Shown: in pieces, positions 1-64,000 of the stretch
Layout: each line of letters opens with the position of its first letter
Position numbering within the stretch: position 1 is the first letter of the stretch
Notes under the pieces: generated by a model
Database searches by the model: none
Seen by the model: only the letters and a program-made list of their open reading frames with translations
Told to the model about the DNA's origin: nothing
Source: Streptomyces colonosanans
GTDB lineage: Bacteria; Actinomycetota; Actinomycetes; Streptomycetales; Streptomycetaceae
NCBI RefSeq assembly: GCF_001866645.1
Contig: NZ_MLYP01000008.1
Span: 1 to 64,000, forward strand
Reading direction: 5' to 3'
Length of the DNA stretch: 64,000 nucleotides
Program-made: the position numbers and the translations under genes

Positions 1-53
1 TGCTGTGTTTGTCCGGGGGCAACCCCCGGACCCCCGGCCGGGTCGGTGTCGCG

Positions 54-872
54 CTAGCCGTTGGCGAGAGCCTGTACCCGGTCCAGCGCCCCATTGAACT
101 TGTCGTGGTCACCGACCGTCGGGCCCGACGACGTGTACTGCCACATGGTGTAGTACGACCATCCGGCCGGGAGTGTGCCCGGGTCGGAGGCGTAGCGGGC
201 GATCCACAGCGGGTTCTTGGAGGCGAAGCCGCCGTAGTTGCCGGTGCACTGCGTCCACCAGCTGGTGGCCGTGTAGATCACGGCGTCGCGGCCGGTGCGG
301 GCCTTGTACGTGTTCAGGAAGTCGGTGATCCAGCTGACCATGGTGCTCGCCGTCTTGCCGTAGCAGGCGGCGCCGTACGGGTTCCACTCGATGTCGAGCA
401 CGCCGGGAAGGGTCTTGCCGTCCCTGGACCAGCCGCCGCCGTGGTCGACGAAGTAGTTGGCCTGAGTGGCTCCGCTCGTGGTGTCCGGGGTCGCGAAGTG
501 ATAGGCGCCGCGGATCATGCCGACGTTGTAGGAGCCGTTGTACTGCTGGGCGAAGTAGGGGTTCGTGTAGTACGTCCCTTCGGTCGCCTTCGTGTACGCC
601 CACTTGACGCCGCTGTTCCACAGGGTGGACCAGGCGACGTTGCCCTGATAGCCGGCGACGTCGACGCCCTCGGTCTGGGTGGCGTCGCTGGTGGGGGGCG
701 TACCGCTGCTGCCGTCGTGTGCCAGGACACCCATGCCCATGGTCGCGGAGCCGCGGGCGGGGGTGGTGGCGGCCGAGGAGGGGGCGGCGAGGGCGAACGA
801 GAACGCTGCGAGCAGGGCTCCCACGACGGTCAGCCGCCGTACGCGGGCCGTTCCGGATCTGTGCACGGACAT
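54..872 (-). CDS. Secreted GH25 lysozyme (N-acetylmuramidase)
   Basis: This 272-aa protein should be an exported muramidase that cleaves the MurNAc-GlcNAc bond of peptidoglycan. A signal peptide is visible (basic start, hydrophobic stretch near residues 14-30, then an Ala-rich cleavage region near 34). A GH25-type domain fills the rest. The motif EGVDVAGYQGNV near residues 69-79 supplies the first acidic residue (Asp71), and LPGVLDIEWN near 155-164 supplies the Asp160/Glu162 pair expected at the family's catalytic centre. MWQYTSSG near the end matches the usual C-terminal strand. I chose the ATG just before the signal peptide; an open frame continues 85 codons upstream but has no signal-like start. 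The gene is monocistronic and divergent from the MarR gene. The family call is firm; whether it acts in growth, lysis or competition cannot be read here. Confidence 0.88.
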   Translation of the reverse strand: MSVHRSGTARVRRLTVVGALLAAFSFALAAPSSAATTPARGSATMGMGVLAHDGSSGTPPTSDATQTEGVDVAGYQGNVAWSTLWNSGVKWAYTKATEGTYYTNPYFAQQYNGSYNVGMIRGAYHFATPDTTSGATQANYFVDHGGGWSRDGKTLPGVLDIEWNPYGAACYGKTASTMVSWITDFLNTYKARTGRDAVIYTATSWWTQCTGNYGGFASKNPLWIARYASDPGTLPAGWSYYTMWQYTSSGPTVGDHDKFNGALDRVQALANG

Positions 873-1334
873 GGCGTGCCTCCGAAAGTCGGGTGGTGCT
901 CGGTGGGGGGAAACGCGGGCATGTCCCACGGCCGCACGGTGGGGAGAGCGGATGACGGTCGACCCACCGCCACTGATGACGTGGGCATGCCATGCTTGCC
1001 GTAAAGAAGTTACGCCCGTAGACCGCCCCTGGGAAGAGGGCATGCGGAGTCGTCGGTGGCCTACCGGTGCCGGACCGTCAAACTGTGGCCCTGCGCATCC
1101 CCCGGCGGTCGGCGCGGTGCGGAACATCCTGCCCCCGTACCGGACGGGTCATGCGCTCGTCCCGGCGACCGGAAGAGAAGCCGCCGGGCGCGCCCGGTGT
1201 GTCCGCCACCGCAGGGCAGGCGGGAATCTCCCGACCCCTCGGGCAGGAGAGCACGTCGCACCTGCGAAATACTGATGCGGCGCCGACGGCGGCGACGGGG
1301 GTACTGGACCCGGAAACTTCAGGCAGGGGCTGAC
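873..1334. other. Intergenic region between divergent lysozyme and MarR genes
   Basis: These 460 bases separate two divergent genes and must hold both promoters. I see no convincing gene, repeat or terminator. Open frames across it are unrecognisable in protein content and are typical high-GC shadows. Confidence 0.5.
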
Positions 1335-1841
1335 GTGCACGAGTACGGAAACGGCGAGGGGCGTCCGGTCCCATCCGGCGGGCCGGAGGACGGCGCGGAA
1401 CACGGCGGAGCGGACCGGGAATTCCTGTCCCTGGAGCGCGAGCTGACGGTGTTCCTGCGGCGGGCCCGGGCCAGTCAGGGCGAGATGGCCCGCGAAGTCC
1501 ACCCGGATCTGGAGTCGGCCGCCTACGGACTCTTGGCCCGCCTCGACGAGTGCGGCCGGCAGCGCGCGACGGAGCTCGCGGCCTACATCGGTGTCGGCAA
1601 GGCGACCATGTCCCGTCAGCTGCGCGCCCTGGAGGAGCTGGGCCTGGTGGCCCGCGAGCCCGACCCGGCGGACGGCCGGGCGTGGCTGGTCCACCTCACC
1701 GAGGAGGGCCGCAGCCGCGTCGGAAGGGTGCGCGAGGCGCGCCGTGCGCGGTATGTGCACCAACTGGCCGGCTGGGACCGGCACGAGGTCGCCGAACTGG
1801 CTCGCCTGATCCGTCAGTTGAACCTGGGCATGGAAAAGTAG
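1335..1841 (+). CDS. MarR-family transcriptional regulator
   Basis: A 168-aa winged-helix DNA-binding regulator. The core runs from about residue 55 to 145. LARLDECGRQRATELAAYIGVGKATMSRQLRALEEL carries the recognition helix, and the wing follows with DPADGRAWLVHLTEEG, the usual MarR signature (DxRxxxxxLT). I chose the GTG start because it is preceded by a purine-rich CAGGGGCTGA and the MarR fold begins about 40 residues later. The gene stands alone, tail-to-tail with the PP2C-like gene. The divergent lysozyme gene or a distant locus may be its target; no ligand can be inferred. Confidence 0.88.
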   Translation: MHEYGNGEGRPVPSGGPEDGAEHGGADREFLSLERELTVFLRRARASQGEMAREVHPDLESAAYGLLARLDECGRQRATELAAYIGVGKATMSRQLRALEELGLVAREPDPADGRAWLVHLTEEGRSRVGRVREARRARYVHQLAGWDRHEVAELARLIRQLNLGMEK

Positions 1842-1860
1842 GCGGACCGGGGGCGATCCC

Positions 1861-2649
1861 TCAGGGTTCCACGTACACCACCGTCGCATCGTCGTGCGTC
1901 TTGCTGCGGCCCAGATGTACCCGCATCTCGCGGTCGGCCGCCTCCAGAGCCCGGACGCGTTCCACCAGAGCCGCCGCCCCCTCCTTGCGCACGACGGCGA
2001 ACAGGTCCGCCCAGCTGCCCTCGTGGAACTTCTCCGTCCAGCGGGCCGCACCGTCCGTCAGCGCCAGGAGGGCACGTACCGCGGAGCGCGGCAGTTCACC
2101 CGTCACCGCACGGGCCGCCACGGAGGGGTCCGCGGCGGCCGTGAAGAAGCCGCCCTCCTTGTTGCGGACCGTGGCGTCCGCGATCGCGTCCGTCGCCAGA
2201 CAGGCGCGCGGGACGCGGGCCAGGCGGTCGTCCAGGAAGGGGGTGATCGCACCGTCGGGAGCCTCGCACAGCAGGGCCGAGTCGGAGAGGACCAGGTACT
2301 CCACCACGGTCTCGGACCAGCGGGCGAGGACCACCGTCGCCTGGGGGGTGCGCGGGTGAGAAAGGTCACAGGTGGCCGCGTGGGCCTCGGCGGTGCGACG
2401 GATGGCACGGGAGAGGATCTCAGTGAGCGTCAGATCTCTGTGAGAAACGGACAGTTCGGTCAGTGCGCCGCCGAGTTGTGCGCAGAACCAGGAGACGGAG
2501 TGCAGACAGCCGTCGTCGCCTGCAGGTGGAGTCACACCGTCCAGAACGACGAGCGCCCCGCCCTGTCCTGAGGCCGGAAGCGCGAGTGCGGCGAAGTCCT
2601 CGTCGGGGCGTGCCGGGTCGCCGGGCTCGGAAATCAGTTCCGTACGCAT
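1861..2649 (-). CDS. PP2C-like serine/threonine phosphatase domain protein
   Basis: A 262-aa cytoplasmic protein with the layout of a divergent PP2C (PPM) phosphatase. An early DED is followed by GGALVVLDGVTPP near residue 45 (the metal-binding DG step), a central LALTDGAARW, and a terminal KTHDDATVVYVEP (the DDAT step). These three acidic motifs normally coordinate the Mg/Mn pair. There are no membrane segments. The start at MRTELISEPG is preferred because the conserved part begins at once; an upstream in-frame ATG would add 35 residues without family features. Its 3' end meets the MarR gene tail-to-tail. Substrate is unknown. Activity is uncertain because the metal site is degenerate. Confidence 0.7.
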   Translation of the reverse strand: MRTELISEPGDPARPDEDFAALALPASGQGGALVVLDGVTPPAGDDGCLHSVSWFCAQLGGALTELSVSHRDLTLTEILSRAIRRTAEAHAATCDLSHPRTPQATVVLARWSETVVEYLVLSDSALLCEAPDGAITPFLDDRLARVPRACLATDAIADATVRNKEGGFFTAAADPSVAARAVTGELPRSAVRALLALTDGAARWTEKFHEGSWADLFAVVRKEGAAALVERVRALEAADREMRVHLGRSKTHDDATVVYVEP

Positions 2650-3027
2650 CCAGCCAGTCTGCACGAGCCCTTCACGGGGTCCATAAAGGCCGACAGTGAT
2701 CGTCGAACGTGTGATCTGGCAGGTCAGGTGCCTGGTTTGCGGCGGAATGATCAACTCCGGTGAAGCGTGGGCGCGAATACTGCCAAAGCGCGCCGCCTAC
2801 GTCCAACCGGCCTGCCGTACAAGGCATCGGAGCGGGCCCGAGGGACTTGCTCGCCAACTCCCCACCGAGGTTCACTCCTTCGGGTGGCGGGTCGGGGGAA
2901 GCGGGATCACTGCGCACCGGCACTGGGAGGGTCGGAAATCGTCGTACCGGGACGACAGCCCAGTTGACGGGCCGTCGCCCCCGGGTCATGGGTACACGAA
3001 TCAGGATTGCGAGCACCGGTGCAGAAG
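2650..3027. other. Promoter region upstream of the conservon
   Basis: These 378 bases lie between divergent genes and should contain the promoters of the PP2C-like gene and the conservon operon. I see no gene or clear repeat here. Confidence 0.45.
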
Positions 3028-5973
3028 ATGCGGCCTCGGCGCACAGGCAGGCAGACGGCTCCCGAACGGGACGCCTCGTCCGAGTCCGCGGGCAGCGGCC
3101 GTCCCGCCCATGTCCGCAACCGCCTGATCATCGCTGTGGCCGTGGTCGCCGCCGCGATCGCCGGCGCCGGGGCGCCGAGCGTCATCGCCGCCTCGGGACA
3201 GCTGAAGGACTCCCAGAACCTGGTGACGCTCGCCGAGCAGACCCAGGACGCGCTCGTGCTCGCCCACTCCCTGGCCGACGAGCGCGACGGCGTCACGTCG
3301 TACGTGGCCGCCGGGCGCCCCAAGTCCAAGGCGCCCGCCGAGCAGCAGAGCGTCCGTGTCGACCGGCAGATCGAGGACCTGCGCGCCCATGCGGACCTCT
3401 CCGCCGTGCTGCGTAAGGACCTCGATGACGTGGCCACCGTACGGAGAGCGGCGCTCACCGGGAAGAGCTCCGCTCTTGAGACGCATCGGGAGTACTCCTC
3501 GATCATCGGCGAACTCCACGCGCTCGCCGTGGACCTGGCCGAGAAGATGCCGCCGCGGGCGGGCGCGGGCGCCCACGCCCTCGCCGAACTCGACAGCGCG
3601 GTGCAGCAGTCGGCGGCCGCCCGCGGACTGTTTCTCGCCGCCCTGAACGTTCCGCACGTCACCCAGACCACGTACAACCCGATCACCGGCCTGCCGACCA
3701 CCACCAGCGTCTCCTCGGAAGCCGACACCAAACGGCGCGACGCGCTCACCGCCGCAGCCCAGCAGGCCGCCGTCCGCTCCGACGCGGCGATCGCCGGCTT
3801 CCGTGACACCGTGCCCCAGGCCGCCAAGAACTCCTACGAGTCCACGGTCACCGGACCCGAGGTCACCTCCGCCGAGAAGTACCTCACGGCCCTCGCCGAC
3901 CAGCCCACGCTCTCTGACGACGAACTCGGCTACGACCCCAAGAAGGTCGAGGCCGCCCTCTCCTCCCGGGTCGACCTGATGCGCGGCGTCGAGTCCTCGC
4001 TCTACGAGGCCCGCAGCAAGCAGCTCGCGCAACTGCGTGACGACGACGTCACCGCGCTGGAGATCCGCATCGCCGTCCTCGGCGTACTCCTGCTCGTCGC
4101 CGTCGGCATCACCATGGCCATGGCCCGTACGCTGACCCGCCCGCTCGCCGTCCTGCGTCTCGGATCGGCCCGCGTGGCCGCCGACCCGGCCGCCGAGGAA
4201 CCGGTGAAGTTCACCGGGCGCAATGACGAGTTCGCCCAGGTCGTCCGCTCCGTCAACGCCCTGCACGCGCACGCTGCCGCGCTCCAGGAGCGCCTGTCGA
4301 CCCTGGAGGCCGACCGCAAGCACCTGGTCGGCCAGCGCCAGACCATGGCCGACGAGCGCGAAAAGCTCCGCGCCGAACTCGCCGACGCGTCCGCCCGCCT
4401 GGGGCAGGTCCGGAACAACACCTGCGCCACCTTCGTCAACCTCGCCCTGCGCACCGTGGGTCTCGTCGATCGTCAACTCGCCGTCATCGAAGGCATGGAG
4501 GAGCGGGAGCAGGACCCGGAGCGCCTCTCCACGCTCTTCCGGCTCGACCACTTCGCCACGGTCATGCGCCGGCACAGCGAGAACCTCCTCGTCCTGGCCG
4601 GCGCCGAGCAGGTCCAGCAGCACCCGGGGCCCGTGCCGCTCGTCGACGTCGTACGCGCTGCGGTCAGCGAGGTCGAGCGGTACGAGCGCGTCCGCGTCGG
4701 CGCGCTGCCGCCGCGCACGTATCTCGCGGGCTTCGCCGCCGACGACCTCTCGCACCTGGTGGCCGAACTCCTGGAGAACGCCACGTCGTTCTCGCCGCCG
4801 GAGGCGGCCGTCGAGGTCTCCGGCTGGCTTCTGGAGAACGGTGAGCTGATGCTCTCCGTCCAGGACGAGGGCATCGGCCTGTCCGAGGACCGGATGAGCC
4901 GGCTGAACGCCCGGCTCGCCGATTTCGACCCGAACGCCCCGTACGACCACGAGGACGGCGAGGGCCTCGGGCTCGGCCTGTACGTGGTGGCGTGCCTCGC
5001 CCACCGGCATGGCGTCCGCGTCGAACTGCGCGAGCAGAAGCAAAGCGGCGTCGCGGCGGTCGCCGTACTGCCGAAGTCCCTTCTCGCCGCCACCCCGACG
5101 ACGGCCGTCCCCACCGCAGGCCCGGCCTCGGCCGGTGCGCACACGCTGTCCCTGCCCGGCGCTGACGCGGAGGTCAACTCGAACGTCCTGAGCACCCGGG
5201 TGCGGATCACCGCCCAGGAGCCGGACAGCGACGAGGACTCCTTGATCGCGGCGGCGGAACAGGCCCTGCGGGAGCACTCGGACTCCGCCGAGGAAGCGGG
5301 GACCGACTCCGCCGAGGAGCCCGAGGTGGCGGGGGCCGTCACGGAGACCTCGGCGGAGACCGTCGCGGAGCCTCTCGCGGAGACCGTCCCGGAGCCCGAG
5401 GCGTCCCCCGAGACCACCATGGTGCTCTTCGCGCCGGTGACCCAGGACCCGGACCCCGCCGACCGCGCGGATGCGGACCACGCTCCCCTCGAGGACGCGC
5501 CCCCCGCTCCTTCCACGGACGCGGACGATGCACCCGTCGCCACCCCCGCCGAGCCTGCCGCAGACCCGTACAGGATCGGCCCCGACGCGCACGAGCGCGC
5601 CGCCGACGAAGGCGCGCCGCAGTCCGTCGCCGAGGACCCCCTGCCCGAGGAGTCCGACACCCCCCAGGAGTCCGCGACCCCCCGGCTCACCACCAAGGGT
5701 CTCCCCAAGCGCACCCCCAAGATCTCCGCACCGGCCCAGGCCCCCCGTCCTCGGGCCGGCGGTGTGGACGCCGAGGCGCTGCGTCGCAGGCTCGGCGGAT
5801 TCCACCGGGGGGCCACGGCGGGCTACCACCACATCGAGACGGAGAACGCCGAGAGAACGGGGGAGACGAAGGCGGCCCCGCCCCGGCTCACGACTCCACC
5901 GCACACCGCCGCACCCGGTGCCGCACAGGACGGAGAAGCACCGGGGGGCACAGTCGAGGAGGCAAGCAGTTGA
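3028..5973 (+). CDS. cvnA: Conservon sensor kinase CvnA with nitrate/nitrite-sensing (NIT) domain
   Basis: A membrane histidine-kinase-like protein of about 981 aa. It starts with a basic stretch, then TM1 (LIIAVAVVAAAIAGAGAP, about residues 32-50), an extracellular helical NIT-type sensor (about 50-345), TM2 (IAVLGVLLLVAVGITMAMA, about 345-363) and a HAMP-like linker with a coiled coil. A degenerate dimerisation segment follows (LDHFATVMRRHSENLL), then a HATPase domain with N-box ELLENATSFSPP near 582 and G-box GEGLGLGLYVVA. The last 300 residues are an acidic, Pro/Ala-rich disordered tail. Conservon A proteins recruit the Roadblock, DUF742 and GTPase partners encoded next. The ATG at 3028 is used; TTG 3007 and GTG 3019 are alternatives. 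The stop overlaps the cvnB TTG start. Confidence 0.9.
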   Translation: MRPRRTGRQTAPERDASSESAGSGRPAHVRNRLIIAVAVVAAAIAGAGAPSVIAASGQLKDSQNLVTLAEQTQDALVLAHSLADERDGVTSYVAAGRPKSKAPAEQQSVRVDRQIEDLRAHADLSAVLRKDLDDVATVRRAALTGKSSALETHREYSSIIGELHALAVDLAEKMPPRAGAGAHALAELDSAVQQSAAARGLFLAALNVPHVTQTTYNPITGLPTTTSVSSEADTKRRDALTAAAQQAAVRSDAAIAGFRDTVPQAAKNSYESTVTGPEVTSAEKYLTALADQPTLSDDELGYDPKKVEAALSSRVDLMRGVESSLYEARSKQLAQLRDDDVTALEIRIAVLGVLLLVAVGITMAMARTLTRPLAVLRLGSARVAADPAAEEPVKFTGRNDEFAQVVRSVNALHAHAAALQERLSTLEADRKHLVGQRQTMADEREKLRAELADASARLGQVRNNTCATFVNLALRTVGLVDRQLAVIEGMEEREQDPERLSTLFRLDHFATVMRRHSENLLVLAGAEQVQQHPGPVPLVDVVRAAVSEVERYERVRVGALPPRTYLAGFAADDLSHLVAELLENATSFSPPEAAVEVSGWLLENGELMLSVQDEGIGLSEDRMSRLNARLADFDPNAPYDHEDGEGLGLGLYVVACLAHRHGVRVELREQKQSGVAAVAVLPKSLLAATPTTAVPTAGPASAGAHTLSLPGADAEVNSNVLSTRVRITAQEPDSDEDSLIAAAEQALREHSDSAEEAGTDSAEEPEVAGAVTETSAETVAEPLAETVPEPEASPETTMVLFAPVTQDPDPADRADADHAPLEDAPPAPSTDADDAPVATPAEPAADPYRIGPDAHERAADEGAPQSVAEDPLPEESDTPQESATPRLTTKGLPKRTPKISAPAQAPRPRAGGVDAEALRRRLGGFHRGATAGYHHIETENAERTGETKAAPPRLTTPPHTAAPGAAQDGEAPGGTVEEASS

Positions 5974-6473
5974 CCGCGCCCAGTACCTTCGGACTGAGCA
6001 GTGAGGCACGCAACCTGCACTGGCTGCTGACGAACCTCGTCGAGGAGGTGCCGGGACTGCTGTCGGTCGCGGTGGTCTCCTCCGACGGCCTGCTCCTGCT
6101 GTCGTCCGACCCCGGCCAGAACACGCAGGCCCGCTCCGGTCACGCCGGACGACCGAGCAGCCCCAAGAGGTCCTCCGCCGACCTCGCCACCATCGTCTCC
6201 GGGGTCGGCAGCCTCACCGTCGGTGCCGCCAAGCTGATGGACTTCGGCGGGGTCCGGCACACGATGGTCGCCATGGACGAGGGCAGCCTGTTCGTCATGT
6301 CCATCAGCGACGGCTCGCTGCTCGGCGTGCACGGCTCCGCGGACTGCGACATGAGCGTGGTGGCGTACCACATGGCGCTCTTCGTCGGCCGCGCCGGACA
6401 CGTCCTGACGCCCGAACTCCGCAGTGAGCTGAGGAAATCCCTTGAGTCCGAGTCGGCCGGGAGTACGCGATGA
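5970..6473 (+). CDS. cvnB: Conservon Roadblock/LC7 protein CvnB
   Basis: A 167-aa Roadblock/LC7-fold protein. LHWLLTNLVEEVPGLLSVAVVSSDGLLLLSSD near residues 13-45 is the family signature, followed by the beta strands around VGAAKLMDFGG and LFVMSISDGSLLGV. In conservons this protein sits between the membrane kinase and the GTPase and is thought to act as a GTPase regulator (known from the family). The TTG start overlaps the cvnA stop, and GAGGAGG lies 8-14 bases upstream, which decides the start. The gene overlaps cvnC by 4 nt, so the two are translationally coupled. Confidence 0.92.
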   Translation: MTAPSTFGLSSEARNLHWLLTNLVEEVPGLLSVAVVSSDGLLLLSSDPGQNTQARSGHAGRPSSPKRSSADLATIVSGVGSLTVGAAKLMDFGGVRHTMVAMDEGSLFVMSISDGSLLGVHGSADCDMSVVAYHMALFVGRAGHVLTPELRSELRKSLESESAGSTR

Positions 6474-6901
6474 GCAGTGCGGTGAGCAGCCCCCTGAGCG
6501 ATACGCCCAAGCTGCCGGTCCGCGGCGGTGACCGAAAACCCGCCCGCGTCCGCCCCTACTCACTCACCGGCGGCCGCACCCGCTTCGGCCACGTCCTCCT
6601 CGTGGAGACGCTCGTGGCGGCGCTGGAGGCCCCCGAGGAGCGCAAGGAACTGACGAACGGTTCAGCCGCGACCCGGGTCATGCCGGAAATGCGGGCCATC
6701 GTCGAACTGTGCCGCCGCATGCGGACGGTGGCCGAGATCGCCGCGCTGCTGAAGATGCCGCTCGGCGTGGTCCGCGTACTCCTGAGCGACCTCGCGGACC
6801 AGGGAAAGATCCGAGTGTACGGAACCGGAACCGGTCACGGCACCGGCCGTCCGGACCGCGCTCTGCTGGAAAGGGTGTTGAGTGGACTCCGCCGTCTCTG
6901 A
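6470..6901 (+). CDS. cvnC: Conservon DUF742 protein CvnC
   Basis: A 143-aa DUF742 protein. The N-terminal half contains RVRPYSLTGGRTR, the hallmark of DUF742. The C-terminal half reads as a winged-helix-like segment (IVELCRRMRTVAEIAALLKMPLGVVRVLLSDLADQG), as in other CvnC proteins. It overlaps cvnB by 4 nt and cvnD by 20 nt. The biochemical role in conservons is not settled; it is probably an adaptor of the signalling complex. Confidence 0.92.
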   Translation: MSSAVSSPLSDTPKLPVRGGDRKPARVRPYSLTGGRTRFGHVLLVETLVAALEAPEERKELTNGSAATRVMPEMRAIVELCRRMRTVAEIAALLKMPLGVVRVLLSDLADQGKIRVYGTGTGHGTGRPDRALLERVLSGLRRL

Positions 6902-7520
6902 CGCCGCCCGCGGCGTCCCCCCTCTCGTCGAGCCCGACGAGACCGTGCGGCCCTGGCAGACGGACCGCACCCGCGCGCCGATCGCCACGAAGATCGTGCT
7001 GGCCGGTGGCTTCGGCGTCGGCAAGACCACGATGGTCACCGCCGTCTCGGAGATCACGCCTCTGCAGACGGAGGCGCTGATGACCGAGGCGAGCAAGGAG
7101 ACCGACGATCTCAGCGCCACGCCGGGCAAGGTCACCACGACCGTCGCCATGGACTTCGGCCGGATCACGCTGGACGACGACCTGGTGCTGTACCTGTTCG
7201 GCACACCGGGCCAGGAGCGGTTCTGGTTCATGTGGGACGACCTGGTGCGCGGCGCGATCGGCGCCGTCGTGCTGGCCGACACCCGCCGCCTCAAGGACTG
7301 CTTCCCGGCGCTCGACTACTTCGAGAGCTGTGGGATGCCGTACGTCGTCGCCGTCAACCACTTCGACGGCAGCGAGCGGTTCGAGCCGGAGGACGTGCGG
7401 GAGGCGCTGACGATACCCGCGCATATACCTGTCATGGTCATGGACGCGCGGCGTCGGATCTCGGGCATCGAGGCCCTGCTGGCCCTGGTGGCCCACGCAC
7501 TCGAGGAAACCCCCGAATGA
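6882..7520 (+). CDS. cvnD: Conservon small GTPase CvnD
   Basis: A 212-aa Ras-like GTPase. The P-loop is GGFGVGKTT at residues 42-50, Walker B/switch II is LFGTPGQERFWFMW, and the guanine-specificity loop is present as AVNHFDG in place of NKxD. In conservons it works with CvnB as a G-protein module downstream of CvnA. The GTG start lies inside the end of cvnC (20-nt overlap), so expression is coupled. The last gene of the run, a flavin monooxygenase, begins 40 bases downstream with its own strong ribosome site. Confidence 0.92.
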   Translation: MDSAVSDAARGVPPLVEPDETVRPWQTDRTRAPIATKIVLAGGFGVGKTTMVTAVSEITPLQTEALMTEASKETDDLSATPGKVTTTVAMDFGRITLDDDLVLYLFGTPGQERFWFMWDDLVRGAIGAVVLADTRRLKDCFPALDYFESCGMPYVVAVNHFDGSERFEPEDVREALTIPAHIPVMVMDARRRISGIEALLALVAHALEETPE

Positions 7521-7560
7521 TCCCCGCAGCAGTCCGGAAGTCGTAGGAGGCACTACTCGC

Positions 7561-8826
7561 ATGCGCAAGATACTCGTCGTGGGAGCCGGTCAGTCCGGTC
7601 TCCAGCTCGCCCTCGGCCTGCAGTCGCACGGGTACGAGGTCACCCTGATGTCCAACCGGACCGCGGACGAGATCCGCACCGGCCGGGTCATGTCGACGCA
7701 GTGCATGTTCCACACGGCGCTCGAGCACGAGCGGGACCTGCAGCTGAACTTCTGGGAGTCCCAGGCCCCGAGGATCGAGGGACTCGGCGTCTCGGTCGCC
7801 GCCCCCGGATCCTTCGACGAGGGCCCTGCCCAGCGCGCGATCGACTGGGTGGGCCGGCTCGACGGGTATGCGCAGTCGGTCGACCAGCGGGTGAAGATGG
7901 CCGGCTGGACGGAGGCCTTCGTCCAGCGCGGCGGCCAGCTGGTCATCCACGGTGTGGCGGTCGGCGACCTCGACTACTTCTCCCGTGTCTACGACCTCGT
8001 CCTGGTGTCGGCGGGCAAGGGCGAACTGGTGTCGATGTTCGAGCGGGACGCCTCCCGCTCCCCGTACAGCGAGCCGCAGCGCGCGCTGGCGGTCTCGTAT
8101 GTGCACGGCCTGGCCCCGCGCCCGGAGCACCCCGAGTTCGACGCGGTCCGCTGCAACCTGGTCCCCGGCGTGGGCGAGCTGTTCATCATGCCGACCTACA
8201 CCTTCTCCGGCCGTGCCGACATCCTGTTCTGGGAGGGCATCCCCGGGGGCCCGCTCGATGTCTTCAAGGAGGTCAGGGACCCGGCGCAGCACCTGTCCCT
8301 CACCCTGGACCTCATGGCGAGGTACACGCCCTGGGAGCACGAGCGGACCGCGAAGGTCGAACTCACGGACGCCGGTGGCACCCTCGCCGGCCGTTACGCC
8401 CCGACCGTGCGCAAGCCGGTCGTCCGGCTGCCCGGCGGCGGCCTGGTCCTGGGTGTGGCCGACGTCGTCGTCGCCAACGACCCGGTCACCGGCCAGGGCT
8501 CCAACTCGGCGTCCAAGTGCGCCGCCTCATACCTCGCCTCCATCCTCGAACACGGCGACAGGCCGTTCGACGAGGAGTGGATGCAGCAGACCTTCGACCG
8601 CTACTGGAACATCGCTCAGCACGTCACCAAGTGGACGAACGCCATGCTCGGCGTGCCGCCGGAGCACGTTCTCAACCTGATCGGCGCGGCGGGCGCGCTC
8701 CAGCCGGTGGCCGACCGCTTCGTCAACGGCTTCGACAACCCGGCCGACTTCGAGAACTTCTTCTTCGACCCGGAGAAGGCGGAGGCCTATCTGGCGTCGG
8801 TCGCGGGCGCCGCCGCAGCCGAGTAG
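7561..8826 (+). CDS. StyA-like FAD-dependent monooxygenase
   Basis: A 421-aa flavoprotein resembling the oxygenase subunit of styrene/indole monooxygenases (two-component StyA type). The N-terminal dinucleotide-binding motif is ILVVGAGQSGLQLALGLQ (GxGxxG at residues 8-13). The second FAD contact is LGVADVVVANDPVTGQGSNSASK near 298-318. StyA-type enzymes take reduced FAD from a separate reductase, and none is seen here. AGGAGG lies 11 bases upstream of the ATG. The gene follows cvnD by 40 bases in the same direction, so it is probably part of or controlled with the conservon operon. Its last 40 bases overlap the convergent NlpC/P60 gene. Substrate unknown. Confidence 0.82.
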   Translation: MRKILVVGAGQSGLQLALGLQSHGYEVTLMSNRTADEIRTGRVMSTQCMFHTALEHERDLQLNFWESQAPRIEGLGVSVAAPGSFDEGPAQRAIDWVGRLDGYAQSVDQRVKMAGWTEAFVQRGGQLVIHGVAVGDLDYFSRVYDLVLVSAGKGELVSMFERDASRSPYSEPQRALAVSYVHGLAPRPEHPEFDAVRCNLVPGVGELFIMPTYTFSGRADILFWEGIPGGPLDVFKEVRDPAQHLSLTLDLMARYTPWEHERTAKVELTDAGGTLAGRYAPTVRKPVVRLPGGGLVLGVADVVVANDPVTGQGSNSASKCAASYLASILEHGDRPFDEEWMQQTFDRYWNIAQHVTKWTNAMLGVPPEHVLNLIGAAGALQPVADRFVNGFDNPADFENFFFDPEKAEAYLASVAGAAAAE

Positions 8827-9950
8827 CCCGTGTCCGAGCCGTTCGCCGCCGCTTGGGGGAGCGCCGGCGGTGCGTAGGAGCGCAGGGGCTGTCCGCCGGG
8901 GTCCGGCCGTACGGCCCCGAGCACGGGGTTGGCCGCGATCGGGGACACCTTGATCCGTGTTCCCGGCCGCGGCGCCTGGACGACCATGCCGTCGCCGAGG
9001 TAGAGGGCCACGTGTGTGGCCTCGGGGAAGTAGACGACGAGGTCCCCCGGGCGCAGCTGCGTCAGCGGGACGTGCGGCAGTTGAGCCCACTGCTCCTGGC
9101 TGGTGCGCGGGATGGCCCGCCCCGCGTGCACCCAGGCCTGCGAGGTCAGCCCCGAGCAGTCGTACGACCTCGGGCCCGCGCCGCCCCACTGGTACGGCTT
9201 GCCGATCTGCTCGACGGCATAGCGCACGGCCCTGTCGCCCTTCGCGGTCGGCGGGCGGGCGTCGCTGAGGGCGCCGGACGCCAGGAATTTCTTCTGAGCG
9301 GCTGCGGCCCCGCCCCGCTCGAACTCGGCCAGTTCGGCGAGCCGCCCGGCGCTGAGCGAGGCGAGCAGCGTCTCGACGTCCTTCAGCCGCCGCTGGATGT
9401 CGTCCCGCTGCTTCTTCTGCCGCGCGGTCAGCGTGATCCGCTCGTCGAGGGCCTTGCGCGCCTTGCGGGCCAGGCCGTCGGCGCGCTTCGCGGCGTCCGT
9501 CAGCTGGTTCATGCTCTTGGCCCGCTCACGCGCCAGCTGCCCGATCACATGGCCCTGGTCGAGCGCGTGCTGCGGATCGCGGGCGAGCAGCACGCGTACG
9601 TACGGGGAGATCTCCGTGCTGCTCCGGTACTGCTGCCGGGCGAGCCGGCCGACCTCGCGCCGGCTGCTCTGCAGAGCGTGCCGGGCCCGGGCGAGCTGCC
9701 GGTCGAGCCGGGCGACCTCGGCCCGCTGCTTCTTCAGCTTCTCGGCGGTTCGGTTGTAGGTCTCGGTGGCCTTCTCAGCCTGCCGGTAGAGCCGCTGAAG
9801 ATCCTTCAGCAGATGGGGGACCGAGCGGGTGTCCGGCTGTTTCACCGAGCCGGCGCCCGGGGCCGCGGCGGCGACGGCGGGGGCGGGGACGAGGACCGCC
9901 GAGGCGGTCACCGCCGCCGTACAGAGCAGGCGGGACAGCACTCCTGACAT
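8787..9950 (-). CDS. Secreted NlpC/P60 peptidoglycan endopeptidase with coiled coil
   Basis: A 387-aa exported cell-wall hydrolase. A signal peptide covers residues 1-28 (LLCTAAVTASAVLVPAPAVAAA). Residues about 40-220 form a long Lys/Arg/Glu-rich coiled coil, as in RipA/CwlO-type proteins. The C-terminal NlpC/P60 domain has its catalytic Cys in YDCSGLTSQAW near 263 and its His in ATHVALYLGDG near 312. The enzyme should cleave the D-Glu/meso- or LL-DAP side of the stem peptide. GGAGGTGATG directly before the ATG at 9950 is a near-perfect ribosome site and fixes the start. The 3' end overlaps the convergent monooxygenase gene by 40 bases. Confidence 0.92.
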   Translation of the reverse strand: MSGVLSRLLCTAAVTASAVLVPAPAVAAAAPGAGSVKQPDTRSVPHLLKDLQRLYRQAEKATETYNRTAEKLKKQRAEVARLDRQLARARHALQSSRREVGRLARQQYRSSTEISPYVRVLLARDPQHALDQGHVIGQLARERAKSMNQLTDAAKRADGLARKARKALDERITLTARQKKQRDDIQRRLKDVETLLASLSAGRLAELAEFERGGAAAAQKKFLASGALSDARPPTAKGDRAVRYAVEQIGKPYQWGGAGPRSYDCSGLTSQAWVHAGRAIPRTSQEQWAQLPHVPLTQLRPGDLVVYFPEATHVALYLGDGMVVQAPRPGTRIKVSPIAANPVLGAVRPDPGGQPLRSYAPPALPQAAANGSDTGYSAAAAPATDAR

Positions 9951-10053
9951 GGCATCACCTCCGGTGCGGGGGGTGGTCGGTCCACCTCGCATCGGAATGA
10001 TGAACTGACTGAGCCTCGGCTGCTCACCGAGTGGTCGGTTCGGTCCAAGGACG

Positions 10054-10368
10054 TCACTCGTCGGCGGCGTCCTGCGTGCCGCCCGGCGTGGCGCCTGGAT
10101 TCGGGCGCGGTTTGGACCACGGCCACCGCAGACCGCCGCCGCTGTCCCCCTCGGGGTCGTACTCGTACCGCCAGCCCAGGGGGAGGCCGAGCCTCCTGCT
10201 CGCTCCCGCCTGGACGCGCCGGTAGACGAGAACGGTGGGCGGACCGCCGGCCGCGTCCGGGACCGGGACGCGGTACGTCTTCGGCGGGTGGCCGGTCGGA
10301 CCGAGCAGGACCGGCAGGACGCGCCCGTCCAGGGGCCCGCCCACGAACGGGGTGTCTTGGCTCTTCAC
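10054..10368 (-). CDS. Hypothetical protein, Streptomyces-type small basic protein
   Basis: About 104 aa from the GTG that gives [21 protein letters not shown] do not recognise a characterised family. The N-terminal [11 protein letters not shown] pattern occurs in small conserved actinobacterial proteins of unknown role; the tail is acidic and Gly/Pro-rich. It is soluble, with no signal peptide. The gene stands alone between the NlpC/P60 gene and the TetR gene. Confidence 0.55.
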
Positions 10369-10444
10369 AACCCCAGTGTCCCTCTCACGGACCCGGTGCC
10401 TGGTGCCCCGGCAGGCAACCTTCGCCCCGTCGCGACGCCCGGCA

Positions 10445-10497
10445 CGCTCCCCCAAGCTCTTCGAGCAGGGGACCCCCAGAGCGGGAGGTGCCCCCAC
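10445..10497. repeat. Streptomyces palindromic hairpin repeat (copy 1)
   Basis: A CCCCCAAGCTCTTCGAGCAG core followed by GGGACCCCCA, with an inner GCTC-ttc-GAGC stem. Related copies lie near 48696-48740 and inside a coding region at 59271-59316. It is an intergenic REP-like element common in Streptomyces. Confidence 0.6.
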
Positions 10498-10537
10498 GAC
10501 GCCGCTCCTTGACGGGCAGACGTTGCCTGCCGCGGCA

Positions 10538-11281
10538 CTAGTCTGCTGCGCCGGGGCGCAGCAGGTGGTCCGCGGTGGCGACCGCCGGCAGCACGCCTCG
10601 CACCAGAGCGCCGAGCGGTCCCTCGGCGCTCTCCAGGGCCAGTGCGTTCCGTACCACCGCCGCGGTCTGCGGGTCGCGTCCGGCGGTGGCCACCAGGCCG
10701 GCCGTGAACTGGTCCACGAGCCAGTCCCGCAACTCGTCGACCGGCGGCTGCTTGTCCTCGTCGAGCCAGATCAGGGAGGCGGCCTCGACGGCGGTGATCC
10801 ACGTCCGCACCGTCATCCGCAGCCGCGGACCGGGCTCCTCGACATCGAGATGGCTGAGGATGTGCTCGGCGGCGGCCCGGCGCACCTCGTCCACGATGGC
10901 GCTGGCGCGGGACGTCTCGACCACGCTGCCGCCCCGGAGCAGGGCGCTGAAGCCGGCGTCGTGCCGGCCGACGAAGGCGAGGTAGCGGTCCAGGGCCCGG
11001 CCCAGGCGCCGGCTGAGTGGCCCCTGCGGGGGCTCGGCGAAGCACTGCTGGAGCTCGGCGGCGGCGGAGCGCAGCGAGGCGTCGTACAACTGCTGCTTGC
11101 CACCGGGGAAGTAGCGGTACACGAGCGGGCGCGAGACCCCCGCCGCCTCGGCCACGTCGTCCAGCGATACCTCCTCGGGGGCGCGGTGCGCGAAGAGGAG
11201 CAGCGCGGCCTCGAGCAGTTGACGGCGCCGCTCCTCGACGCCGAGCCGACGGTAGGAGCGGGTGGGGGCCTCGGAGGTCAT
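10538..11281 (-). CDS. TetR-family transcriptional regulator
   Basis: A 247-aa TetR repressor. The N-terminal helix-turn-helix spans about residues 10-60 ([40 protein letters not shown]). The C-terminal ligand domain is helical with [17 protein letters not shown] near 155. The ATG at 11281 is used because MTSEAPTRS leads straight into the domain; upstream codons are unlike protein. It lies next to a divergent pair of diiron proteins, whose shared promoter region carries two short inverted repeats that could be its operators. Confidence 0.92.
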
Positions 11282-11423
11282 GCCTCGCAGCGTAATCGTG
11301 CCGCCGCGGGAAGAGACATCCGGCATCGAGGGGTTCGTCCCCGGGGCCGCACCTCCACCCCGCACGCGTCGCACTGACGGAGACTTGGACGACGGGGCGG
11401 TTCCCCCCGCCCGCGTCGAGCGC

Positions 11424-12353
11424 TCACGCCAGCAGTCCCGACGACCTCCACAGCCGCCGGCCCACTCCCCGCAGCACCCCGATGTCGTCCAGGAAGTCCG
11501 TCAGCTTCTTCGCGCCCGTCTGCATGAGCTCCTGGCGGTGGCCGCTCGCCTTCACCTGGGCCACGGCCTCCCGCTTGTCCAGACCCACGTTCGTGTACAC
11601 CTCGGGGTTCACGAACGCGACCGAGAACACCCTCGCGAACTCCCCGGAGGTGACCCGCGTGAACTCCCGCGACCACCGCGGAGCGGTCAGCATCTGGCGG
11701 CGCAACTCCTCACGGGCGTAGCGGACGTGCCGGGCCTCCTCGATCACATGGATGCGCGTGACCCCGCGGATCAGCGGCTGCACCCGCTCGTCGGGGAACG
11801 TGAGCCGCTGCATCCAGTCCAGCACCTCCTCGCCGAGGAGGGTGGCGGTGAAGGACCCGGGCGTGGTCGAGATCGTCTTGAAGAGGCGGCCCAGGTTCTG
11901 GTGCGCGCGGCTCACCGGGTACCAGGGCGTCCCGCCGTGCGCGATGAGTCGCGCGAACATCCTGGAATGCCGGCACTCGTCCTCGATCTCGGTCAGCGCG
12001 AACCGCACATGGGCGCTCGTCGCCGCCTTGTCGTAGACGTGCCGGACCAGCAGCTGCATCAGGATGAGTTCGAACCAGATGCCGAGCGAGGCGAGCGCCG
12101 CTGCCTCGTGCCGGGAGAGCAGGATCCGCTGCTCCTCGCTCATCCGCTTCCACAGCGGAGTGTCGTACAGGGACACCAGCTCCGGCGGCCAGAACCACTT
12201 GCCGTCCTCGTAGGGCGCGTCCCAGTCCAGTTCCTTGTCCGGGTCGAAGGAGTGTTTGGCGGAAGAGCCGAGCAGCCGCTCGGCCACCTGCTCCCGGTCC
12301 TTGAGCAGGCCGAGCGCGTCGCGCAGCACATCGGCTTCCGTCACGGTCGTCAT
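11424..12353 (-). CDS. AurF-like diiron oxygenase
   Basis: A 309-aa helical diiron protein of the AurF (p-aminobenzoate N-oxygenase) type. Ligand motifs occur in the family's order: FELILMQLL (Glu), EIEDECRHSRMF (ExxH), LLGEEVLDWM (Glu), and IHVIEEARHVRYAREEL (His plus ExxH). AurF-type enzymes oxidise amines or other substrates with O2; the substrate here is unknown. AAGGTGGGG precedes the ATG at 12353 at good spacing; a GTG four codons upstream is possible. It is divergent from another diiron protein gene with about 130 bases between the starts, and downstream of it lies a TetR gene in the same direction. Confidence 0.82.
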   Translation of the reverse strand: MTTVTEADVLRDALGLLKDREQVAERLLGSSAKHSFDPDKELDWDAPYEDGKWFWPPELVSLYDTPLWKRMSEEQRILLSRHEAAALASLGIWFELILMQLLVRHVYDKAATSAHVRFALTEIEDECRHSRMFARLIAHGGTPWYPVSRAHQNLGRLFKTISTTPGSFTATLLGEEVLDWMQRLTFPDERVQPLIRGVTRIHVIEEARHVRYAREELRRQMLTAPRWSREFTRVTSGEFARVFSVAFVNPEVYTNVGLDKREAVAQVKASGHRQELMQTGAKKLTDFLDDIGVLRGVGRRLWRSSGLLA

Positions 12354-12380
12354 CGCTGTCCCCACCTTGTCGAACGGAAC

Positions 12381-12422
12381 GCCGGTTACCGGCGGTCACG
12401 TCTTATGAGACTGCCTGTCAGT
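12381..12422. promoter_or_regulatory. Candidate operators between divergent diiron genes
   Basis: Two inverted repeats lie in the shared promoter region. GCCGGTTACCGGC (12381-12393) is a perfect 6-1-6 palindrome, and ACTGCCTGTCAGT (12410-12422) is a 5/6-matched palindrome. Either could bind the neighbouring TetR protein (inference). Confidence 0.45.
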
Positions 12423-12487
12423 AAGGACGTCAATCCCTCGCGCGTCACTTGTTGACGGCGCGTCTACCGCGTGTGAGCGTGGGGTGT

Positions 12488-13594
12488 ATGCCGAGCCATG
12501 AGCTGTACGCCAATGATCCGGGAAGTCCTCTCTGGCAGGTGCCCGCGAGCGGTGCGGCGCGGTTCAACTGGGAGTACGACGACGGACGCGACCGGCTGCT
12601 CGCCCTCTACCAGAAGGGCAAGGACAAGCAGTGGGACGGGCAGAAGCGGATCGACTGGGACCTGGAGGTCGACCCGTACGACCCTCTCGGCACACCGGAC
12701 GATGTACTGGCCCTCCATGACACGCCGTACTGGGCGAAGATGACCGACCGGGACAAGGGTGAGCTGCGCAGGCACTACGCCTCCTGGCAGTTCAGCCAGT
12801 TCCTGCACGGCGAGCAGGGCGCGATGGTGTGCGCGGCCCGGATCGTGGAGGCCGTCCCCGACCTGGACGCGAAGTTCTACTCGGCGACCCAGACCATGGA
12901 CGAGGCGCGGCACGCGGAGATCTACGGCCGCTTCCTGCACGAGAAGATCGGCATGCTCTACCCGATCAACGACAACCTGCAGTCGCTCCTCGGCGACACG
13001 CTCCGGGACAGCCGCTGGGACATGCCCTACCTCGGGATGCAGGTGCTCATCGAGGGCCTGGCGCTGGCGGCCTTCGGCATGATCCGCGACACCACGGACA
13101 AGCCGTTGCCGAAGCAGATCCTGGCGTACGTCATGCAGGACGAGGCCCGGCATGTGGCCTTCGGCCGCATGGCCCTGCGGGACTACTACAAGCAGCTCAC
13201 GGACGCGGAACTGCGCGAACGCGAGGAGTTCGTCATCGAGGGCTGCTACCTGATGCGGGACCGTCTGCGCGGCGAGGAGGTGCTGGAGAACTTCGGCATT
13301 GCCCGGGACGAGGCGGAGGAACTGAGCGAGAGGTCCCCGTTCCTGCAGCTCTTCCGGCAGTTGCTGTTCAGTCGCATCGTCCCCTGCGTGCGGGACATCG
13401 GCCTGTGGGGCGAACGCCTCCAGCAGGCCTATGTCGACATGGGCGTCTTCGAGATGGGCAACTCGAACCTGGAGCTGTTGATGGCCCAGGACGAGGAGCT
13501 GGCCGAGAGGCTGGACGCGGAGCGCTTCGCCGCGGAGGAGAAGGCCCGCGTCGCCGAGGTGGGGGAGGCGATCGAGGCGGGGGCGGAGGACTAG
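12488..13594 (+). CDS. Ferritin-like diiron protein (R2-like oxygenase)
   Basis: A 368-aa four-helix-bundle diiron protein. The two half-sites are each a Glu followed by DEARH: FLHGEQGAMV with TQTMDEARHAEIYG (near residues 100-150), and VLIEGLALAAFG with YVMQDEARHVAFG (near 190-230). This is the usual carboxylate-bridged diiron arrangement of ferritin-like oxygenases and desaturases. The C-terminal 20 residues are Glu/Ala-rich. MPSHELY is taken as the start; a frame opens 13 codons earlier. It diverges from the AurF-like gene, suggesting co-regulated oxygenases acting on a related substrate. Confidence 0.82.
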   Translation: MPSHELYANDPGSPLWQVPASGAARFNWEYDDGRDRLLALYQKGKDKQWDGQKRIDWDLEVDPYDPLGTPDDVLALHDTPYWAKMTDRDKGELRRHYASWQFSQFLHGEQGAMVCAARIVEAVPDLDAKFYSATQTMDEARHAEIYGRFLHEKIGMLYPINDNLQSLLGDTLRDSRWDMPYLGMQVLIEGLALAAFGMIRDTTDKPLPKQILAYVMQDEARHVAFGRMALRDYYKQLTDAELREREEFVIEGCYLMRDRLRGEEVLENFGIARDEAEELSERSPFLQLFRQLLFSRIVPCVRDIGLWGERLQQAYVDMGVFEMGNSNLELLMAQDEELAERLDAERFAAEEKARVAEVGEAIEAGAED

Positions 13595-13597
13595 AAG

Positions 13598-15172
13598 TTA
13601 GCGGGCGATGGCGCCGCCCCAGCAGGCGGACCCCCGGCAACTCCTCGGGTGCGGTGGCGAGTTCAGCTGGTGTGGTGCCGAGTTCAGCACCGCCTCCATC
13701 ACCGCCTTCGCGATCGGCGCCGCGTTCCCGCCCCCACTGATCTCACCGCGCTCGCCCGCCGCGTCCTCCACCACCACAGCGACCGCCACCGCCGGCTGCG
13801 GCGCGTCGTCCGCCTGCGCCCAGGAGATGAACCAGGCGTACGGCTTCCCGGAGTTGCCGACGCCGTGCTGGGCCGTGCCGGTCTTGCCGCCCACCGTGGC
13901 GCCGCGGATCGCCGCATTGCGGCCCGTCCCCTCCTCCACCACGTTCCTCATCATCTCCCGCAGTAGCGCCGCGGTCGCCGGGCTCATCGCCCGGTGCAGG
14001 GTGCGGGGGCCGGCCACCGAGACCGTGTCGCCGGTCCCGGTCGTCGTCCTCTCCACCAGGTATGGCGCCATGACCGAGCCCTCGCCCGCCACCGCCGCCG
14101 CGATCATCGCCATCTGCAGCGGCGTCGCCCGAGTGTCGAACTGCCCGATCGAGGACAACGCCAGCTGCGACGCGTCCAGCTTCCGGGCGAAGGTGCTCGG
14201 CGCCACCGCGAACGGGACGCGCAGCTTCGGGTCGTTGAAGCCGAAGGCCGTCGCCGCGACCGTCATGTCCCGCAGCCCGACCTCCACGCCGAGCCTCGCG
14301 AACACCGTGTTGCACGACCAGGTGAAGGCATACCGCAGGGACGCGTCCGCACAGCCGGTCGCCTCGTTCGTCAGCAGGGTCGTCGTGCCGGGCAGCCGGT
14401 ACGGGTCCGGAGACGCCGTCCAGTCGTCGGGGTCCGTCACCACCCCCGTGTCCAGCGCCGCCGCGGCCGTCACCACCTTGAACGTCGAACCGGGCGGATA
14501 CGTCTCCCGGACCGCCCGGTTGAGCATCGGTCGCGCCGCGTCCCCGTTCAGCCGCGTCCAGGCCCGGGGGACGGACGCCCTCGACCCGGACAGCTCCCCG
14601 GGGTCGTACGACGGCGCCGACACCAGCGCCAGGATCCGCCCCGTCGACGGCTCGATCGCGGCCACCGCGCCGGGGCGCCCGGCCAGGCCCTGGTACGCCG
14701 CCCGCTGCGCCGCCCCGTTGAGGGTGGTGACGACGTCGCCGCCGGGACTGCGCCCCCGTACGACGTCGTTCCACGCGGGCAGCGGTGCGAGCAGCCGGGC
14801 GGTGCCCGCGAGCACACCGTCCTGCGCGTCCTCCAGCAGCGTCGTCCCGTACACCTGCGAGGCGAAGCCGGTGACCGGCGCGTACAGCGGGCCGTCGGTG
14901 TACGTGCGCTCGTAGCGGAACATCCGGCCCGTGTCCCGCGAGCCGGTCACCGCGCGGCCGTCGACGACGATGTCGCCGCGCGGCTGGCCGTACCGGGCGA
15001 TCATCGGACGGCGGTTGGCGGGGTTGTCCTCGTAGCGGGAGGACTCGACGATCTGCACCCGTGACGCGTTCACCAGCAGGGCGATCAGGAGCAGCGCGCA
15101 CAGGGCCGCCGCCCGGCGGACGGTTCGGGTCCCCCCGGGTCGGGCGAGGTCGAGATCGTGGGGGAGGCTCAT
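13598..15172 (-). CDS. Class B penicillin-binding protein (PbpA/FtsI type transpeptidase)
   Basis: A 524-aa membrane-anchored D,D-transpeptidase. There is one TM segment near residues 20-38 (AAALCALLLIALLVNAS), then a dimerisation region, then the penicillin-binding domain. Its active-site motifs are PPGSTFKVV (SxxK), WSCNTVF (SxN) and GGKTGTAQ (KTG). The 524-aa length fits Streptomyces PbpA-like proteins. The ATG overlaps the stop of the upstream RodA/FtsW-type gene by 4 nt (ATGA), the typical SEDS-PBP pair that makes and crosslinks glycan strands. It converges on the diiron gene with only 3 bases between stops. Confidence 0.93.
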   Translation of the reverse strand: MSLPHDLDLARPGGTRTVRRAAALCALLLIALLVNASRVQIVESSRYEDNPANRRPMIARYGQPRGDIVVDGRAVTGSRDTGRMFRYERTYTDGPLYAPVTGFASQVYGTTLLEDAQDGVLAGTARLLAPLPAWNDVVRGRSPGGDVVTTLNGAAQRAAYQGLAGRPGAVAAIEPSTGRILALVSAPSYDPGELSGSRASVPRAWTRLNGDAARPMLNRAVRETYPPGSTFKVVTAAAALDTGVVTDPDDWTASPDPYRLPGTTTLLTNEATGCADASLRYAFTWSCNTVFARLGVEVGLRDMTVAATAFGFNDPKLRVPFAVAPSTFARKLDASQLALSSIGQFDTRATPLQMAMIAAAVAGEGSVMAPYLVERTTTGTGDTVSVAGPRTLHRAMSPATAALLREMMRNVVEEGTGRNAAIRGATVGGKTGTAQHGVGNSGKPYAWFISWAQADDAPQPAVAVAVVVEDAAGERGEISGGGNAAPIAKAVMEAVLNSAPHQLNSPPHPRSCRGSACWGGAIAR

Positions 15173-16536
15173 GGCGGCGCCGTCCCCTCGTACGGGCCGT
15201 GCGCCGAGTCGCTGATCCTGATCAGCAGCGCGACGATGATCCAGTTGGTGACGAGTGACGAGCCGCCCTGCGCGAGGAAGGGCATGGCCAGGCCCGTCAG
15301 CGGGATCAGGCCCGTCACCCCGCCGGCGATCACGAACACCTGGAGCGCCACGATCGACGCGAGCCCGAGGGCCAGCAGGCGCCCGAACGGGTCGCGCAGC
15401 GCCAGGCCCGCCCGGTAGCCGCGCGCCACCAGCAGGCCGTAGATCAGGAAGAGTGCGGACAGGCCCGCCAGGCCCAGTTCCTCGCCCGCCGTCGCCAGGA
15501 TGAAGTCCGACTTGGCGGCGAAGCCGATGAGGATCGAGTGACCGAGGCCGAGCCCGGTGCCGAGAGCGCCGCCGGCGGCGAACGCGAAGAGGGACTGGGC
15601 GATCTGGCCCGCCCCCTGGCCCGCGTCGATCGAGGCGAAGGGGTGCAGCCACTCATGGACCCTGCCGTGCACGTGCGGTTCCAGGCGGGCCACGGCGAGC
15701 GCGCCGAGGAACGCGAGCAGCAGCCCGACGGCGACCCAGCCGGTGCGGCCCGTGGCGATGTACAGCAGCACCACGAACAGGCCGAAGAACAGCAGCGAGG
15801 TCCCGAGGTCCCGCTCCAGGGCCAGCACCCCGACGCTCAGCAGCCAGATCGCCACGACCGGGCCGAGGACGCGTCCGGTGGGCAGTTGCAGTGGTCCGAT
15901 CCGGCGGCCGGAGAACGCCAGCGCATGGCGGTTGGCGGCCAGGTACCCGGCGTAGAAGACCGCGAGGAGCACCTTCGCGAACTCGCCCGGCTGGATGGAG
16001 AATCCGGCGATCCTGAGCCAGAGCCGGGCTCCGTTCAACGGCGGGAAGAAGATCGGCAGGACGAGCAGGAGGAGCGCGGCGACCCCGCAGACGTACGTGT
16101 AGCGCTGGAGCAGCCGGTGGGTGCGCAGCAGCACCACGACGGCGACGAAGAGCGCCACGCCGGCCGTGGACCAGTACAGCTGGGTGGGGGCCGCCCGGTG
16201 GCCCGGGGTCTCCAGGTCGAGGCGGTAGATCAGCACCAGGCCCACGCCGTTGAGCAGCACGGCGATCGGCAGCAGCAGGGGGTCCGCGTACGGGGCCCGC
16301 AGGCGCACCGCGCAGTGCGCGAGCAGCGCGAGCCCGCCGAGCCCGGCGCCGTAATGGGCGGCACCGGGCGGCAGGGTGCCGTTCTTGGCGAGGCCGACCG
16401 CGCAGTAGCCGTACACGGAGATCAGGACGGCGAGAACGATGAGCGAGAACTCGATGCCACGGCGCCGGGGCAGCCGCAGGGCGGGAGCGGGGGTGTCCGC
16501 CACCGTGCTGGCCCCTGGCGTTCCGGGCTGGATCAT
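15169..16536 (-). CDS. SEDS-family glycosyltransferase (FtsW/RodA/SpoVE)
   Basis: A 455-aa polytopic membrane protein with about 10-12 hydrophobic helices. Family motifs include GARLWLRIAGFSIQPGEFAK (the conserved NGAxxWxxxxxxxxQPSE-like stretch), DLGTSLLFFG and GHSILIGFAAKSDFILATAGEELG near the C-terminus. SEDS proteins polymerise lipid II into glycan strands and work with a class B PBP, here the next gene, with a 4-nt overlap. It is the first gene of the pair. Confidence 0.92.
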   Translation of the reverse strand: MIQPGTPGASTVADTPAPALRLPRRRGIEFSLIVLAVLISVYGYCAVGLAKNGTLPPGAAHYGAGLGGLALLAHCAVRLRAPYADPLLLPIAVLLNGVGLVLIYRLDLETPGHRAAPTQLYWSTAGVALFVAVVVLLRTHRLLQRYTYVCGVAALLLLVLPIFFPPLNGARLWLRIAGFSIQPGEFAKVLLAVFYAGYLAANRHALAFSGRRIGPLQLPTGRVLGPVVAIWLLSVGVLALERDLGTSLLFFGLFVVLLYIATGRTGWVAVGLLLAFLGALAVARLEPHVHGRVHEWLHPFASIDAGQGAGQIAQSLFAFAAGGALGTGLGLGHSILIGFAAKSDFILATAGEELGLAGLSALFLIYGLLVARGYRAGLALRDPFGRLLALGLASIVALQVFVIAGGVTGLIPLTGLAMPFLAQGGSSLVTNWIIVALLIRISDSAHGPYEGTAPP

Positions 16537-16608
16537 GAACGGAACGTAGCAAGTGGGCGGACACGGTGTCCCGTTATGAGGGCAATCGGGTCGTTCCGGT
16601 GGTTTGGG

Positions 16609-17898
16609 TCAGCCCTCGAGGCCGTCGGTCGCGTTCCCTACGCGCCCGGGGAGCGCCAGCGCGGCCACCGCTCCGCCGTCCGGGGCGTTGGCGAACTCCA
16701 GCCGGGCGCCCAGCACCTCCGACTGGCCGAGCGCGATCGTCAGCCCCAGCCCGTGCCCCTTCCCGCCGCTCTCGGTACGGAACCGCTGCGGCCCGTGCGC
16801 CAGCAGGTAGTCCGGGTAGCCGTCCCCGTGATCCCGTACGGTGACGCGCGGGCCGTCGACCGTCAGCACCACGGGGCCACGTCCGTGCCGGTGCGCGTTC
16901 GCCACGAGATTGCCGAGCACGCGCTCCAGGCGACGCCGGTCGGTCTCCACGCGCGCGTCGCGCACGACCCGGACCTCGGTCCCGGTACCGGAGGCCCGGA
17001 CCACCCGCTCGGCCAGCGGCGCGAGCCGCTCGGTGCCCAGTTCGAGACGTTCCCTCTTCGTGTCCAGCCGGGAGATCTCCAGCAGGTCCTCGGTGAGCGT
17101 GCGCAGCGCGGCCACCCGGTCGCGCACCAGCTCGGTCGGCCGTCCGGGCGGCAGGAGTTCGGCCGCGGCGTGCAGCCCGGTCAGCGGGGTGCGCAGCTCG
17201 TGCGCCACATCCGCGGTGAACCGCTGCTCGCTCAGCAGCTTGCCCTGCAGCGTGGACGCCATCGTGTCCAGGGCGCCGGCGACCGCGGCCACCTCGTCCT
17301 GTGGGCGCGTCGGGTCCTTCGTCCGGGGGTCGTCCACGCGCGCGTCCAGGTCGCCCGCGCTGATCCGCCGGGCCACCTGTGCGGTGCCCTGCAGCCGCCG
17401 CGTCACACGCGTCACCGCGAACGCCCCGACGAACAGCGTCGCGCCGATCGCCAGGGCCGAGGACCACAGGATCGCCCGGTCGAGGCCCGCGATGGTGTGG
17501 GCTCCCTGGGCGTAGTCGACCTGTACGGCGAGCGTCCGTCCGCCGTCGGCGGGGCCCGCCGCCCACATGGTGGGCCGCGGGTCGCCGGTGCCGACCATCG
17601 TGCCGCGGTACCCCTCCCGCGCCAGCTCCCTCAGCTGCGCCGGCAGCCCCGACAGGTCGATGCCCGCACGGAACGGCAGCCGCCCGCCCGCCTCGTATGC
17701 CAGCGTCGCCTGGCCGAGCCGGTCGAGCGCCCGGCCCCGGGCCTCGCCGACGGTCTGGTCGGTGACCTGGACATGGACGAGCACGCCGAGCAGGGCGGCC
17801 AGGCCGCAGCACATCACGGTGATGAAGGCGGCCGCCTTCCAGGTGAGGGTGGCGGTCCAGTGGGGCAGCCGCCCGAGGGCCCCTCGCAGCGGGGTCAC
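16609..17898 (-). CDS. Sensor histidine kinase
   Basis: A 429-aa two-TM sensor kinase. TM1 is near residues 20-40 (AAAFITVMCCGLAALLGVLV) and TM2 near 145-165, with an extracellular sensor between them. A HAMP domain follows, then the H-box DVAHELRTPLTG (His near 228), N-box NLVANAHRHG, and G-boxes VRDHGDGYP and GKGHGLGLTIA. The GTG start overlaps the stop of the lipoprotein gene upstream, so the two are coupled. No response regulator is adjacent, which makes it an orphan. A lipoprotein coupled to a kinase recalls the CseA/CseC arrangement, but no sigma factor or regulator is present here. Confidence 0.9.
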   Translation of the reverse strand: MTPLRGALGRLPHWTATLTWKAAAFITVMCCGLAALLGVLVHVQVTDQTVGEARGRALDRLGQATLAYEAGGRLPFRAGIDLSGLPAQLRELAREGYRGTMVGTGDPRPTMWAAGPADGGRTLAVQVDYAQGAHTIAGLDRAILWSSALAIGATLFVGAFAVTRVTRRLQGTAQVARRISAGDLDARVDDPRTKDPTRPQDEVAAVAGALDTMASTLQGKLLSEQRFTADVAHELRTPLTGLHAAAELLPPGRPTELVRDRVAALRTLTEDLLEISRLDTKRERLELGTERLAPLAERVVRASGTGTEVRVVRDARVETDRRRLERVLGNLVANAHRHGRGPVVLTVDGPRVTVRDHGDGYPDYLLAHGPQRFRTESGGKGHGLGLTIALGQSEVLGARLEFANAPDGGAVAALALPGRVGNATDGLEG

Positions 17899-18611
17899 CA
17901 GGCACTCTCCGACGGGACGGGCGAAGCCGGACGGCCCCGGAACGCGGTCCGCACCCGCAGGATCTCGTCTCGGCTGGCCAGCATCGCGTGCTGGTGCGGG
18001 TCCCAGCTCCACACCGTGCGGAACTCGTACCCCGGAAGCGTCGACGGCGAGCGGATGATCACGTCCCGGCCCGCCAGCTCCACACTGACCACGCTGTCCG
18101 CGGTGCCCATGACCTGCACCAGCCTGTGGTGCTCGAAGGTGTAGACGCGCACCGCCAGCTGGTTGCCGGGGAAGCGGATACCGAGCACCATGTCGTCCTT
18201 CCCGTCCCCGGTGAGATCCCGGTAGTACGCCCGCAGGAGCGGACACTTCCCGTCCGGCGTGCCCTGTGTGCCGCAGTCCTTGAGCCGATCACGCGTCTGC
18301 CGGTACACCGCGTGCGGGCCGGAGTACACGTCCGGGTGAGCGGCGACCTCGGCGCGTACGACGTTCAGCGGGTCCACACGGTGGATGTCGTCGCCCGCAG
18401 CGGTGATGCCCTTGATGGTCTCGGTGTCCGTCACACCGAAGTCGAGGGCCGGGGTGGAGGCGGGCGGTAGTTGCGGCCAGAGATCCACCGGGCCGACGGC
18501 GGTGGCGGTCGGACCCGCGCCGCGCAGCGCGCCGGAGTCGCCGCAGCCCGCCAGCAGCAGGGCGGTGGCGGCGAGGCCGAAGGCTGCGCGCACACGGCGG
18601 CTGGGGAACAC
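17895..18611 (-). CDS. Lipoprotein, FG-GAP-like, coupled to sensor kinase
   Basis: A lipoprotein of about 238 aa. The lipobox LLLAGCGDSG is at the end of a short signal peptide. The mature part includes YYRDLTGDGKDDMVLGIRF, an FG-GAP/EF-hand-like DxTGDGxxD metal-binding loop, and a Cys pair near CGTQGTPDGKC. I chose GTG 18611 because TAAGGA lies 7-8 bases upstream; GTG 18617 and 18632 are in-frame alternatives. It overlaps the kinase start by 4 nt and probably modulates that kinase at the outer membrane face (inference). Confidence 0.75.
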   Translation of the reverse strand: MFPSRRVRAAFGLAATALLLAGCGDSGALRGAGPTATAVGPVDLWPQLPPASTPALDFGVTDTETIKGITAAGDDIHRVDPLNVVRAEVAAHPDVYSGPHAVYRQTRDRLKDCGTQGTPDGKCPLLRAYYRDLTGDGKDDMVLGIRFPGNQLAVRVYTFEHHRLVQVMGTADSVVSVELAGRDVIIRSPSTLPGYEFRTVWSWDPHQHAMLASRDEILRVRTAFRGRPASPVPSESAW

Positions 18612-18722
18612 GTCCACGTCCTTAAGGGTCACCTGAGGGCCGGTTGTTCACTGTATGACCGATTGTTCACTCTATGTTCAGAAGCGGTGTACGGATCGCG
18701 ACCCATCGCAAGGTCGCGGACG

Positions 18723-19214
18723 TCACTCCGCGAGTTCCTCCAGGAGGCGGGCCGTGTCCAGGCCTGCCCGCAGGTACTCCACGAACAACTTGTTGTGCAG
18801 CGCCCACGGTCCGCGGCGGGCGCGGATCATGCCGATCGCCTCGTCGGCGCTATGACCGGCCCGGATCAGCGCGTGCGCGATGACCAATCCCGAGCGGTTG
18901 TAGCCGTGATAGCAGCGGACGAGGACCCGGCGGCCCTCCTCCAACGCGTCGTCGGCGGCCTGCGCGAGCCGCATCACCCCTGCGATCTGTGTCCCGTCGA
19001 GCGGCCCGTCCGGTATCGGCCACACATGGTGCTCGACCCCGCCGTCCGGACCGTGCCCCGGCAGCCGCAACAGGGTCAGCACCAGATCGAACTCATCGTG
19101 TACGACGGCGAATTCCAGCTCTCCAGAATGCCGCGCGAACTCGTGGCCGCCCATCCACAGGCCGGGCACGATCTCGCTCCACGGGCTGTCCGGAGCGGGC
19201 ACATCGGGTTGCAT
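18723..19214 (-). CDS. Dual-specificity / tyrosine protein phosphatase
   Basis: A 163-aa cysteine-based phosphatase. The signature loop VRCYHGYNRSG holds the C-x5-R motif (Cys nucleophile, Arg phosphate binder), and an upstream WPIPDGPLDG gives the general-acid Asp region. MQPDVPAPDSPWSEIVPGLWMGG resembles the usual DSP N-terminus, which sets the ATG. It is divergent from the NERD gene. Substrate not known. Confidence 0.82.
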   Translation of the reverse strand: MQPDVPAPDSPWSEIVPGLWMGGHEFARHSGELEFAVVHDEFDLVLTLLRLPGHGPDGGVEHHVWPIPDGPLDGTQIAGVMRLAQAADDALEEGRRVLVRCYHGYNRSGLVIAHALIRAGHSADEAIGMIRARRGPWALHNKLFVEYLRAGLDTARLLEELAE

Positions 19215-19325
19215 TCCGCGGGTTCGCAACGAGGCCTCCCACTGACTCCCCAACCGCTCACCAAGGTAGCCGGGTTCTTGCCCGCGGAGCACCCCGCCTG
19301 TTCCCATGGTCGAGGGGTGTTGTGC

Positions 19326-20129
19326 ATGAGCGGACTGCGCGTCATACCGGCCCGGCGGCACGGGCGGGAACGCCTGTATGTGTGCGGCATCGACGGGAGC
19401 AGCGTCGCCTGGTACGACCGTGAGGCGGGCCGGGTCAACCTGCTCAGCGAGGACCGGCGGCAGGAAGTGCTCGACGCCCTCGGCCCGTTCCTGACCGGCC
19501 CGGTGGCGGTGGGGCCGCCGCCCGTCCCCACCCCGGCGGAGCTGGCCCGGCTCTCCCTCCACCCGGACGACGACCTGGCGCCGAACCGGCCCGGCGAGGC
19601 CCTGGTGATCGCACTGGACCGTGACCCGGGGCCCGCCCACCGGCTGCGCCCTGACCCGCGGCGCCGCGCGCTCGCCGCCGAGCAGGCGGTCGGTGAGGCA
19701 CTGGACCGGCTGGAGGGCGCCGGCTGGCACACTCTGCACTCGGTGCCGCTGCCCGGCGGGGACCGCATCCATCACCTGGTGATCGGACCCGGCGGCTTGT
19801 TCGCGGTGCACTCGCTCTACGCCCGCAGGCAGCGGATCCTCGTCGCCGACCCGATGGTGACGGTGGGCCGCCACGATCCGCAGCCGCTGCTGCGCCGGGT
19901 ACGCGTCGACGCGGACCGGGCCTCCTACGCCCTGACGGCCGAGATCCACCCGGTCCTGGCCCTGGTGGAGCCCGCCCGCCTGGAGATCGCGACCCCGCCG
20001 CGGCAGGTCCGCGTCCTGAAGGACACGGACCTGTCGGACCTCGCCCGCCTGGGCGGCGTACTCAAACCGGCGGACGTGGAGGCCCTGCACGCGATGGCGC
20101 GGGACCGGCACATCTGGTCGCGGGTGTGA
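19326..20129 (+). CDS. NERD-domain protein
   Basis: A 267-aa soluble protein. The C-terminal half carries a NERD-like (nuclease-related) domain: EALDRLEGAGWHTLHSVPLPGGDRIHHLVIGPGGLFAVHSLY near residues 125-165, with the conserved Asp/His positions and the central strand. The N-terminal 110 residues are variable and Pro/Asp-rich. It ends 21 bases before the convergent LigD-like gene. NERD proteins are predicted nucleases; function here is unproven. Confidence 0.72.
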   Translation: MSGLRVIPARRHGRERLYVCGIDGSSVAWYDREAGRVNLLSEDRRQEVLDALGPFLTGPVAVGPPPVPTPAELARLSLHPDDDLAPNRPGEALVIALDRDPGPAHRLRPDPRRRALAAEQAVGEALDRLEGAGWHTLHSVPLPGGDRIHHLVIGPGGLFAVHSLYARRQRILVADPMVTVGRHDPQPLLRRVRVDADRASYALTAEIHPVLALVEPARLEIATPPRQVRVLKDTDLSDLARLGGVLKPADVEALHAMARDRHIWSRV

Positions 20130-20150
20130 GGGGACCGAGGGCGTGCGGGG

Positions 20151-21032
20151 TCAGGGCAGCGGCCCGGCGTGGGCGGGGTCGAGGAGCGGTGCCAGCAGGT
20201 CGCCGTGCGCCTTCAGGCGGGGCGCGATGTCCGGTGCGCGGAAGACGAGATCGCCGGGGGAGGCGCAGTCAGTCACCTCCTCCCAGGTCACCGGCGTCGA
20301 CACGGTCGGTTCGGTGCGGGCGCGCAGCGTGTAGGGCGCTGCCGTCGTCTTGCGGGCAGCGTTCTGGCTCCAGTCCACGAAGACCTTCCCGGGCCGCAGG
20401 CTGCGGGTCATGCGGTGGACGACGAGGCGGGGCAGCGCCTCCTCCGCCTCCACGGCGAGGCTCTTGGCGTACTCCGCGGTCCGCCGCGACGGCGTCCGCT
20501 CCACCGCCGCCAGCAGGTGCAGCCCCTTCGAACCGGACGTTTTCGCGTACGCCTCGATGCCGTCCCGCGCTAGCCGCTCGCGCAGCCACAGGGCGACCTC
20601 GCAGCACTCGACGACGGTGGCGGGCGTGCCCGGGTCGAGGTCGAGGACCAGCCGGTCGGCCTCGTCGGGCGCGTCGACGCGCCCCTGCGGGGTGTGGAAC
20701 TCGGTGACGAGGTTGGCCGCCCACATCAGGCTCGCCAGGTCCTGGATCACCACCATGCGGGCGGGGCCCTCGGAGTGCGGCACCTGTGCCGTGGTGACCC
20801 AAGCGGGCGTACCCGGCGGCACGTTCTTGGCGAAGAAGACCTGCCCGTCCGGACCGTCCGGGTAGCGCAGGAAGGACAGCGGGCGGTCGTGGAGGTGGGG
20901 CAGCAGGGCGTCCGCGGCGGTCGCGTAGTAGTGCAGCAGCTCGCCCTTGGTGAAGCCGGTCGCGGGATGGATGACCTTCTCCAGGTTGCTGAGCGCGAGC
21001 CGTCGCCCCTCCACCTCTGTGATCGGCGTCAT
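20151..21032 (-). CDS. ligD: Non-homologous end-joining DNA polymerase (LigD polymerase domain)
   Basis: A 293-aa stand-alone archaeo-eukaryotic primase-type polymerase, like the polymerase domain of LigD. It begins LALSNLEKVIHPATGFTKGELLHYYATAAD, the classic start of this family. RLVLDLDPG supplies the catalytic DxD near residue 130, and KTSGSKGLHLLAAV and VFVDWSQNAARKT are the nucleotide-binding and C-terminal motifs. It fills or extends ends during Ku-dependent double-strand break repair. It is divergent from the interrupted ku gene, with a 22-bp tandem repeat array between them. No ligase or phosphoesterase domain is fused. Confidence 0.92.
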   Translation of the reverse strand: MTPITEVEGRRLALSNLEKVIHPATGFTKGELLHYYATAADALLPHLHDRPLSFLRYPDGPDGQVFFAKNVPPGTPAWVTTAQVPHSEGPARMVVIQDLASLMWAANLVTEFHTPQGRVDAPDEADRLVLDLDPGTPATVVECCEVALWLRERLARDGIEAYAKTSGSKGLHLLAAVERTPSRRTAEYAKSLAVEAEEALPRLVVHRMTRSLRPGKVFVDWSQNAARKTTAAPYTLRARTEPTVSTPVTWEEVTDCASPGDLVFRAPDIAPRLKAHGDLLAPLLDPAHAGPLP

Positions 21033-21084
21033 ACGATGAGAATCCCATGAAACAGGTGGATAGACGGCTAAAGCCTGCCGGAAT

Positions 21085-21252
21085 TCACTGGAATCCATCG
21101 GGGCCCGTCGAAACGCACAGGAACCAGCCGGGGTCCATCGGATCCTGCCGGAACGACCATCGAAATCTGTCGGAACGACCATCGGAACCTGTCGGAACGA
21201 CCATCGGAACCTGTCGGAACAACCATCGGAACCTGTCGGAACAACCATCGGA
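21085..21252. repeat. 22-bp tandem repeats in the ligD-ku promoter region
   Basis: Four full units and one partial unit of 22 bp (consensus GAACGACCATCGGAACCTGT plus CG) run from 21151 to 21252. Looser copies reach back to about 21085. Units 2 and 3 are identical; units 4 and 5 share a G-to-A change. They end 12 bases before the ku GTG. They are direct repeats without the spacer variation of a CRISPR. Confidence 0.85.
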
Positions 21253-21264
21253 AAGGTGCGGCAC

Positions 21265-21383
21265 GTGCGATCCATCTGGAACGGCACCATCTCCTTCGGC
21301 TTGGTCAGCATCCCGATCAAATTGGTGAACGCCGCCGAGAGCCGCTCGATCTCCTTCCGGCAGATTCATCTGGAGGACGGCGG
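21265..21383 (+). pseudogene. ku: Ku gene, 5' part (split by mobile element)
   Basis: The first 39 codons of a bacterial Ku: VRSIWNGTISFGLVSIPIKL leads into VNAAESRSISFRQIHLEDGG, a textbook Ku N-terminus. The GTG is preceded by GAAAGG at good spacing; an in-frame GTG lies 3 codons earlier. The frame stops being Ku exactly at 21383, where CGGCGG is followed by the element end TTCTCTGGGGGT. The rest of the gene resumes at 26003. Ku forms a ring on DNA ends and recruits the LigD-type polymerase encoded divergently. Confidence 0.93.
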
Positions 21384-21398
21384 TTCTCTGGGGGTGTG
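21378..21398. repeat. Left end of the ku element (core and inverted arm)
   Basis: CGGCGG target/core copy followed by TTCTCTGGGGGTGT. The arm matches the inverted right end in 11 of 12 positions. Confidence 0.8.
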
Positions 21399-21642
21399 CG
21401 GCGTACTGGTGGTGGGAGTGCGGCGTCGGCGCAGGTGAGAGCGGCCGTTTCGGGTAGTGCCAAGTGCAACAACTGTGGCGGATTGGTGTGTCCGGTGTTG
21501 TCGTTCGGCTTGGTTTCTTGGGCTTGCGACCACGCGTGATCCGAATGGCGTGGACTGGTTTTGTTCACGAGTCGTGGCTCTGGCTCAGCTTGTGTGGTGT
21601 GGCCACGCTGGGTGATCAGCGGATGGGCTCCGCGGGGCAGAG

Positions 21643-22446
21643 TCAAAATGGCGGGTCTTCGGTGTAGCCACCTGTCCAGTCGCCTGCCCAGGAAGCGCGT
21701 TCGGCCATGAGACGGGCGTGACGTTCCCGGGCTGCGATGTCGGCTGCGTTCTCCAGGTCGCTGGTGTCGTGACGCCATGCCTTCAGCGCGTCCAGGACGC
21801 GGTCTCTGTTGTGGCGGTCAGTGCTGGTGGCCAGCAGATGGCGGGCGTGGTCGACCAGCTCACCCCGGTGCGTGGTGAGAGTGGGGTGTTCTGCGAGGGG
21901 GATGGCTGCGACCAAGGCCGCGTCACGTACGTGCGCGTTGTCATGGCTGAGTAGAGGGCGGACAGCGGAGAAGATCGCCGGGCGCAGGTCTCGAAACGCG
22001 CGCATCTCCCCGTACTCGTGGAGAAACCCCTCGCCGTAATGACGTTCGCCAAGGGCGACGCACTCGTCGTCGGCGTCGTAGGCGGTGTCGCTGAGCCAGT
22101 TAAGTAGCCTCACGAGGGTCGGGTGACGCGGTGACATGTCCGCATCGTGGCCGACGTCGCCCGCCGTGATGGCCGGGTGGTCGAGGATGGCAGCGACGTA
22201 GAGCGCTACGGGCACGGTGGCTTCGTAGATGGTGTTCTGGTGGGTTACTCCCCCGAACGCGTCCTTGGCGGCGTCTGCCCTGACGACCGGGTCGGGGTCG
22301 AGGAGGCGTGCCAGCGCCGCCGGCAGGGATTCACCCGTCCCGCACGCAGTGGCGAGCGACGCCCAATCCGTACCGTCCAGAAGCGTTTGATAGTCAGGTA
22401 GCCCGTCGAGGCGAGGATTCTCGGTCTGCCTGCGGCTGTTGGTCAC
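21643..22446 (-). CDS. HEAT-like repeat protein carried by the ku element
   Basis: A 267-aa, soluble, mostly helical protein. Leucine/alanine-rich helix pairs recur (ALARLLDPDPVVRADAAKDAF, ALVAAIPLAEHPTL, LLSHDNAHVRDAALVAAI), the pattern of HEAT-type solenoids. There is no catalytic motif or signal peptide. The C-terminus ends RLMAERASWAGDWTGGYTEDPPF. It lies downstream of the element's own ku in the same direction, 113 bases away. Similar Streptomyces proteins are annotated as hypothetical; scaffold or protein-protein roles are possible. Confidence 0.62.
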   Translation of the reverse strand: MTNSRRQTENPRLDGLPDYQTLLDGTDWASLATACGTGESLPAALARLLDPDPVVRADAAKDAFGGVTHQNTIYEATVPVALYVAAILDHPAITAGDVGHDADMSPRHPTLVRLLNWLSDTAYDADDECVALGERHYGEGFLHEYGEMRAFRDLRPAIFSAVRPLLSHDNAHVRDAALVAAIPLAEHPTLTTHRGELVDHARHLLATSTDRHNRDRVLDALKAWRHDTSDLENAADIAARERHARLMAERASWAGDWTGGYTEDPPF

Positions 22447-22559
22447 AGGCGGAGGTTATAGCGTCGTCGAGCCATCTCGATGTTCACCTCTACCACACGC
22501 TGTGAGCCCGGCCGGTCATCGTCCCCACTCGGGCGGGACAGCTGCCCTGAGGTGCAGCG

Positions 22560-23603
22560 TCAGGAGACTCGTGCGGTGCGACGTCCCCTCTTGCCGGAGA
22601 GGGCTTTGAGTAGTTCCTCGCGGGTCATTGACGAACGGCCGGGGATGTCGGCGTCCGATGCGCGCTGATAGAGCTCGGCCTTGCTCAACCCTTCCAGCTC
22701 AGCCTTTGATGACTTCGGCGCCTTTCCGGCCGTGCGGTCGGCGCGCCTTTCTGCCGCTGTCTTCAACCGTGTCGGAGGACTCGTGCCCGCAGCTTCCTGC
22801 GTCCCCTTCCCGCTTCCCTTCCTTGTGGTCTGTGCTTGTTCGACGCTGGCCCGCAACGCGTCCATGAGATCGATGACGTTGGTGGAGCGCGGTGGAGCCT
22901 CGCCCTTCTCCACGGTCTGACCGGTGCGCTTGGCCTCCACGAGCTGGAGCACCTTCTCTCGGTAGGTGTCGTGGTATTCGTCCGGATTCCAGTCGATGCT
23001 CAGGGCCTCGACCAGCTGCACCGCCGTCTGCAGTTCCTTCTCGGCGACCTGAGTCTCCTCCGGGAGACTTCCGATCTCCCGATGAGGGTCGCGGACCTCG
23101 TCCGCCCAGTGCATGGTGTGCATCGCCAGGACATCGCCCTCGGCCTTCACAGCGACCAGGTACTGGTGGTTGCGCATAACGACGGTGGCTATGCCGACCT
23201 TGTTCGCCTGGGCCAGGGCGCTGTGAAGCAGAGCGTAGACCTTGGCGTACTCCTTGCCCTTGGGGGCCAGGTAGTAGGCCTTGTCGAAGAAGACCGGCTC
23301 GACCTGGTCCAGGTCGACGAACCCGGTGATCTCCATCGACTTGGACTGGCCAGGGGCGATCTCGTCCAGTTCGCCTGGCTCGACGATCACATACTCGTCC
23401 CCGATGTCGAAGCCTTTGACAATCTCCTCCATGGGGACTTCCTCGCCGGTGCGCTCGTTGACGCGCTTGTTGCGCACTCGGTCGGACGTTCCACGTTGGA
23501 GCTGGTTGAAGCGAATCGTGTGGCTCTCCGTGGCGGTGAACAGCTGCACCGGCAGGGCGACGAGCCCGAATGAGAGAGCACCGCTCCAGACCGCTCGGGC
23601 CAT
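22560..23603 (-). CDS. ku: Ku protein, element-borne second copy
   Basis: A complete 347-aa bacterial Ku. It starts MARAVWSGALSFGLVALPVQL, has the beta-barrel and bridge region (EPVFFDKAYYLAPKGKEYAKVY, LAQANKVGIATVVMR) and ends with a Lys-rich tail. A SAP-like helix-extension-helix follows (LSKAELYQRASDADIPGRSSMTREELLKALSG). AGGAGGTGGGAG lies just before the ATG, so it should be well translated. It differs clearly from the interrupted host copy, which has a KTAAKK-rich tail instead of the SAP-like end. It can probably replace the function destroyed by the insertion (inference). Confidence 0.93.
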   Translation of the reverse strand: MARAVWSGALSFGLVALPVQLFTATESHTIRFNQLQRGTSDRVRNKRVNERTGEEVPMEEIVKGFDIGDEYVIVEPGELDEIAPGQSKSMEITGFVDLDQVEPVFFDKAYYLAPKGKEYAKVYALLHSALAQANKVGIATVVMRNHQYLVAVKAEGDVLAMHTMHWADEVRDPHREIGSLPEETQVAEKELQTAVQLVEALSIDWNPDEYHDTYREKVLQLVEAKRTGQTVEKGEAPPRSTNVIDLMDALRASVEQAQTTRKGSGKGTQEAAGTSPPTRLKTAAERRADRTAGKAPKSSKAELEGLSKAELYQRASDADIPGRSSMTREELLKALSGKRGRRTARVS

Positions 23604-23696
23604 GGCCTCCCACCTCCTGTTTTCCCATGGCACCTCCGTCGGCCGCAGATCGCATCCCGGCATGCGCCACCTGGATGGTTGGGAGGGGACGTGCGG

Positions 23697-24230
23697 TCAG
23701 CGATGGGCCTGGTTGAGTGAGCGGGTCAGCTCTCGGTTGGCCGCACGTGCGGCCGCTAGTTCCTCTGTTCGATCTTCGAGTTGGCTTTGGAGTTCCACCA
23801 TCCGCTGTTCGAGGGTGGTGATCTGCCGCTGGAGGTGGTCGATATCGGTGGGCGCGCCGAGGCCGGAGTCGCGCCAGGCCTGTTCACCGAGCTGTTGGGA
23901 CAGCCGGTTCTCCAGTTGCCGGACTCGGGCTGTGAGCCGGGCGTTGCGCTCCAGGGCGTTCGCCAGGTCGGCTTGCAGGGAGGCTCTGCTGACCTGGGCG
24001 TGTCCTTCGCCGGACGGCGGTGTCGTTGCTGCGGTGTGGATGAGTTGCAGAAGGTCGCGGTGTCGGTAGAGAAAGGAGCGGTCGACTCCGGCGGCCCGGG
24101 CGATGCCGGAGACGGTGAGATCTCCGCCCTCTCTGACCGCGGCGCTGAGGACCTTCTCGACTCGCTGGTGTCGGCGTGCTGAGTCCCCCCGTCGCCCCTC
24201 AGCCATGGGGAGAGTGTTCTTGCTGGTCAC
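23697..24230 (-). CDS. DUF6262 / TnpC-like coiled-coil protein
   Basis: A 177-aa protein with an N-terminal helix-turn-helix-like segment (RVEKVLSAAVREGGDLTVSGIARAAGVDRSFLYRHRDLL) and a long C-terminal coiled coil (VRQLENRLSQQL to LAAARAANRELTRSLNQ). This matches the DUF6262 family found beside tyrosine recombinases in Tn554-like elements, where TnpC affects transposition orientation and efficiency. It overlaps the upstream recombinase frame by 4 nt. Confidence 0.82.
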   Translation of the reverse strand: MTSKNTLPMAEGRRGDSARRHQRVEKVLSAAVREGGDLTVSGIARAAGVDRSFLYRHRDLLQLIHTAATTPPSGEGHAQVSRASLQADLANALERNARLTARVRQLENRLSQQLGEQAWRDSGLGAPTDIDHLQRQITTLEQRMVELQSQLEDRTEELAAARAANRELTRSLNQAHR

Positions 24231-25345
24231 AGTGGCCTTTCTGGTCGCAGATCGGGGAGAGGCTGGCGGACACGGGGCATCCCCAGCAGGACGCTTTGCC
24301 GACCGCGACGGACCACGGACACGGCCTCCTCGACCTCGGCACGCTGGCTTGCGTCGAGGTCGTCCAGGCCGTCCTTGACTCGTTTGATGAGTCGTCTCAC
24401 ACGGCGGATCTCCTCGTCCGACGGCATTGCCTCGGCCTTGGCCCAGTCATCCGCGTCCAGCGCGGCGGCGATCCGCTCGCGGTTGCGCAGCAGGTCAGCG
24501 AGGTATGCCTCCAAGTCGGGCAGGTAGGAGATGTCAGTACGGAAATGACCGCAGCCCACACAGCGGAATCTGACGGGACAGTCGTGTCCACCCGCTGCCA
24601 CGTTCGACGGCTCGGTGCAGACACCGTAGGGAACGGCGACCTCGCCGACGGCCCGACGAGCGTGCTCGGAGTCGAGCAGCTCCTTGGCCTGCCGCCAGAT
24701 GCGCCTGCCGTGCCGGTCGAACTGCATCTCGGTGACGCGGTCGACGGCCTCGCATCGCCGCTCTTCGGTGACCCGGTAGTAGGTCTGAGTGGTGTCCAGG
24801 CGCCGGTGATCCATCAAGGCTCTGAGGACATCGACGGCGACACCGGCGTCCGCGTGTCGCTGACAGTAAGTGTGCCGGTACGCGTAAAGGAAGATCTTGG
24901 ACTTGTCGAAGGGCATCATCCTGGTGACCGGCTGACCGTCCAACTCGACACGGGTGGGGACCAGGAACTCCGGCAGCGACCGGATCCACTCGCGGTGGCG
25001 GCCGGAGAGCCATCCCGGCGCGATAGGCTTCCGGCCGTGTGGGTTGGCCACCCGCGTGGGCAACAGCATCAACTGGTCGGTCGGTGTGCTGGGGAAGTCG
25101 GCGCGGATCAGTTCCTGCTGTCTGGTGATCACGCCAGCCGTGGCCTGGGAAATCGGTAGCCGGCGTCCGTGGCGGTTGGCCTTGTAGTTGTCGTAGATCA
25201 GCACGTGCTGTCCGTCGGCGTCCTGCTTGAGGCAGTCCCAGCGCAGCTGACAGATCTCCTGGGGCCGCCTCCCGGTGTCGATCAGCAATTCGACGGCCAC
25301 CCGGTTCTCGTTGCCGTTACGGGTTCGGCCGACCAGCGAAGGCAA
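24227..25345 (-). pseudogene. Tyrosine recombinase, C-terminal part (TnpB-like), N-terminally truncated
   Basis: About 370 codons of a tyrosine recombinase catalytic region. LLIDTGRRPQEICQLRWDCL holds the first catalytic Arg. FLYAYRHTYCQRHADAGVAVDVLRALMDHRRLDTTQTYYRVT holds the RH..H..Y set, with the nucleophile in TYYRVT. A Cys-rich zinc-like patch (CPVRFRCVGCGHF) follows, as in Tn554 TnpB-like proteins. The N-terminal half is missing: at 25346 the sequence changes abruptly to an IS3-family remnant. Probably inactive. Confidence 0.85.
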
Positions 25346-25347
25346 CT

Positions 25348-25631
25348 ATTCAAGCATCCATGGGCTCGGTCGGTGACTCGTTCGACAACGCCCTGGGGAG
25401 AACCTGTGGATGCTGATCAAGACCGAGTGCATCCGAGGCCGCGTCTTCGCGACCAGAGCCGAGGCGAACCTCGCGCTCTTCGAGTACATCGACGGCTTCT
25501 ATAACCCTCGCCGCATCCAGAAACGGCTCGGCTACCTCAGCCCGATCGAGTTCGAGGAGAAGCACTACGCCAACCAGGCAGCGGCCGAACCAGTGAACCT
25601 GAAACCCCGCCAACCCGCCCTGACCAGCTAG
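25348..25631 (+). pseudogene. IS3-family transposase, C-terminal remnant
   Basis: Decayed end of an IS3-family DDE transposase: ASMGSVGDSFDNAL, then (after a frameshift near 25399) WMLIKTECIRGR, ALFEYIDGFYNPRRIQKRLGY and LSPIEFEEKHYA. The frameshift and lack of an upstream half show it is dead. It sits exactly between the two recombinase fragments. Confidence 0.88.
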
Positions 25632-25859
25632 TCAGCCACTCCCGCGCAGCGGGGGAACCTCATCTCGTCCAGTCGCCGTACACCAGCGTAGAAACAGCGC
25701 GATCGCTTCGGCGTACGCCTTCGTCGTCGACTCGGCCCGGTCCTTGCTCAACCTGAGGCCCCGTAAGTACCGGTCGGCTTCGTTCACCACCTGTACTTCG
25801 GCATCGACCACTGTCCAGTACGCAGTACCGGACGGCATCCGGACCGGAAAAGCACGCAC
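25632..25859 (-). pseudogene. Tyrosine recombinase, N-terminal fragment (TnpA-like)
   Basis: About 70 codons matching the start and core-binding domain of a TnpA-type recombinase: VRMPSGTAYWTVVDAEVQVV then YLRGLRLSKDRAESTTKAYAEAIALFLRWC. The GTG start follows GAGGGGATC. The protein is cut off after TGRDEV by the IS3 remnant, so TnpA's catalytic half and TnpB's N-terminal half are lost. Confidence 0.8.
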
Positions 25860-25915
25860 CTGTTGATCCCCTCACTTCACTCCACGGACAGAAAGCAACG
25901 GTCCACTACGGAGCA

Positions 25916-26002
25916 ACACCCCCAGAGAACCGTCGCGGCACGCTCAACGAGGAAGTGTGCTACGACGTCACGCCACACGTTCGGACCCCCGGAGAACGGC
26001 GG
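25916..26002. repeat. Right end of the ku element, with a second internal arm copy
   Basis: ACACCCCCAGAGAA (25916-25929) is a perfect 14-bp inverted match to the left arm. ACCCCCGGAGAA (25985-25996) is a second, 11/12 match directly abutting CGGCGG. The outer copy is the true boundary because the Ku reading frame resumes there. Confidence 0.75.
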
Positions 26003-26897
26003 CCGCATCCGCTACCACAAGTTCTGCGAGCTGGAGGGCCGTGAGGTCACGCACGGGGAGATCGGCAAGGGATACGAGGACGCGGACGGCTCCATCATCC
26101 CGATCACGGAGGAGGAGCTGGCCCATCTGCCGATCCCGACGGCCCGGACGATCGAGATCGTGGCCTTCGTCCCGGCCGACCGGATCGACCCGCTCCATAT
26201 GGACAGCGCCTACTACCTGGCCGCGAGCGGTGCCCCGGCCGCCAAGCCGTACGCGCTGCTGCGCGAGGCCCTCAAGCGCAGCAACAAGGTCGCCATCGCG
26301 AAGTTCGCGCTGCGTGGCCGCGAGCGCCTGGGCATGCTGCGGGTGGTCGAGGACGCCATCGCCCTGCACGGGCTGCTGTGGCCGGACGAGGTCCGCGCAC
26401 CCGAGGGCATCGCCCCGGACACGAGGGTCACGGTCAACGACAAGGAACTCGACCTGGCACACGCCCTCATGGACACCCTCGGCGAGGTCGACCTGAGCGA
26501 CCTGCACGACGAGTACCGCGAGGCCGTCGAGGAGCTGATCGCCGCGAAGGCCGCCGGCGAGGCACCTCCCGAGGTCCCCGAACCGGCGACGGGCGGCACG
26601 GTCCTCGACCTGATGGCCGCCCTGGAGAAGAGCGTGCGCGCGGCGAAGGAGTCGAGGGGCGAGGAAGCCGGTGAGGCGGGCAAGGCGGCCGAGGTCAGAC
26701 GTCTGCCGGCCCGCAAGAGCGCGCGGAGGGCACCGAAGGCGGCCGGGGGCGGCGAGCAGGCGCCGGCGGCGAGGAAGACGGCGGCCAAGAAGACCGCGGC
26801 GAAGAAGACGACCGCGAAGTCGGCGGCCCCGGCAAAGAAGACGGCGGCCCAGAAGACCGCCGGGAAGAAGACGGCAGCACGCAAGCGCACGGCCTGA
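25997..26897 (+). pseudogene. ku: Ku gene, 3' part (resumes after the mobile element)
   Basis: After one copy of the CGGCGG repeat the Ku sequence continues exactly where it stopped at 21383: GRIRYHKFCELEGREVTHGE, then the core (MDSAYYLAASGAPAAKPYALL, LHGLLWPDEVRAP) and a low-complexity Lys/Ala/Thr tail (repeats of KTAAKK) typical of Streptomyces Ku. Joined to the 5' part (21265-21383 plus 26003-26897) it is 338 codons including the stop, without frameshift. As found, the frame runs on upstream into element DNA and has no proper start. Confidence 0.92.
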
Positions 26898-27248
26898 GCC
26901 CCGGCCGCACCCGCCGTCACATGCGTCCGTTCTTCCCCGGCTCCCGCCGGGGTGTGGGAGGCGGTCCGTACGCTCGACGGCGTGGAGGGAGGACCGGCGT
27001 CAGTACGAGTGAAATGCGCCGGCCGTCGCCAAGGCCCAAGAACTTCCGGGGTCGTTGGCGTTCGGGTGCCCCTGCGTGGCTGAGTCTGTTCGTAGCCAGC
27101 CCCGCGCGCGGTTCCGACCCGCACACACTGATCAGTGATCTCGTGCTCGATCGTTGCGAGTTGACGGATGCGGCGTGGTCTAGGCTGGCTCCGCTGTCGC
27201 CGCCGGCGGATGGCCCCGGGCGGCCGCGGCGGGATCACCGGCAGCCGC
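26898..27248. other. Intergenic region with an IS5-type transposase scrap
   Basis: The only recognisable content is a 5' transposase fragment at 27143-27250 on the plus strand (VLDRCELTDAAWSRL then PPADGPGRPRRDHRQPL), the usual start of IS5-family transposases. The rest holds no gene I can support. Confidence 0.7.
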
Positions 27249-28373
27249 TCACGACCGTGTGGCAGTCCCGCACCCCGCGTCGCCGGCCTCCCGCATACGC
27301 GTTTCCATCGACGTGCTCCGGTCGTACGGGTCGACCTCGGGGCCGTCTCCCGGGTCCGAGGCCGCGCGCTCTGCGTTGAACCTGGGGGTGAGGTAGCCGG
27401 TGAAGGTGTCGCAGCCGCCGTTGGTGGTGTCCACCTTGTAGGAGACGAGGGAGAACGTCCCCGGCTCGATGACGATCTTGGCCGGGTCGTCCCAACTCAT
27501 CACGACCTCGCGACGCACGATGGTGCGCGCGACGTCGTCGCTTCCCTCCGCAGCGCGTACGACCGGATATACGTACGTGATATCGGTGGTCACCTCGACC
27601 GCCCCGCGCTTGCCCTCTCGGTACGTGATCCGTCCTCGCGTCTTGACCACATCCCCGACAAGCCGGACCTTCGTCTTGTCGAACCGGCTGAACAGCAGCA
27701 GAGGATCGTTCTCCCGGCTGGGCGCGCGGAACGCGGTCGACAGGTAGTCCTGGACGTCCTGCTGATGAGGATTGATCAACGCGATCGCCTTCTCCGGCCG
27801 TTCCCCGCGCAGCACACCGGGATTCAGGCTGGACGCGGCGAGGAAGTCCCGGGTCTTCTCGAGCTCCTGGGCGACCTGCTCCTTGCTCATCCAGCCGGTC
27901 GCCCGGGCCTCGGGCAGGCCGATTCCAGCCGTCCCGTCACCCCACTGCTGCGCGGGCGACCCCCTGAACGGCTGCTTCATGGTCGGCTGTCGGGCTGCCA
28001 GTTCCGTCGGTGGCGGCTGATCCGGATGTGTCGACTCCGCGGCGAGTGGCGCACTCTCGCCGCCTCCGTCCCCGCCCCCGAACCATCCGGCCACCCGCTC
28101 CGGATCCACCGCCACGACCAACAAGGCGACCGCAACCAGCAGACCGACCGCGTACCAGCCCTTGCCTCTTTGCCGCCGGGCCGGTTGGTGACTCCGCCAC
28201 GGCTCCGGCGGGCCGGTCTCCTCCTGAAGTCGCCGTGCCACCATCCGGGCCCGCGCCGAAGGCTCCTCGGGCGCGCCCTTCGTCCCCGCCTCGGCTTCAC
28301 GGAGGAAGCGCTCCCACTCCTCGTCCGGTATGGACTCCCCGCCCTTGCCCACGATGGGCCCAACCCTTCTCAC
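27249..28373 (-). CDS. Single-pass membrane protein of unknown function
   Basis: A 374-aa protein with a cytoplasmic N-terminal part (about 70 residues, Arg/Glu-rich, with a WERFLREAE motif), one TM helix (YAVGLLVAVALLVVAV, about residues 73-88) and an extracellular domain of about 280 residues. The latter has YVYPVVRAAE and VSYKVDTTNGGCDTFTGYLTPRF, with conserved Cys. The layout occurs in a conserved Streptomyces family with no known role. The GTG start follows GGTGGGG. The IS5 scrap abuts its 3' end. Confidence 0.7.
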   Translation of the reverse strand: MRRVGPIVGKGGESIPDEEWERFLREAEAGTKGAPEEPSARARMVARRLQEETGPPEPWRSHQPARRQRGKGWYAVGLLVAVALLVVAVDPERVAGWFGGGDGGGESAPLAAESTHPDQPPPTELAARQPTMKQPFRGSPAQQWGDGTAGIGLPEARATGWMSKEQVAQELEKTRDFLAASSLNPGVLRGERPEKAIALINPHQQDVQDYLSTAFRAPSRENDPLLLFSRFDKTKVRLVGDVVKTRGRITYREGKRGAVEVTTDITYVYPVVRAAEGSDDVARTIVRREVVMSWDDPAKIVIEPGTFSLVSYKVDTTNGGCDTFTGYLTPRFNAERAASDPGDGPEVDPYDRSTSMETRMREAGDAGCGTATRS

Positions 28374-28805
28374 GCACGTAGCCCCACCCCAGGGCCGGTC
28401 ACCTTTCGTGCATCATCACACAGCGCAGTTCGGCTCCGTGATCGCCGCCAGTGGGTCCCCGGCCCAGGGAACCTGTGCGAAAGGTCGGTGGGGGTGAGGT
28501 GGAGTCTCAGCGACTGGTGCAAGCCGACGGGAGCCGTCCAGCAGACAGGACCGCGCCCGTGCCGGATGTCGGCTTCGAGACCGGGCCCCATTCTTGTCAG
28601 GTCGGTCGATCTTGAGGAACTGTCGACGTCGTCGACGCATCGTGTACCTCGGTCGGCCGGTCGCTGGTGTCCGGTCTCGACCACCGACGTTCGCGGCTGC
28701 TGGTGCCGGCCGCTGATGTCAGAGTGCTTCACGTCGAGCCTGACAGGCCGGTCCGGGGCCACCCACCCCGTGATCTGACACTGGTGGGTGATAGCCATGT
28801 GCCCC
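28374..28805. other. 430-base region without a recognised gene
   Basis: Open frames here do not look like proteins. I see no terminator, repeat or RNA. It must contain the promoters for the flanking divergent genes. Confidence 0.4.
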
Positions 28806-29354
28806 ATGGACACCGAGCACGCTGGCCCCGAAGATCTGCGCATGCTTCGGGCGGCCTTTGACACCGGCGAGCCCTTGGGCTGGGAGGCAGTCCGCGCCTT
28901 CGAGGCGGAACACGGGATCACGCTGCCTGAGCCCTACCGGACCTGCGTCGCGGAGATAGCCGACGGCTGCGGCTTCGGCCCGCCCGACTTCGGCCTGGTG
29001 CCGCTGGCCGAGCTGCCCGACGACTGGGGCGACGACAGCCCGGCCCGTGAGTTGGCCAAGCCATTCCCGCTCACGGAGCCGTGGTTGTGGGAGGAGGACG
29101 ACTTGCCGGACGACGAGCTGGGCCCGATGCTGGAGCCGGTCTTCGGCCACGGGTCGATCGTGCTGGGCACCGACGGCTGCGGCATGTACTGGCACCTGAT
29201 CGTCACAGGCCTCCACCGTGGACACGTCTGGAACATCTGCGGCGAGGGTGCCGGACCGTTCGGGTCCGAGTTCGGCTTCACCACCGGCGAGTCCGGCTTC
29301 GCCGGCTGGGTCCGCCATTGGGCCGAGGGCAAGCCCTGGTTCGACGCAATGTGA
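28806..29354 (+). CDS. SMI1/KNR4 (SUKH) family protein
   Basis: A 182-aa SUKH-superfamily protein. WEAVRAFEAEHGITLPEPYRTCVAEIADGCGFGPPDFGLVPL near residues 26-68 is the family core, and a later GSIVLGTDGCGMYWHLIVTG gives the second conserved strand pair. SUKH proteins often act as immunity partners of polymorphic toxins, but many in Streptomyces stand alone, as here. The start is uncertain by a few codons (ATG 28797 also possible). Confidence 0.8.
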   Translation: MDTEHAGPEDLRMLRAAFDTGEPLGWEAVRAFEAEHGITLPEPYRTCVAEIADGCGFGPPDFGLVPLAELPDDWGDDSPARELAKPFPLTEPWLWEEDDLPDDELGPMLEPVFGHGSIVLGTDGCGMYWHLIVTGLHRGHVWNICGEGAGPFGSEFGFTTGESGFAGWVRHWAEGKPWFDAM

Positions 29355-29735
29355 CCTTGAACGGCGGCTGGTGGTGCCCCGAGAGGTCAAGGCCCCGCTG
29401 CCGGCGAACAAGCCGGCCACGAGGTCTTCAGGTACCTCAGGTGGCTCCGGAGACAGCTCCGGCCCGTACACCACTTCGCAGGACGCAACCGGCGAGGCGC
29501 CGCATCAGGGTGGCCTTGGGGACGCCACGGTCGGCGGTCAATGAACAGGGGAACGAGCTCGGAGCTGCCGGAGTTGCAGGTGGCCTTGCGTCAACAACCC
29601 TTGCGCTTGCGGTGGTTGATTACCGCGCTGCCGTGCGGGCATGATGTGGGCAGTCCATGCAGGAAGCCCCCTCGCGAGCGGCACCTCCCAGACCAGGCTC
29701 CACAACCAGTGGTGCCGAGACAGAGGAGGGCCCTC
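29355..29735. other. 380-base region without a recognised gene
   Basis: No supported gene. The last 20 bases contain the GAGGAGGG ribosome site of the next small gene. Confidence 0.4.
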
Positions 29736-30005
29736 ATGGCAATGCAAGGTGAGCACAACAACACAGCACAGCATCGCAACGAGCAGCCGAGAACAAGAGA
29801 AGGAGGTCGACATGATCTAGCGCATACCGGGCCGGAGGAATCCGGCGCCCCTGTTACGCAGTCGAATACCACAAGTCAAACAGCACCCGTAAAGCGAATC
29901 ACTATACAAGGCGTATACTGGGGACTTCGGATCGGTCTGGAGATCCTCAAATTCTTCGGTGTTGATGATGTAATTGCGGACCAAGTTCTCGATAGATTTC
30001 ATTGA
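29736..30005 (+). CDS. Small 89-aa protein of unknown function
   Basis: The ATG follows GAGGAGGG at 5-base spacing and the frame runs 89 codons to a TGA just before a strong terminator. The N-terminal half is Gln/Asn/Arg-rich and polar; the C-terminal 36 residues are amphipathic and hydrophobic (VYWGLRIGLEILKFFGVDD). Base composition is lower in GC than neighbours. Inside it, in another frame, AAGGAGGT at 29801-29808 is followed by ATG-ATC-TAG (29814-29822), a two-codon mini-ORF. I recognise no family. Confidence 0.5.
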   Translation: MAMQGEHNNTAQHRNEQPRTREGGRHDLAHTGPEESGAPVTQSNTTSQTAPVKRITIQGVYWGLRIGLEILKFFGVDDVIADQVLDRFH

Positions 30006-30019
30006 GAAGTAACTGATCC

Positions 30020-30050
30020 GCCCCGACGATCTGATCGTCGGGGCTTTTTT
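30020..30050 (+). terminator. Intrinsic terminator after small gene
   Basis: Perfect 11-bp stem (GCCCCGACGAT and its complement) with a CTG loop, followed by six T. Reads as a rho-independent terminator for the plus strand. Confidence 0.92.
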
Positions 30051-30203
30051 GTGTTCGGAAAGCTCTGGAGAGCCTCGTCACGCCGGAACCGTTGCCGGAT
30101 GCCGACAGCTCGGTGGCCCCGGATCCCTGCAGTTGCGTCCCTGACAGGCGCGACTCACGGTGACCCGGTTCTCTTGCTCGCCGCACGCAGACGATGGTGG
30201 AGG

Positions 30204-30770
30204 TCACCGCACCGATGGAAGCTGGTGAGTGGCCCAGTATTCGGCAGCGGTGATGCCGAGCAGCGCGACGTCGTGGTAGCTGCCGGCGAAGAATTCATGC
30301 CGGCGAAGCCGTCCCTCCTCGACGAAGCCCAGCTTGTGGTAGAGGGCGAGGGAGGCGTCGTTGAACGCGTAGACCTCTACTTCGCACTTGTTGTAGCGCT
30401 GCTCGGCGAACATGTAGGTGAGGATCAGTTCGGTGGCCTCGGCCGCATATCCTCTGCGGCGGTGGTCGCGGGTGATCTCGATGCCCGTCTTGAATCGCCC
30501 AGCACGGCTGTCGGTCTCGCCGACTGTCACAGACCCTGCGAACGCGCCGTCGGCCAGCACCTCGACCACCAGCCGGAACGCTTCGCCTCCTGGCGGACGC
30601 CCAGCACGCTCGGCGGTCCAGGAACGAAAACTCTCGTCTGAGCGTGGAGGCTCGACCAGGTCGGCGTTGCGGACGTCGACGGTGTTCTGAGCCAGGGCTC
30701 GAAAGCCTTCCCAGTCCTCCGGCTCGACACCCCGCAGACGTATCTTTTCACTGGTCCATATGCCGCTCAT
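30204..30770 (-). CDS. GNAT-family N-acetyltransferase (RimJ-like)
   Basis: A 188-aa acetyltransferase. It opens with IRLRGVEPEDWEGFRAL, the RimJ/L-type start, and the acetyl-CoA site is ITRDHRRRGYAAEATELILTYMF (the RxxGYA/G pyrophosphate loop). YAFNDASLALYHKLGFVEEG is the C-terminal motif of this subgroup. Substrate unknown; N-terminal amines or small molecules are typical. Confidence 0.88.
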   Translation of the reverse strand: MSGIWTSEKIRLRGVEPEDWEGFRALAQNTVDVRNADLVEPPRSDESFRSWTAERAGRPPGGEAFRLVVEVLADGAFAGSVTVGETDSRAGRFKTGIEITRDHRRRGYAAEATELILTYMFAEQRYNKCEVEVYAFNDASLALYHKLGFVEEGRLRRHEFFAGSYHDVALLGITAAEYWATHQLPSVR

Positions 30771-31030
30771 CGTGGCCCCCACCTCAGTTGGTCGCAGGCG
30801 CTGTCGGCCATGCACATCGAACACCACACGCTATCAGCGGGACGTTGCCGCGCATTGAGTGAATTCTGCTCCACTGCCGCTATCTGGTTTCTGTCAGGGG
30901 TGCGCAGGTCAGTAGCCTGCGTGCTTTGCCTCGCCTATCGCCCGGTTTCCTGACCTGCAAACGGAACAGGCCTGTTCACTTCCCGCACACGGGGGCGCAT
31001 GCCGGAAGCGCCGTGGCATGATCCGCTGCC

Positions 31031-32431
31031 ATGCCTTCCCCGCCCGCATGGCCGTCAACGTCCCCTCGTCGCCTGCTCGTTGCCCTGCTCGCGCTGCTCG
31101 TCGCAGCCGGCACCGGCGCCGGTGCCGACGCCGCCCCCAAACCCACGGCCGCAGTGAACAGCGCCCAGGCCGCGACACCCGATCACCCGCGCTACGACGT
31201 GACCCTGCGCGCCGACGCCGACGGCACCCACTGGAAGGGCCGGCAGCGCGTGTCCTTCCGCAACGCCTCCAACCAGCCCTTGCGCGAGGTGTACCTGCGG
31301 CTTTGGGGCAACGGCATGGACGCCTGCGGCACTCCCGGCAGCCCTTCCCCCGTCACCGTGTCCCGGGTGCGCGGCGGCACGGCGGGCCCGCTCAGCGTGG
31401 ACTGCACCGCGCTGCGCATCACCCTGCCCGCACCTCTCGAGCAGGGCCGGCGCACGGCCGTCTCCTTCGACGTGTCCCTCACCGTGCCCGAGCGCAACGA
31501 CCGCTTCGGCAGCGAGGGCGCCTTCCGTTTCCTCGGCAACGCGCTGCCCGTGCTCGCCGTGCACGACGCGACGGGATGGCACCTCGATCCGTACGTGGCG
31601 CCCGGCGAGAGCTCCTACACCCTGGCCGGCGACTTCCAGGTCACGCTCGACCACCCGTCAGCCCTCAAGGTCCCGGCGACCGGCCGCACCCGCACCAGCC
31701 CCGGTACGCCGGGGCGCACCGTCACGCACAGCGTCGCTCACCGCGTAAGGGACTTCGCGTGGGCGGCGGGCCCGTTCCGTACCGCGGCCCAGACCACGCC
31801 CGGCGGCGTGCGGGTCAGATCGTACTGGGCACCCGACACGCCTGCCGAGGGCGTGCGCATCACCCGCCAGGACGGCGCCGCCGCCGTCGACCGGTTCAGC
31901 ACGGAGTACGGCCGCTATCCCTACGGCGAACTCGACCTGGTGATGACCCCGCAGTTCGGCGGCGGCATGGAATACCCCGGCCTGGTCCTGCTCGGCACCG
32001 AAGAGGAGGGCAGCGCCGTTGTCCACGAAGTGGCCCACCAGTGGTGGTACGGCATCGTCGGCAACGACCAATACCGTGCGCCCTGGCTGGACGAGAGCTT
32101 CGCCCAGTACGCCAACTACCGCTTCTACGGCTTGGACACCAACGACTGTTGGGACCCGGACGAGTGGCCCGACCGGAACGCCGCGCTCACCAGCTCGATG
32201 GACTACTGGGCGAACCATCGCGGCACATACCACCTCGTCTACTCCGCCGGCCCCTGCGCCCTGGCAGACCTGGAACGCACCCTCGGCGCCGACACCATGG
32301 CACGCCTCCTCAAGCGCTACGCCCGCGACCACTGGTACGGCATCTCCACCACCGCCGACTTCAAGAAAACCGCCCAGTCCATGACCGACAAGGACCTGAC
32401 CTCCTTCTGGAAGACCCACCGCATCCGGTAG
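31031..32431 (+). CDS. Secreted M1-family zinc metallopeptidase
   Basis: A 466-aa exported aminopeptidase-like protein. A signal peptide covers residues 1-35. An M1-type beta-sandwich follows, then the catalytic domain with GGMEYPGLVLL (GxMEN-like) and HEVAHQWWYG near 332 (HExxH), and LDESFAQYANY 18-19 residues later supplies the third zinc ligand Glu. At 466 aa it lacks the large C-terminal domain of ERAP-type enzymes, as in other secreted Streptomyces M1 proteins. A perfect 11-bp hairpin lies 135 bases downstream. Confidence 0.9.
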   Translation: MPSPPAWPSTSPRRLLVALLALLVAAGTGAGADAAPKPTAAVNSAQAATPDHPRYDVTLRADADGTHWKGRQRVSFRNASNQPLREVYLRLWGNGMDACGTPGSPSPVTVSRVRGGTAGPLSVDCTALRITLPAPLEQGRRTAVSFDVSLTVPERNDRFGSEGAFRFLGNALPVLAVHDATGWHLDPYVAPGESSYTLAGDFQVTLDHPSALKVPATGRTRTSPGTPGRTVTHSVAHRVRDFAWAAGPFRTAAQTTPGGVRVRSYWAPDTPAEGVRITRQDGAAAVDRFSTEYGRYPYGELDLVMTPQFGGGMEYPGLVLLGTEEEGSAVVHEVAHQWWYGIVGNDQYRAPWLDESFAQYANYRFYGLDTNDCWDPDEWPDRNAALTSSMDYWANHRGTYHLVYSAGPCALADLERTLGADTMARLLKRYARDHWYGISTTADFKKTAQSMTDKDLTSFWKTHRIR

Positions 32432-32439
32432 AGGGCCCC

Positions 32440-32547
32440 CGGCACAACTGCCTCGAGGCTCCGCCGACCCGCTACGTGAAGTGCCGTGACGGACGGCACG
32501 ACGTCGCCGACCGACGTGTCGAGGACCTGCTGCGCGCGTACGAGTAG
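32440..32547 (+). pseudogene. Integrase C-terminal tail remnant (copy 1)
   Basis: About 33 codons ending VKCRDGRHDVADRRVEDLLRAYE-stop, the tail of pSAM2-type tyrosine integrases. Related tails lie at 42500-42575 and 44893-44970. Nothing of the catalytic domain is left here. Confidence 0.65.
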
Positions 32548-32565
32548 ACGCCCCTGCCCGCCACC

Positions 32566-32595
32566 GAGGCCCCTGGCATCGCGTCCAGGGGCCTC
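32566..32595 (+). terminator. Hairpin terminator downstream of M1 peptidase
   Basis: Perfect 11-bp stem GAGGCCCCTGG / CCAGGGGCCTC with an 8-nt loop. No T-run, but GC-rich hairpins of this sort end transcription in Streptomyces. Confidence 0.7.
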
Positions 32596-32687
32596 GTCGT
32601 TGCTCTGTCGACGCGGGTCCGGACAGCAATCCGTGAGCAACTCTATGATCAGCACGCCAAGTTGATCGCTGACGGGGAGAACTGAAC

Positions 32688-33362
32688 GTGGCAGGAACGA
32701 CTGTGTCGAGGACGCGTCTCGCGGTAGCAACGACCGCTGTGGTCGGTGTCTTGTGGGGCACGCTCACGGCATGCGGTGGAGACGACGTCAGTAGTTCCGG
32801 AGGAAGCGGCGGGCACAAAGGCACGAGCGGCAGCCACACCCCGAAGTCAGCGCCCACCGTGCCCGACTCGGCCACGGTACTGAACGAGGACCAGGTCAAG
32901 AGCGCCCTTCCGGACCCTGGGGCTATGGGGGGCCTGGAGGCCGTCAGCGCTTACGTCAATACCGCAGACGGGCACCTCGACTGTCCAAGCGTGCAAGAGT
33001 GCAAGGGCAAGTGGTTCGGTAGCGCCAAGTACGCTCTGTCCGGGGCTACGCACTACGCCAACTTCGAGATCACCACTTACAGCAGCGCGCAGGATGCGAG
33101 GGACGGGATGAAGCGCGAAGCAGGCAGCAACCCTGCTTTGTCGAAGCCGACCTTCGGAAACGAGAGCCGGGCCTACACCATGAGCGGGGGAGGCCTGCAG
33201 GGTGAATACGTCACCATGCGGGTTGGCACAGTGGTCGCCACCACGTTCGTAGAGGGCGGCGCGAGTGAGCCGATGCTGACCCAGGGGGCAAGGATGTTCG
33301 CCGAGCGGATCACGCAGATCGAGGCCGGCCACAAGGCCACTGCGACGCTGCCGCAGTACTGA
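32688..33362 (+). CDS. Lipoprotein of unknown function
   Basis: A 224-aa lipoprotein. The signal peptide ends in the lipobox LTACGGDD near residue 29, then a Ser/Gly-rich linker, then a domain of about 170 residues with a DCPSVQECKG Cys pair and alternating strands. No known family is evident. The GTG start follows GGGGAG. It is convergent with the small membrane-protein gene downstream. Confidence 0.75.
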   Translation: MAGTTVSRTRLAVATTAVVGVLWGTLTACGGDDVSSSGGSGGHKGTSGSHTPKSAPTVPDSATVLNEDQVKSALPDPGAMGGLEAVSAYVNTADGHLDCPSVQECKGKWFGSAKYALSGATHYANFEITTYSSAQDARDGMKREAGSNPALSKPTFGNESRAYTMSGGGLQGEYVTMRVGTVVATTFVEGGASEPMLTQGARMFAERITQIEAGHKATATLPQY

Positions 33363-33430
33363 ACGCAGAAGGCCGGATTCTATCAACGGGATACGGCCGG
33401 CCCCCAGAGCGCTCCGGGGCTTCCCCGGCG

Positions 33431-33898
33431 TTACTGCACGTCAGAGGCAGCGAGCTTGATGAACTGCTCCAAGGCCTCTCGTGCCTGTGCGCCGCGCGCA
33501 CTCAGCTCCGCCCTGTCGGCGGCCTTGGGCATCGCGGACGTCAGGTCGTAGGCATCTTGTGCGGCGTCGATCAGCCTCTGAGTGCTTGATATGAGCTGGA
33601 CTCGGAACAGCGCGTGGAGGGCGATCCCGCGGAGCCGGTATGCCTCTGTGCGAGCTTCGAAGGACACGGAGCTGTCCGGATCCTCGTTCCGGCGGTGCCA
33701 GCGATCTTGCTGGCCGCGCCGGAACTCTGTCAGCGCTCCGGCGAAGTCGCTGTACACGGTCATCCGATCCGAGCGGAGTTGCTGTTGGGCTGCGAACACT
33801 CGGTCGTGTGCAGACGCATTGCGCTGGAAGGCATGCGTCACAGTAGAGCCCAGCAGCGTTCCGACGATCGCGATCAAGGCTGAGAGAACACCATCCAC
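33431..33898 (-). CDS. Small membrane-anchored protein of unknown function
   Basis: A 155-aa protein with one N-terminal hydrophobic helix (VLSALIAIVGTLLGSTVTHAF, residues 4-24) and a cytoplasmic helical domain rich in Arg, Ala and Gln. Similar short proteins are widespread in Streptomyces without a known role. No motif suggests a function. Confidence 0.62.
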   Translation of the reverse strand: MDGVLSALIAIVGTLLGSTVTHAFQRNASAHDRVFAAQQQLRSDRMTVYSDFAGALTEFRRGQQDRWHRRNEDPDSSVSFEARTEAYRLRGIALHALFRVQLISSTQRLIDAAQDAYDLTSAMPKAADRAELSARGAQAREALEQFIKLAASDVQ

Positions 33899-34361
33899 CG
33901 GAGCAGAACATCACAAGACCGCCTGCACGCCCAGGCGTTCAGAGGTCGTTGCAGCTGACTTGGCACCTACGGCAGTGATCGTGATGACGATGGTGGAACG
34001 TCTGGTGCCGGACCGGTTGAGGGCTCGAAGATCTGTCTCTCGCATGGCGGTGGCGTGGAAGGAAACGGAGACGATCCGCGGCCGACTGCCGAAACCACCG
34101 CACGCGTGGGAGCTAAGCTGCCTTGGGTTGCGCGGCACGCATGCCCGAGGCGGGCCCCTGTACATCCTCGAGCAGGAAGATCTCCTCCTCCCCGAAGTCC
34201 GGGGCCTGGAAGGGGTTTGTCGTCGGAGGCGGCGATGCTGCAGCAGCACGGCGGGGTTGCCCTTCCAGGGCAGAGAACAGCGACGTCGGATCGATGAGAG
34301 GTCTCCTTTTCGTTACCGGTCCCCGAAGGGCCCTGGCGTGCCGTGACCGGGCACAGCGGTT
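33899..34361. other. 460-base region without a recognised gene
   Basis: No supported coding sequence; open frames on both strands are unlike proteins. Nothing structured was seen. Confidence 0.4.
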
Positions 34362-34583
34362 CTACAGCTTGGTCATCTTGGCGTACGGGCTCAAGATCCG
34401 CATTTGCGCCGAGCCGAAATCCACGAGCGCCGCGATTCCATCCTCGATGCCGATGACCCGGCCGAGGCCATACACGTCGTGTGTGACCTGGTCGCCCACG
34501 GCGAAGTGCTTGGGAGGCGGCGTGACCGGGGCCTTGAAGGGGCTGGTTGGCAAATGACGCTTCGGTGCAGCAGGCTTTGTCAT
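34362..34583 (-). CDS. Small conserved protein (73 aa)
   Basis: A 73-aa protein. FAVGDQVTHDVYGLGRVIGIEDGIAALVDFGSAQMRI is a compact SH3-like (KOW/CarD-like) beta unit, preceded by a Pro/Lys-rich tail. It resembles small Streptomyces proteins often annotated as hypothetical. It is divergent from rpoA, with about 220 bases between starts. Nucleic-acid or RNA-polymerase contact is plausible but unproven. Confidence 0.65.
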   Translation of the reverse strand: MTKPAAPKRHLPTSPFKAPVTPPPKHFAVGDQVTHDVYGLGRVIGIEDGIAALVDFGSAQMRILSPYAKMTKL

Positions 34584-34801
34584 CGTCCCCAGTATGCACC
34601 TACGAACTGCGCCGGTGGCCGACTCTCAGGGGCAGGAGTAGCTGATCGTTGGACTCCACTCCAGCAAGAGCTGAGCCTGCCGATCGGCCGGCAGACGGGC
34701 GGGGTCGGGCGGTTCGGACGCATAGGAGGCTGAATCGCCCGTACCCTTCGTGGTGTCTACGGCGTCACATAGCGGGCGCCAAACACTGGAGGCAATACCT
34801 C

Positions 34802-35818
34802 GTGCTGATTGCTCAGCGTCCCTCACTGACCGAAGAGGTCGTCGACGAGTTCCGCTCCCGGTTCGTGATCGAGCCACTGGAGCCGGGCTTCGGCTACACC
34901 CTCGGCAACTCCCTTCGTCGTACGCTCCTCTCCTCGATCCCGGGTGCGGCGGTCACGTCCATCCGCATCGACGGCGTTCTGCACGAGTTCACCACCGTGC
35001 CGGGCGTCAAGGAGGACGTCACCGACCTGATCCTCAACCTCAAGCAACTGGTCGTCTCCTCCGAGCACGACGAGCCGGTCGTGATGTACCTGCGCAAGCA
35101 GGGCCCGGGTCTGGTCACGGCCGCCGACATCGCGCCCCCGGCCGGTGTCGAGGTGCACAACCCCGACCTGGTCCTCGCCACGCTCAACGGCAAGGGCAAG
35201 CTGGAGATGGAGCTGACCGTCGAGCGCGGTCGCGGTTACGTCTCCGCCGTGCAGAACAAGCAGGCGGGCCAGGAGATCGGCCGTGTTCCGGTCGACTCCA
35301 TCTACTCGCCGGTTCTCAAGGTCACCTACAAGGTCGAGGCGACCCGTGTCGAGCAGCGCACCGACTTCGACAAGCTGATCGTCGACGTCGAGACCAAGCA
35401 GGCCATGCGTCCGCGTGACGCCATGGCGTCCGCCGGTAAGACCCTGGTGGAGCTGTTCGGTCTGGCCCGCGAACTCAACATCGACGCCGAGGGCATCGAC
35501 ATGGGCCCGTCCCCGACGGACGCCGCCCTGGCCGCCGACCTCGCGCTGCCGATCGAGGAGCTGGAGCTCACGGTCCGCTCCTACAACTGCCTCAAGCGTG
35601 AGGGCGTCCACTCGGTGGGTGAGCTCCTGGCGCGCTCCGAGGCCGACCTGCTGGACATCCGCAACTTCGGTGCGAAGTCCATCGACGAGGTCAAGGCGAA
35701 GCTGGCCGGCCTGGGCCTGGCCCTGAAGGACAGCCCGCCCGGATTCGACCCGACCGCCGCCGTCTTCGACGCGGACGACAACGCGAGTACGGGTTTCACG
35801 GAGACCGAGCAGTACTGA
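34802..35818 (+). CDS. rpoA: RNA polymerase alpha subunit, out-of-context copy
   Basis: A 338-aa complete RpoA. The N-terminal domain (assembly, residues 1-230) starts [20 protein letters not shown] and includes [20 protein letters not shown]. The C-terminal domain (about 250-320) carries the DNA/activator contacts in [20 protein letters not shown] and [21 protein letters not shown] precedes the GTG as in the normal gene. It lacks rpsM, rpsK, rpsD and rplQ around it, so it is very probably an extra copy of rpoA rather than the ribosomal-operon gene. All functional regions look intact. Confidence 0.93.
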
Positions 35819-36429
35819 ACGCTGCGCCGGGTCGCGGGAGAGCCACGAAGGCAGAGGAGCCGGCGATGAGCACCGGCCGACCGCACCCGGTTCCTCGAGG
35901 GCCCACCGGCGGAGATGCAGACGCCCAAGCCCTCCGAACCTGATCAAGATGGCGAAGGCGGCCGCCAGCTTTACCGTGGCTTGCCTTCTGTCCCCCGGGT
36001 GCGGCCGAGAACGCCGCCTGACGCGCCGTCCCCCGTTTGTACCCCGGGACACGAAACAGCCCCCTCGGAGATCACTCCGAGGGGGCTGTTCGATGCATAT
36101 TGCTCCGCTGGTGCTGTGGCCGGAAAGGCTTGCCGGAAAGCTCGCGGCGTCCGGTGCTGGGGGCACCTCCCACGCCCTTCAGACCGTGGGGGAGCATCGC
36201 AAGGCGAAGTATCACCCGCGTACTGGATGTACTCGAGCTCCGGCGTCGGCGGCGGTGCCTCCTCCTCGTACTCGGTGTCGAGCAAGACCGGGAACGGCAC
36301 GCACCTCTGTGCCGTAGCGGTATGAGCTGCGCCGTCGTGGTGGATCCTCACGCAGAGGGAGGCTTCTTTGGAGGCCGCCGATCCTGAGGCGGACTCGCAA
36401 CGGAGTCCTCGCAGCTCAGTGGCAGTGAC
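35819..36429. other. 610-base region downstream of rpoA
   Basis: Contains the strong terminator at 36055-36090 and, near 36160-36190, a hairpin related to Streptomyces REP elements (CTCCCAC / GTGGGGGAG). A possible decayed coding tail (YWMYSSSGVGGGASSSY, plus strand, ending near 36325) is seen, but no start or family can be supported. Confidence 0.5.
36055..36090 (+). terminator. Long perfect hairpin terminator
   Basis: A 15-bp perfect stem (AACAGCCCCCTCGGA and its complement) with a 6-nt loop. It may end rpoA transcripts or belong to a lost neighbouring gene. Confidence 0.85.
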
Positions 36430-37674
36430 TCAGCGCTGTATCGATCGCAACGCCTGTGGTGCAAGGCGTGTCACTCGGCTGGCCCGGGACTCCAGGTAGC
36501 GTTGCTCGGCGAGGCTGGCGGTGGACTTCGCGGCGCGCCGGTAGTGCTCGTACGCCCCCGCCGCGTCGCCGGTCTTCTCCAGCAGATGCGCCCGTACAGA
36601 CAGCAGCCGGTGATGCCCGGCCATCCGGTCGTCGCTGTCCAACGTGGACAGCAGGGTGAGCCCGGCCTGAGGGCCCTCGGTCTCGGCGAGCGCGATCGCG
36701 CGGTTGAGGGTGACCATCGGGTTGGGCGCGATCCGTTCCAGGATCAGGTAAAGGGCGTGCACCTGTGGCCAGTTGGTCTCCTCGGCCGTGTCCGCGTCAG
36801 CGTGTGTGGCGGCGATGCCGGCCTGCAGCTGGTAAGGCCCCAGAGCCGGGCCGGCCAGCGACGCCTTGACCAGCTCGGTGCCCTCGTCGATCAGCGCGCG
36901 GTCCCACTTGCTGCGGTCCTGCTCGTCCAGCGGCACCAGGTCGCCGGACGCTGTCGTACGTGCCTTGCGACGGGCGTGGGTCAGCAGCATCAGCGCGAGC
37001 AGACCGGTCACCTCGCTGTCCTCGGGCAGCTGCGCGTGCACCGTCCTGGTCAGCCGGATCGCCTCGTGCGCGAGGTCGGCGCGGTGCAGGTGGCTGCCCG
37101 AGGAGGCGGTGTAGCCCTCGTTGAAGATCAGGTAGAGCACGTGCAGGACGACCCGTAGCCGCTCCTCGAGCACCGCACCGTCCGGCAGGGTGAACGTGCT
37201 GCCGGCGGCCTTGATGCGTTGCTTGGCCCGACTGATCCTTGCCGCCATCGTGGCCTCCGGCACCAGGAACGCGTGGGCGATCTCGGCGGTGGTCAGGCCG
37301 CCGACCGCCCGTAGCGTCAGGGCGGTCTGGGAGGCTGCGGTCAGCTTCGGATGGCAGCACAGGAACAACAGTACGAGCGTGTCGTCGGTGTCCGGCACCT
37401 CGGCGGGCGGGGCCTCCATGGCGGTCGCGGCCTCCCGTTCGCGGCGGGCGTGGTCGCTGCGCATCCGGTCGATGAGCCGACGGGAGGCGACCGTCGCCAG
37501 CCAGCCGCGCGGGTTGTTCGGCACTCCCTCGGCGGGCCACTGGACGGTGGCGGCGAGGACGGCTTCCTGCACAGCGTCCTCGCAGTCCTCGAACTGGCCG
37601 TGTCGTCGTACCAGCGCGCCGAGGACCTGCGGCGTGAGCTCACGCAGCAGGTCCTCGATGTTCGGTGCGGTCAT
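36430..37674 (-). CDS. ECF42-type sigma factor with TPR-like C-terminal extension
   Basis: A 414-aa sigma factor. The sigma-2 region is near residues 10-75 (DAVQEAVLAATVQWPAEGVPNNPRGWLATVASRRLID), and sigma-4 is near 110-160 (LTLRAVGGLTTAEIAHAFLVPEATMAARISRAKQRI). A 250-residue helical extension follows, with FNEGYTASSG and LNRAIALAETEGPQAGL. This architecture is ECF42 (family knowledge), normally paired with a YciI/DGPF protein rather than an anti-sigma factor. It overlaps the upstream yciI-like gene by 4 nt. Confidence 0.92.
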   Translation of the reverse strand: MTAPNIEDLLRELTPQVLGALVRRHGQFEDCEDAVQEAVLAATVQWPAEGVPNNPRGWLATVASRRLIDRMRSDHARREREAATAMEAPPAEVPDTDDTLVLLFLCCHPKLTAASQTALTLRAVGGLTTAEIAHAFLVPEATMAARISRAKQRIKAAGSTFTLPDGAVLEERLRVVLHVLYLIFNEGYTASSGSHLHRADLAHEAIRLTRTVHAQLPEDSEVTGLLALMLLTHARRKARTTASGDLVPLDEQDRSKWDRALIDEGTELVKASLAGPALGPYQLQAGIAATHADADTAEETNWPQVHALYLILERIAPNPMVTLNRAIALAETEGPQAGLTLLSTLDSDDRMAGHHRLLSVRAHLLEKTGDAAGAYEHYRRAAKSTASLAEQRYLESRASRVTRLAPQALRSIQR

Positions 37675-38042
37675 GCTTCCAAGTGTCCGTCAGCGAACAT
37701 GACCTGCCGCACCTCGACGCCCAGCCCGTCGATCGCGGCGTCCGGGATCTGCGTGGCCAGCTCGATCGCCCGGTCCTTGTCCTCGCAGTCGACCAGGTAG
37801 AAGCCACCCAGGTGCTCCTTGGCCTCCAGGAAGGGGCCGTCAGTGACCACCGGCTGGCCGTTGCGCACGCTCACCACGGCGGCCTGTGACGGGTCGACGA
37901 GGGCCTGCGTGGTGATCAGCTCGCCGGACTGCTTCAGCGACTGGATGAACCTGCCGTGGCCTTCGCCGATCGCCGCCTTCTCGGCGTCGGTCAGCGCGTC
38001 CAGCACGGCCGGGTTGATGTGCAGGCTGATAAGGAACTGCAT
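37671..38042 (-). CDS. YciI-like (DGPF domain) protein
   Basis: A 123-aa YciI-like protein. The hallmark TDGPFLEAKEHLGGFYLVDCEDKDRAIELATQIP holds the DGPF motif, and strands MQFLISLHINP at the start give the ferredoxin-like fold. GAGGAG precedes the ATG. It is translationally coupled to the ECF42 gene downstream (ATGA overlap), the conserved pairing of this sigma group. Function of DGPF proteins is not established; a role in sensing or in the regulated enzymatic response is possible. Confidence 0.92.
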   Translation of the reverse strand: MQFLISLHINPAVLDALTDAEKAAIGEGHGRFIQSLKQSGELITTQALVDPSQAAVVSVRNGQPVVTDGPFLEAKEHLGGFYLVDCEDKDRAIELATQIPDAAIDGLGVEVRQVMFADGHLEA

Positions 38043-38111
38043 GTCGTACTCCTCATGGTTCGCGAGCCCCGGCAGGGCCCTTCGCCTGGTGGTCGGAGCC
38101 GCCGCTGCCGT

Positions 38112-38156
38112 CTTGACATCGTCCGCCGAAAGACTCCACACGAGTCCGATGTCAAG
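38112..38156. promoter_or_regulatory. Nested inverted repeat in the yciI-MFS divergent promoter region
   Basis: Perfect 10-bp arms CTTGACATCG (38112-38121) and CGATGTCAAG (38147-38156) enclose an inner GACTC-cacac-GAGTC hairpin. Each arm contains a TTGACA -35-like sequence facing inward to its own strand, so this may be a divergent promoter/operator. Confidence 0.5.
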
Positions 38157-38212
38157 AACCTCTCCGCCGCTCCGACCAACGGGCGAAACGTCAAGAGAAC
38201 AGAGAGGTTCGG

Positions 38213-39706
38213 ATGCGAGTCAACCGGGCGTGGCTGGGGCTGATTCTCCTCATGCTGCCGACCTTCCTCGTCGCGTTGGACACGACGGCGCTGCTCCTCG
38301 CACTCCCGCGGCTGAGCGCCGACCTGGGGGCGGACAACGTCGAGCAGCTGTGGATCAGTGACAGCTACGGATTCATGGTGGCCGGCCTGGTCATCACGAT
38401 GGGGACGCTCGGCGACCGGATCGGCCGCCGCCGGCTGCTGATGATCGGCGCGGCGGCGTTCGCTGTGCTGTCGGTCGTGAGCGCGTTCGCGGTCGACCCG
38501 CTGATGCTGATCGTCGTGCGTGCACTGCTGGGCGTTGCCGGGGCGACGCTGGCGCCGTCGACCCTGGCGTTGATCACCAACATGTTCCGCGACGAACGCC
38601 AGCGCGGGAAGGCGATCGCGATGTGGGCGACCTGCCAGTTCGTCGGCGGCGCGATCGGACCCGTGCTCGGCGGGTTCCTGCTCCAGTACTTCTGGTGGGG
38701 GTCGGTGTTCCTGGTATCGGTGCCGGCGATGGCGTTGTTGCTGATCGCCGGACCGGTCCTGCTGCCGGAGTTCCGCAGCGACCATGCCGGGCGGCTGGAG
38801 CCGGTCAGCGTCGGCATGTCGCTCGCAGCGGTACTGCTGATGATCTACGGCATCAAGCAACTGGCCGTCGAGAGCGCGCCGTTCGTGCCGGCCGTCGCTC
38901 TCGCCGTCGGCGCAGCGACCGGTGTGGCATTCGTGCGCCGGCAGCTGCGGCTTTCCACGCCGCTGCTGGACCTGCGACTGCTGCACAGTCGCCCGTTCAC
39001 GGCCGTGCTCGTCGCACTGGTCTTCGCCGGCATCGCCATGGCCGGGACGGGCCTGCTGGTGACCCAGTATCTGCAGAACGTGCTGGGCTACTCGCCGGCC
39101 GCGTCGGCGCTGCTGTTTGCCCCCATGGGCCTGGGCGTGGCGGTCGGCACTATGGCCGCGCCGGCGCTGGCCAGGCGGATGACGCAGACGACCGCGATCG
39201 CCGGAGGCCTGGCTGTGTCGGCGCTGGGCGGCCTGCTGCTGGTCGGCGTCGCCGGGGCGCGCGCCCTGCCGCTGGTGATGACCGGCATCACCGTACTTGC
39301 GCTGGGCACAGGACCGCTCTTCGCGCTGGGCACCGGGCTGGTGGTCGGGTCGGTGGCGCCAGAGCGAGCCGGCTCGGCGGCGTCGATGTCGGAGACCGGC
39401 AACTACATCGGCGGCTCTCTTGGCTTCGCGCTGCTCGGCGTGGTGGCCGCGGTGGTCTACCGCAGCCGGATGGACGGCACGTCGGACTCCCTGGCCGGCG
39501 CGGTCGCCGCCAGCCGGCACCTTCCCGCCGGCCAGGGCGCGGAACTGCTGCACACCGCGCGGGAGGCATTCACCGCCAGCCTGCACGTCACGGGCGTCGT
39601 CGCCGCGGTCATCTTCGCCGGGCTGGCTGTGCTGATTCCGACCATGCGCCCGGCAACCAGGACCACCCCGGCCGCACTCCCCGACCACGAGGCGACGCGC
39701 TCATAG
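38213..39706 (+). CDS. MFS drug exporter, DHA2 (14-TMS, QacA-like) family
   Basis: A 497-aa polytopic membrane protein with about 14 hydrophobic helices. Motifs: LDTTALLLALPRLSADL in TM1 (motif D1), GTLGDRIGRRRLLMIG (motif A), and LAPSTLALITNMFRDERQRGKAIAMWA leading to GGAIGPVLGGFLL (motif C). Such antiporters expel lipophilic cations and antibiotics. GAGAGG precedes the ATG. It is divergent from the ECF42/YciI pair and may be one of its targets. Confidence 0.9.
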   Translation: MRVNRAWLGLILLMLPTFLVALDTTALLLALPRLSADLGADNVEQLWISDSYGFMVAGLVITMGTLGDRIGRRRLLMIGAAAFAVLSVVSAFAVDPLMLIVVRALLGVAGATLAPSTLALITNMFRDERQRGKAIAMWATCQFVGGAIGPVLGGFLLQYFWWGSVFLVSVPAMALLLIAGPVLLPEFRSDHAGRLEPVSVGMSLAAVLLMIYGIKQLAVESAPFVPAVALAVGAATGVAFVRRQLRLSTPLLDLRLLHSRPFTAVLVALVFAGIAMAGTGLLVTQYLQNVLGYSPAASALLFAPMGLGVAVGTMAAPALARRMTQTTAIAGGLAVSALGGLLLVGVAGARALPLVMTGITVLALGTGPLFALGTGLVVGSVAPERAGSAASMSETGNYIGGSLGFALLGVVAAVVYRSRMDGTSDSLAGAVAASRHLPAGQGAELLHTAREAFTASLHVTGVVAAVIFAGLAVLIPTMRPATRTTPAALPDHEATRS

Positions 39707-39723
39707 CCCTGCCGAGGCCAACG

Positions 39724-40015
39724 TCACGCGTCTGCCGGGCGCGTGGTGTTGAGCCGGTTGAGCCGGGTGATCAGCCGGCGGTTGGCGGCTCGTGCGGCCT
39801 GGAAATCCTGGTTGGAATTGATCACCGAGTCTGCGGCCTCCCGGGCGAGCAATCTTGATGATCTCCCGGCTGCCATCGGTCACGGATTCGCGGTGCCCGT
39901 CACTGTGTTGCGCCTCGATCTCAAAGCCCGCCTCGGTCAGGAAGGCGCCCAGCGCTGCGGCGTCAAGGAAGCGCAGGCTCGCGCGATCGACGCGAAGCAC
40001 CGTGCCCGTCAGGAT
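39724..40015 (-). pseudogene. Remnants: DUF6262-like tail and methyltransferase tail
   Basis: Two scraps on the minus strand. 39845-40015 reads LRFLDAAALGAFLTEAGFEI then REIIKIARPGG, the C-terminal end of a SAM-dependent methyltransferase. 39724-39842 reads DFQAARAANRRLITRLNRLN to a stop, like the coiled-coil end of a DUF6262 protein. Neither has an upstream part. The rest of 39707-40198 holds no gene. Confidence 0.6.
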
Positions 40016-40198
40016 CGGCCGTTGTCCCGTGGAAGGTGCAAAGGGCGATCGGGCCCGCGGATGGAAGCCGCCTACAGGCTGGCAAGTCTCTTGACCAAAT
40101 GGCCCAGTGGACAGCCAGGGCCGGGCCGAGGATGGTGGAAATGGAGGGATGCCCACACTCCCCCTGCCCTCCGATCCATCATCATCAGGGAGTCCGTC

Positions 40199-40528
40199 AT
40201 GACAGCCATCGACCCGGAAGAAGTCGCTGCTGCCGCCGCGCCCGACACACTCGGACGCTACCTGGCCGAATTGGCCCGGCCGGCTGGAGAGCAGACGTCG
40301 GGCCCGGCGCCTTCCGTCCGCACGACGGAGCACCAGGGGCAGCGGATCACGGTCACCACCACCTACGACGTCGTCGTGGACGGGACACCGGTGACGGCCC
40401 AGCTGCACGTGGCTGACAGCGGCATGCTGTACAGCCCCGCCCTGCCCTATCACCAGTTCACCTCGGCGCTGGACGCCGTCCGGGCACTGATGTCCACCTA
40501 TCCCGACCACTTCGGAGGAGGCGGCTGA
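40199..40528 (+). CDS. Small protein encoded with tyrosinase (109 aa)
   Basis: A 109-aa acidic protein. It has no signal peptide and no resemblance to the MelC1 copper chaperone. The C-terminal part (YDVVVDGTPVTAQLHVADSGMLYSPALPYHQFTSALDAV) looks like a compact alpha-beta domain. AGGGAG precedes the ATG. Its stop lies one base before the tyrosinase ATG, so the two are coupled and it is probably a partner or chaperone of that enzyme (inference). Confidence 0.7.
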   Translation: MTAIDPEEVAAAAAPDTLGRYLAELARPAGEQTSGPAPSVRTTEHQGQRITVTTTYDVVVDGTPVTAQLHVADSGMLYSPALPYHQFTSALDAVRALMSTYPDHFGGGG

Positions 40529-40529
40529 G

Positions 40530-41537
40530 ATGGCCTTGGTCCGGAGAAACATCCTGCACGACCAGAACGCGGCGAAGAAATACATCACGGGCGTCGGCCT
40601 GCTCAAGAAGGAGTCGACCGGGCGCACCACCAACAGCTTCGGCATCCCGGGCCCGGTAAACCCGGTGTACACGTACGACCTGTTCGTGATCTGGCACATC
40701 CGGGCGGGAATGTTCCCCATTCCGCGGAACGGCGACCCGATGCTGCGCAACTACGCCCACCGGGGGCCGGTCTTTCTGCCGTGGCACCGGTTGATGCTCA
40801 TCCTCCTGGAGTACAACATTCAACGGATACTCGGAGACAGCAGCTTTGCGCTGCCGTACTGGGACTGGTCGGCCGACGGCGACGACGGCTCGCCGACCGA
40901 TGCCCCGATCTGGACGCCCGGGTACATGGGCGGGCAAGGCAACCCCGTCTCCGACGGGCCGTTCGGCTTCTTCCCGAACGACCCGAACAACTTCACCGTC
41001 CGCATCGAAACCGGCTCCGACGGGCAGCCGTCCCAGGCCGGGAACGGCCGGGGGCGGGGTCTGGTCCGGGAGTTTGCTCGCCCGTGGCCGGAAGGCTGGG
41101 CGACCCTGCCGACCAGCGCGGACGTGAAAGCGGCCCTCGAATTCGCGCCAGACAACCCCAACCCCAGACCGGAAGACCGGTACGACGTCATCGACTTCAG
41201 CGTCAACTCGGACGGCTTCCGCAGCCGGCTCGAAGGCTGGCGTCCAGCGACGCGGCCCTGGACGCACAATCAGGTTCACCTGTGGACGGGCGGAGACATG
41301 CTCCCCATGAGCTCCCCCAACGACCCGGTTTTCTTCCTGCACCACTGCAACGTGGACCGGACCTGGGAGAGCTGGCTGCAACGATACGGCCGGATCTACA
41401 CCCCGGACATGACAGCCCCGGATACATATGCCGGTGAGCGGATCGGCGACACCCTCGCCCTCCCCGCGAGCTACCCCTATACACCGAAAGACATGTTGGA
41501 CGTGAGCAACTGGTGCACCTACGACCAACTGCCCTGA
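40530..41537 (+). CDS. Tyrosinase-family copper oxidase
   Basis: A 335-aa type-3 copper protein. CuA region: YAHRGPVFLPWHRLMLILLEY near residues 74-94. CuB region: HNQVHLWTGGDMLPM near 245 and PVFFLHHCNVDRTWESW near 265. These supply the His ligands of both coppers. It oxidises phenols to quinones in the known family. There is no export signal. Length is above the 270-280 aa of Streptomyces MelC2, and the N-terminus has an extra 30 residues. Preceded by a small coupled gene instead of melC1. Confidence 0.9.
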   Translation: MALVRRNILHDQNAAKKYITGVGLLKKESTGRTTNSFGIPGPVNPVYTYDLFVIWHIRAGMFPIPRNGDPMLRNYAHRGPVFLPWHRLMLILLEYNIQRILGDSSFALPYWDWSADGDDGSPTDAPIWTPGYMGGQGNPVSDGPFGFFPNDPNNFTVRIETGSDGQPSQAGNGRGRGLVREFARPWPEGWATLPTSADVKAALEFAPDNPNPRPEDRYDVIDFSVNSDGFRSRLEGWRPATRPWTHNQVHLWTGGDMLPMSSPNDPVFFLHHCNVDRTWESWLQRYGRIYTPDMTAPDTYAGERIGDTLALPASYPYTPKDMLDVSNWCTYDQLP

Positions 41538-41589
41538 AATCAGCGCCACAACCACCGACCACCGCCGACGGGGCCAACACGGACGTGGC

Positions 41590-41628
41590 GGCAACGTCAC
41601 CGTGGGTTCAAATCCCACACCCTCCGCA
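41590..41628 (+). other. Displaced 3' end of a tRNA-Ser gene (attachment site)
   Basis: T-arm GTGGG-TTCAAAT-CCCAC followed by ACCCTCC, G, CA: the T stem-loop, 3' acceptor strand and end of a serine-type tRNA. No 5' half precedes it. This is what remains at the far border when an element integrates into the 3' end of a tRNA. Confidence 0.72.
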
Positions 41629-41633
41629 GGTGG

Positions 41634-41671
41634 ACGGCCTCCGACCAGCACGTTTGGTCGGAGGCCGTTTC
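41634..41671 (+). terminator. Terminator following the tRNA fragment
   Basis: Perfect 14-bp stem ACGGCCTCCGACCA with its complement, 7-nt loop, then TTT. It is probably the original tRNA terminator and also serves the convergent monooxygenase gene. Confidence 0.88.
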
Positions 41672-41824
41672 CGTTCGCGGTGCCCGTGACTGACCGTCGT
41701 TCCCGCGGTCTCCCGCTCGATCGGACACGCGAGGGGCACGCCGACCCGCTCGATGCGAGCTTGTGGCGGGACGGTCGCCGAGGTGGCCTCGGCTGGGCAG
41801 ACCGCTGTCGGGCTCTGCGGGCAC

Positions 41825-42178
41825 CTACGCTCGCTTGAACCCGTGACTCCGCTCCACTTTCGCCACATGCAGCGTGTAGCTCCGGTACCACTCGACTTGC
41901 CCGCGCTTTTGCGCCGCGCGGTGCTCAGCGTTGCTCCGCCACTCCGTGAGGGCGTCGGCGTCGCGGAAGTACCCGACGGTGATGCCCAGCCCATCAGGAG
42001 TCTGCGCATGGTCCATCCCCAGGTACCCAGGGACGTCCTTCACCAGGTCTTCCATGCGTGCGTTGGTCTCGCTGTAGCCGCTCTGGTCCTCGGTTCGCAC
42101 CGCAGTGAAGACAGCGACGTAGTAGGGGGGTTCAAAGGCCTCGACGGGCGCGACAGGCGCTTCGGAGTGATTGCTCAT
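41825..42178 (-). CDS. Antibiotic biosynthesis monooxygenase (ABM) domain protein
   Basis: A 117-aa ABM-fold protein: YYVAVFTAVRTEDQSGYSETNARMEDLVKDVPGYLGMDHAQTPDG then ITVGYFRDADALTEWRSNAEHRAAQ matches the compact ferredoxin-like quinol/monooxygenase domain (DUF/ABM) including the WRSNxEH pattern. It is soluble. A stand-alone gene next to the tRNA scar. Substrate unknown. Confidence 0.85.
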   Translation of the reverse strand: MSNHSEAPVAPVEAFEPPYYVAVFTAVRTEDQSGYSETNARMEDLVKDVPGYLGMDHAQTPDGLGITVGYFRDADALTEWRSNAEHRAAQKRGQVEWYRSYTLHVAKVERSHGFKRA

Positions 42179-42249
42179 GGCGCCACTGTGAGGCAGGACG
42201 CGCCCAATGATCCAGCGTCTTTCCTGAACGGGATACATAAGGGATCCGG

Positions 42250-42575
42250 ATCTTGACCAAAGCTCTCTCAGCTGACGTTCTCCGGCCACTTGACGGCGGG
42301 ACGTGGAGTCGCGCTCGACGTCCACGCCCGCGTCTGGCAGGAAGCCCGGGCGCTCGCCCTGTCGCCGGCCGCGGTTGCTCCACCGCCGGCTGCCCGGCCG
42401 TACGACCTCAGGCACTCGGCGCTGTCGACGTGGCTCAACTCTGGGGTGGATGCAACTGAGGTCGCCGAGCGGGCGGGCAACAGCGTTGAGGTTCTGCCGC
42501 CATGTCAAGTGCATCGACGGCAGGCAGGAGGTCGCCAACCGCAAGATTGATGAGCTGCTGCGCGAGTACGAGTGA
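42250..42575 (+). pseudogene. Tyrosine integrase C-terminal remnant (copy 2)
   Basis: The catalytic tail of a pSAM2-type integrase: ARPYDLRHSALSTWLNSGVDATEVAERAGNSVEVL, then (after a frameshift near 42495) HVKCIDGRQEVANRKIDELL and REYE-stop. The Arg-His of LRH is present, but the later GHS His is Asn and the Tyr is lost, so it is dead. Downstream sequence repeats near 44970. Confidence 0.8.
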
Positions 42576-42690
42576 CCGTGCTCGGCGCTAGCCTCCGGGC
42601 CCCTGAACTCGTCTGGGGGCCCTCCCATTTACTGAGCTCACCAGGGCGGATACCTCAAGACCATCTCCATGAATGCTCCACAGATTCTCC
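42500..42690. repeat. Diverged direct repeat, left copy (flanks TerD-nuclease gene)
   Basis: Integrase tail plus downstream spacer, sharing GCGCTAGCCTCCGGGCCCCT and CCAGGGCGGATACCTCAAGA-like stretches with 44893-45080. A GGGCCCC / GGGGCCC hairpin lies at 42597-42622. Confidence 0.7.
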
Positions 42691-42819
42691 GCGACTCCTG
42701 CGATCGCGCCCTGTGGGCACTACAGTCATCTGTGTGCGGCTGGTCACATAGTGCTGCGCATCGGACAGCTGGGGTGGGGGGTGTTCTCGTGCTCGAGTTG
42801 CGTCGTTTTGGGGGGCTTT

Positions 42820-44862
42820 ATGCGCGAAATGGTCAAGGGCTCGAATGTACCCCTGTCAGCCCTGAGCGAGAACGTCGCTTCGGTGATCGTCAGTCTGGGC
42901 TGGGGGAGCCCGACCGGCGAGGGGGATGCCGATGTGTCCGTCCTGCTGCTGGACGCGAATGGCAAGGTCCGCAGCGACACCGATTTCTACTTCTACAACA
43001 ACCCGGTTGCCGCCGACGGGAGTGTGCAACTTCTGGGCAAGACTCCGGCGGCAGACGGAAGTGAGGACCGGATCAGCTTCGACTTGACCGCGGTCCCGTC
43101 CGAGGTCGACCGCATCGTCGTGGCTGCTAGCCGGTACGAGGGTGCTCGCTTCGGAGAATTGGAGGGCGTGAAGCTGTCGTTGGCGGACGGGGGTGGTGAC
43201 GAACTCCTTCGCTTCGCCATCGACGACGCCGACTCGGTGAGCGCGATCATCTTCGGCGAGCTGTACCGGCGTGGGGAAGAGTGGAAGTTCCGCGCCGTCG
43301 GTCAGGGCTACGACACGGGTCTCGCCGGTCTGGCCACGGACTTCGGCGTAGACATCGAGGACGACGCGGCGGCAGAGGAAGCACAGGACAACGCCGGCAT
43401 CGACGATCAGGCGGACACGACGACACCGGCGTCGACCGACGTACCGACGCCACAGGGGGCGCTGGGGGCCGTCCCCGCTCCTCGTCGGCCTGACGACGAG
43501 GTCGAGCCGAGGAAGCCGACCACACGACCTCGTACCGCGAAGAAGAAGGTCACCCTACCCAAGGCGGCCAAGAAAACGCTGGCGGAGAACGAGTCGTGGA
43601 AAGAGGCCAGACTCTTCCCGGTATCGGTACTCAAGAGTGACCGGGACCGTGAAATGCGTGCCACCTCGGTGCTGCTGTCGGTGATGGCGCAGGTACCAGA
43701 GTTCGGCAGGAGACTCACCGCCGCGTTCGGGGCGCCGGCCGGCCGTATGGAGACCTTCACCGAGGTCACCCTTCCGCACGGTGACAGCCCGCGGCGCCCC
43801 GACGGAGTGATCCGTGTCGAGCGCGCCGGCAAGCTGTGGACCGTGCTGGTTGAGACGAAGACCAATGGCAATGCGCTCAAGGCCGAACAGGTGCAGGCCT
43901 ACATGGACATCGCTGCGCGCCGTGGCTACGAAGCCGTGATCACTCTGTCGAACGACGTCGCCTTGGAGGGCAGCCCACTCGTCGAAGTGAGGATCGACGG
44001 ACGGCGCAAGCACAAGGTTGCTCTCTGGCACCTCTCATGGGCGGAAGTCGCCCATCAGGCCCAGATGTTGATCCGGCACGAGGGTGTCGGCAACGCGGCG
44101 CACGCCTGGCTCCTCCAGGAACTGCTGCACTACTTGCAGCACGAGAACTCCGGCTGCCACGGCTTCCAGAACATGGGCCCGGCCTGGGTTCCGGTACGCA
44201 ACGGAATCGACGACGAAACCCTCTGTCAGGGAGACCCACGCGCACTGGAGGTCGTGGAGAGCTGGGAGCGGCTCATTCGCCAGGTCTGCCTCCGGCTGGG
44301 CGGCGAACTGGGGCAGAAAGTACTGCCTGTCCAACGCGCCAAGCGCGGAAACGATCCGAAGGCACTCCGAGACCGCCTCGCCGATCAGCTCTGTCTCGAC
44401 GGGAAGCTCCAAGCGGAGTTGCGCATCGAGGGAACGCCCGGGGTCCTGGCGATCAGCGCAGACCTGCGTACAGGCAAGCTCCGCACCTCCATCCAGATCC
44501 CCGCACCCGAGCAGGGTTACCCCCTGGCGTGGGCGAAGCGGCTCGTCCGACGCTTGACCGAGGCGCCGGCGGATCTCCACATCGAAACCCTCATCGAAGG
44601 GGAAACAGGAGGCCCACGGGGAACGCTGGAACGCCTCCGCCCCGAGCCGGCCGACATGCTACCCAAGGGGAACGGCGCCCAAATCGAAGGCTTCCGTCTA
44701 TCCCTCTTCAAGGGCATGGGAAGCAGCCGTGGCAATGCGGAGTCCGGGTTCATTCGCAGCGTCGACGACGCGGTACATCGCTTTTACAGCACCGTGGTAG
44801 TCCACTTGGACGGTGCAACGCCTCGCCGAGCGTCGTCTGAGGGAGGGACGATGACGGGCTGA
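42820..44862 (+). CDS. TerD domain fused to PD-(D/E)XK nuclease-like domain
   Basis: A 680-aa protein from ATG 42820 (an open frame continues 49 codons upstream but is unlike protein). Residues 1-170 are a TerD domain: MVKGSNVPLS, SVIVSLGWG, DADVSVLLLDANGKVRSDTDFYFYNN and ISFDLTAVPSEVDRIVVAAS. A charged Ala/Pro/Lys linker (to about 255) follows, then a restriction-endonuclease-like domain with RRPDGVIRV near 325 and WTVLVETKTNG near 340 (D...ExK). The C-terminal 300 residues have no known fold. Comparable TerD-nuclease fusions are predicted stress or antiviral effectors. It lies between two diverged direct repeats. Confidence 0.85.
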   Translation: MREMVKGSNVPLSALSENVASVIVSLGWGSPTGEGDADVSVLLLDANGKVRSDTDFYFYNNPVAADGSVQLLGKTPAADGSEDRISFDLTAVPSEVDRIVVAASRYEGARFGELEGVKLSLADGGGDELLRFAIDDADSVSAIIFGELYRRGEEWKFRAVGQGYDTGLAGLATDFGVDIEDDAAAEEAQDNAGIDDQADTTTPASTDVPTPQGALGAVPAPRRPDDEVEPRKPTTRPRTAKKKVTLPKAAKKTLAENESWKEARLFPVSVLKSDRDREMRATSVLLSVMAQVPEFGRRLTAAFGAPAGRMETFTEVTLPHGDSPRRPDGVIRVERAGKLWTVLVETKTNGNALKAEQVQAYMDIAARRGYEAVITLSNDVALEGSPLVEVRIDGRRKHKVALWHLSWAEVAHQAQMLIRHEGVGNAAHAWLLQELLHYLQHENSGCHGFQNMGPAWVPVRNGIDDETLCQGDPRALEVVESWERLIRQVCLRLGGELGQKVLPVQRAKRGNDPKALRDRLADQLCLDGKLQAELRIEGTPGVLAISADLRTGKLRTSIQIPAPEQGYPLAWAKRLVRRLTEAPADLHIETLIEGETGGPRGTLERLRPEPADMLPKGNGAQIEGFRLSLFKGMGSSRGNAESGFIRSVDDAVHRFYSTVVVHLDGATPRRASSEGGTMTG

Positions 44863-44892
44863 CGCTCAGCGACCGCATCGGTCGCCTCGGAC

Positions 44893-45080
44893 TGCATGTG
44901 GTTGTGGCGATTGACGGTCGGCAGGAGAGCGCCAACGGCAAAGTAGAAGAGTTGTTGCGCGACGACGAGTGACTGCGCCCAGCGCTAGCCTCCGGGCCCC
45001 TGGATCCGGCCGGGGCCTTCGCCGTTCCGCGGTCCGACCAGGGCAGATGCCTCAAGATCCCGTCCGCGAATAATCCACAG
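44893..45080. repeat. Diverged direct repeat, right copy, with integrase tail remnant
   Basis: Plus-strand tail VVAIDGRQESANGKVEELL then RDDE-stop (44893-44970), a third integrase C-terminus, followed by the same GCGCTAGCCTCCGGGCCCCT spacer as the left copy. The rest of 44863-45410 holds no gene; 45181-45290 is a repeat shared with 58191-58300. Confidence 0.7.
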
Positions 45081-45180
45081 AGGGCGTCATAGGGCCGCTT
45101 CCAGCGGCATACGCCTGCACATACGCGAAGACCTCGGCCTCAGCGTTTCCGCTGGTGTCGGGGTCTTGGGGCACCTCATA

Positions 45181-45290
45181 CAGGGTGCCCCAGGCGGGGG
45201 ACTCTGGGCGTGGGAACAGGGAGACTCGCCGATCGGGGGCGGGCTGCTGGTGATCCAGACTGTCGTCCGGCTGAACCGGTAGAGCGTTGG
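45181..45290. repeat. Repeat shared with 58191-58300 (copy 1)
   Basis: About 110 bases sharing GTGCCCCAGGCGGGG near the start and GCTGGTGATCCAGACTGTCG then TCCGGCTGAACCGGTAG at the end with the second copy (about 75% by eye). One plus frame reads LVIQTVVRLNR-stop in this copy and LVIETVVRLNR-stop in the other, so it may be a decayed coding tail. Confidence 0.55.
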
Positions 45291-45410
45291 CAGAGGTCGC
45301 AGGTGCGCGTCCCCGGCAGGGCACAGACAGATGGGAATGGCGGCGGGCGGCGTGGGACCGTGGGTGCTGCTACGTTGCGGCTCGGGCTTGCGCGCGAGGG
45401 GAGGGGTGGG

Positions 45411-46088
45411 ATGGACGTCCTTGGGGTCGATGCCTGTGGTAAGCAGGGGTGGGTCGGGATCAGACTCACGGACGGCGCGTACGCGGGCAGCCTGGTGGAT
45501 CCCCGGCTCGAGAGGCTGATCGAGCGCGCCGCCGAGGTGGATGCGATCGCGGTGGACATGCCGTTGGGCCTGGTCGAGAAGGGATGGCGTGCCGCAGATC
45601 TCGCGGCCAGGGCGCTGCTCGGGGTGCGGCGCAGCAGCGTTTTCCCCGTAGCGCCAAGGATGGCGTGGCAGGAGCAGGACTACAGGGCGGCCGCAGGCCG
45701 ATGCCAGGAGCTCACCGGCAATCGGCTGAGCCAGCAGACGTGGGCACTGAGACCGAAGCTGCTTGAGGCGCGGGCGTGTTGGCTCGCCGATGAGCGGATC
45801 CACGAGGCGCACCCCGAGGTGTCCTTCTACGCCTTGGCCGACGGAGTGCCGCTGGTTTACGCCAAGAAAACCTGGCGCGGCCAGGCCCTGCGCCGCTCCC
45901 TGCTGGCCGAGGCCGGCCTCGTGCTCCCGGACGAGCTTGGTGAGGCAGACCGCATTCCCGTGGATGACGTGCTTGACGCCGCAGCCGCGGCCTGGTCGGC
46001 GCACCGGATCGCGCTCGGGACAGCGAACCGGGTTCCGGAGGTGCCCGAGCTTGATGCAGAAGGGCGCCTCGTCGAGATTCGATACTGA
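45411..46088 (+). CDS. DUF429 family protein
   Basis: A 225-aa soluble protein with an RNase H-like DUF429 fold: MDVLGVDACGKQGWVGIRLTDG at the start, IAVDMPLGLVEKGWRAADLAARALLG, RRSSVFPVAPRMAW and, later, EAHPEVSFYALAD. These are the family's conserved acidic strands and loops. The ATG follows GAGGGGAGGGGTGGG. Function of DUF429 is unproven; predicted nuclease. Confidence 0.88.
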   Translation: MDVLGVDACGKQGWVGIRLTDGAYAGSLVDPRLERLIERAAEVDAIAVDMPLGLVEKGWRAADLAARALLGVRRSSVFPVAPRMAWQEQDYRAAAGRCQELTGNRLSQQTWALRPKLLEARACWLADERIHEAHPEVSFYALADGVPLVYAKKTWRGQALRRSLLAEAGLVLPDELGEADRIPVDDVLDAAAAAWSAHRIALGTANRVPEVPELDAEGRLVEIRY

Positions 46089-46196
46089 TCAATCCATCCG
46101 GTCCGCACCGGAAACGCGCCCCGCGCGATGGCGATCTTCCGCAACCTCACCAGGCGAGGCAAGCCGAACTCCGGCTGCAGTACTTGACAGTACCGG

Positions 46197-46730
46197 TCAG
46201 CGAGGTGCTGCCACGCCGGGCGCTACCGCCGGCGTCTTTACTGGATGGACCAGAGAGACGGCGATTCTCGCGGGTGATGGTTTTTCAGTGAAGTCAGCAT
46301 GACCCCTTACAGATTCGTAGTCGTTTGTTCCACCCGTGACCGCCATCCGGAAACCCGAAGTGCCAGCCTTTTGGGTGGCCAGTGCCTCCAGTATGATCTG
46401 ACCTTTTTTGGGAAGGTCCAGCGCAGCGTGACAGATGCTGGTGAGCGTGTTGGGGGCGGTACTGACAGCAGTGATTTTGCAGTAGTACGAGAACTTTCCG
46501 TCGCCTACTTTGGTGTTCCTCTCGCTAACTTTCCCGCTGCCGCCGAATTCGTCCCCCGGCTTCTTTGATTTAAACGGATACCCGTACTGCGCGGCTCCGG
46601 TGAACGTCAGGTATAGCTTCTCTGTACCGACATCCCTGGCAGCAGCTGTTCCTGGCGAGGCGGTGGCTGGCACGCCCATCAGAGCGAATGCCACACTAGC
46701 GACCACCCTAACGGTGCTTGTTATGTTCAC
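46197..46730 (-). CDS. Secreted allene-oxide-cyclase-like barrel protein
   Basis: A 177-aa exported protein. A signal peptide covers residues 1-32 (VASVAFALMGVPATASPGTAAA). The mature part resembles the AOC-like/dirigent barrel: GDEFGGSGKVSE, GKFSYYCKITAV, ICHAALDLPKKGQIILEALATQ and FRMAVTGGTNDYESVRGHADF, the last close to the GGTGxYxxxxG motif of that fold. Locally lower GC suggests transfer. Role unknown. Confidence 0.75.
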   Translation of the reverse strand: MNITSTVRVVASVAFALMGVPATASPGTAAARDVGTEKLYLTFTGAAQYGYPFKSKKPGDEFGGSGKVSERNTKVGDGKFSYYCKITAVSTAPNTLTSICHAALDLPKKGQIILEALATQKAGTSGFRMAVTGGTNDYESVRGHADFTEKPSPARIAVSLVHPVKTPAVAPGVAAPR

Positions 46731-47224
46731 TTTCTGATGCCCTAACCCTTCTTTGAGGGGCCTGCATTCGAGTTACCCGATCAATTGACTGGCATTACAG
46801 CCGGAGGTTCACGTTCCTGCAGGTCGGAGGGGTGCGAGCCATCACTTTGTCCTGATGTAGCGTCACCTGAAGACATCGGTGACCAGGCGTGATGCGCACG
46901 TTCAACACCGAGTCTTGGCCCTCACTCTTTGCGAGGCAAGTCGAACGTGCTGAACGTGGGATGCTGCTTTCCTGTAATCCGAAAAGGGTGCAGATCCTCT
47001 GAGGTTTGACCAGAGCCGCGTGACCAGCGGTTTTGTGATTGCTGTGTGATCGGGAAGGATTCAGTTCAGGCAAGACCACCGTTGCGGAACAAGTACCTGG
47101 CCGTTTGCCCAGCGCGCCGGTCCTGCGAGGAAGGCCACTCTCTCGACCATGTCCTCGGGGCGTCCCGGATGCTCAACCGCGCGGTGGTTTCGGGACGGAA
47201 GCCTGCAGGCAGGGGAGTGGGGTG
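46731..47224. other. 490-base low-GC region, no intact gene
   Basis: Near 47050-47090 (plus strand) a P-loop-like scrap FSSGKTTVAEQVPGR suggests a lost AAA-type kinase. A 94-codon minus frame ending at 46795 (SVLNVRITPGHRC, then CRNVNLRL) may be the end of a small secreted protein but has no supported start. GC is lower than average. Confidence 0.4.
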
Positions 47225-48355
47225 TTACCGGAGGCCGTGGTGGTCGAGGCGGTGGATGAGGCTGGGGCGGCGCTGGTAGTCCTCGCGCAGGTTGGTGAGG
47301 CGTTGTCGGAAGTCCGTGCTCCGGCCGGTGTGGACGTACGCGTCGCGTAGTTCCACGAGGAGGGTGACGGCCTGGTCGTAGGCGTTGGTCTTCTTGGTGG
47401 CGATGTGTGCCTCGACCTGCTGCCAGATGTGTTCGGCCTCGCCTGCGAGGGCGGTCAGGTGCTGGTTGCGAGCTGCGTCTCGTTCGCGTTCGGCGCGCTG
47501 TCGGCGTTCGCTGCGCCGTGTGTGGGCGGCGTCCAGGAGGTGGGCCGCTGATCGGCGCCCGGGGACCGTGGTGGGGGCTGCGGTGCCGCGCAGGCGGTGC
47601 AGGAGTTCGGTGCGCAACCCGGTTTCCGGGCCGAGGGCGAGCCGCAGCAGCAGAGCGTCTTTTTCCTTCTGTGGGAGGGCGGCGATCAGCGGGGCGAGTT
47701 CCTTCTTCGTGGGTTTGGCCGGCTCCTTGGGCGCGGTGGGACTGGCCTGGGCCGCTACTGTCAGCAGGTCGTCATCTACGCGCAGGAAGTCCGCGAGCGC
47801 GCGCTGCGGTGCGGTCAGTTCGCCGAGCCCGGCGGGGACGGGCGGCTCGGGGCAGGTCTGGTACTCCTCTTCTTCGTCGTCTTCGAGTTCCCAGGCGGTG
47901 AGCGCGGAGAGCCAGGCGAGGTAGAGAGGGCGCAGGTCGCCGGTGGCGAGTTCGTCGCGTACGCCGATGAGGGCAGCCAGGGAGTCGTCGGCGTCCTCGA
48001 CCCAATCGCCGCCCTCGTCCTCGCTGGTGAGGTCGAGCAGGAGGTGGGTGCGGGTGGTCCAGGCGTCGACGTGGTGGTCGAGGCAGTACGGCTTCACCGT
48101 GGGCAAGGTCAGGGCTTCCTTGGGCAGACGCAGCATCAGCCGGTGGGTGCCCCAGTTCGTGACGTACAGGTGGGCGTCGAAGTAGCTCTCGACCATGCGG
48201 CGTGGACTGCCGCTCAAGTCGCCCCAGTTGTAGGTGTTGGTGAAGCTGGTGGCCGTGATCCGGGCACGCGTGGAGATGGCCCGCAGCTGCTCCTGCTCCT
48301 CGCGGCTCAGCGGTCGATCGAGGGCCTGGAACTCGTAGTACTGGTACTCGCTCAC
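47225..48355 (-). CDS. Conserved Streptomyces protein of unknown function (376 aa)
   Basis: A 376-aa soluble protein. It starts VSEYQYYEFQALDRPLSREEQEQLRAISTRARIT, with YVTNWGTHRLMLRLPKEAL following, and ends in an Arg/Glu-rich helical tail. A charged acidic stretch (LEDDEEEEYQ) lies in the middle. There is no catalytic motif. I know similar proteins in Streptomyces only as hypothetical. A damaged copy of its middle (about codons 200-290) is present at 59620-59930 beside the Wadjet genes. Confidence 0.75.
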   Translation of the reverse strand: MSEYQYYEFQALDRPLSREEQEQLRAISTRARITATSFTNTYNWGDLSGSPRRMVESYFDAHLYVTNWGTHRLMLRLPKEALTLPTVKPYCLDHHVDAWTTRTHLLLDLTSEDEGGDWVEDADDSLAALIGVRDELATGDLRPLYLAWLSALTAWELEDDEEEEYQTCPEPPVPAGLGELTAPQRALADFLRVDDDLLTVAAQASPTAPKEPAKPTKKELAPLIAALPQKEKDALLLRLALGPETGLRTELLHRLRGTAAPTTVPGRRSAAHLLDAAHTRRSERRQRAERERDAARNQHLTALAGEAEHIWQQVEAHIATKKTNAYDQAVTLLVELRDAYVHTGRSTDFRQRLTNLREDYQRRPSLIHRLDHHGLR

Positions 48356-48695
48356 AGGGCGGACCCTATCGCCGCCGCGGGTGGGCGCGGACGCGAAGCC
48401 GAGCGGACGCCGTGGGGTGAGGGAGGCGAGCGGTTGTGGGGAGGTGTGTGCTGTGGAGGCGGTGTGGACCGAGCGGGCGATGGAGCACGATGCGAGAGCG
48501 GAACTCGCGGCGGCGGTGTAACTGGCCGCCGCGGGCAGGCTGCGGTGCAGCGACAAGACGAAGAGCCTCTCCACGCTGAGAGCAGCACAGGAGAGGAACT
48601 GTCGCAGACCGGCACGGCTTTGCCGGCCGACTTCGCCTCCCGCCACCGTTCGGCGCAGCCACGCGCCCAGTGCGCCGCACGAGTCGTCGCACACC

Positions 48696-48740
48696 CTCCC
48701 CCAAGTTCTCGACTGCGCTCGAACAGGGGGACCCCCATCG
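48696..48740. repeat. Streptomyces palindromic hairpin repeat (copy 2)
   Basis: CTCCCCCAAGTTCTCGACTG continuing to GAACAGGGGGACCCCCATCG; the outer parts pair. Related to 10445-10497 and 59271-59316. Confidence 0.65.
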
Positions 48741-49042
48741 CTCGCACCCCGCACGTCAGCGCGGCCCGCCGAACGGCCGGCAACCTCGCTGCCCCCCGCC
48801 TGCTCCCCTTACCCGGGCGACTGTCGCTTCGGCCAGCGCGTCGGCCACCGCCGTCGTCGCCTACTGGCCGTGATACCGGTCCAGATCCACAACCCCGGCG
48901 AGCGCTTTGTACGGTGCCGCGGTCCACCCCGCGGGACCAGACGGTGCTCGACTTCACTGGCGTTGAAGAAGCGGGTCACCCGGTTCGCACTCGCCAACGC
49001 GGTCCTTGCCGCCCGGCCCGCGTAGCCCCTCCCCGCGACGGT

Positions 49043-49074
49043 CCCGGTCCACATGCTGGTCAGGGTGGACCGGG
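49043..49074. promoter_or_regulatory. Inverted repeat in the leader promoter region
   Basis: CCCGGTCCAC and GTGGACCGGG, a perfect 10-bp pair with a 12-base spacer. A TAACGT (-10-like) lies at 49091-49096, so transcription could start at or next to the leader ATG. Operator role is inferred. Confidence 0.4.
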
Positions 49075-49103
49075 TGGGTATTTGCGGTGCTAACGTGCCC
49101 TCC

Positions 49104-49169
49104 ATGCTGCACACCGCCACCCTCGCCATGATGCGAATGATGCCCCGAATTTCGGAGGCGCTTCGCTAG
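49104..49169 (+). CDS. Methionine-rich leader peptide (attenuator)
   Basis: A 21-codon ORF whose centre reads LAMMRMMPR: four Met codons within five positions (49128-49142). The stop codon lies inside a perfect 16-base palindrome (GCTTCGCTAGCGAAGC, 49160-49175). It is followed 27 bases later by an intrinsic terminator and then by the SAM-hydrolase gene. CGGAGG at 49153-49158 can pair with CCTCCG at 49201-49206, which would break the terminator. This is the layout of ribosome-mediated attenuation responding to charged Met-tRNA. Confidence 0.8.
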   Translation: MLHTATLAMMRMMPRISEALR

Positions 49170-49195
49170 CGAAGCCGTGTGCGCGCAGGACGCGA

Positions 49196-49226
49196 CGGAC
49201 CCTCCGGCAACGGGGGTCCGTTTTTT
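49196..49226 (+). terminator. Attenuator terminator of the Met leader
   Basis: CGGACCC / GGGTCCG 7-bp stem followed by six T, placed between the leader stop and the structural gene. Its loop holds CCTCCG, complementary to CGGAGG near the end of the leader ORF. Confidence 0.88.
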
Positions 49227-49318
49227 GTTGTCCCCGTTGCCTCCCGCGCTCCTCACCCACCCCCAGTCGTCCCCGTGGCTGCCGCGTGCGGCCGACTCCA
49301 TCCGCAGGAGACCTCACC

Positions 49319-50179
49319 ATGACCCACCCCCCGGTCATCTCGCTCACCGATTGCGCCGACCCCAACGCGGTGGCCCGACAGTCGGCCAGGATCGCCGCCC
49401 TCTTCGGGGCCACGCCGAGTGTCCTTCCGCTGACCGGGCCGGACCCGGAGGGCGTCGCCGCGCTCACGCTGCTCGACCTGCTGCGCGCCACCGATCTCGT
49501 CGGCGGGCCGACGCACCCGGTCGTGGTGCTGGTCAATATCGCGCCGCGGGACGGCTCCTGGCCCAACGGGGCGCCGTTCTGCTACTTCCGCCACAAGCAG
49601 CACCTGGTGATCAGCACGTTGAATCCCCGAGTCCTCGCGCCGCTGTCGACCTACCTTAAGTTGACGGAAGTTCAGGTCACCGACGTGCGCGAGGTGGTGG
49701 AGACGGCGGCCGCTGAGTGGGCCGAGCTGTCGCCGGCCGAGGCCGAGGAGATCGGGCGGACCCAGTTCCGCAGCCTCTGGTACGTGCCGCTGCTGGCCCG
49801 CTGGTTGGTGGACGGTCGCCCGGTCCCCGCGCGGCCGCATGTCGTGGGCGGGCCCGACCAGCGGGCGGTGGGCGCCGAGACGGCCGGCGCGGTGCGGGTC
49901 GCTGTGGTGGACAACTTCGGCAACTGCAAGCTGGACCGCCCCGTCGCTGCCATCCCCGGCCACCGGGCGGCGGCTGGCCTGTCCGTCCACAGCGCCCGCG
50001 ACGGCCGCCGGATCCAGGTGCGTTGTTACGACCGGCTGCCCGATGTGCCGTACGGCGAGCCGGGTATCACCACCGGAAGTTCGGGCCTGGGATTCGCCGA
50101 ACTGGTGGTGCGGGGCGGTTCCGCAGCCGAACTGTTCGGTCTGCGCGAAGGCGACCGGGTCCTCCATCCCACCGGCTGA
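49319..50179 (+). CDS. SAM hydrolase / halogenase family (DUF62) protein
   Basis: A 286-aa protein of the SAM hydroxide-adenosyltransferase family. Features: N-terminal VISLTDCADPNAVARQ (Asp substrate contact region), central VVVLVNIAPRDG, and the C-terminal domain with VRVAVVDNFGNCKLD (family FGN motif) and TTGSSGLGFAELVVRGGSAAELFGLREGDRV. Such enzymes split SAM to adenosine and methionine, or use halide. CAGGAG precedes the ATG. A Met-rich leader and an amino-acid ABC transporter flank it, which fits a methionine/SAM-related role. Confidence 0.82.
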   Translation: MTHPPVISLTDCADPNAVARQSARIAALFGATPSVLPLTGPDPEGVAALTLLDLLRATDLVGGPTHPVVVLVNIAPRDGSWPNGAPFCYFRHKQHLVISTLNPRVLAPLSTYLKLTEVQVTDVREVVETAAAEWAELSPAEAEEIGRTQFRSLWYVPLLARWLVDGRPVPARPHVVGGPDQRAVGAETAGAVRVAVVDNFGNCKLDRPVAAIPGHRAAAGLSVHSARDGRRIQVRCYDRLPDVPYGEPGITTGSSGLGFAELVVRGGSAAELFGLREGDRVLHPTG

Positions 50180-50395
50180 CGCGTTGTCGCGGCGTCTCGA
50201 ACGACGGCCGCCTCGATGGACACTGCAGCGCACCGCCCGGAATGCTGAAGCGCATGTCCGGAATCCTCCGCCTCGTGCGCCGTCGGCACGTTGGCCACGT
50301 GCGTTGCGCCGCCGATCTGTGTCGCTGAGCGCACTGCCCCCGCTTTTCTTTCGCACCGTCCGTTCCGGACAGCATCTCCAAAGGAACCAACCCCC

Positions 50396-51265
50396 ATGTC
50401 CCTTTCCCGCACCTCCCTCGCCGCCTTGCTGGGCGCCGTCGTGGTGCTGACGGCCGCCGCCTGCGCGCCCCAGCCCCAGAGCACGGCCACGGCCACCGCG
50501 ACGGCCTCCGGCAACTGCGCGACCAGCCCGAGCCTCCACCGGCAGGGGCAGCTGACCGTCGCCACCGACTCCCCGGCCTACACGCCGTGGTTCGACCACA
50601 ACGACCCGTCCAACGGCAAGGGCTTCGAAAGTGCCGTGGCCTACGCGGTGGCCGACAAGCTCGGCTTCAGCCGGAGCCAGGTGAAGTGGGTGGTCGAACC
50701 GTTCGACAACTCCTACGCCCCGGGACCGAAGAACTTCGACTTCGACATCAACCAGATCTCCAGCACCCCGGCGCGGGCGAAGGCGGTGGACTTCTCCACC
50801 AGCTACTACACGGCCAATCAGGCCGTCCTGGTACTGAACAAGTCCAAGTACGCGGGCGCCACTTCACTGGCCGCGCTCAAGGACGCCAAGATCGGCGTGC
50901 AGGTTGCCACCACCAGCTACCAGGCGGTGCTCGACGAGATAAAGCCCGGCCGGCAGCCGAGCGTCTTCAACACCACCAACGACGAGATCAACGCCCTGCA
51001 GAACGGCCAGATCGACGCGCTCGTCACCGACCTGCCGACGGTGTTCTACCTGGCCGGCACACAGGTGCACGGTGGCAAGATCCTGGGCCAGTTCGGCTAC
51101 CACGGCGGCACGCCGGAGCAGTTCGGCCTGCTGCTGGGCAAGGGCAGCGGGCTGACCCCCTGCGTCAACCGGGCGCTCGCCGCGCTCAAGGCCGACGGCA
51201 CGCTGGACAAGATCACCTCCCAGTGGCTGTCGGCCTCGGCCAACGCCCCCGAGCTCAAGCCGTAG
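50396..51265 (+). CDS. ABC transporter substrate-binding lipoprotein, polar amino acid type
   Basis: A 289-aa family-3 solute-binding protein. A lipobox LTAAACAP near residue 23 follows a hydrophobic signal. The binding domain has LTVATDSPAYTPWF, GKGFESAVAYAVADKLGF, FDFDINQISSTPARAKAVDFSTSYYTANQAVLV and KIGVQVATTSYQAV, all usual family positions. AAGGA precedes the ATG. It is encoded 216 bases after the SAM-hydrolase gene and 11 bases before the permease. Ligand (methionine or an analogue?) is not determined. Confidence 0.9.
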   Translation: MSLSRTSLAALLGAVVVLTAAACAPQPQSTATATATASGNCATSPSLHRQGQLTVATDSPAYTPWFDHNDPSNGKGFESAVAYAVADKLGFSRSQVKWVVEPFDNSYAPGPKNFDFDINQISSTPARAKAVDFSTSYYTANQAVLVLNKSKYAGATSLAALKDAKIGVQVATTSYQAVLDEIKPGRQPSVFNTTNDEINALQNGQIDALVTDLPTVFYLAGTQVHGGKILGQFGYHGGTPEQFGLLLGKGSGLTPCVNRALAALKADGTLDKITSQWLSASANAPELKP

Positions 51266-51276
51266 CGGGTCGCACA

Positions 51277-52176
51277 GTGAAGCACGAGACCACGGCCGAG
51301 CTGGATCAGCAGGCCAACCCGCAGGACGAGCAGTACCGGCCGAGCGAGCGGCAGCGCGAGCGGGAGCGGTTCCGCCGCGCCCGCCAGCGGCGCAACAGAT
51401 GGACCGCGAGCCTGTGCACCCTGGTCAGCCTGGTGGCGGTGGCGGCGACCGTGGTCGCCTCGCCCGGCTGGGACCGGCTGCACAGCCGGTTCCTGGACGG
51501 CGCGGAGTTCCGCAAGACGTTCCCCGCGATCCTGGACGGCTTCTGGCTCAACGTCCAGATGTTCCTGATCGCCGAGGTGCTGATCCTCGTCCTGGGCCTG
51601 CTGATCGCCCTGGTGCGGGTCACCCGGGCGCCCGGCCTGCAGCCGTTGCGCCTGGCCGCGACCCTGTACGTGGACGTCTTCCGCGGAGTGCCGACCCTGC
51701 TGCTGGTCTTCCTGGTCGGCTTCGGCCTGCCGGCGCTCCAGCTGCAGGGCACCCCCTCCCAGCCCTGGCTGCTCGGGGTGATCGCGCTGGTGCTCTCCTA
51801 CACCGCCTACGTCGGTGAGGTGCTACGGGCCGGCCTGAACTCGGTTCACCCCGCGCAGCGCAACGCCGCGCGGGCGCTCGGGCTCAGCGAGTCGCAGACC
51901 CTCCGGCGGGTGATCCTCCCGCAGGCGGTGCGCAACGTCCTGCCGCCCCTGCTCAACGACTTCATCGCACTGCAGAAGGACACCGCCCTGGTGGCCGTCC
52001 TCGGGCCGTTGGAGGCGCTGAGGGTCGCGCAGATCAAGGCGAACTACGACTTCAACTACACCCCCTACCTGGGGGCGGCAGCCCTGTTCATCGCGATGAC
52101 CATCCCCTTGACGAGGTACGCCGACCGACTGCAGCGCCGCGCTGCACAGCGCACCTGGGCGGAGGCTGGACAGTGA
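51277..52176 (+). CDS. ABC transporter permease, polar amino acid type
   Basis: A 299-aa inner-membrane permease of the HisMQ type. A charged N-terminal 45 residues is followed by 5-6 TM helices. The EAA loop is seen in LNSVHPAQRNAARALGLSESQTLRRVILPQAVRNVLPPLLNDFIALQKDTAL, and YVDVFRGVPTLLLVFLV is the family's RGTP-like segment. GTG start. It overlaps the ATPase gene by 4 nt. Confidence 0.92.
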   Translation: MKHETTAELDQQANPQDEQYRPSERQRERERFRRARQRRNRWTASLCTLVSLVAVAATVVASPGWDRLHSRFLDGAEFRKTFPAILDGFWLNVQMFLIAEVLILVLGLLIALVRVTRAPGLQPLRLAATLYVDVFRGVPTLLLVFLVGFGLPALQLQGTPSQPWLLGVIALVLSYTAYVGEVLRAGLNSVHPAQRNAARALGLSESQTLRRVILPQAVRNVLPPLLNDFIALQKDTALVAVLGPLEALRVAQIKANYDFNYTPYLGAAALFIAMTIPLTRYADRLQRRAAQRTWAEAGQ

Positions 52177-52913
52177 ACGAGCCACTGCTGCGGATCAGCG
52201 CCCTGCGTAAGGCGTACGGTTCACGCCTGGTCCTGCGCTCGATCGACCTGGAAGTCGCCGAGCACCAGGTGGTCTGCCTGATCGGCGGATCGGGCTCAGG
52301 CAAATCCACCCTGCTGCGCTGCATCGACCTGTTGGACGTCGTCGACGACGGCACCATCCATCTCGGCGGGACCGAGCTGACCGATCCCCGCTTGGACGCG
52401 AACCTGGCCCGCCGACGGATCGGCATCGTCTTCCAGGCGTACAACCTGTTCCCGCACCTGAACGTGCTGGACAACATCACGCTCGCCCCGCGCCAGGTGC
52501 ACAAGGTGCCGCGCAGGCAGGCCGAGGAGTCGGCCCGCGAACTGCTCGCCAGGTTGGGCCTCGCGGACAAGGCGCACGACTACCCGGAGCGGCTCTCCGG
52601 CGGCCAGCAGCAGCGGGCCGCGATCGCCCGGGCCCTGGCCACCGATCCGCAGGTGCTGCTCTTCGACGAGATCACCTCGGCGCTCGACCCCGAACTGGTG
52701 GGCGAGGTGCTGGACGTGGTCACGGACCTGAAGGAGCGCGGCCTGACCATTCTGATGGCCACGCACGAGATGGGCTTCGCCCGGCAGGCCGCCGACCAGG
52801 TCTGCTTCCTCCAGGACGGCGTGATCCGCGAACAGGGCACCGCGGAGCAGGTGTTCACCGACCCCCGCCACGAGTCGACCCGGCGCTTCTTGTCCCGCGT
52901 GCTGGAACGCTAG
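52173..52913 (+). CDS. ABC transporter ATP-binding protein, polar amino acid type
   Basis: A 246-aa ABC ATPase. Walker A GGSGSGKSTLL near residue 38, Q-loop VFQAYNLFPHL, signature LSGGQQQRAAIARAL, Walker B VLLFDEITSALDPELVGEVL, and H-loop ATHEMGFAR. The GTG start overlaps the permease stop. This completes the importer with the two previous genes. Confidence 0.94.
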   Translation: MNEPLLRISALRKAYGSRLVLRSIDLEVAEHQVVCLIGGSGSGKSTLLRCIDLLDVVDDGTIHLGGTELTDPRLDANLARRRIGIVFQAYNLFPHLNVLDNITLAPRQVHKVPRRQAEESARELLARLGLADKAHDYPERLSGGQQQRAAIARALATDPQVLLFDEITSALDPELVGEVLDVVTDLKERGLTILMATHEMGFARQAADQVCFLQDGVIREQGTAEQVFTDPRHESTRRFLSRVLER

Positions 52914-52975
52914 TGCCCCGAAGTCCTTGATCCCTCGGCAGGGCTGAAGGGGGCCCTCGCCGACGAGGGCCTGGG

Positions 52976-53389
52976 TCAGATCTTGATCACGGTGGCCTGG
53001 CCGCTGCACAGGGCGGTCAGGCCCTCGGGGTCCGAGGTGAGGATCGTGACGGGGCCGGGGGCGGCGAGGGCGGTGGCGCTGAGCATGGCGTCGACGGCGT
53101 ACTTGTGGCCGTGCCGGCCGGTGTCGGCAAGGAGGGCGGCGGCGTGCCGGGCGATCGGCTCGGTGACCGGCTCCACGATGAGGCGGGAGAGGGTCCACTC
53201 CAGGGCGGGGCGATTGATCCGGGGATGGACCACCTCGACCAGGGTGGCCGCGGACGTGATCACCCTCAGGTCGTCGGCGCGGGCCAGGGCGAACCAGCCG
53301 GTGACCGTACGGTCGCGCAGCACGGCCCTGGACAGCCCCTCGCTGTCGAGGACCAAGGTGCCGCCGGGTACGGCGGGAGAGCGGGTCAT
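52976..53389 (-). CDS. PIN-domain toxin (VapC-like)
   Basis: A 137-aa PIN ribonuclease. Acidic active-site residues appear in LVLDSEGLSRAV (near 15), TSAATLVEVV (Glu), YAVDAMLSATAL (near 100) and LTSDPEGLTAL. Its start overlaps the stop of the antitoxin gene by 4 nt. VapC toxins cut tRNA or rRNA; target unknown. Confidence 0.87.
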   Translation of the reverse strand: MTRSPAVPGGTLVLDSEGLSRAVLRDRTVTGWFALARADDLRVITSAATLVEVVHPRINRPALEWTLSRLIVEPVTEPIARHAAALLADTGRHGHKYAVDAMLSATALAAPGPVTILTSDPEGLTALCSGQATVIKI

Positions 53390-53649
53390 ACCGCGTCAGC
53401 CCTGCCGCGGGTCTGCTCGAGGCGGGCCTGGTGGAGCTGGTCGCGCAGCGCCTGGATCTCCTCGTCGGTGACGGGGCCGATCTCGGCTTCGGCGACCTGG
53501 ATGAGTTCGTTGAGGTTGTCGCGTTCGATCTGGCGGGCGACGGCGGCGGCCACGTAGGCGGACAGGCCGGAGGGGCCGCTGCGGGCCTTGGCGGCCTCCG
53601 CGATGTCGCGCGGCATGGTGATCGAGTACTTGCCGGTAGGCTCGCTCAT
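53386..53649 (-). CDS. Antitoxin partner of PIN toxin
   Basis: An 87-aa protein beginning YSITMPRDIAEAAKARSGPSGLSAYVAAAVARQIERD, the ribbon-helix-helix-like antitoxin pattern, then an acidic helical tail rich in Glu/Gln/Arg that would wrap the toxin. ATG 53649 used. First gene of the pair. Confidence 0.82.
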   Translation of the reverse strand: MSEPTGKYSITMPRDIAEAAKARSGPSGLSAYVAAAVARQIERDNLNELIQVAEAEIGPVTDEEIQALRDQLHQARLEQTRGRADAV

Positions 53650-53851
53650 ACCCTTTATCCTACCGCCAGTCATCCTTGAGGGGTGTCCATCCATCTGCTC
53701 GCTATGGGGCGACCCCGTTGAGCAGGATCGACCGAGGACGCGGACTGTCGAAACGCCGTGATCTCAGTGATCTCAGTGATCACTTGGACAGTCGACGCGC
53801 ACGTCGGATACTGGCCATACCCGGCCAAGCATCGATGCGCGGGGGTTGCCC

Positions 53852-55192
53852 ATGATCCGACGTGATGCGCTGGCGGAGTACGTTCGCGGGTCGCTGTGGG
53901 TGCTTCCCACCCTGTCCGTGGTGGCCGCACTGGTCACCGGGTCGATGCTGTCCCTCGTCAAGACCGGCTCGGGCTCGCCGCTGGCGTTTCAGGGGACCGC
54001 CGACGATGCCCGGGCGCTGCTGATCGGGATCACCGGGACGATGGTGACGGTCATCGCCGTGCTGCTGGGCCTGGCCGTGGTCGCGCTGCAACTGTCGTCC
54101 ACCCAGTTCTCGCCGCGGCTGCTGCGCAACTTTCTCCGCGACCGGCCCAATCAGATCGTGCTCAGCGTCTTCGTGGCCACCTTCGCCTACAGCGCGGCCG
54201 GTCTCTACACGGTCGGTGTTTCGGGAGGGGGCCGCTCCGCGAACTTTCCCCGGTTTGCGGTGAGCGGCGCGCTCGTCCTGCTGTTCGTCAGCCTCGGCCT
54301 GCTGGTGTTCTTCGCCGACCATCTGGTGCACTCCATCCAGGTCGACGCGATCATGAGCGTGGTGGAGCGCAACACCGTCCGGGTGATCCGCGACGGGGTG
54401 TTCGCGGGTGGCGAGGATGTCGTCGACGTGCCGGAGTGGGCCGTGGCCATTGCCTCCCACCGCTCCGGGTACGTACAGGTGGTGCGCCCGCACCTGCTGC
54501 TGCGGACCGCGGCCGAGCACGGTGTCTGTCTGCGGCTGCGGCCCCGGGTGGGCGAACACGTCGTCGCGGGAACGACACTGGCGTGGATCTGGCGGGCTTC
54601 ACCGCATGATCCCGCTCCGGCCCCTCAGGAGTTCTCGCAGATGATGGACGCCGGTGTCCGTATCGGATTCGAGCGCACCCTGGAACAGGACGCTGCGCTC
54701 GGAATCCGGCAACTGGTCGACGTGGCCTGCAAGGCGCTGTCTCCGGCGGTCAACGATCCGTACACGGCGGTGCAGGCCATCGACCATCTGTCCGTGATCT
54801 TCTGTGTGCTCGCCCGGCGCCCCCTGGGCAACCACGTCGTCCGCGACGCCGGCGGGGCCGCCGTGATCATTCCTGGGCGGCGGTTTCCGGAATACCTCGC
54901 CGTGATGTGCGGGCTCATCCGACGCTACGGGGCCCGTGAACCGACCCTCGCCCATGCCCTGCTCCGCCTGCTGCACAACTGCGCCGACGTGGTCGCCGAC
55001 GATGCCGAGCGGTTGGCGGCGATCGAGGAACAGGCCCGCATCGTCATCGCCGACGCCGAGCGAGAGGTGGCGCAGCCGACCGACCTCGCCCTCGCCCACG
55101 CGGAGGCGGAAGCCGTACGCCGCCAAGTGGCCAGGAATCGTTCGACCGTTCACACCCCCGACAACCGACCAGAGGGGCCACCGACTCCCTGA
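53852..55192 (+). CDS. DUF2254 integral membrane protein
   Basis: A 446-aa DUF2254 protein with 4 N-terminal TM helices (LPTLSVVAALVTGSML, LIGITGTMVTVIAVLLGLAVVAL, LSVFVATFAYSAAGLYTV, SGALVLLFVSLGLLVFF) and a large cytoplasmic half with GYVQVVRPHLLL and LAVNDPYTA-like ALSPAVNDPYTAVQAIDHL. A TTG two codons earlier is possible. Its final 230 bases are present again, inverted, at 56043-56264. Function unknown. Confidence 0.88.
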   Translation: MIRRDALAEYVRGSLWVLPTLSVVAALVTGSMLSLVKTGSGSPLAFQGTADDARALLIGITGTMVTVIAVLLGLAVVALQLSSTQFSPRLLRNFLRDRPNQIVLSVFVATFAYSAAGLYTVGVSGGGRSANFPRFAVSGALVLLFVSLGLLVFFADHLVHSIQVDAIMSVVERNTVRVIRDGVFAGGEDVVDVPEWAVAIASHRSGYVQVVRPHLLLRTAAEHGVCLRLRPRVGEHVVAGTTLAWIWRASPHDPAPAPQEFSQMMDAGVRIGFERTLEQDAALGIRQLVDVACKALSPAVNDPYTAVQAIDHLSVIFCVLARRPLGNHVVRDAGGAAVIIPGRRFPEYLAVMCGLIRRYGAREPTLAHALLRLLHNCADVVADDAERLAAIEEQARIVIADAEREVAQPTDLALAHAEAEAVRRQVARNRSTVHTPDNRPEGPPTP

Positions 55193-55236
55193 CCACCTCG
55201 GCAGGCAATCCCGGCAGTCCTGCAGCGCCACGGCTT
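55002..55236. repeat. Inverted repeat, left copy (3' end of DUF2254 gene)
   Basis: About 230 bases, including the DUF2254 C-terminus and downstream bases, found in inverted orientation at 56043-56264 with small deletions. The pair brackets a GNAT gene. Confidence 0.85.
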
Positions 55237-55365
55237 GTCCCCTGTGCCGACCTCCGGCGCGATTCCCGTGCCACGTTCTCGGCTCGCCTGGCCGACGTGG
55301 TCGTGCGCTCCGGGGCCGGGCATGTGACCACCGGAGGTCACAACCGTCCGCGTTTCCGTACGAGC

Positions 55366-55836
55366 TCACCGAGCGGGGAAGGTGAGTCGCAGAACGATCT
55401 CGCCGTCGTCGATCTCCCCGGTGGGCTCGAACCCGAACTTCTGGTAGAAGGGCCACGGTTCGCCGTCGCCGGGCTGGTAGCTGGTCAGCAGCTCGGTTGC
55501 GCCGTCCGCGCGAACCAGGGCGGCGATCTGCAGGAGCGCCTCTCTGCCGATCCCTCGCCCCTGGTACCGCTTGTCGACGAGGAGGCGCCAGAGGAAGTGC
55601 CGCCCTTGGTAAGGACCAGCCGGCGGTTTCCACGACAGCATCACGAAGCCGACTGGCTCGTCGCCGCGGTACACGGCGCGGTACCAGGGATTGGCCTCCG
55701 GTTTCCTTGCCGCCTCCTTGAGCGACTTGGACACGGAGGCGACGAACTGCTTCTGGCCACGTCGGACCCGGAGGGTGCGAACGGCATCCCGGTTGTCGTC
55801 GGTGATCTCCCGCAAGTGCACGCCTGGGGATCTCAT
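55366..55836 (-). CDS. GNAT-family N-acetyltransferase
   Basis: A 156-aa acetyltransferase. It begins VHLREITDDNRDAVRTLRV and has AVYRGDEPVGFVMLSW and LWRLLVDKRYQGRGIGREALLQIAAL (the Q/RxxGxG/A acetyl-CoA loop). WPFYQKFGFEPTGEIDDGEIVLRL is its C-terminal motif, like SpeG/diamine-type enzymes. Lies between inverted copies of the DUF2254 gene end. Confidence 0.9.
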   Translation of the reverse strand: MRSPGVHLREITDDNRDAVRTLRVRRGQKQFVASVSKSLKEAARKPEANPWYRAVYRGDEPVGFVMLSWKPPAGPYQGRHFLWRLLVDKRYQGRGIGREALLQIAALVRADGATELLTSYQPGDGEPWPFYQKFGFEPTGEIDDGEIVLRLTFPAR

Positions 55837-56042
55837 GCCACGTCCCTTCCGTATCCGGCAGCTGCGCCAACCGGGCCTACGTGCAGAGCCGCCACCGGGC
55901 GGTATTCCCTGGCGGCCGCGTTGTCGAGGACGCCAGGTTGGACATTTTCGCAGCGTATTCGACACAGGCGATCTGGAGCGGGACTGGCACGCCGGGCTGT
56001 GACCGCGTCCAAGGCAGCTCCTGGTGGAGAGCAACTCGGTCT

Positions 56043-56264
56043 GACGTGGCACTGCAGGACTGCCGGCATTGCCTGCCGCCGTGGTCAGGGAGTTGGTGGC
56101 CCGTCCGGTCGGTTGTCGGGGGTGTGAACGGTCGAACGATTCCTGGCCACTTGGCGGCGCACGGCTTCCGCCTCCGCGTGGGCGAGGTCGGTCGGCTGCG
56201 CCACCTCTCGCTCGGTGTCGGCGATGCGGGCCTGTTCCTCGATCGCCGCCGACCGCTCGGCATC
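56043..56264. repeat. Inverted repeat, right copy (DUF2254 C-terminus fragment)
   Basis: Minus-strand reading AEAVRRQVARNRSTVHTPDN with the same end as the DUF2254 protein. It carries in-frame deletions relative to the left copy (55002-55236). Confidence 0.85.
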
Positions 56265-56579
56265 CTGGCTCCTGGCGGAATCTGGGCTGGGCGAGCCTGT
56301 CGGCGAGCGTCTTCGTGATCCGCAGTTACATGCGGCCGTGCAGGGTACGCGCTCGCCCCTGAAGACCAAGACCGCACTACCGTCGCAGAACGCGTGCGCT
56401 GGGAAGGGGCCTGGAGTCTCGTCCCGACCATGCGCCTCTTCAATGCCTGCAAGTAGCATGTCTCCCCTGTGACGCAGAGGAGCGTCCTTGTCACCGGGGG
56501 TGTGGGGTGGCGTTCGATGGGCCCAGCCTGGGCAAGGTCCGTTGCCACTTCCCGGTCTGTTCCGGCTCGAAGATCAGGT

Positions 56580-56800
56580 TCAACGGGAGCGGGTGGTGGA
56601 ACACCGCAGCTTCCGCAGCAGCCGCCAGCCCTTCAGCGTGGCCATGGCCTGCTCGCCCAGAGCCCGGATCTTCGCATGGGAGACGTTCACCGCCTGCTGA
56701 CCTGCGGGCAGGTGCGCCCACTGGCCGCGGTGGGGCACCCGGACCGCGGGGCTGGCGCCCTGGTACCCCTTGTCCGCGAAGCAGGCCGCCTCCGCGAATG
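56580..56800 (-). pseudogene. IS5-family transposase, C-terminal remnant
   Basis: Minus-strand reading ACFADKGYQGASPAV, QWAHLPAGQQAVNVSHAKIR, ALGEQAMATLKGWRLLRKLR then a stop: the ADKGYQG and AKIR...W.LL end of an IS5-type transposase. N-terminal half absent. The rest of 55837-56849 has no intact gene. Confidence 0.85.
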
Positions 56801-56849
56801 AACTGCGCGCCGAGCATGCAGAAGTCTGCCCGGCCGATATGGCGCCGAG

Positions 56850-57974
56850 TCATTGGTCATCAGCGGCCGGTTCTGCGGCGTAGGGCGCGAAATCGATGTA
56901 ATCGAGGGGGTCCTCGTCGCGGCGTCCGAGCGGGGGCAGGCCCTCGGTCGCGAACCGGCCGCGCAGCCACTCCAGCAGGGTGTCGGTGAGGCCGGTGCTG
57001 AGCGGTGGGCCTTGGTCGGCATGGCGCGGTACAACGATCAATGGCCAGTCATCCGGCGTGGCACCTTCGGTCAGCCAGCACAGTTGGTCGCCGTCGATGG
57101 AGCCGGCGAAGGGCAGGATTCCCCCGGGCTCGGGATAGACAGCCAGGGGGTGGTATTCCGGGAACTCGGCTCGCTGCCCCTGGTAGGTGTCCGCGTAACA
57201 CTCGGCCCAGGGTGCGAGCGCGTACTGGTCCTCGTCGAGTGGGGTGTTGAAGCGCAGCCAGCCGACCCAGGAGCCGGCCCCGTACCGCTCCATCAGCCGT
57301 ACGTAGTCGCCGGGCAGCCGTGTATGCAGCCGTTCGTACAGCCAGTCCCAGTTGTGCTTACCGAGCGCGGGTGTTGCCGGCGGTGGGACGAGGGCGATCA
57401 GGGCCTCCAGCCCGCTGCCTGCGGTGAGCGCCGCCCGCTGCTGAGCGGTTGGCTCCGGTCGCCGAGGCGGCGGTGTCCACGGAGTGCGCTCCAGGTCAGT
57501 TTGCATGCCACTTCGGGCAGCCACTGGGCGCATGCCGTCGGCCACGAGCCGGGCCAGCGTCGGCACGAGCGGGGTCGCGAAGCGCCGCCAAGGGTCGCGG
57601 CCCGCGTTCTCGTCGTCCTGACAGTGCATGACGACCGGCCAATGGTCGGGGTTGTCGGATGCTGTGGTGTCCCAGTAGAGGGTGTCGGCGGTACGGGTGG
57701 CGCCGAAGGGAAGGACACCAGGGGCGTCACGCCGAGCCTGCTGCACCCAGGCCCCATAGTCGAACCACCCGCGGTTGACGCATGGCATGTGAAGCCAGAG
57801 CCACGCGCCGATGTCGAGTGGGCCGTACGCGGCGGCGATGGCCTTGTAGTCGGCGGGCAGGCGCATCCCCAACCAGGTCTCGACTGCTGCCCAGTCGACA
57901 GGGACGGCGAAGTCGGCCGGCGGTTCGCCGAAGATCTCGGCGAAGGCGTAGACGTGCGGGTCTGAAGCATTCAC
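56850..57974 (-). CDS. Double SUKH (SMI1/KNR4) domain protein
   Basis: A 374-aa protein with two SUKH units: near 25-135 (VDWAAVETWLGMRLPADYKAIAAAYGPLDIGAWLWLH with FGATRTADTLYWDTT), and near 210-330 (YERLHTRLPGDYVRLMERYGAGSWVGWLRFNTP with LPFAGSIDGDQLCWLTEG). Soluble. The C-terminal tail is acidic. No toxin gene is next to it; an orphan immunity role is possible. Confidence 0.88.
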   Translation of the reverse strand: MNASDPHVYAFAEIFGEPPADFAVPVDWAAVETWLGMRLPADYKAIAAAYGPLDIGAWLWLHMPCVNRGWFDYGAWVQQARRDAPGVLPFGATRTADTLYWDTTASDNPDHWPVVMHCQDDENAGRDPWRRFATPLVPTLARLVADGMRPVAARSGMQTDLERTPWTPPPRRPEPTAQQRAALTAGSGLEALIALVPPPATPALGKHNWDWLYERLHTRLPGDYVRLMERYGAGSWVGWLRFNTPLDEDQYALAPWAECYADTYQGQRAEFPEYHPLAVYPEPGGILPFAGSIDGDQLCWLTEGATPDDWPLIVVPRHADQGPPLSTGLTDTLLEWLRGRFATEGLPPLGRRDEDPLDYIDFAPYAAEPAADDQ

Positions 57975-58105
57975 GGGTCTATGGACCCTTACCGGCGGCG
58001 AACGGTTGCGCTTGGGCGGCGGTCCCCTGGTCAGTAGACACTGGCTTGGACGGGCTCGGGGCTCACTCGCTACTCACTCGCGATCAGTGACACGTAACGA
58101 CAAAC

Positions 58106-58135
58106 GCCCGGACTCAGTGGGACTGAGTTCGGGCC
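58106..58135 (+). terminator. Intrinsic terminator hairpin
   Basis: GCCCGGACTCAGT pairs with ACTGAGTTCGGGC (one G-T pair), with a 4-base loop, and CTTTG follows. Confidence 0.75.
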
Positions 58136-58190
58136 TTTGTACTTGGCACTTTTGCAGGTCAGCGACTTGATCAGGCTGTCCGAGCTGGAG

Positions 58191-58300
58191 TGCCCCAGGC
58201 GGGGCGCTCGGAGCATGTACACAGGGAGGACCGTTGGTCGGCGGCGGGCAGCTGGTGATCGAGACGGTTGTCCGGCTGAATCGGTAGGTCGGCGGCGATT
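58191..58300. repeat. Repeat shared with 45181-45290 (copy 2)
   Basis: Ends in GCTGGTGATCGAGACGGTTG then TCCGGCTGAATCGGTAG; same GCCCCAGGCGGGG palindrome at the start. Confidence 0.55.
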
Positions 58301-58389
58301 GACCGCAGGTTCGGCTCCCGGCGGTAGCCGCAAGCAAGGGCTGGTCGCGCTGGACTGGCTGTGACCTGCGGGATTCTCTGGTTGGACCG

Positions 58390-59532
58390 ATGCCGGCGCA
58401 TCTGCCCAAGACTCGAAATGGTGGGGCGCGCCCGTCCATGCTTCCGACAGGGTTCGAGGGGGCTCTGCAGACCGTCTGGGACCGTCACCTGTCCGCCAAG
58501 CCGGTCCTGCTCATCCTGGTCGGCAGCGACATGTCGGTGATGGAGGCGCTGCAGTCGTACGGTCGCCCCTTCTTCGGGCGGGCGGCGAAGATGACCGTAC
58601 GGCCGCTGCACCTGGGCGATGTGCAGGCCATGACCGGGCTGGATGCGGCAGACGCGGTGGACGCGTTGCTGATCACCGGAGGCTTTCCGGAAATCGTACA
58701 GTCGTGGCGGCCAGGGGTGGGCCGGGCCGACTTCCTGCGCGAGGCGGTGGCGAATCCGCTGTCTCCGCTACTGGTGGCGGGCGAGCTGTCGCTGCTGGGG
58801 GAGTTCCCCGAGGCGTCACACTCGCGGGCGGTGCTGGAGGCGGTGGGCAGCGGCGAGCGGACCTTCTCCACCATCGCTGCACAGGCCGGGGGAACAGGTG
58901 CCCTGCCATCGGGCACGCTGTCCCCGCTGCTGAACACTCTGCAGGCCAAGCGGGTTCTGGCGGCCGACCTGCCGCTGTCCGCAAAGGCCGACACCAAGAA
59001 CAAGCGCTACCGCATCGCCGATCCGTATCTTCGTTTCTGGCTGGCGTTCCTGCAGCGGGGTATCCCGCTCATCGAGCGCGGCCGGGGCGATCTTGCCCTG
59101 GAGCGCATCGAGCGGTCCTGGACCACTTGGCGGGGGCGCGCGGTCGAGCCGCTCATCCGCGAGTCGCTGCTGCGGCTGTTGCCCGACGAGCGATGGCCGG
59201 AGACTGAAGCGGTCGGCGGCTGGTGGAACCGGCAGAACAACCCCGAGATCGACCTGGTCGGTACCGACCTTCCCCAAGCTCTCAACTCCGTTCGAGCAGG
59301 GGAGACCCCAACCCCCGTGGCGGGCGCGGTGCACTTCGTCGGCTCCATCAAGTGGCTGGAGTCCCAGCCGTTCGGCCGGCGCGAATACGACGCCCTGGCT
59401 CGGGACGTACTCGCGGTGCCCGGTGCCGGGCCGGATACGCCGCTGGTCGCGGTGTCCCGCAGTGGTGTGGTCGGCAGTCTGCCGCTTGCGGCGCACTGGG
59501 GGCCTGAAGATCTGGTCCGCGCCTGGCAGTAG
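58390..59532 (+). pseudogene. AAA ATPase (DUF234-type), N-terminally truncated
   Basis: About 380 codons of an archaeal-type ATPase: FEGALQTVWDRHLSAKPVLLILVGSDMSVMEALQSYGRPFFGRA, then winged-helix and DUF234-like regions and AVHFVGSIKWLESQPFGR near the end. The Walker A and B region that normally precedes FEGALQTVWD (about 130 residues) is missing, so the remaining protein should not bind ATP. A palindromic REP element sits in frame at 59271-59316, adding about 13 residues (LPQALNSVRAGET). Probably non-functional. Confidence 0.75.
59271..59316. repeat. Palindromic hairpin repeat inside coding region (copy 3)
   Basis: TCCCCAAGCTCTCAACTCCG then TTCGAGCAGGGGAGACCCC. Like the intergenic copies at 10445 and 48696 but placed inside the ATPase frame without breaking it. 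Confidence 0.7.
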
Positions 59533-60080
59533 CGGAGAGACGGTGAGGCATGGGGTAAGCGGCTCAGGATGCCCAGTGCCGGTAGGCATCCACCCAGGCC
59601 CATCCCTTCGCTTGCACCCCGCACTCCCCCTGTTCGCGTTCGGCGCTGTCGGCGTTCGGTGCGCCGTGTATAGGGTGGCGTCCAGGAGGTGGGCCGCTGA
59701 TCGGCGCCCGAAGACCGTGGTGGGGGCTGTGGTACCGCGCAGGTGGTGCAGAAGTTCGGTGCGCAACCCGGTGTCCGGGCCGAGGGCGAGCCGAAGCAGC
59801 AGAGCGTCACTTTCCTTCTGGGGTAGGGCGGCGATCAGCGGGGCGAGTTCCTTCTTCGTGGGTTTGGCCGGCTCCTTGGGGCGGTGGGACTGGCGTGGGC
59901 CGCTACTGCCGGCAGGCCCCTGCACGGTGGTCAGATACAGCCCGCCCACCGCTTCTGTGAGCGCCTCCAGCTTCCGGTGCCACGACCTGTCCGCTGCGAA
60001 GGTGGAGATCCGGCAGGGGGGAATGGGCAGTACGGGGTGGCGCACGGTAGCACAGGAAGCACAGCGCGAGGAGCGCGTTG
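59533..60080. other. Partial duplicate of the 47-48 kb gene and Wadjet upstream region
   Basis: 59620-59930 repeats 47479-47763 (parts of the 376-aa gene, minus frame APLIAALPQKESDALLLRLA then GLRTELLHHLRG) at about 90% by eye. It has no start and a different 5' end (FAADRSWHRKLEALTEAVGG, 59940-60005). Probably a decayed duplicate. The Wadjet promoter must lie at its right end. Confidence 0.7.
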
Positions 60081-61679
60081 ATGGAGCCGGTGGCCTGTAC
60101 GGCAGACTGGGTGTCGCTCATGCCGTCCCTGACCGAACGAGAGAGTCTCGCACCTGTGACCGACGAGTCCGCGGCCTCGGAATCCGCCGACGAGGACGCC
60201 TTCGGTATCGACGCGTTCACCCTGGACGACCGGCTGCGGCTGTTCCATTTCGCCGCAGCCGAGAAGCGCCACGAATATCTGTGGCTGTTGCGTGCTTTCG
60301 ACCGGGGGCGGGCCAACTACCAGGTGCTGCTGCACGCCTCGGACGTGGCGGGGATCCTGAAGCGGCTCGCCGCCGACCATCCTGGCGTGGCGGCCGTCGG
60401 GGACGTGCAGCCGCTGCTCGACGCGCTCGCCGACTGGCAGGTCCTCGACCGGTCGTACGACGGGACGCGCGCCGCGAACCTCGCCGAGTACCGCAACCGC
60501 CACTACGTCTACCAATTCACCCAGGCGGGCTACCGGGCGTACCGGGCCGTCGAAGACGTACTCGGCGCGCGGCTGGAGGACGCCCAGCTCTCCCGGCTCG
60601 TCTTCCCCGACATCCTCACCGACCTTCACGCGCTGGCCGACGCCAACGCCGCCGGCGACGCCGAGGAGGTGTACCGCAAGCTCAGCCGCCTGGACTCCGT
60701 GCTGGGCGAGATGGCGCAGCGCGCCGCCCGGTTCTACCTGATGCTCGGCGACCTGGCACGGACCAACGACACCCGGCCCGAGGTGTTCCTCGCCCACAAG
60801 GACGCCCTGCTCACGCACATGCGGGAGTTCACCGCCGAACTCGGCCGCTACGCCCCGCTGCTCGCCGAGGCCGTCGAGAAGAACGTCGCCATCGGCGTCG
60901 ACCGGATGATCGAGCACGCTGCCGAGGCCGACGAACGGCTCTTCCGCAGCCCCGCCGAACGCCTCGAGGACTGGCGGCAGCGGTGGCAGGGCATCGTCCA
61001 CTGGTTCGCGGAGCGCGAGCACAGCGAGGCCGAGCGGCTGCAGGACGCCACCGTCACCGCCATCCGCTCCGTCCTCGACCTACTGCGCCGGGTCACCGAG
61101 GCCCGCCGCGGCGGGGTGAGCCGGGAGAGCCAACTGCGGCACCTCGCCCAGTGGTTCACCTCCTGCGAGAGCGACGAGGACGCGCACGCCCTCTTCCAGG
61201 CCGCCTTCGGGCTCGGCGCGCCCCGCCACATCGCCGTCCCGTACGCCGACCCCGAGCTGATCCCGGGACGTACGTCCTGGTGGGAGGCCGAACCGGTCGA
61301 GCTGGCGCGCACCCTGGTCCAGTCCGGCCGCAGCCCCGGCCTGCACGGCCCCGGCCGTATCGAACGCAACGAAGCCCAGCGGGAACGGCTGCGCGCCGAG
61401 CAGCTGAAGCAGCAGGCGGAGCGCCGCACGGCCGCCGCCTCGCTCGCTGCGGACGGAGCGCACGGCAGGGTGCTGGACGAGGCCGAGACGCGGGTCCTGC
61501 TGGCGCTGATGGACGTGGCGCTCGCCGCTCGCGTCCCGGCCAGCCGCGGCGTCCGCGCCGCCTCCGGCTCCGCCCACGGCGTACGCCTCACCCTCACCCC
61601 CGTCGAGGGTTCCACCACCGTGCACACCGTCCGCGGCAACCTGCACCTGGACGGGTTGCGACTGGAGGTCACGGCATGA
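60081..61679 (+). CDS. jetA: Wadjet JetA-type protein (DUF2397 / TIGR02677)
   Basis: A 532-aa soluble protein from ATG 60081 (GAGGAG upstream; ATG 60120 and GTG 60156 are alternatives). The conserved core starts RLRLFHFAAAEKRHEYLWLLRAFDRGRANYQVLLHASDVAGIL, a winged-helix region like condensin kleisin-associated KITE/MukF-like parts. It includes YHYVYQFT-like RNRHYVYQFTQAGYRAY and a later WRQRWQGIVHWF. In Wadjet, JetA is the kleisin partner of the JetC SMC. The stop overlaps jetB by 4 nt. Confidence 0.9.
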   Translation: MEPVACTADWVSLMPSLTERESLAPVTDESAASESADEDAFGIDAFTLDDRLRLFHFAAAEKRHEYLWLLRAFDRGRANYQVLLHASDVAGILKRLAADHPGVAAVGDVQPLLDALADWQVLDRSYDGTRAANLAEYRNRHYVYQFTQAGYRAYRAVEDVLGARLEDAQLSRLVFPDILTDLHALADANAAGDAEEVYRKLSRLDSVLGEMAQRAARFYLMLGDLARTNDTRPEVFLAHKDALLTHMREFTAELGRYAPLLAEAVEKNVAIGVDRMIEHAAEADERLFRSPAERLEDWRQRWQGIVHWFAEREHSEAERLQDATVTAIRSVLDLLRRVTEARRGGVSRESQLRHLAQWFTSCESDEDAHALFQAAFGLGAPRHIAVPYADPELIPGRTSWWEAEPVELARTLVQSGRSPGLHGPGRIERNEAQRERLRAEQLKQQAERRTAAASLAADGAHGRVLDEAETRVLLALMDVALAARVPASRGVRAASGSAHGVRLTLTPVEGSTTVHTVRGNLHLDGLRLEVTA

Positions 61680-63145
61680 GTGCAGCGCGAAGCACCTCCG
61701 CCCCGGGCGGCGGTGGGCGACGGGCGGGGGAGCGTGTTGCCGAGCACGTTTCACCTCTCGAACTCGCCGACTACCAGAAGGCCGTACGGCTGGTCCTGCG
61801 GCATCCGCTGATCACATCCTCGTACCCGGACCGGACGGCCCTGCCGACCGTGCGCCGCTGGGCCGAGCAGCTGCGCACCGATCTCATGGAGGTCCTCGGC
61901 TACCGGCTCGTCACCACGGCCGACACCGCCCGGCTGCTGCGCGTGCAGGACCACCTGGACGCGACGCGGCCCGCCGTCACCCGCGCCGGCCGCCCCTTCG
62001 ACCGGCGCCGCTACGCCTTCCTCGTCCTCACCCTCGCCGCCCTCGGCCGCCACGGTGCGCAGGTCGCCCTCGGTGAACTCGCCGACGCGGTCGCCGCCGA
62101 CGCCGCGCGCATCGACGGCCTCGGCCTGGACACCACGCGCAAGACCGACCGGGACGCCTTCGTCGACGCCGTCACCTGGCTCACCGAGCGCGGCGCCCTC
62201 GCCCTCACCGACGGCTCCGCCACCGCCTGGGCCGGCGACCCCGAGCGTGCGGAGGCCCTGTACGACATCGACCGCGAGATCCTCACCGCCGTCCACCAGC
62301 CCACCCGAGTCCTGCAACACCTCACCTCGGTGACCGCGCTTCTCGATTCCGGCAGCGCGCTCGGCCTGGCCACGGGCCGAAACGCGCAGCGCCGCGATCA
62401 AGCCCGCCGTGCTCGCCGTCTCGTCCTGGAGAACCCGGTCGCGTACTACGCCGACGCCGAGGCAGAGTTGCTCGGCCAGCTGCGTGCTCCTTCGCTCGCC
62501 GAGGATCTGGAGCGTCTGACCGGCCTTGCCGTGGAGCGCCGTGCCGAGGGCGTCGCGCTTGTCGACACCTCCGGCAAACTGTCCGACATCCGTTTCCCCG
62601 GTGGCGGCACGGTCGCCCAGGCCGCGCTGCTCCTCGGCGCCCGCATCAGCGAGGCCGCCCGGCGCACGGGGCGGCACGCCCCCGACCTGCTGCCCGCCCC
62701 GACGGCCGCCGAACGCCTCGCCACCCGGGCCCGCCGCATCGACGCGGCCCTTCCGGCACGCGGACTGCTCTCGGAGCTCTCCGCCCCCGAGGAGGAGACG
62801 CTGTACGAGGCCGCCGACGAGGAGGACGACGAGGCGGAGGAGACCCGCTACCCCTTCGTCACCGACTCCTGGCTGCGCGGCAGGCTGAAGGAGATCATCG
62901 GCGAGTACGGCAAGGGTTTTGCCGCCGACCTGCGCGAGGACCCGGACCGGCTGCTCGCCCAGGTCCTGGACCTGCTGGCCGCCCTGTCGCTGGTCGCCCG
63001 CGTCGACGGCGGAGTGCTCGTGCTTCCGCTCCTTGCCCGCTACCGCGGGGTAAGCGTCCGCGTGAAGTCCCGTGTGCCCGCCCCGCGGCCCGCCGCCCAG
63101 ACCGCCCTGTCCGCCGACGACACCGTGAAGGAACCGACGCCGTGA
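61676..63145 (+). CDS. jetB: Wadjet JetB-type protein (DUF2398 / TIGR02678)
   Basis: A 489-aa protein. It opens near residue 27 with LELADYQKAVRLVLRHPLITSSYPDRTALPTVRRWAEQLRTDLMEVLGYRL, the family signature, then RPFDRRRYAFLVLTLAALGRHGAQVALGELAD. It has an acidic stretch (LYEAADEEDDEAEETRYPF) near 375. In condensin-like Wadjet complexes it serves as the KITE partner. Overlaps jetA and jetC by 4 nt each. Confidence 0.9.
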   Translation: MSAARSTSAPGGGGRRAGERVAEHVSPLELADYQKAVRLVLRHPLITSSYPDRTALPTVRRWAEQLRTDLMEVLGYRLVTTADTARLLRVQDHLDATRPAVTRAGRPFDRRRYAFLVLTLAALGRHGAQVALGELADAVAADAARIDGLGLDTTRKTDRDAFVDAVTWLTERGALALTDGSATAWAGDPERAEALYDIDREILTAVHQPTRVLQHLTSVTALLDSGSALGLATGRNAQRRDQARRARRLVLENPVAYYADAEAELLGQLRAPSLAEDLERLTGLAVERRAEGVALVDTSGKLSDIRFPGGGTVAQAALLLGARISEAARRTGRHAPDLLPAPTAAERLATRARRIDAALPARGLLSELSAPEEETLYEAADEEDDEAEETRYPFVTDSWLRGRLKEIIGEYGKGFAADLREDPDRLLAQVLDLLAALSLVARVDGGVLVLPLLARYRGVSVRVKSRVPAPRPAAQTALSADDTVKEPTP

Positions 63146-64000
63146 GCACCCCGGCTCCCGCCCTGGCCAGCACCCTCGCTCCCACCCCGGCCAGCACCCT
63201 CGCTCCCACCCCGGCCACCCGTTACATCCCCACGCGCGCCGGGATCGTCAACCTCTGGGACTACCGGGACGAGGAGTTCTCCTTCGCCGGCGGCTGGCTG
63301 GTGCTGCGCGGGCCCAACGGCTCCGGCAAGACCAAGGCCCTCGAAGTGCTCTTCCCGTTCGTCCTCGACGGCCGTATCGATCCCAAGCGGCTCAACCCGT
63401 TCGCGGCCGAGGACCGCACGATGAAGTCCAACCTGCTCTTCCGCGGGCAGGACAGCGCACTCGGCTACGTCTGGATCGAGTTCACCCACCGCACCAGTGG
63501 CGAGGCCGTCACCTGCGGCATCGGCCTGCACGCCCAGCGCCACCGGGACACTCCCGCCCGCTGGCACTTCGTCACCGACGGCCGCGTCGGCGAGGACTTC
63601 TCCCTCCTCACCGACGACGACCGGCCGATGACGAAGAAGCAACTCGCCGCCGAGCTCGGCCACGAGCTGATCGCCTCCCCGACCGACTACCGCGCCGCCG
63701 TCGACCAGCGGCTGTTCGGCCTCGGCCGGGAGCGGTACGAGCAACTGCTCACCCTCATCCTCACGCTGCGCCGCCCGCAGCTCGCCAAGAACCTAGACCC
63801 GGCCAAGCTCTCCGACACTCTCACCGAGGGCCTGCGCCCGCTGGACGACGACCTCATCGCCGAAGCCGCCCGCTCCTTCGACGACATGGAGTCCGTGCAG
63901 CGCACCCTGGAGGGACTGGCCGCCGCCGACGATGCCACCCGGGCCTTCCTCGCCGGCTATTCCACCTACCTGCGGGTCCACGCCCGCGTGGCCGCCGACC
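63142..64000 (+). CDS. jetC: Wadjet JetC-type SMC-like ATPase (TIGR02680), partial
   Basis: The first 286 codons of an SMC-like ATPase; the gene runs off the right edge. A repetitive N-terminus (STLAPTPA repeats) precedes RYIPTRAGIVNLWDYRDEEFSFAGGWLVLRGPNGSGKTKALEVLFPFVLDG, with the Walker A GPNGSGKT near residues 57-64. Then the start of the hinge arm. Wadjet JetC extrudes loops and with JetD cleaves small circular DNA. The GTG start overlaps jetB. JetD (TIGR02679) is expected downstream. Confidence 0.92.
   Translation, partial: MSTPAPALASTLAPTPASTLAPTPATRYIPTRAGIVNLWDYRDEEFSFAGGWLVLRGPNGSGKTKALEVLFPFVLDGRIDPKRLNPFAAEDRTMKSNLLFRGQDSALGYVWIEFTHRTSGEAVTCGIGLHAQRHRDTPARWHFVTDGRVGEDFSLLTDDDRPMTKKQLAAELGHELIASPTDYRAAVDQRLFGLGRERYEQLLTLILTLRRPQLAKNLDPAKLSDTLTEGLRPLDDDLIAEAARSFDDMESVQRTLEGLAAADDATRAFLAGYSTYLRVHARVAAD

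Follow-up and report, generated by a model that had tools for sequence, protein, structure and literature searches.

Prophages e14 and 21 enter icd and restore the end of the gene that they interrupt, and so compensate for the gene entered. Among transposons, Tn552-II of S. aureus is a site-specific tnpABC element that its authors compared with Tn554; it carries a target-gene-like gene (tgl), for which a possible rescue of target function was suggested, and as described in the available text its target is YolD-like and chromosomal, its att sequence is of 7 bp, and tgl holds an internal copy of att (Wan et al. 2025, PMC12486829). The actinobacterial Tn554-like elements (Van Houdt et al. 2012, PMC3414803) have in common with the element described below a short and a long (611-828 aa) tyrosine recombinase and a TnpC-related gene; the Rhodococcus plasmid pRHL3 is listed among their carriers, and the section of that paper on Tn554-related recombinases names neither a ku target nor a ku cargo. 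Tn6188-type Tn554-like transposons likewise use one conserved site within a gene and 6-bp junction sequences, the gene being radC, for which DNA repair is one suggested role, but their cargo confers resistance or tolerance, and no radC copy is mentioned in the available text (PMC3788773). The strand-biased circularizing integrative elements likewise have one ordinary and one large recombinase, and the 6-bp footprint at the left of their donor site is copied and ends up on the right side of the site newly entered; they differ in an additional Tfp gene and in occurring in Gammaproteobacteria, and are held apart from Tn554 in the text available (PMC10214605). As for the target, the Streptomyces ku set comprises kuA, kuB and kuC, and loss of kuA in S. 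ambofaciens raises sensitivity only 2-4 fold; the portion of that study available to us describes no mobile element (Hoff et al. 2016, PMC5124664).

The split gene considered here is the core kuA of that set, beside polK. It lies in the window, a 64,000-nucleotide stretch of a draft assembly (166 contigs) of Streptomyces colonosanans, and within it sits a Tn554-type transposon of 4,613 bp (21384-25996) with a TnpA-TnpB-TnpC module, near-perfect terminal inverted repeats and the 6-bp core CGGCGG on both sides (Table 1). The preliminary description of this DNA had proposed a ku gene split by an insert, and the two flanking parts are indeed halves of one gene by PF02735 and TIGR02772 (221.2 bits for the C-terminal ORF alone, curated cut-off 150); removal of the insert with one core restores the full Ku frame. 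The open frame said to arise when 21384-26002 is dropped has the 338 residues claimed, provided that the count begins one residue ahead of the GTG start, and the limits of the insert need one refinement: the element ends at 25996, and 25997-26002 is the second copy of the core.

Table 1. Features of the split kuA locus and of the transposon within it (window coordinates).
Feature	Position	Strand	Details
LigD-type primase-polymerase gene (polK type)	20151..21050	-	Divergent neighbour of kuA; PF21686 269.8 bits
Tandem repeat	21135..21253		22 bp, 5.4 copies, between polK and kuA
Host kuA, N-terminal part	21265..21383	+	Runs on into C-terminal part once insert is dropped
Left 6-bp core	21378..21383	+	CGGCGG, target sequence
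Left terminal inverted repeat	21384..21394	+	TTCTCTGGGGG
Cargo gene	21643..22446	-	267 aa; weak HEAT-repeat match PF13513 22.4 bits, cut-off 27
Cargo ku	22560..23603	-	347 aa, intact; AGGAGG ribosome site; PF02735 169.4 bits
tnpC (DUF6262)	23697..24230	-	Third gene of transposition module; PF19776 36.8 bits, cut-off 29
tnpB, long tyrosine recombinase	24227..25345	-	C-terminal 372 aa only; PF00589 46.9 bits
IS3-family transposase remnant	25346..25631	+	Left limit approximate; ORF 25410-25631; PF13333, NF033516 C-terminal match
tnpA	25632..25859	-	N-terminal fragment only; 74% identical over 66 aa to intact L044 TnpA
Inner repeat of right-end motif	25919..25929	+	67 bp inside element end
Right terminal inverted repeat	25986..25996	+	CCCCCGGAGAA
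Right 6-bp core	25997..26002	+	CGGCGG
Host kuA, C-terminal part	25997..26897	+	Open to stop; PF02735 128 bits

The window copy is crippled: the IS3 remnant, which occupies the place of about 2.3 kb of tnpA-tnpB in L044, has taken over the greater part of tnpA together with the 5' half of tnpB. This copy has lost most of its recombinase sequence and is taken to be immobile. Its TnpB fragment is 92% identical to the 828-aa TnpB of L044. The module is complete in the other kuA insertions (L044, L064 and L067), which have open tnpA and tnpB frames and full-length tnpC; in L044 the three products are of 404, 828 and 176 aa, with PF00589 in both recombinases and DUF6262 in the third. L044 TnpB shares 51.5% identity, over 98% of the protein, with the TnpB on pRHL3 of Rhodococcus RHA1, whose annotation gives the order recombinase-recombinase-DUF6262. 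The module, the homology to pRHL3, the 6-bp junctions and the site-specific insertion together place the element in the actinobacterial branch of the Tn554 type.

The preliminary description had proposed looking for genomes with ku split at this junction and a second ku inside the insert, and such elements, at the same kuA codon and each with a ku, were found in three further species, S. diastatochromogenes, S. bicolor and Streptomyces sp. MUM 203J. Because these share the junction, that of the window is not due to chance. The rejoined kuA frame is open in all four cases, and the polK-type neighbour of the window also adjoins the split ku in L044, L064 and L067. Two objections raised in the preliminary description, that no relative might carry an intact ku at this junction and that the inner ku might be a local duplicate, do not hold, since congeners possess uninterrupted ku genes that have this junction, and the two Ku fall in separate clades. 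Its central claim, a tyrosine-recombinase element that lands in ku and carries another, is supported.

Further elements lie in other ku genes. All six ku-targeting elements with a known left end hit the same ku codon, and a seventh, the degraded L046, also has ku on its right flank, its left end not having been found. The inner repeat lies 67-68 bp inside the right end in L044, L045, L064, L065 and L067 as well, and the last base of the right end of L064 is T. Flanking hexamers are equal in five of the six elements with both ends known; the exception is L045 (CATGGC/CGGAGG), and a right hexamer that differs from the left could be a donor footprint. The split ku of L065 is frameshifted and yielded no rejoined frame. 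Within the locus DNA examined, none of the three elements in other ku genes shows a ku cargo, and their genomes retain an intact ku; these elements seem to manage without such cargo. The scan of 84,980 species used two peptide patterns, and its nine loci are a lower bound. A search for ku-targeters outside Streptomyces, in a 293-genome sample of the order, gave a strong match in only one of nine genera.

The cargo ku, described beforehand as an intact gene for a 347-aa Ku with a strong ribosome site, is just that (TIGR02772 301.5 bits on a 367-aa ORF, cut-off 150), while the SAP-like C-terminal domain ascribed to it comes down to a match to Rho_N below threshold (16.8 bits against a cut-off of 24.9). 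A cargo ku is present in 4/4 kuA insertions, and by Pfam-model counts no further intact ku was found in any of the four genomes. A Ku tree, as the preliminary description had recommended for the inserted and host proteins, puts the cargo outside the kuA clade on a separating branch of 2.16 changes per column; the named KuB sequences (PMC5124664) are absent from this tree. Simple Nei-Gojobori dN/dS values of 0.145-0.236 in six pairs indicate purifying selection on the cargo ku across the four species. By the same method the split kuA of L067 has values of 0.33-0.41 when compared with its four nearest uninterrupted genes, and the other three split kuA genes have 0.15-0.31. Of 33 uninterrupted kuA genes, 32 contain the target motif when it is defined a little more loosely; none of the four cargo ku genes contains it, even with two mismatches allowed.

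In the TnpB tree the ku-targeters group at 100/100 and those in kuA with cargo at 100/99. One TnpB clade targets ku, and elements of its sister clades are inserted in dprA, an S24/LexA-like gene, whiB, an AAA kinase gene, an IS3 transposase gene and probably a ligase gene. Given these other targets, a general preference of the family for NHEJ genes is not supported. Self-compensation as a general property of the family is likewise not supported, for none of ten other-target loci shows a ku or a copy of its own target by tblastn within the locus DNA examined. That test covered loci other than L048, L054, L059, L060, L063, L070 and L072; L071 ends at a contig end with its cargo region beyond, and left ends were found for some other-target loci only. 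The gain of the cargo ku is one event. Because the cargo elements form one group in the TnpB tree, its presence in 4/4 insertions does not amount to four independent tests.

Several other explanations have to be weighed. One ancient insertion, passed on vertically in all four species, would account for the identical site and the conserved polymerase neighbour, and L044 and L067, which the kuA tree does not keep apart (p = 0.13), could share one insertion. However, the split kuA genes do not group together: they require four changes on the tree, a single clade is rejected both for all four (p = 2.4e-7) and for the three that remain when the long-branched L067 is left out (p = 1.9e-5), and pairwise grouping is rejected in five of six pairs (p < 0.02). 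For three of the four split genes the supported sister is an uninterrupted kuA, and the kuA halves are still open in 4/4. Among the window, L064 and L067, moreover, TnpB DNA is 91-93.5% alike, as against 75-84% for kuA and 75-82% for the polymerase, while the L044 element is no more like the others than its host genes are. The trees, from which 7 of 40 kuA loci not recovered by the motif script were left out, as from the counts, support at least three insertions into kuA; inheritance of one insertion by the group of four is rejected on the kuA tree, and an ancient single origin is very improbable. Copying of the inner ku from the outer, or a misjoining of contigs, might be suspected in a draft assembly, but the same structure recurs in three other assemblies and the Ku tree, with that branch between the separate clades of cargo and host Ku, rejects local duplication; the chance of either is negligible.

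Alternatively, the cargo may be an ordinary passenger, an accessory Streptomyces-type ku picked up once by chance by an element whose targeting is explained by conservation of the motif, in hosts that tolerate loss of Ku. The single grouping of the cargo-bearing elements is consistent with this, as are the ku-targeters without ku cargo, the occurrence of the same Ku clade in two genomes, G051 and G086, where the 18 kb examined gave no match to tnpABC, and the finding of no Ku by Pfam models in 4 of 121 Streptomyces genomes. Yet the cargo ku has stayed intact under purifying selection in four species, whereas for the window's other cargo gene, the HEAT-like one, tblastn against the L044, L064 and L067 elements gave no match, and the absence of ku and target copies from the examined DNA of the ten other-target loci also tells against a chance passenger, which is unlikely though to be taken seriously. 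A reversible switch, in which precise excision restores kuA under some conditions, would fit the equal cores, the open rejoined frames in the four kuA cases and the open recombinase genes of L044, L064 and L067; it is improbable, since it is not expected of the crippled window copy and since, according to the available text of PMC10214605, empty sites left by Tn554-related elements have not been formally studied.

The favoured reading, to which we give a probability of about 0.7, is that a ku-targeting Tn554-type transposon breaks kuA and supplies a distant, motif-free ku. TnpA and TnpB, with TnpC, would recognise a conserved ku coding motif, GAGGAC-NNN-GG or GC, and the transposon inserts beside the 6-bp core, splitting ku. 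One sublineage bears the intact ku of the distant clade, so that landing in core kuA would remove the host Ku and supply the element's own, which, lacking the motif, would not easily be hit by the element itself. The preliminary description had called the cargo a substitute for the broken gene: the pattern agrees, the cargo being the sole intact ku found, and from it we infer that the cargo Ku would be expressed and would compensate for the broken kuA. Its further claim that end-joining is thereby kept active is not upheld for the window strain, where working end-joining is doubtful because no ATP-dependent ligase was detected in the genome by Pfam models and one protein query.

Prophages e14 and 21 rebuild the end of the same gene, whereas the ku element supplies a whole distant paralogue. 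Tn552-II resembles it in that each carries a homologue of the gene interrupted; as far as the available text of PMC12486829 goes, the two differ in target (YolD-like as against kuA), in att length (7 as against 6 bp) and in the internal att copy of tgl, to which the motif-free cargo ku (0/4) has no counterpart, and unlike Tn552-II the ku element has the evidence of four species and of a sole copy. Searches of the literature for ku with Tn554, for ku interrupted by mobile elements and for elements copying the disrupted gene found no report of a ku within a ku, and a search on target-gene-like genes in transposons found PMC12486829 only. The ku-in-ku arrangement is a second, better replicated case of "break target, bring spare" after Tn552-II, and the idea becomes testable in Streptomyces, a genus of laboratory use that is not pathogenic. 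It is somewhat short of an even chance that a transposon lineage specialised on ku swaps core Ku for a target-free Ku, host Ku function then becoming transposon-dependent and hard to cure. A ku gene annotated as "split" may hide a substitute inside the split, and the findings suggest that in nature a core DNA-repair protein has been replaced more than once by the version that a mobile element carries.

The ku gene interrupted in the window adjoins a LigD-type polymerase gene (PF21686), the position described, in the available part of PMC5124664, for the core and nearly ubiquitous kuA of Streptomyces. The source assembly (G000, with the window at C145) is a draft (7.0 Mb, 166 contigs, completeness 99.98). 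The interrupting sequence is a Tn554-type transposon that begins with TTCTCTGGGGG and ends with CCCCCGGAGAA, an inverted repeat matching at 10 of 11 positions, and a 6-bp core, CGGCGG, lies outside each end. As the preliminary description had held, the host gene is split by the insert and regains a 338-residue open frame when rejoined, and the insert holds an intact 347-aa Ku behind a strong ribosome site, AGGAGG, which is found ahead of all four cargo ku genes known from such elements.

From its right end to its left, the window element encodes an N-terminal fragment of TnpA, what remains of an IS3 transposase, TnpB reduced to its C-terminal 372 aa, TnpC (DUF6262), the intact Ku and a HEAT-like gene whose domain match is weak and sub-threshold. 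Two congeneric genomes have partial relatives of the last gene (L057 and L058), at 75-83% identity. At the IS3 remnant, about 320 bp of the window correspond to 2.3 kb in the S. diastatochromogenes element (L044), in which the frames for TnpA (404 aa), TnpB (828 aa) and TnpC (176 aa) are all open. Because most of both recombinases has been lost, the window element is taken to be unable to move itself.

Coordinates of the split kuA, its insert and related features
Feature	Location	Remark
Tandem repeat	window 21135-21253	22-bp unit, 5.4 copies; polK-kuA intergenic region
kuA, first part	window 21265-21383	interrupted at 21383
Tn554-type element	window 21384-25996	tnpA and tnpB fragments, tnpC
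Segment removed to rejoin kuA	window 21384-26002	338 residues open
HEAT-like cargo gene	window 21643-22446	
kuA, second part	window 25997/26003	continues here
Third ku of window genome (L003)	G000:C107:39164-39574	in-frame TGA and frame change
Chromosomal cargo-type ku (L161)	G051:C1 ~1053190	adjoins LigD-type polymerase gene
Contig-length element (L048)	G241:C54	5.2-kb contig

The arrangement recurs. A left-junction search gave matches in 267 of 295 genomes of the genus; among the matches listed, those from the kuA start end at query 108-129 (the junction being at 128), except in S. diastatochromogenes (G033), where the match reaches 149, that is, into the element. A TnpB alignment recovered nine loci from a collection of 84,980 species, five of them ku cases: S. 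bicolor (L064), S. coeruleorubidus (L065), sp. MUM 203J (L067), S. diastatochromogenes and sp. CB02959 (L046, G175). Within the genus, 26 of 392 genomes gave a strong match to it, the ku group accounting for four (G000, G033, G101, G175). Across the order there were 14 such genomes among 293, confined to one of nine genera; to judge by coordinates, two of the 14 (G473, G523) are apparently the S. coeruleorubidus and S. bicolor records already counted. With G101 and the window, ku-targeting elements number seven. The search for further ku genes split at the same junction with a second ku inside, proposed earlier, thus succeeded in L044, L064 and L067, whose rejoined flanks are open over 356, 352 and 354 residues. 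The G101 (L045) and S. coeruleorubidus elements lie at the same codon of another ku gene, with no ku seen inside; that of CB02959 is degraded, with a ku C-terminal part at its right end and no left end found. We regard a real, recurrent ku-targeting transposon with its own ku as nearly certain on structure (probability about 0.97).

The putative target motif, GAGGAC-NNN-GG-N-CG-NN-T-N-CG, is absent from all four cargo genes even with two mismatches allowed; in a form that admits C at its T, it is present in 32 of 33 uninterrupted kuA genes. The occupied site of L045 has GC in place of the motif's GG.

A DNA tree of the 33 uninterrupted and four split kuA genes bears on the number of insertions. 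Three of the split genes, those of the window, L044 and L064, are each strongly supported as partner of an uninterrupted kuA; L067 is a long branch of unsure placement. The tree needs four changes, and a single clade of split genes, and with it one vertically inherited insertion, was rejected (p = 2.4e-7). With L067 left out, three changes are needed and the clade of the other three is likewise rejected (p = 1.9e-5). Five of the six possible sister pairs were also rejected (p 0.018 or less), the exception being L044 with L067 (p = 0.13), which supports at least three insertions. Among the window, L064 and L067, DNA identity is 90.9-93.5% in the TnpB part, against 74.6-84.4% in kuA and 75.2-81.6% in the polymerase gene; L044 compared with the window shows no such contrast of element over host (TnpB 83.9, TnpC 73.4, cargo 74.8, kuA 81.8, polymerase 78.5%). 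The pattern is most consistent with horizontal spread and separate insertions. That both kuA halves are still open points to insertions of no great age, a conclusion more doubtful for L067, whose split kuA, compared with its four closest uninterrupted genes, has dN/dS of 0.33-0.41.

The L044 TnpB is 51.5% identical over 98% to its homologue in the pRHL3 plasmid element, which is among the Tn554-like elements published from actinobacteria. In the TnpB tree the target gene tracks clade wherever targets are known: ku-targeters form one group (100/100), within which the cargo-bearing kuA group is nested (100/99). Sister elements lie in conserved genes: dprA (L050), an S24/LexA-like gene (L051), whiB (L053), an AAA_33 kinase (L047 and, by likeness to it, L069), an IS3 transposase (L061) and probably an ATP-dependent ligase (L052 and L071, both under the Pfam cut-off). 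The dprA, LexA-like and probable ligase targets are linked to repair or processing; together with radC, a target of Tn554-like elements, and ku, these targets hint at a bias toward DNA repair and processing genes. At these loci and two with unassigned targets (L049, L062), a second copy of the element's own target was found in none of the ten within the sequence examined. Both limits of contig L048 coincide, give or take a few bases, with those of a Tn554-type element, which may here be multicopy or circular.

The four cargo Ku proteins stand well apart from every kuA protein, as the proposed comparison of inserted and host Ku trees makes clear; that of L044, the other three and the chromosomal Ku of genome G051 join at a polytomy. 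The G051 gene is that genome's only Ku match and is of cargo type; the left-junction search gave no kuA-start match there, among matches listed, and no tnpABC match accompanies either it or the Ku gene of G086 in the 18 kb examined. The third ku of the window genome shares 61% identity with the cargo Ku across 178 aa and has no such match in the 15 kb examined. Between L044 and L064, DNA identity is 83% in the cargo and 72% in tnpC, hinting that cargo may have recombined between elements.

Several observations bear on whether the cargo would replace what the insertion breaks. By Pfam search, cargo ku is the only intact ku in each of the four kuA-insertion genomes: G000 has in addition its broken third ku, G033 a ku fragment within a 116-aa frame, and S. 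bicolor and MUM 203J nothing besides the cargo and split parts. In each of G101, S. coeruleorubidus and CB02959, at least one other full-length Ku match free of stops is retained. Cargo genes show pairwise dN/dS of 0.145-0.236 (six pairs); among uninterrupted kuA genes, 40 randomly drawn pairs had a median of 0.314. Since the elements with cargo form a single group, the presence of a cargo ku in four of four kuA insertions does not amount to four independent tests. Two further findings speak against compensation. In the available text of PMC5124664, S. ambofaciens tolerates kuA loss, with sensitivity rising 2-4 fold. Alone in a 121-genome genus sample, the window genome yielded no Pfam match to an ATP-dependent ligase domain, nor any to a congener's ligase domain used as query, so that working end joining is doubtful there; the other three ku-in-ku genomes have 3-5 matches each. 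That cargo ku is a mere passenger seems rather unlikely; from these sequence comparisons, it is moderately likely that cargo ku would compensate for the split kuA.

In related elements, according to the accessible portions of PMC10214605 and PMC12486829, the 6 or 7 bp on the left flank of the donor site are carried over to the right flank of the new one. The G101 element has unequal hexamers, CATGGC on the left and CGGAGG on the right; as the latter fits a ku codon pattern, the donor here too may have been a ku gene. PMC12486829, as far as its text was available, presents a tnpABC element that includes a target-gene-like gene, and its authors suggest that this gene may rescue the target. The ku-in-ku elements resemble it in carrying a homologue of the interrupted target, and differ in carrying a whole, distant Ku, in having no internal att and in occurring in four species. 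On that portion of the published account, the ku-in-ku case would be the same rescue idea in another form.
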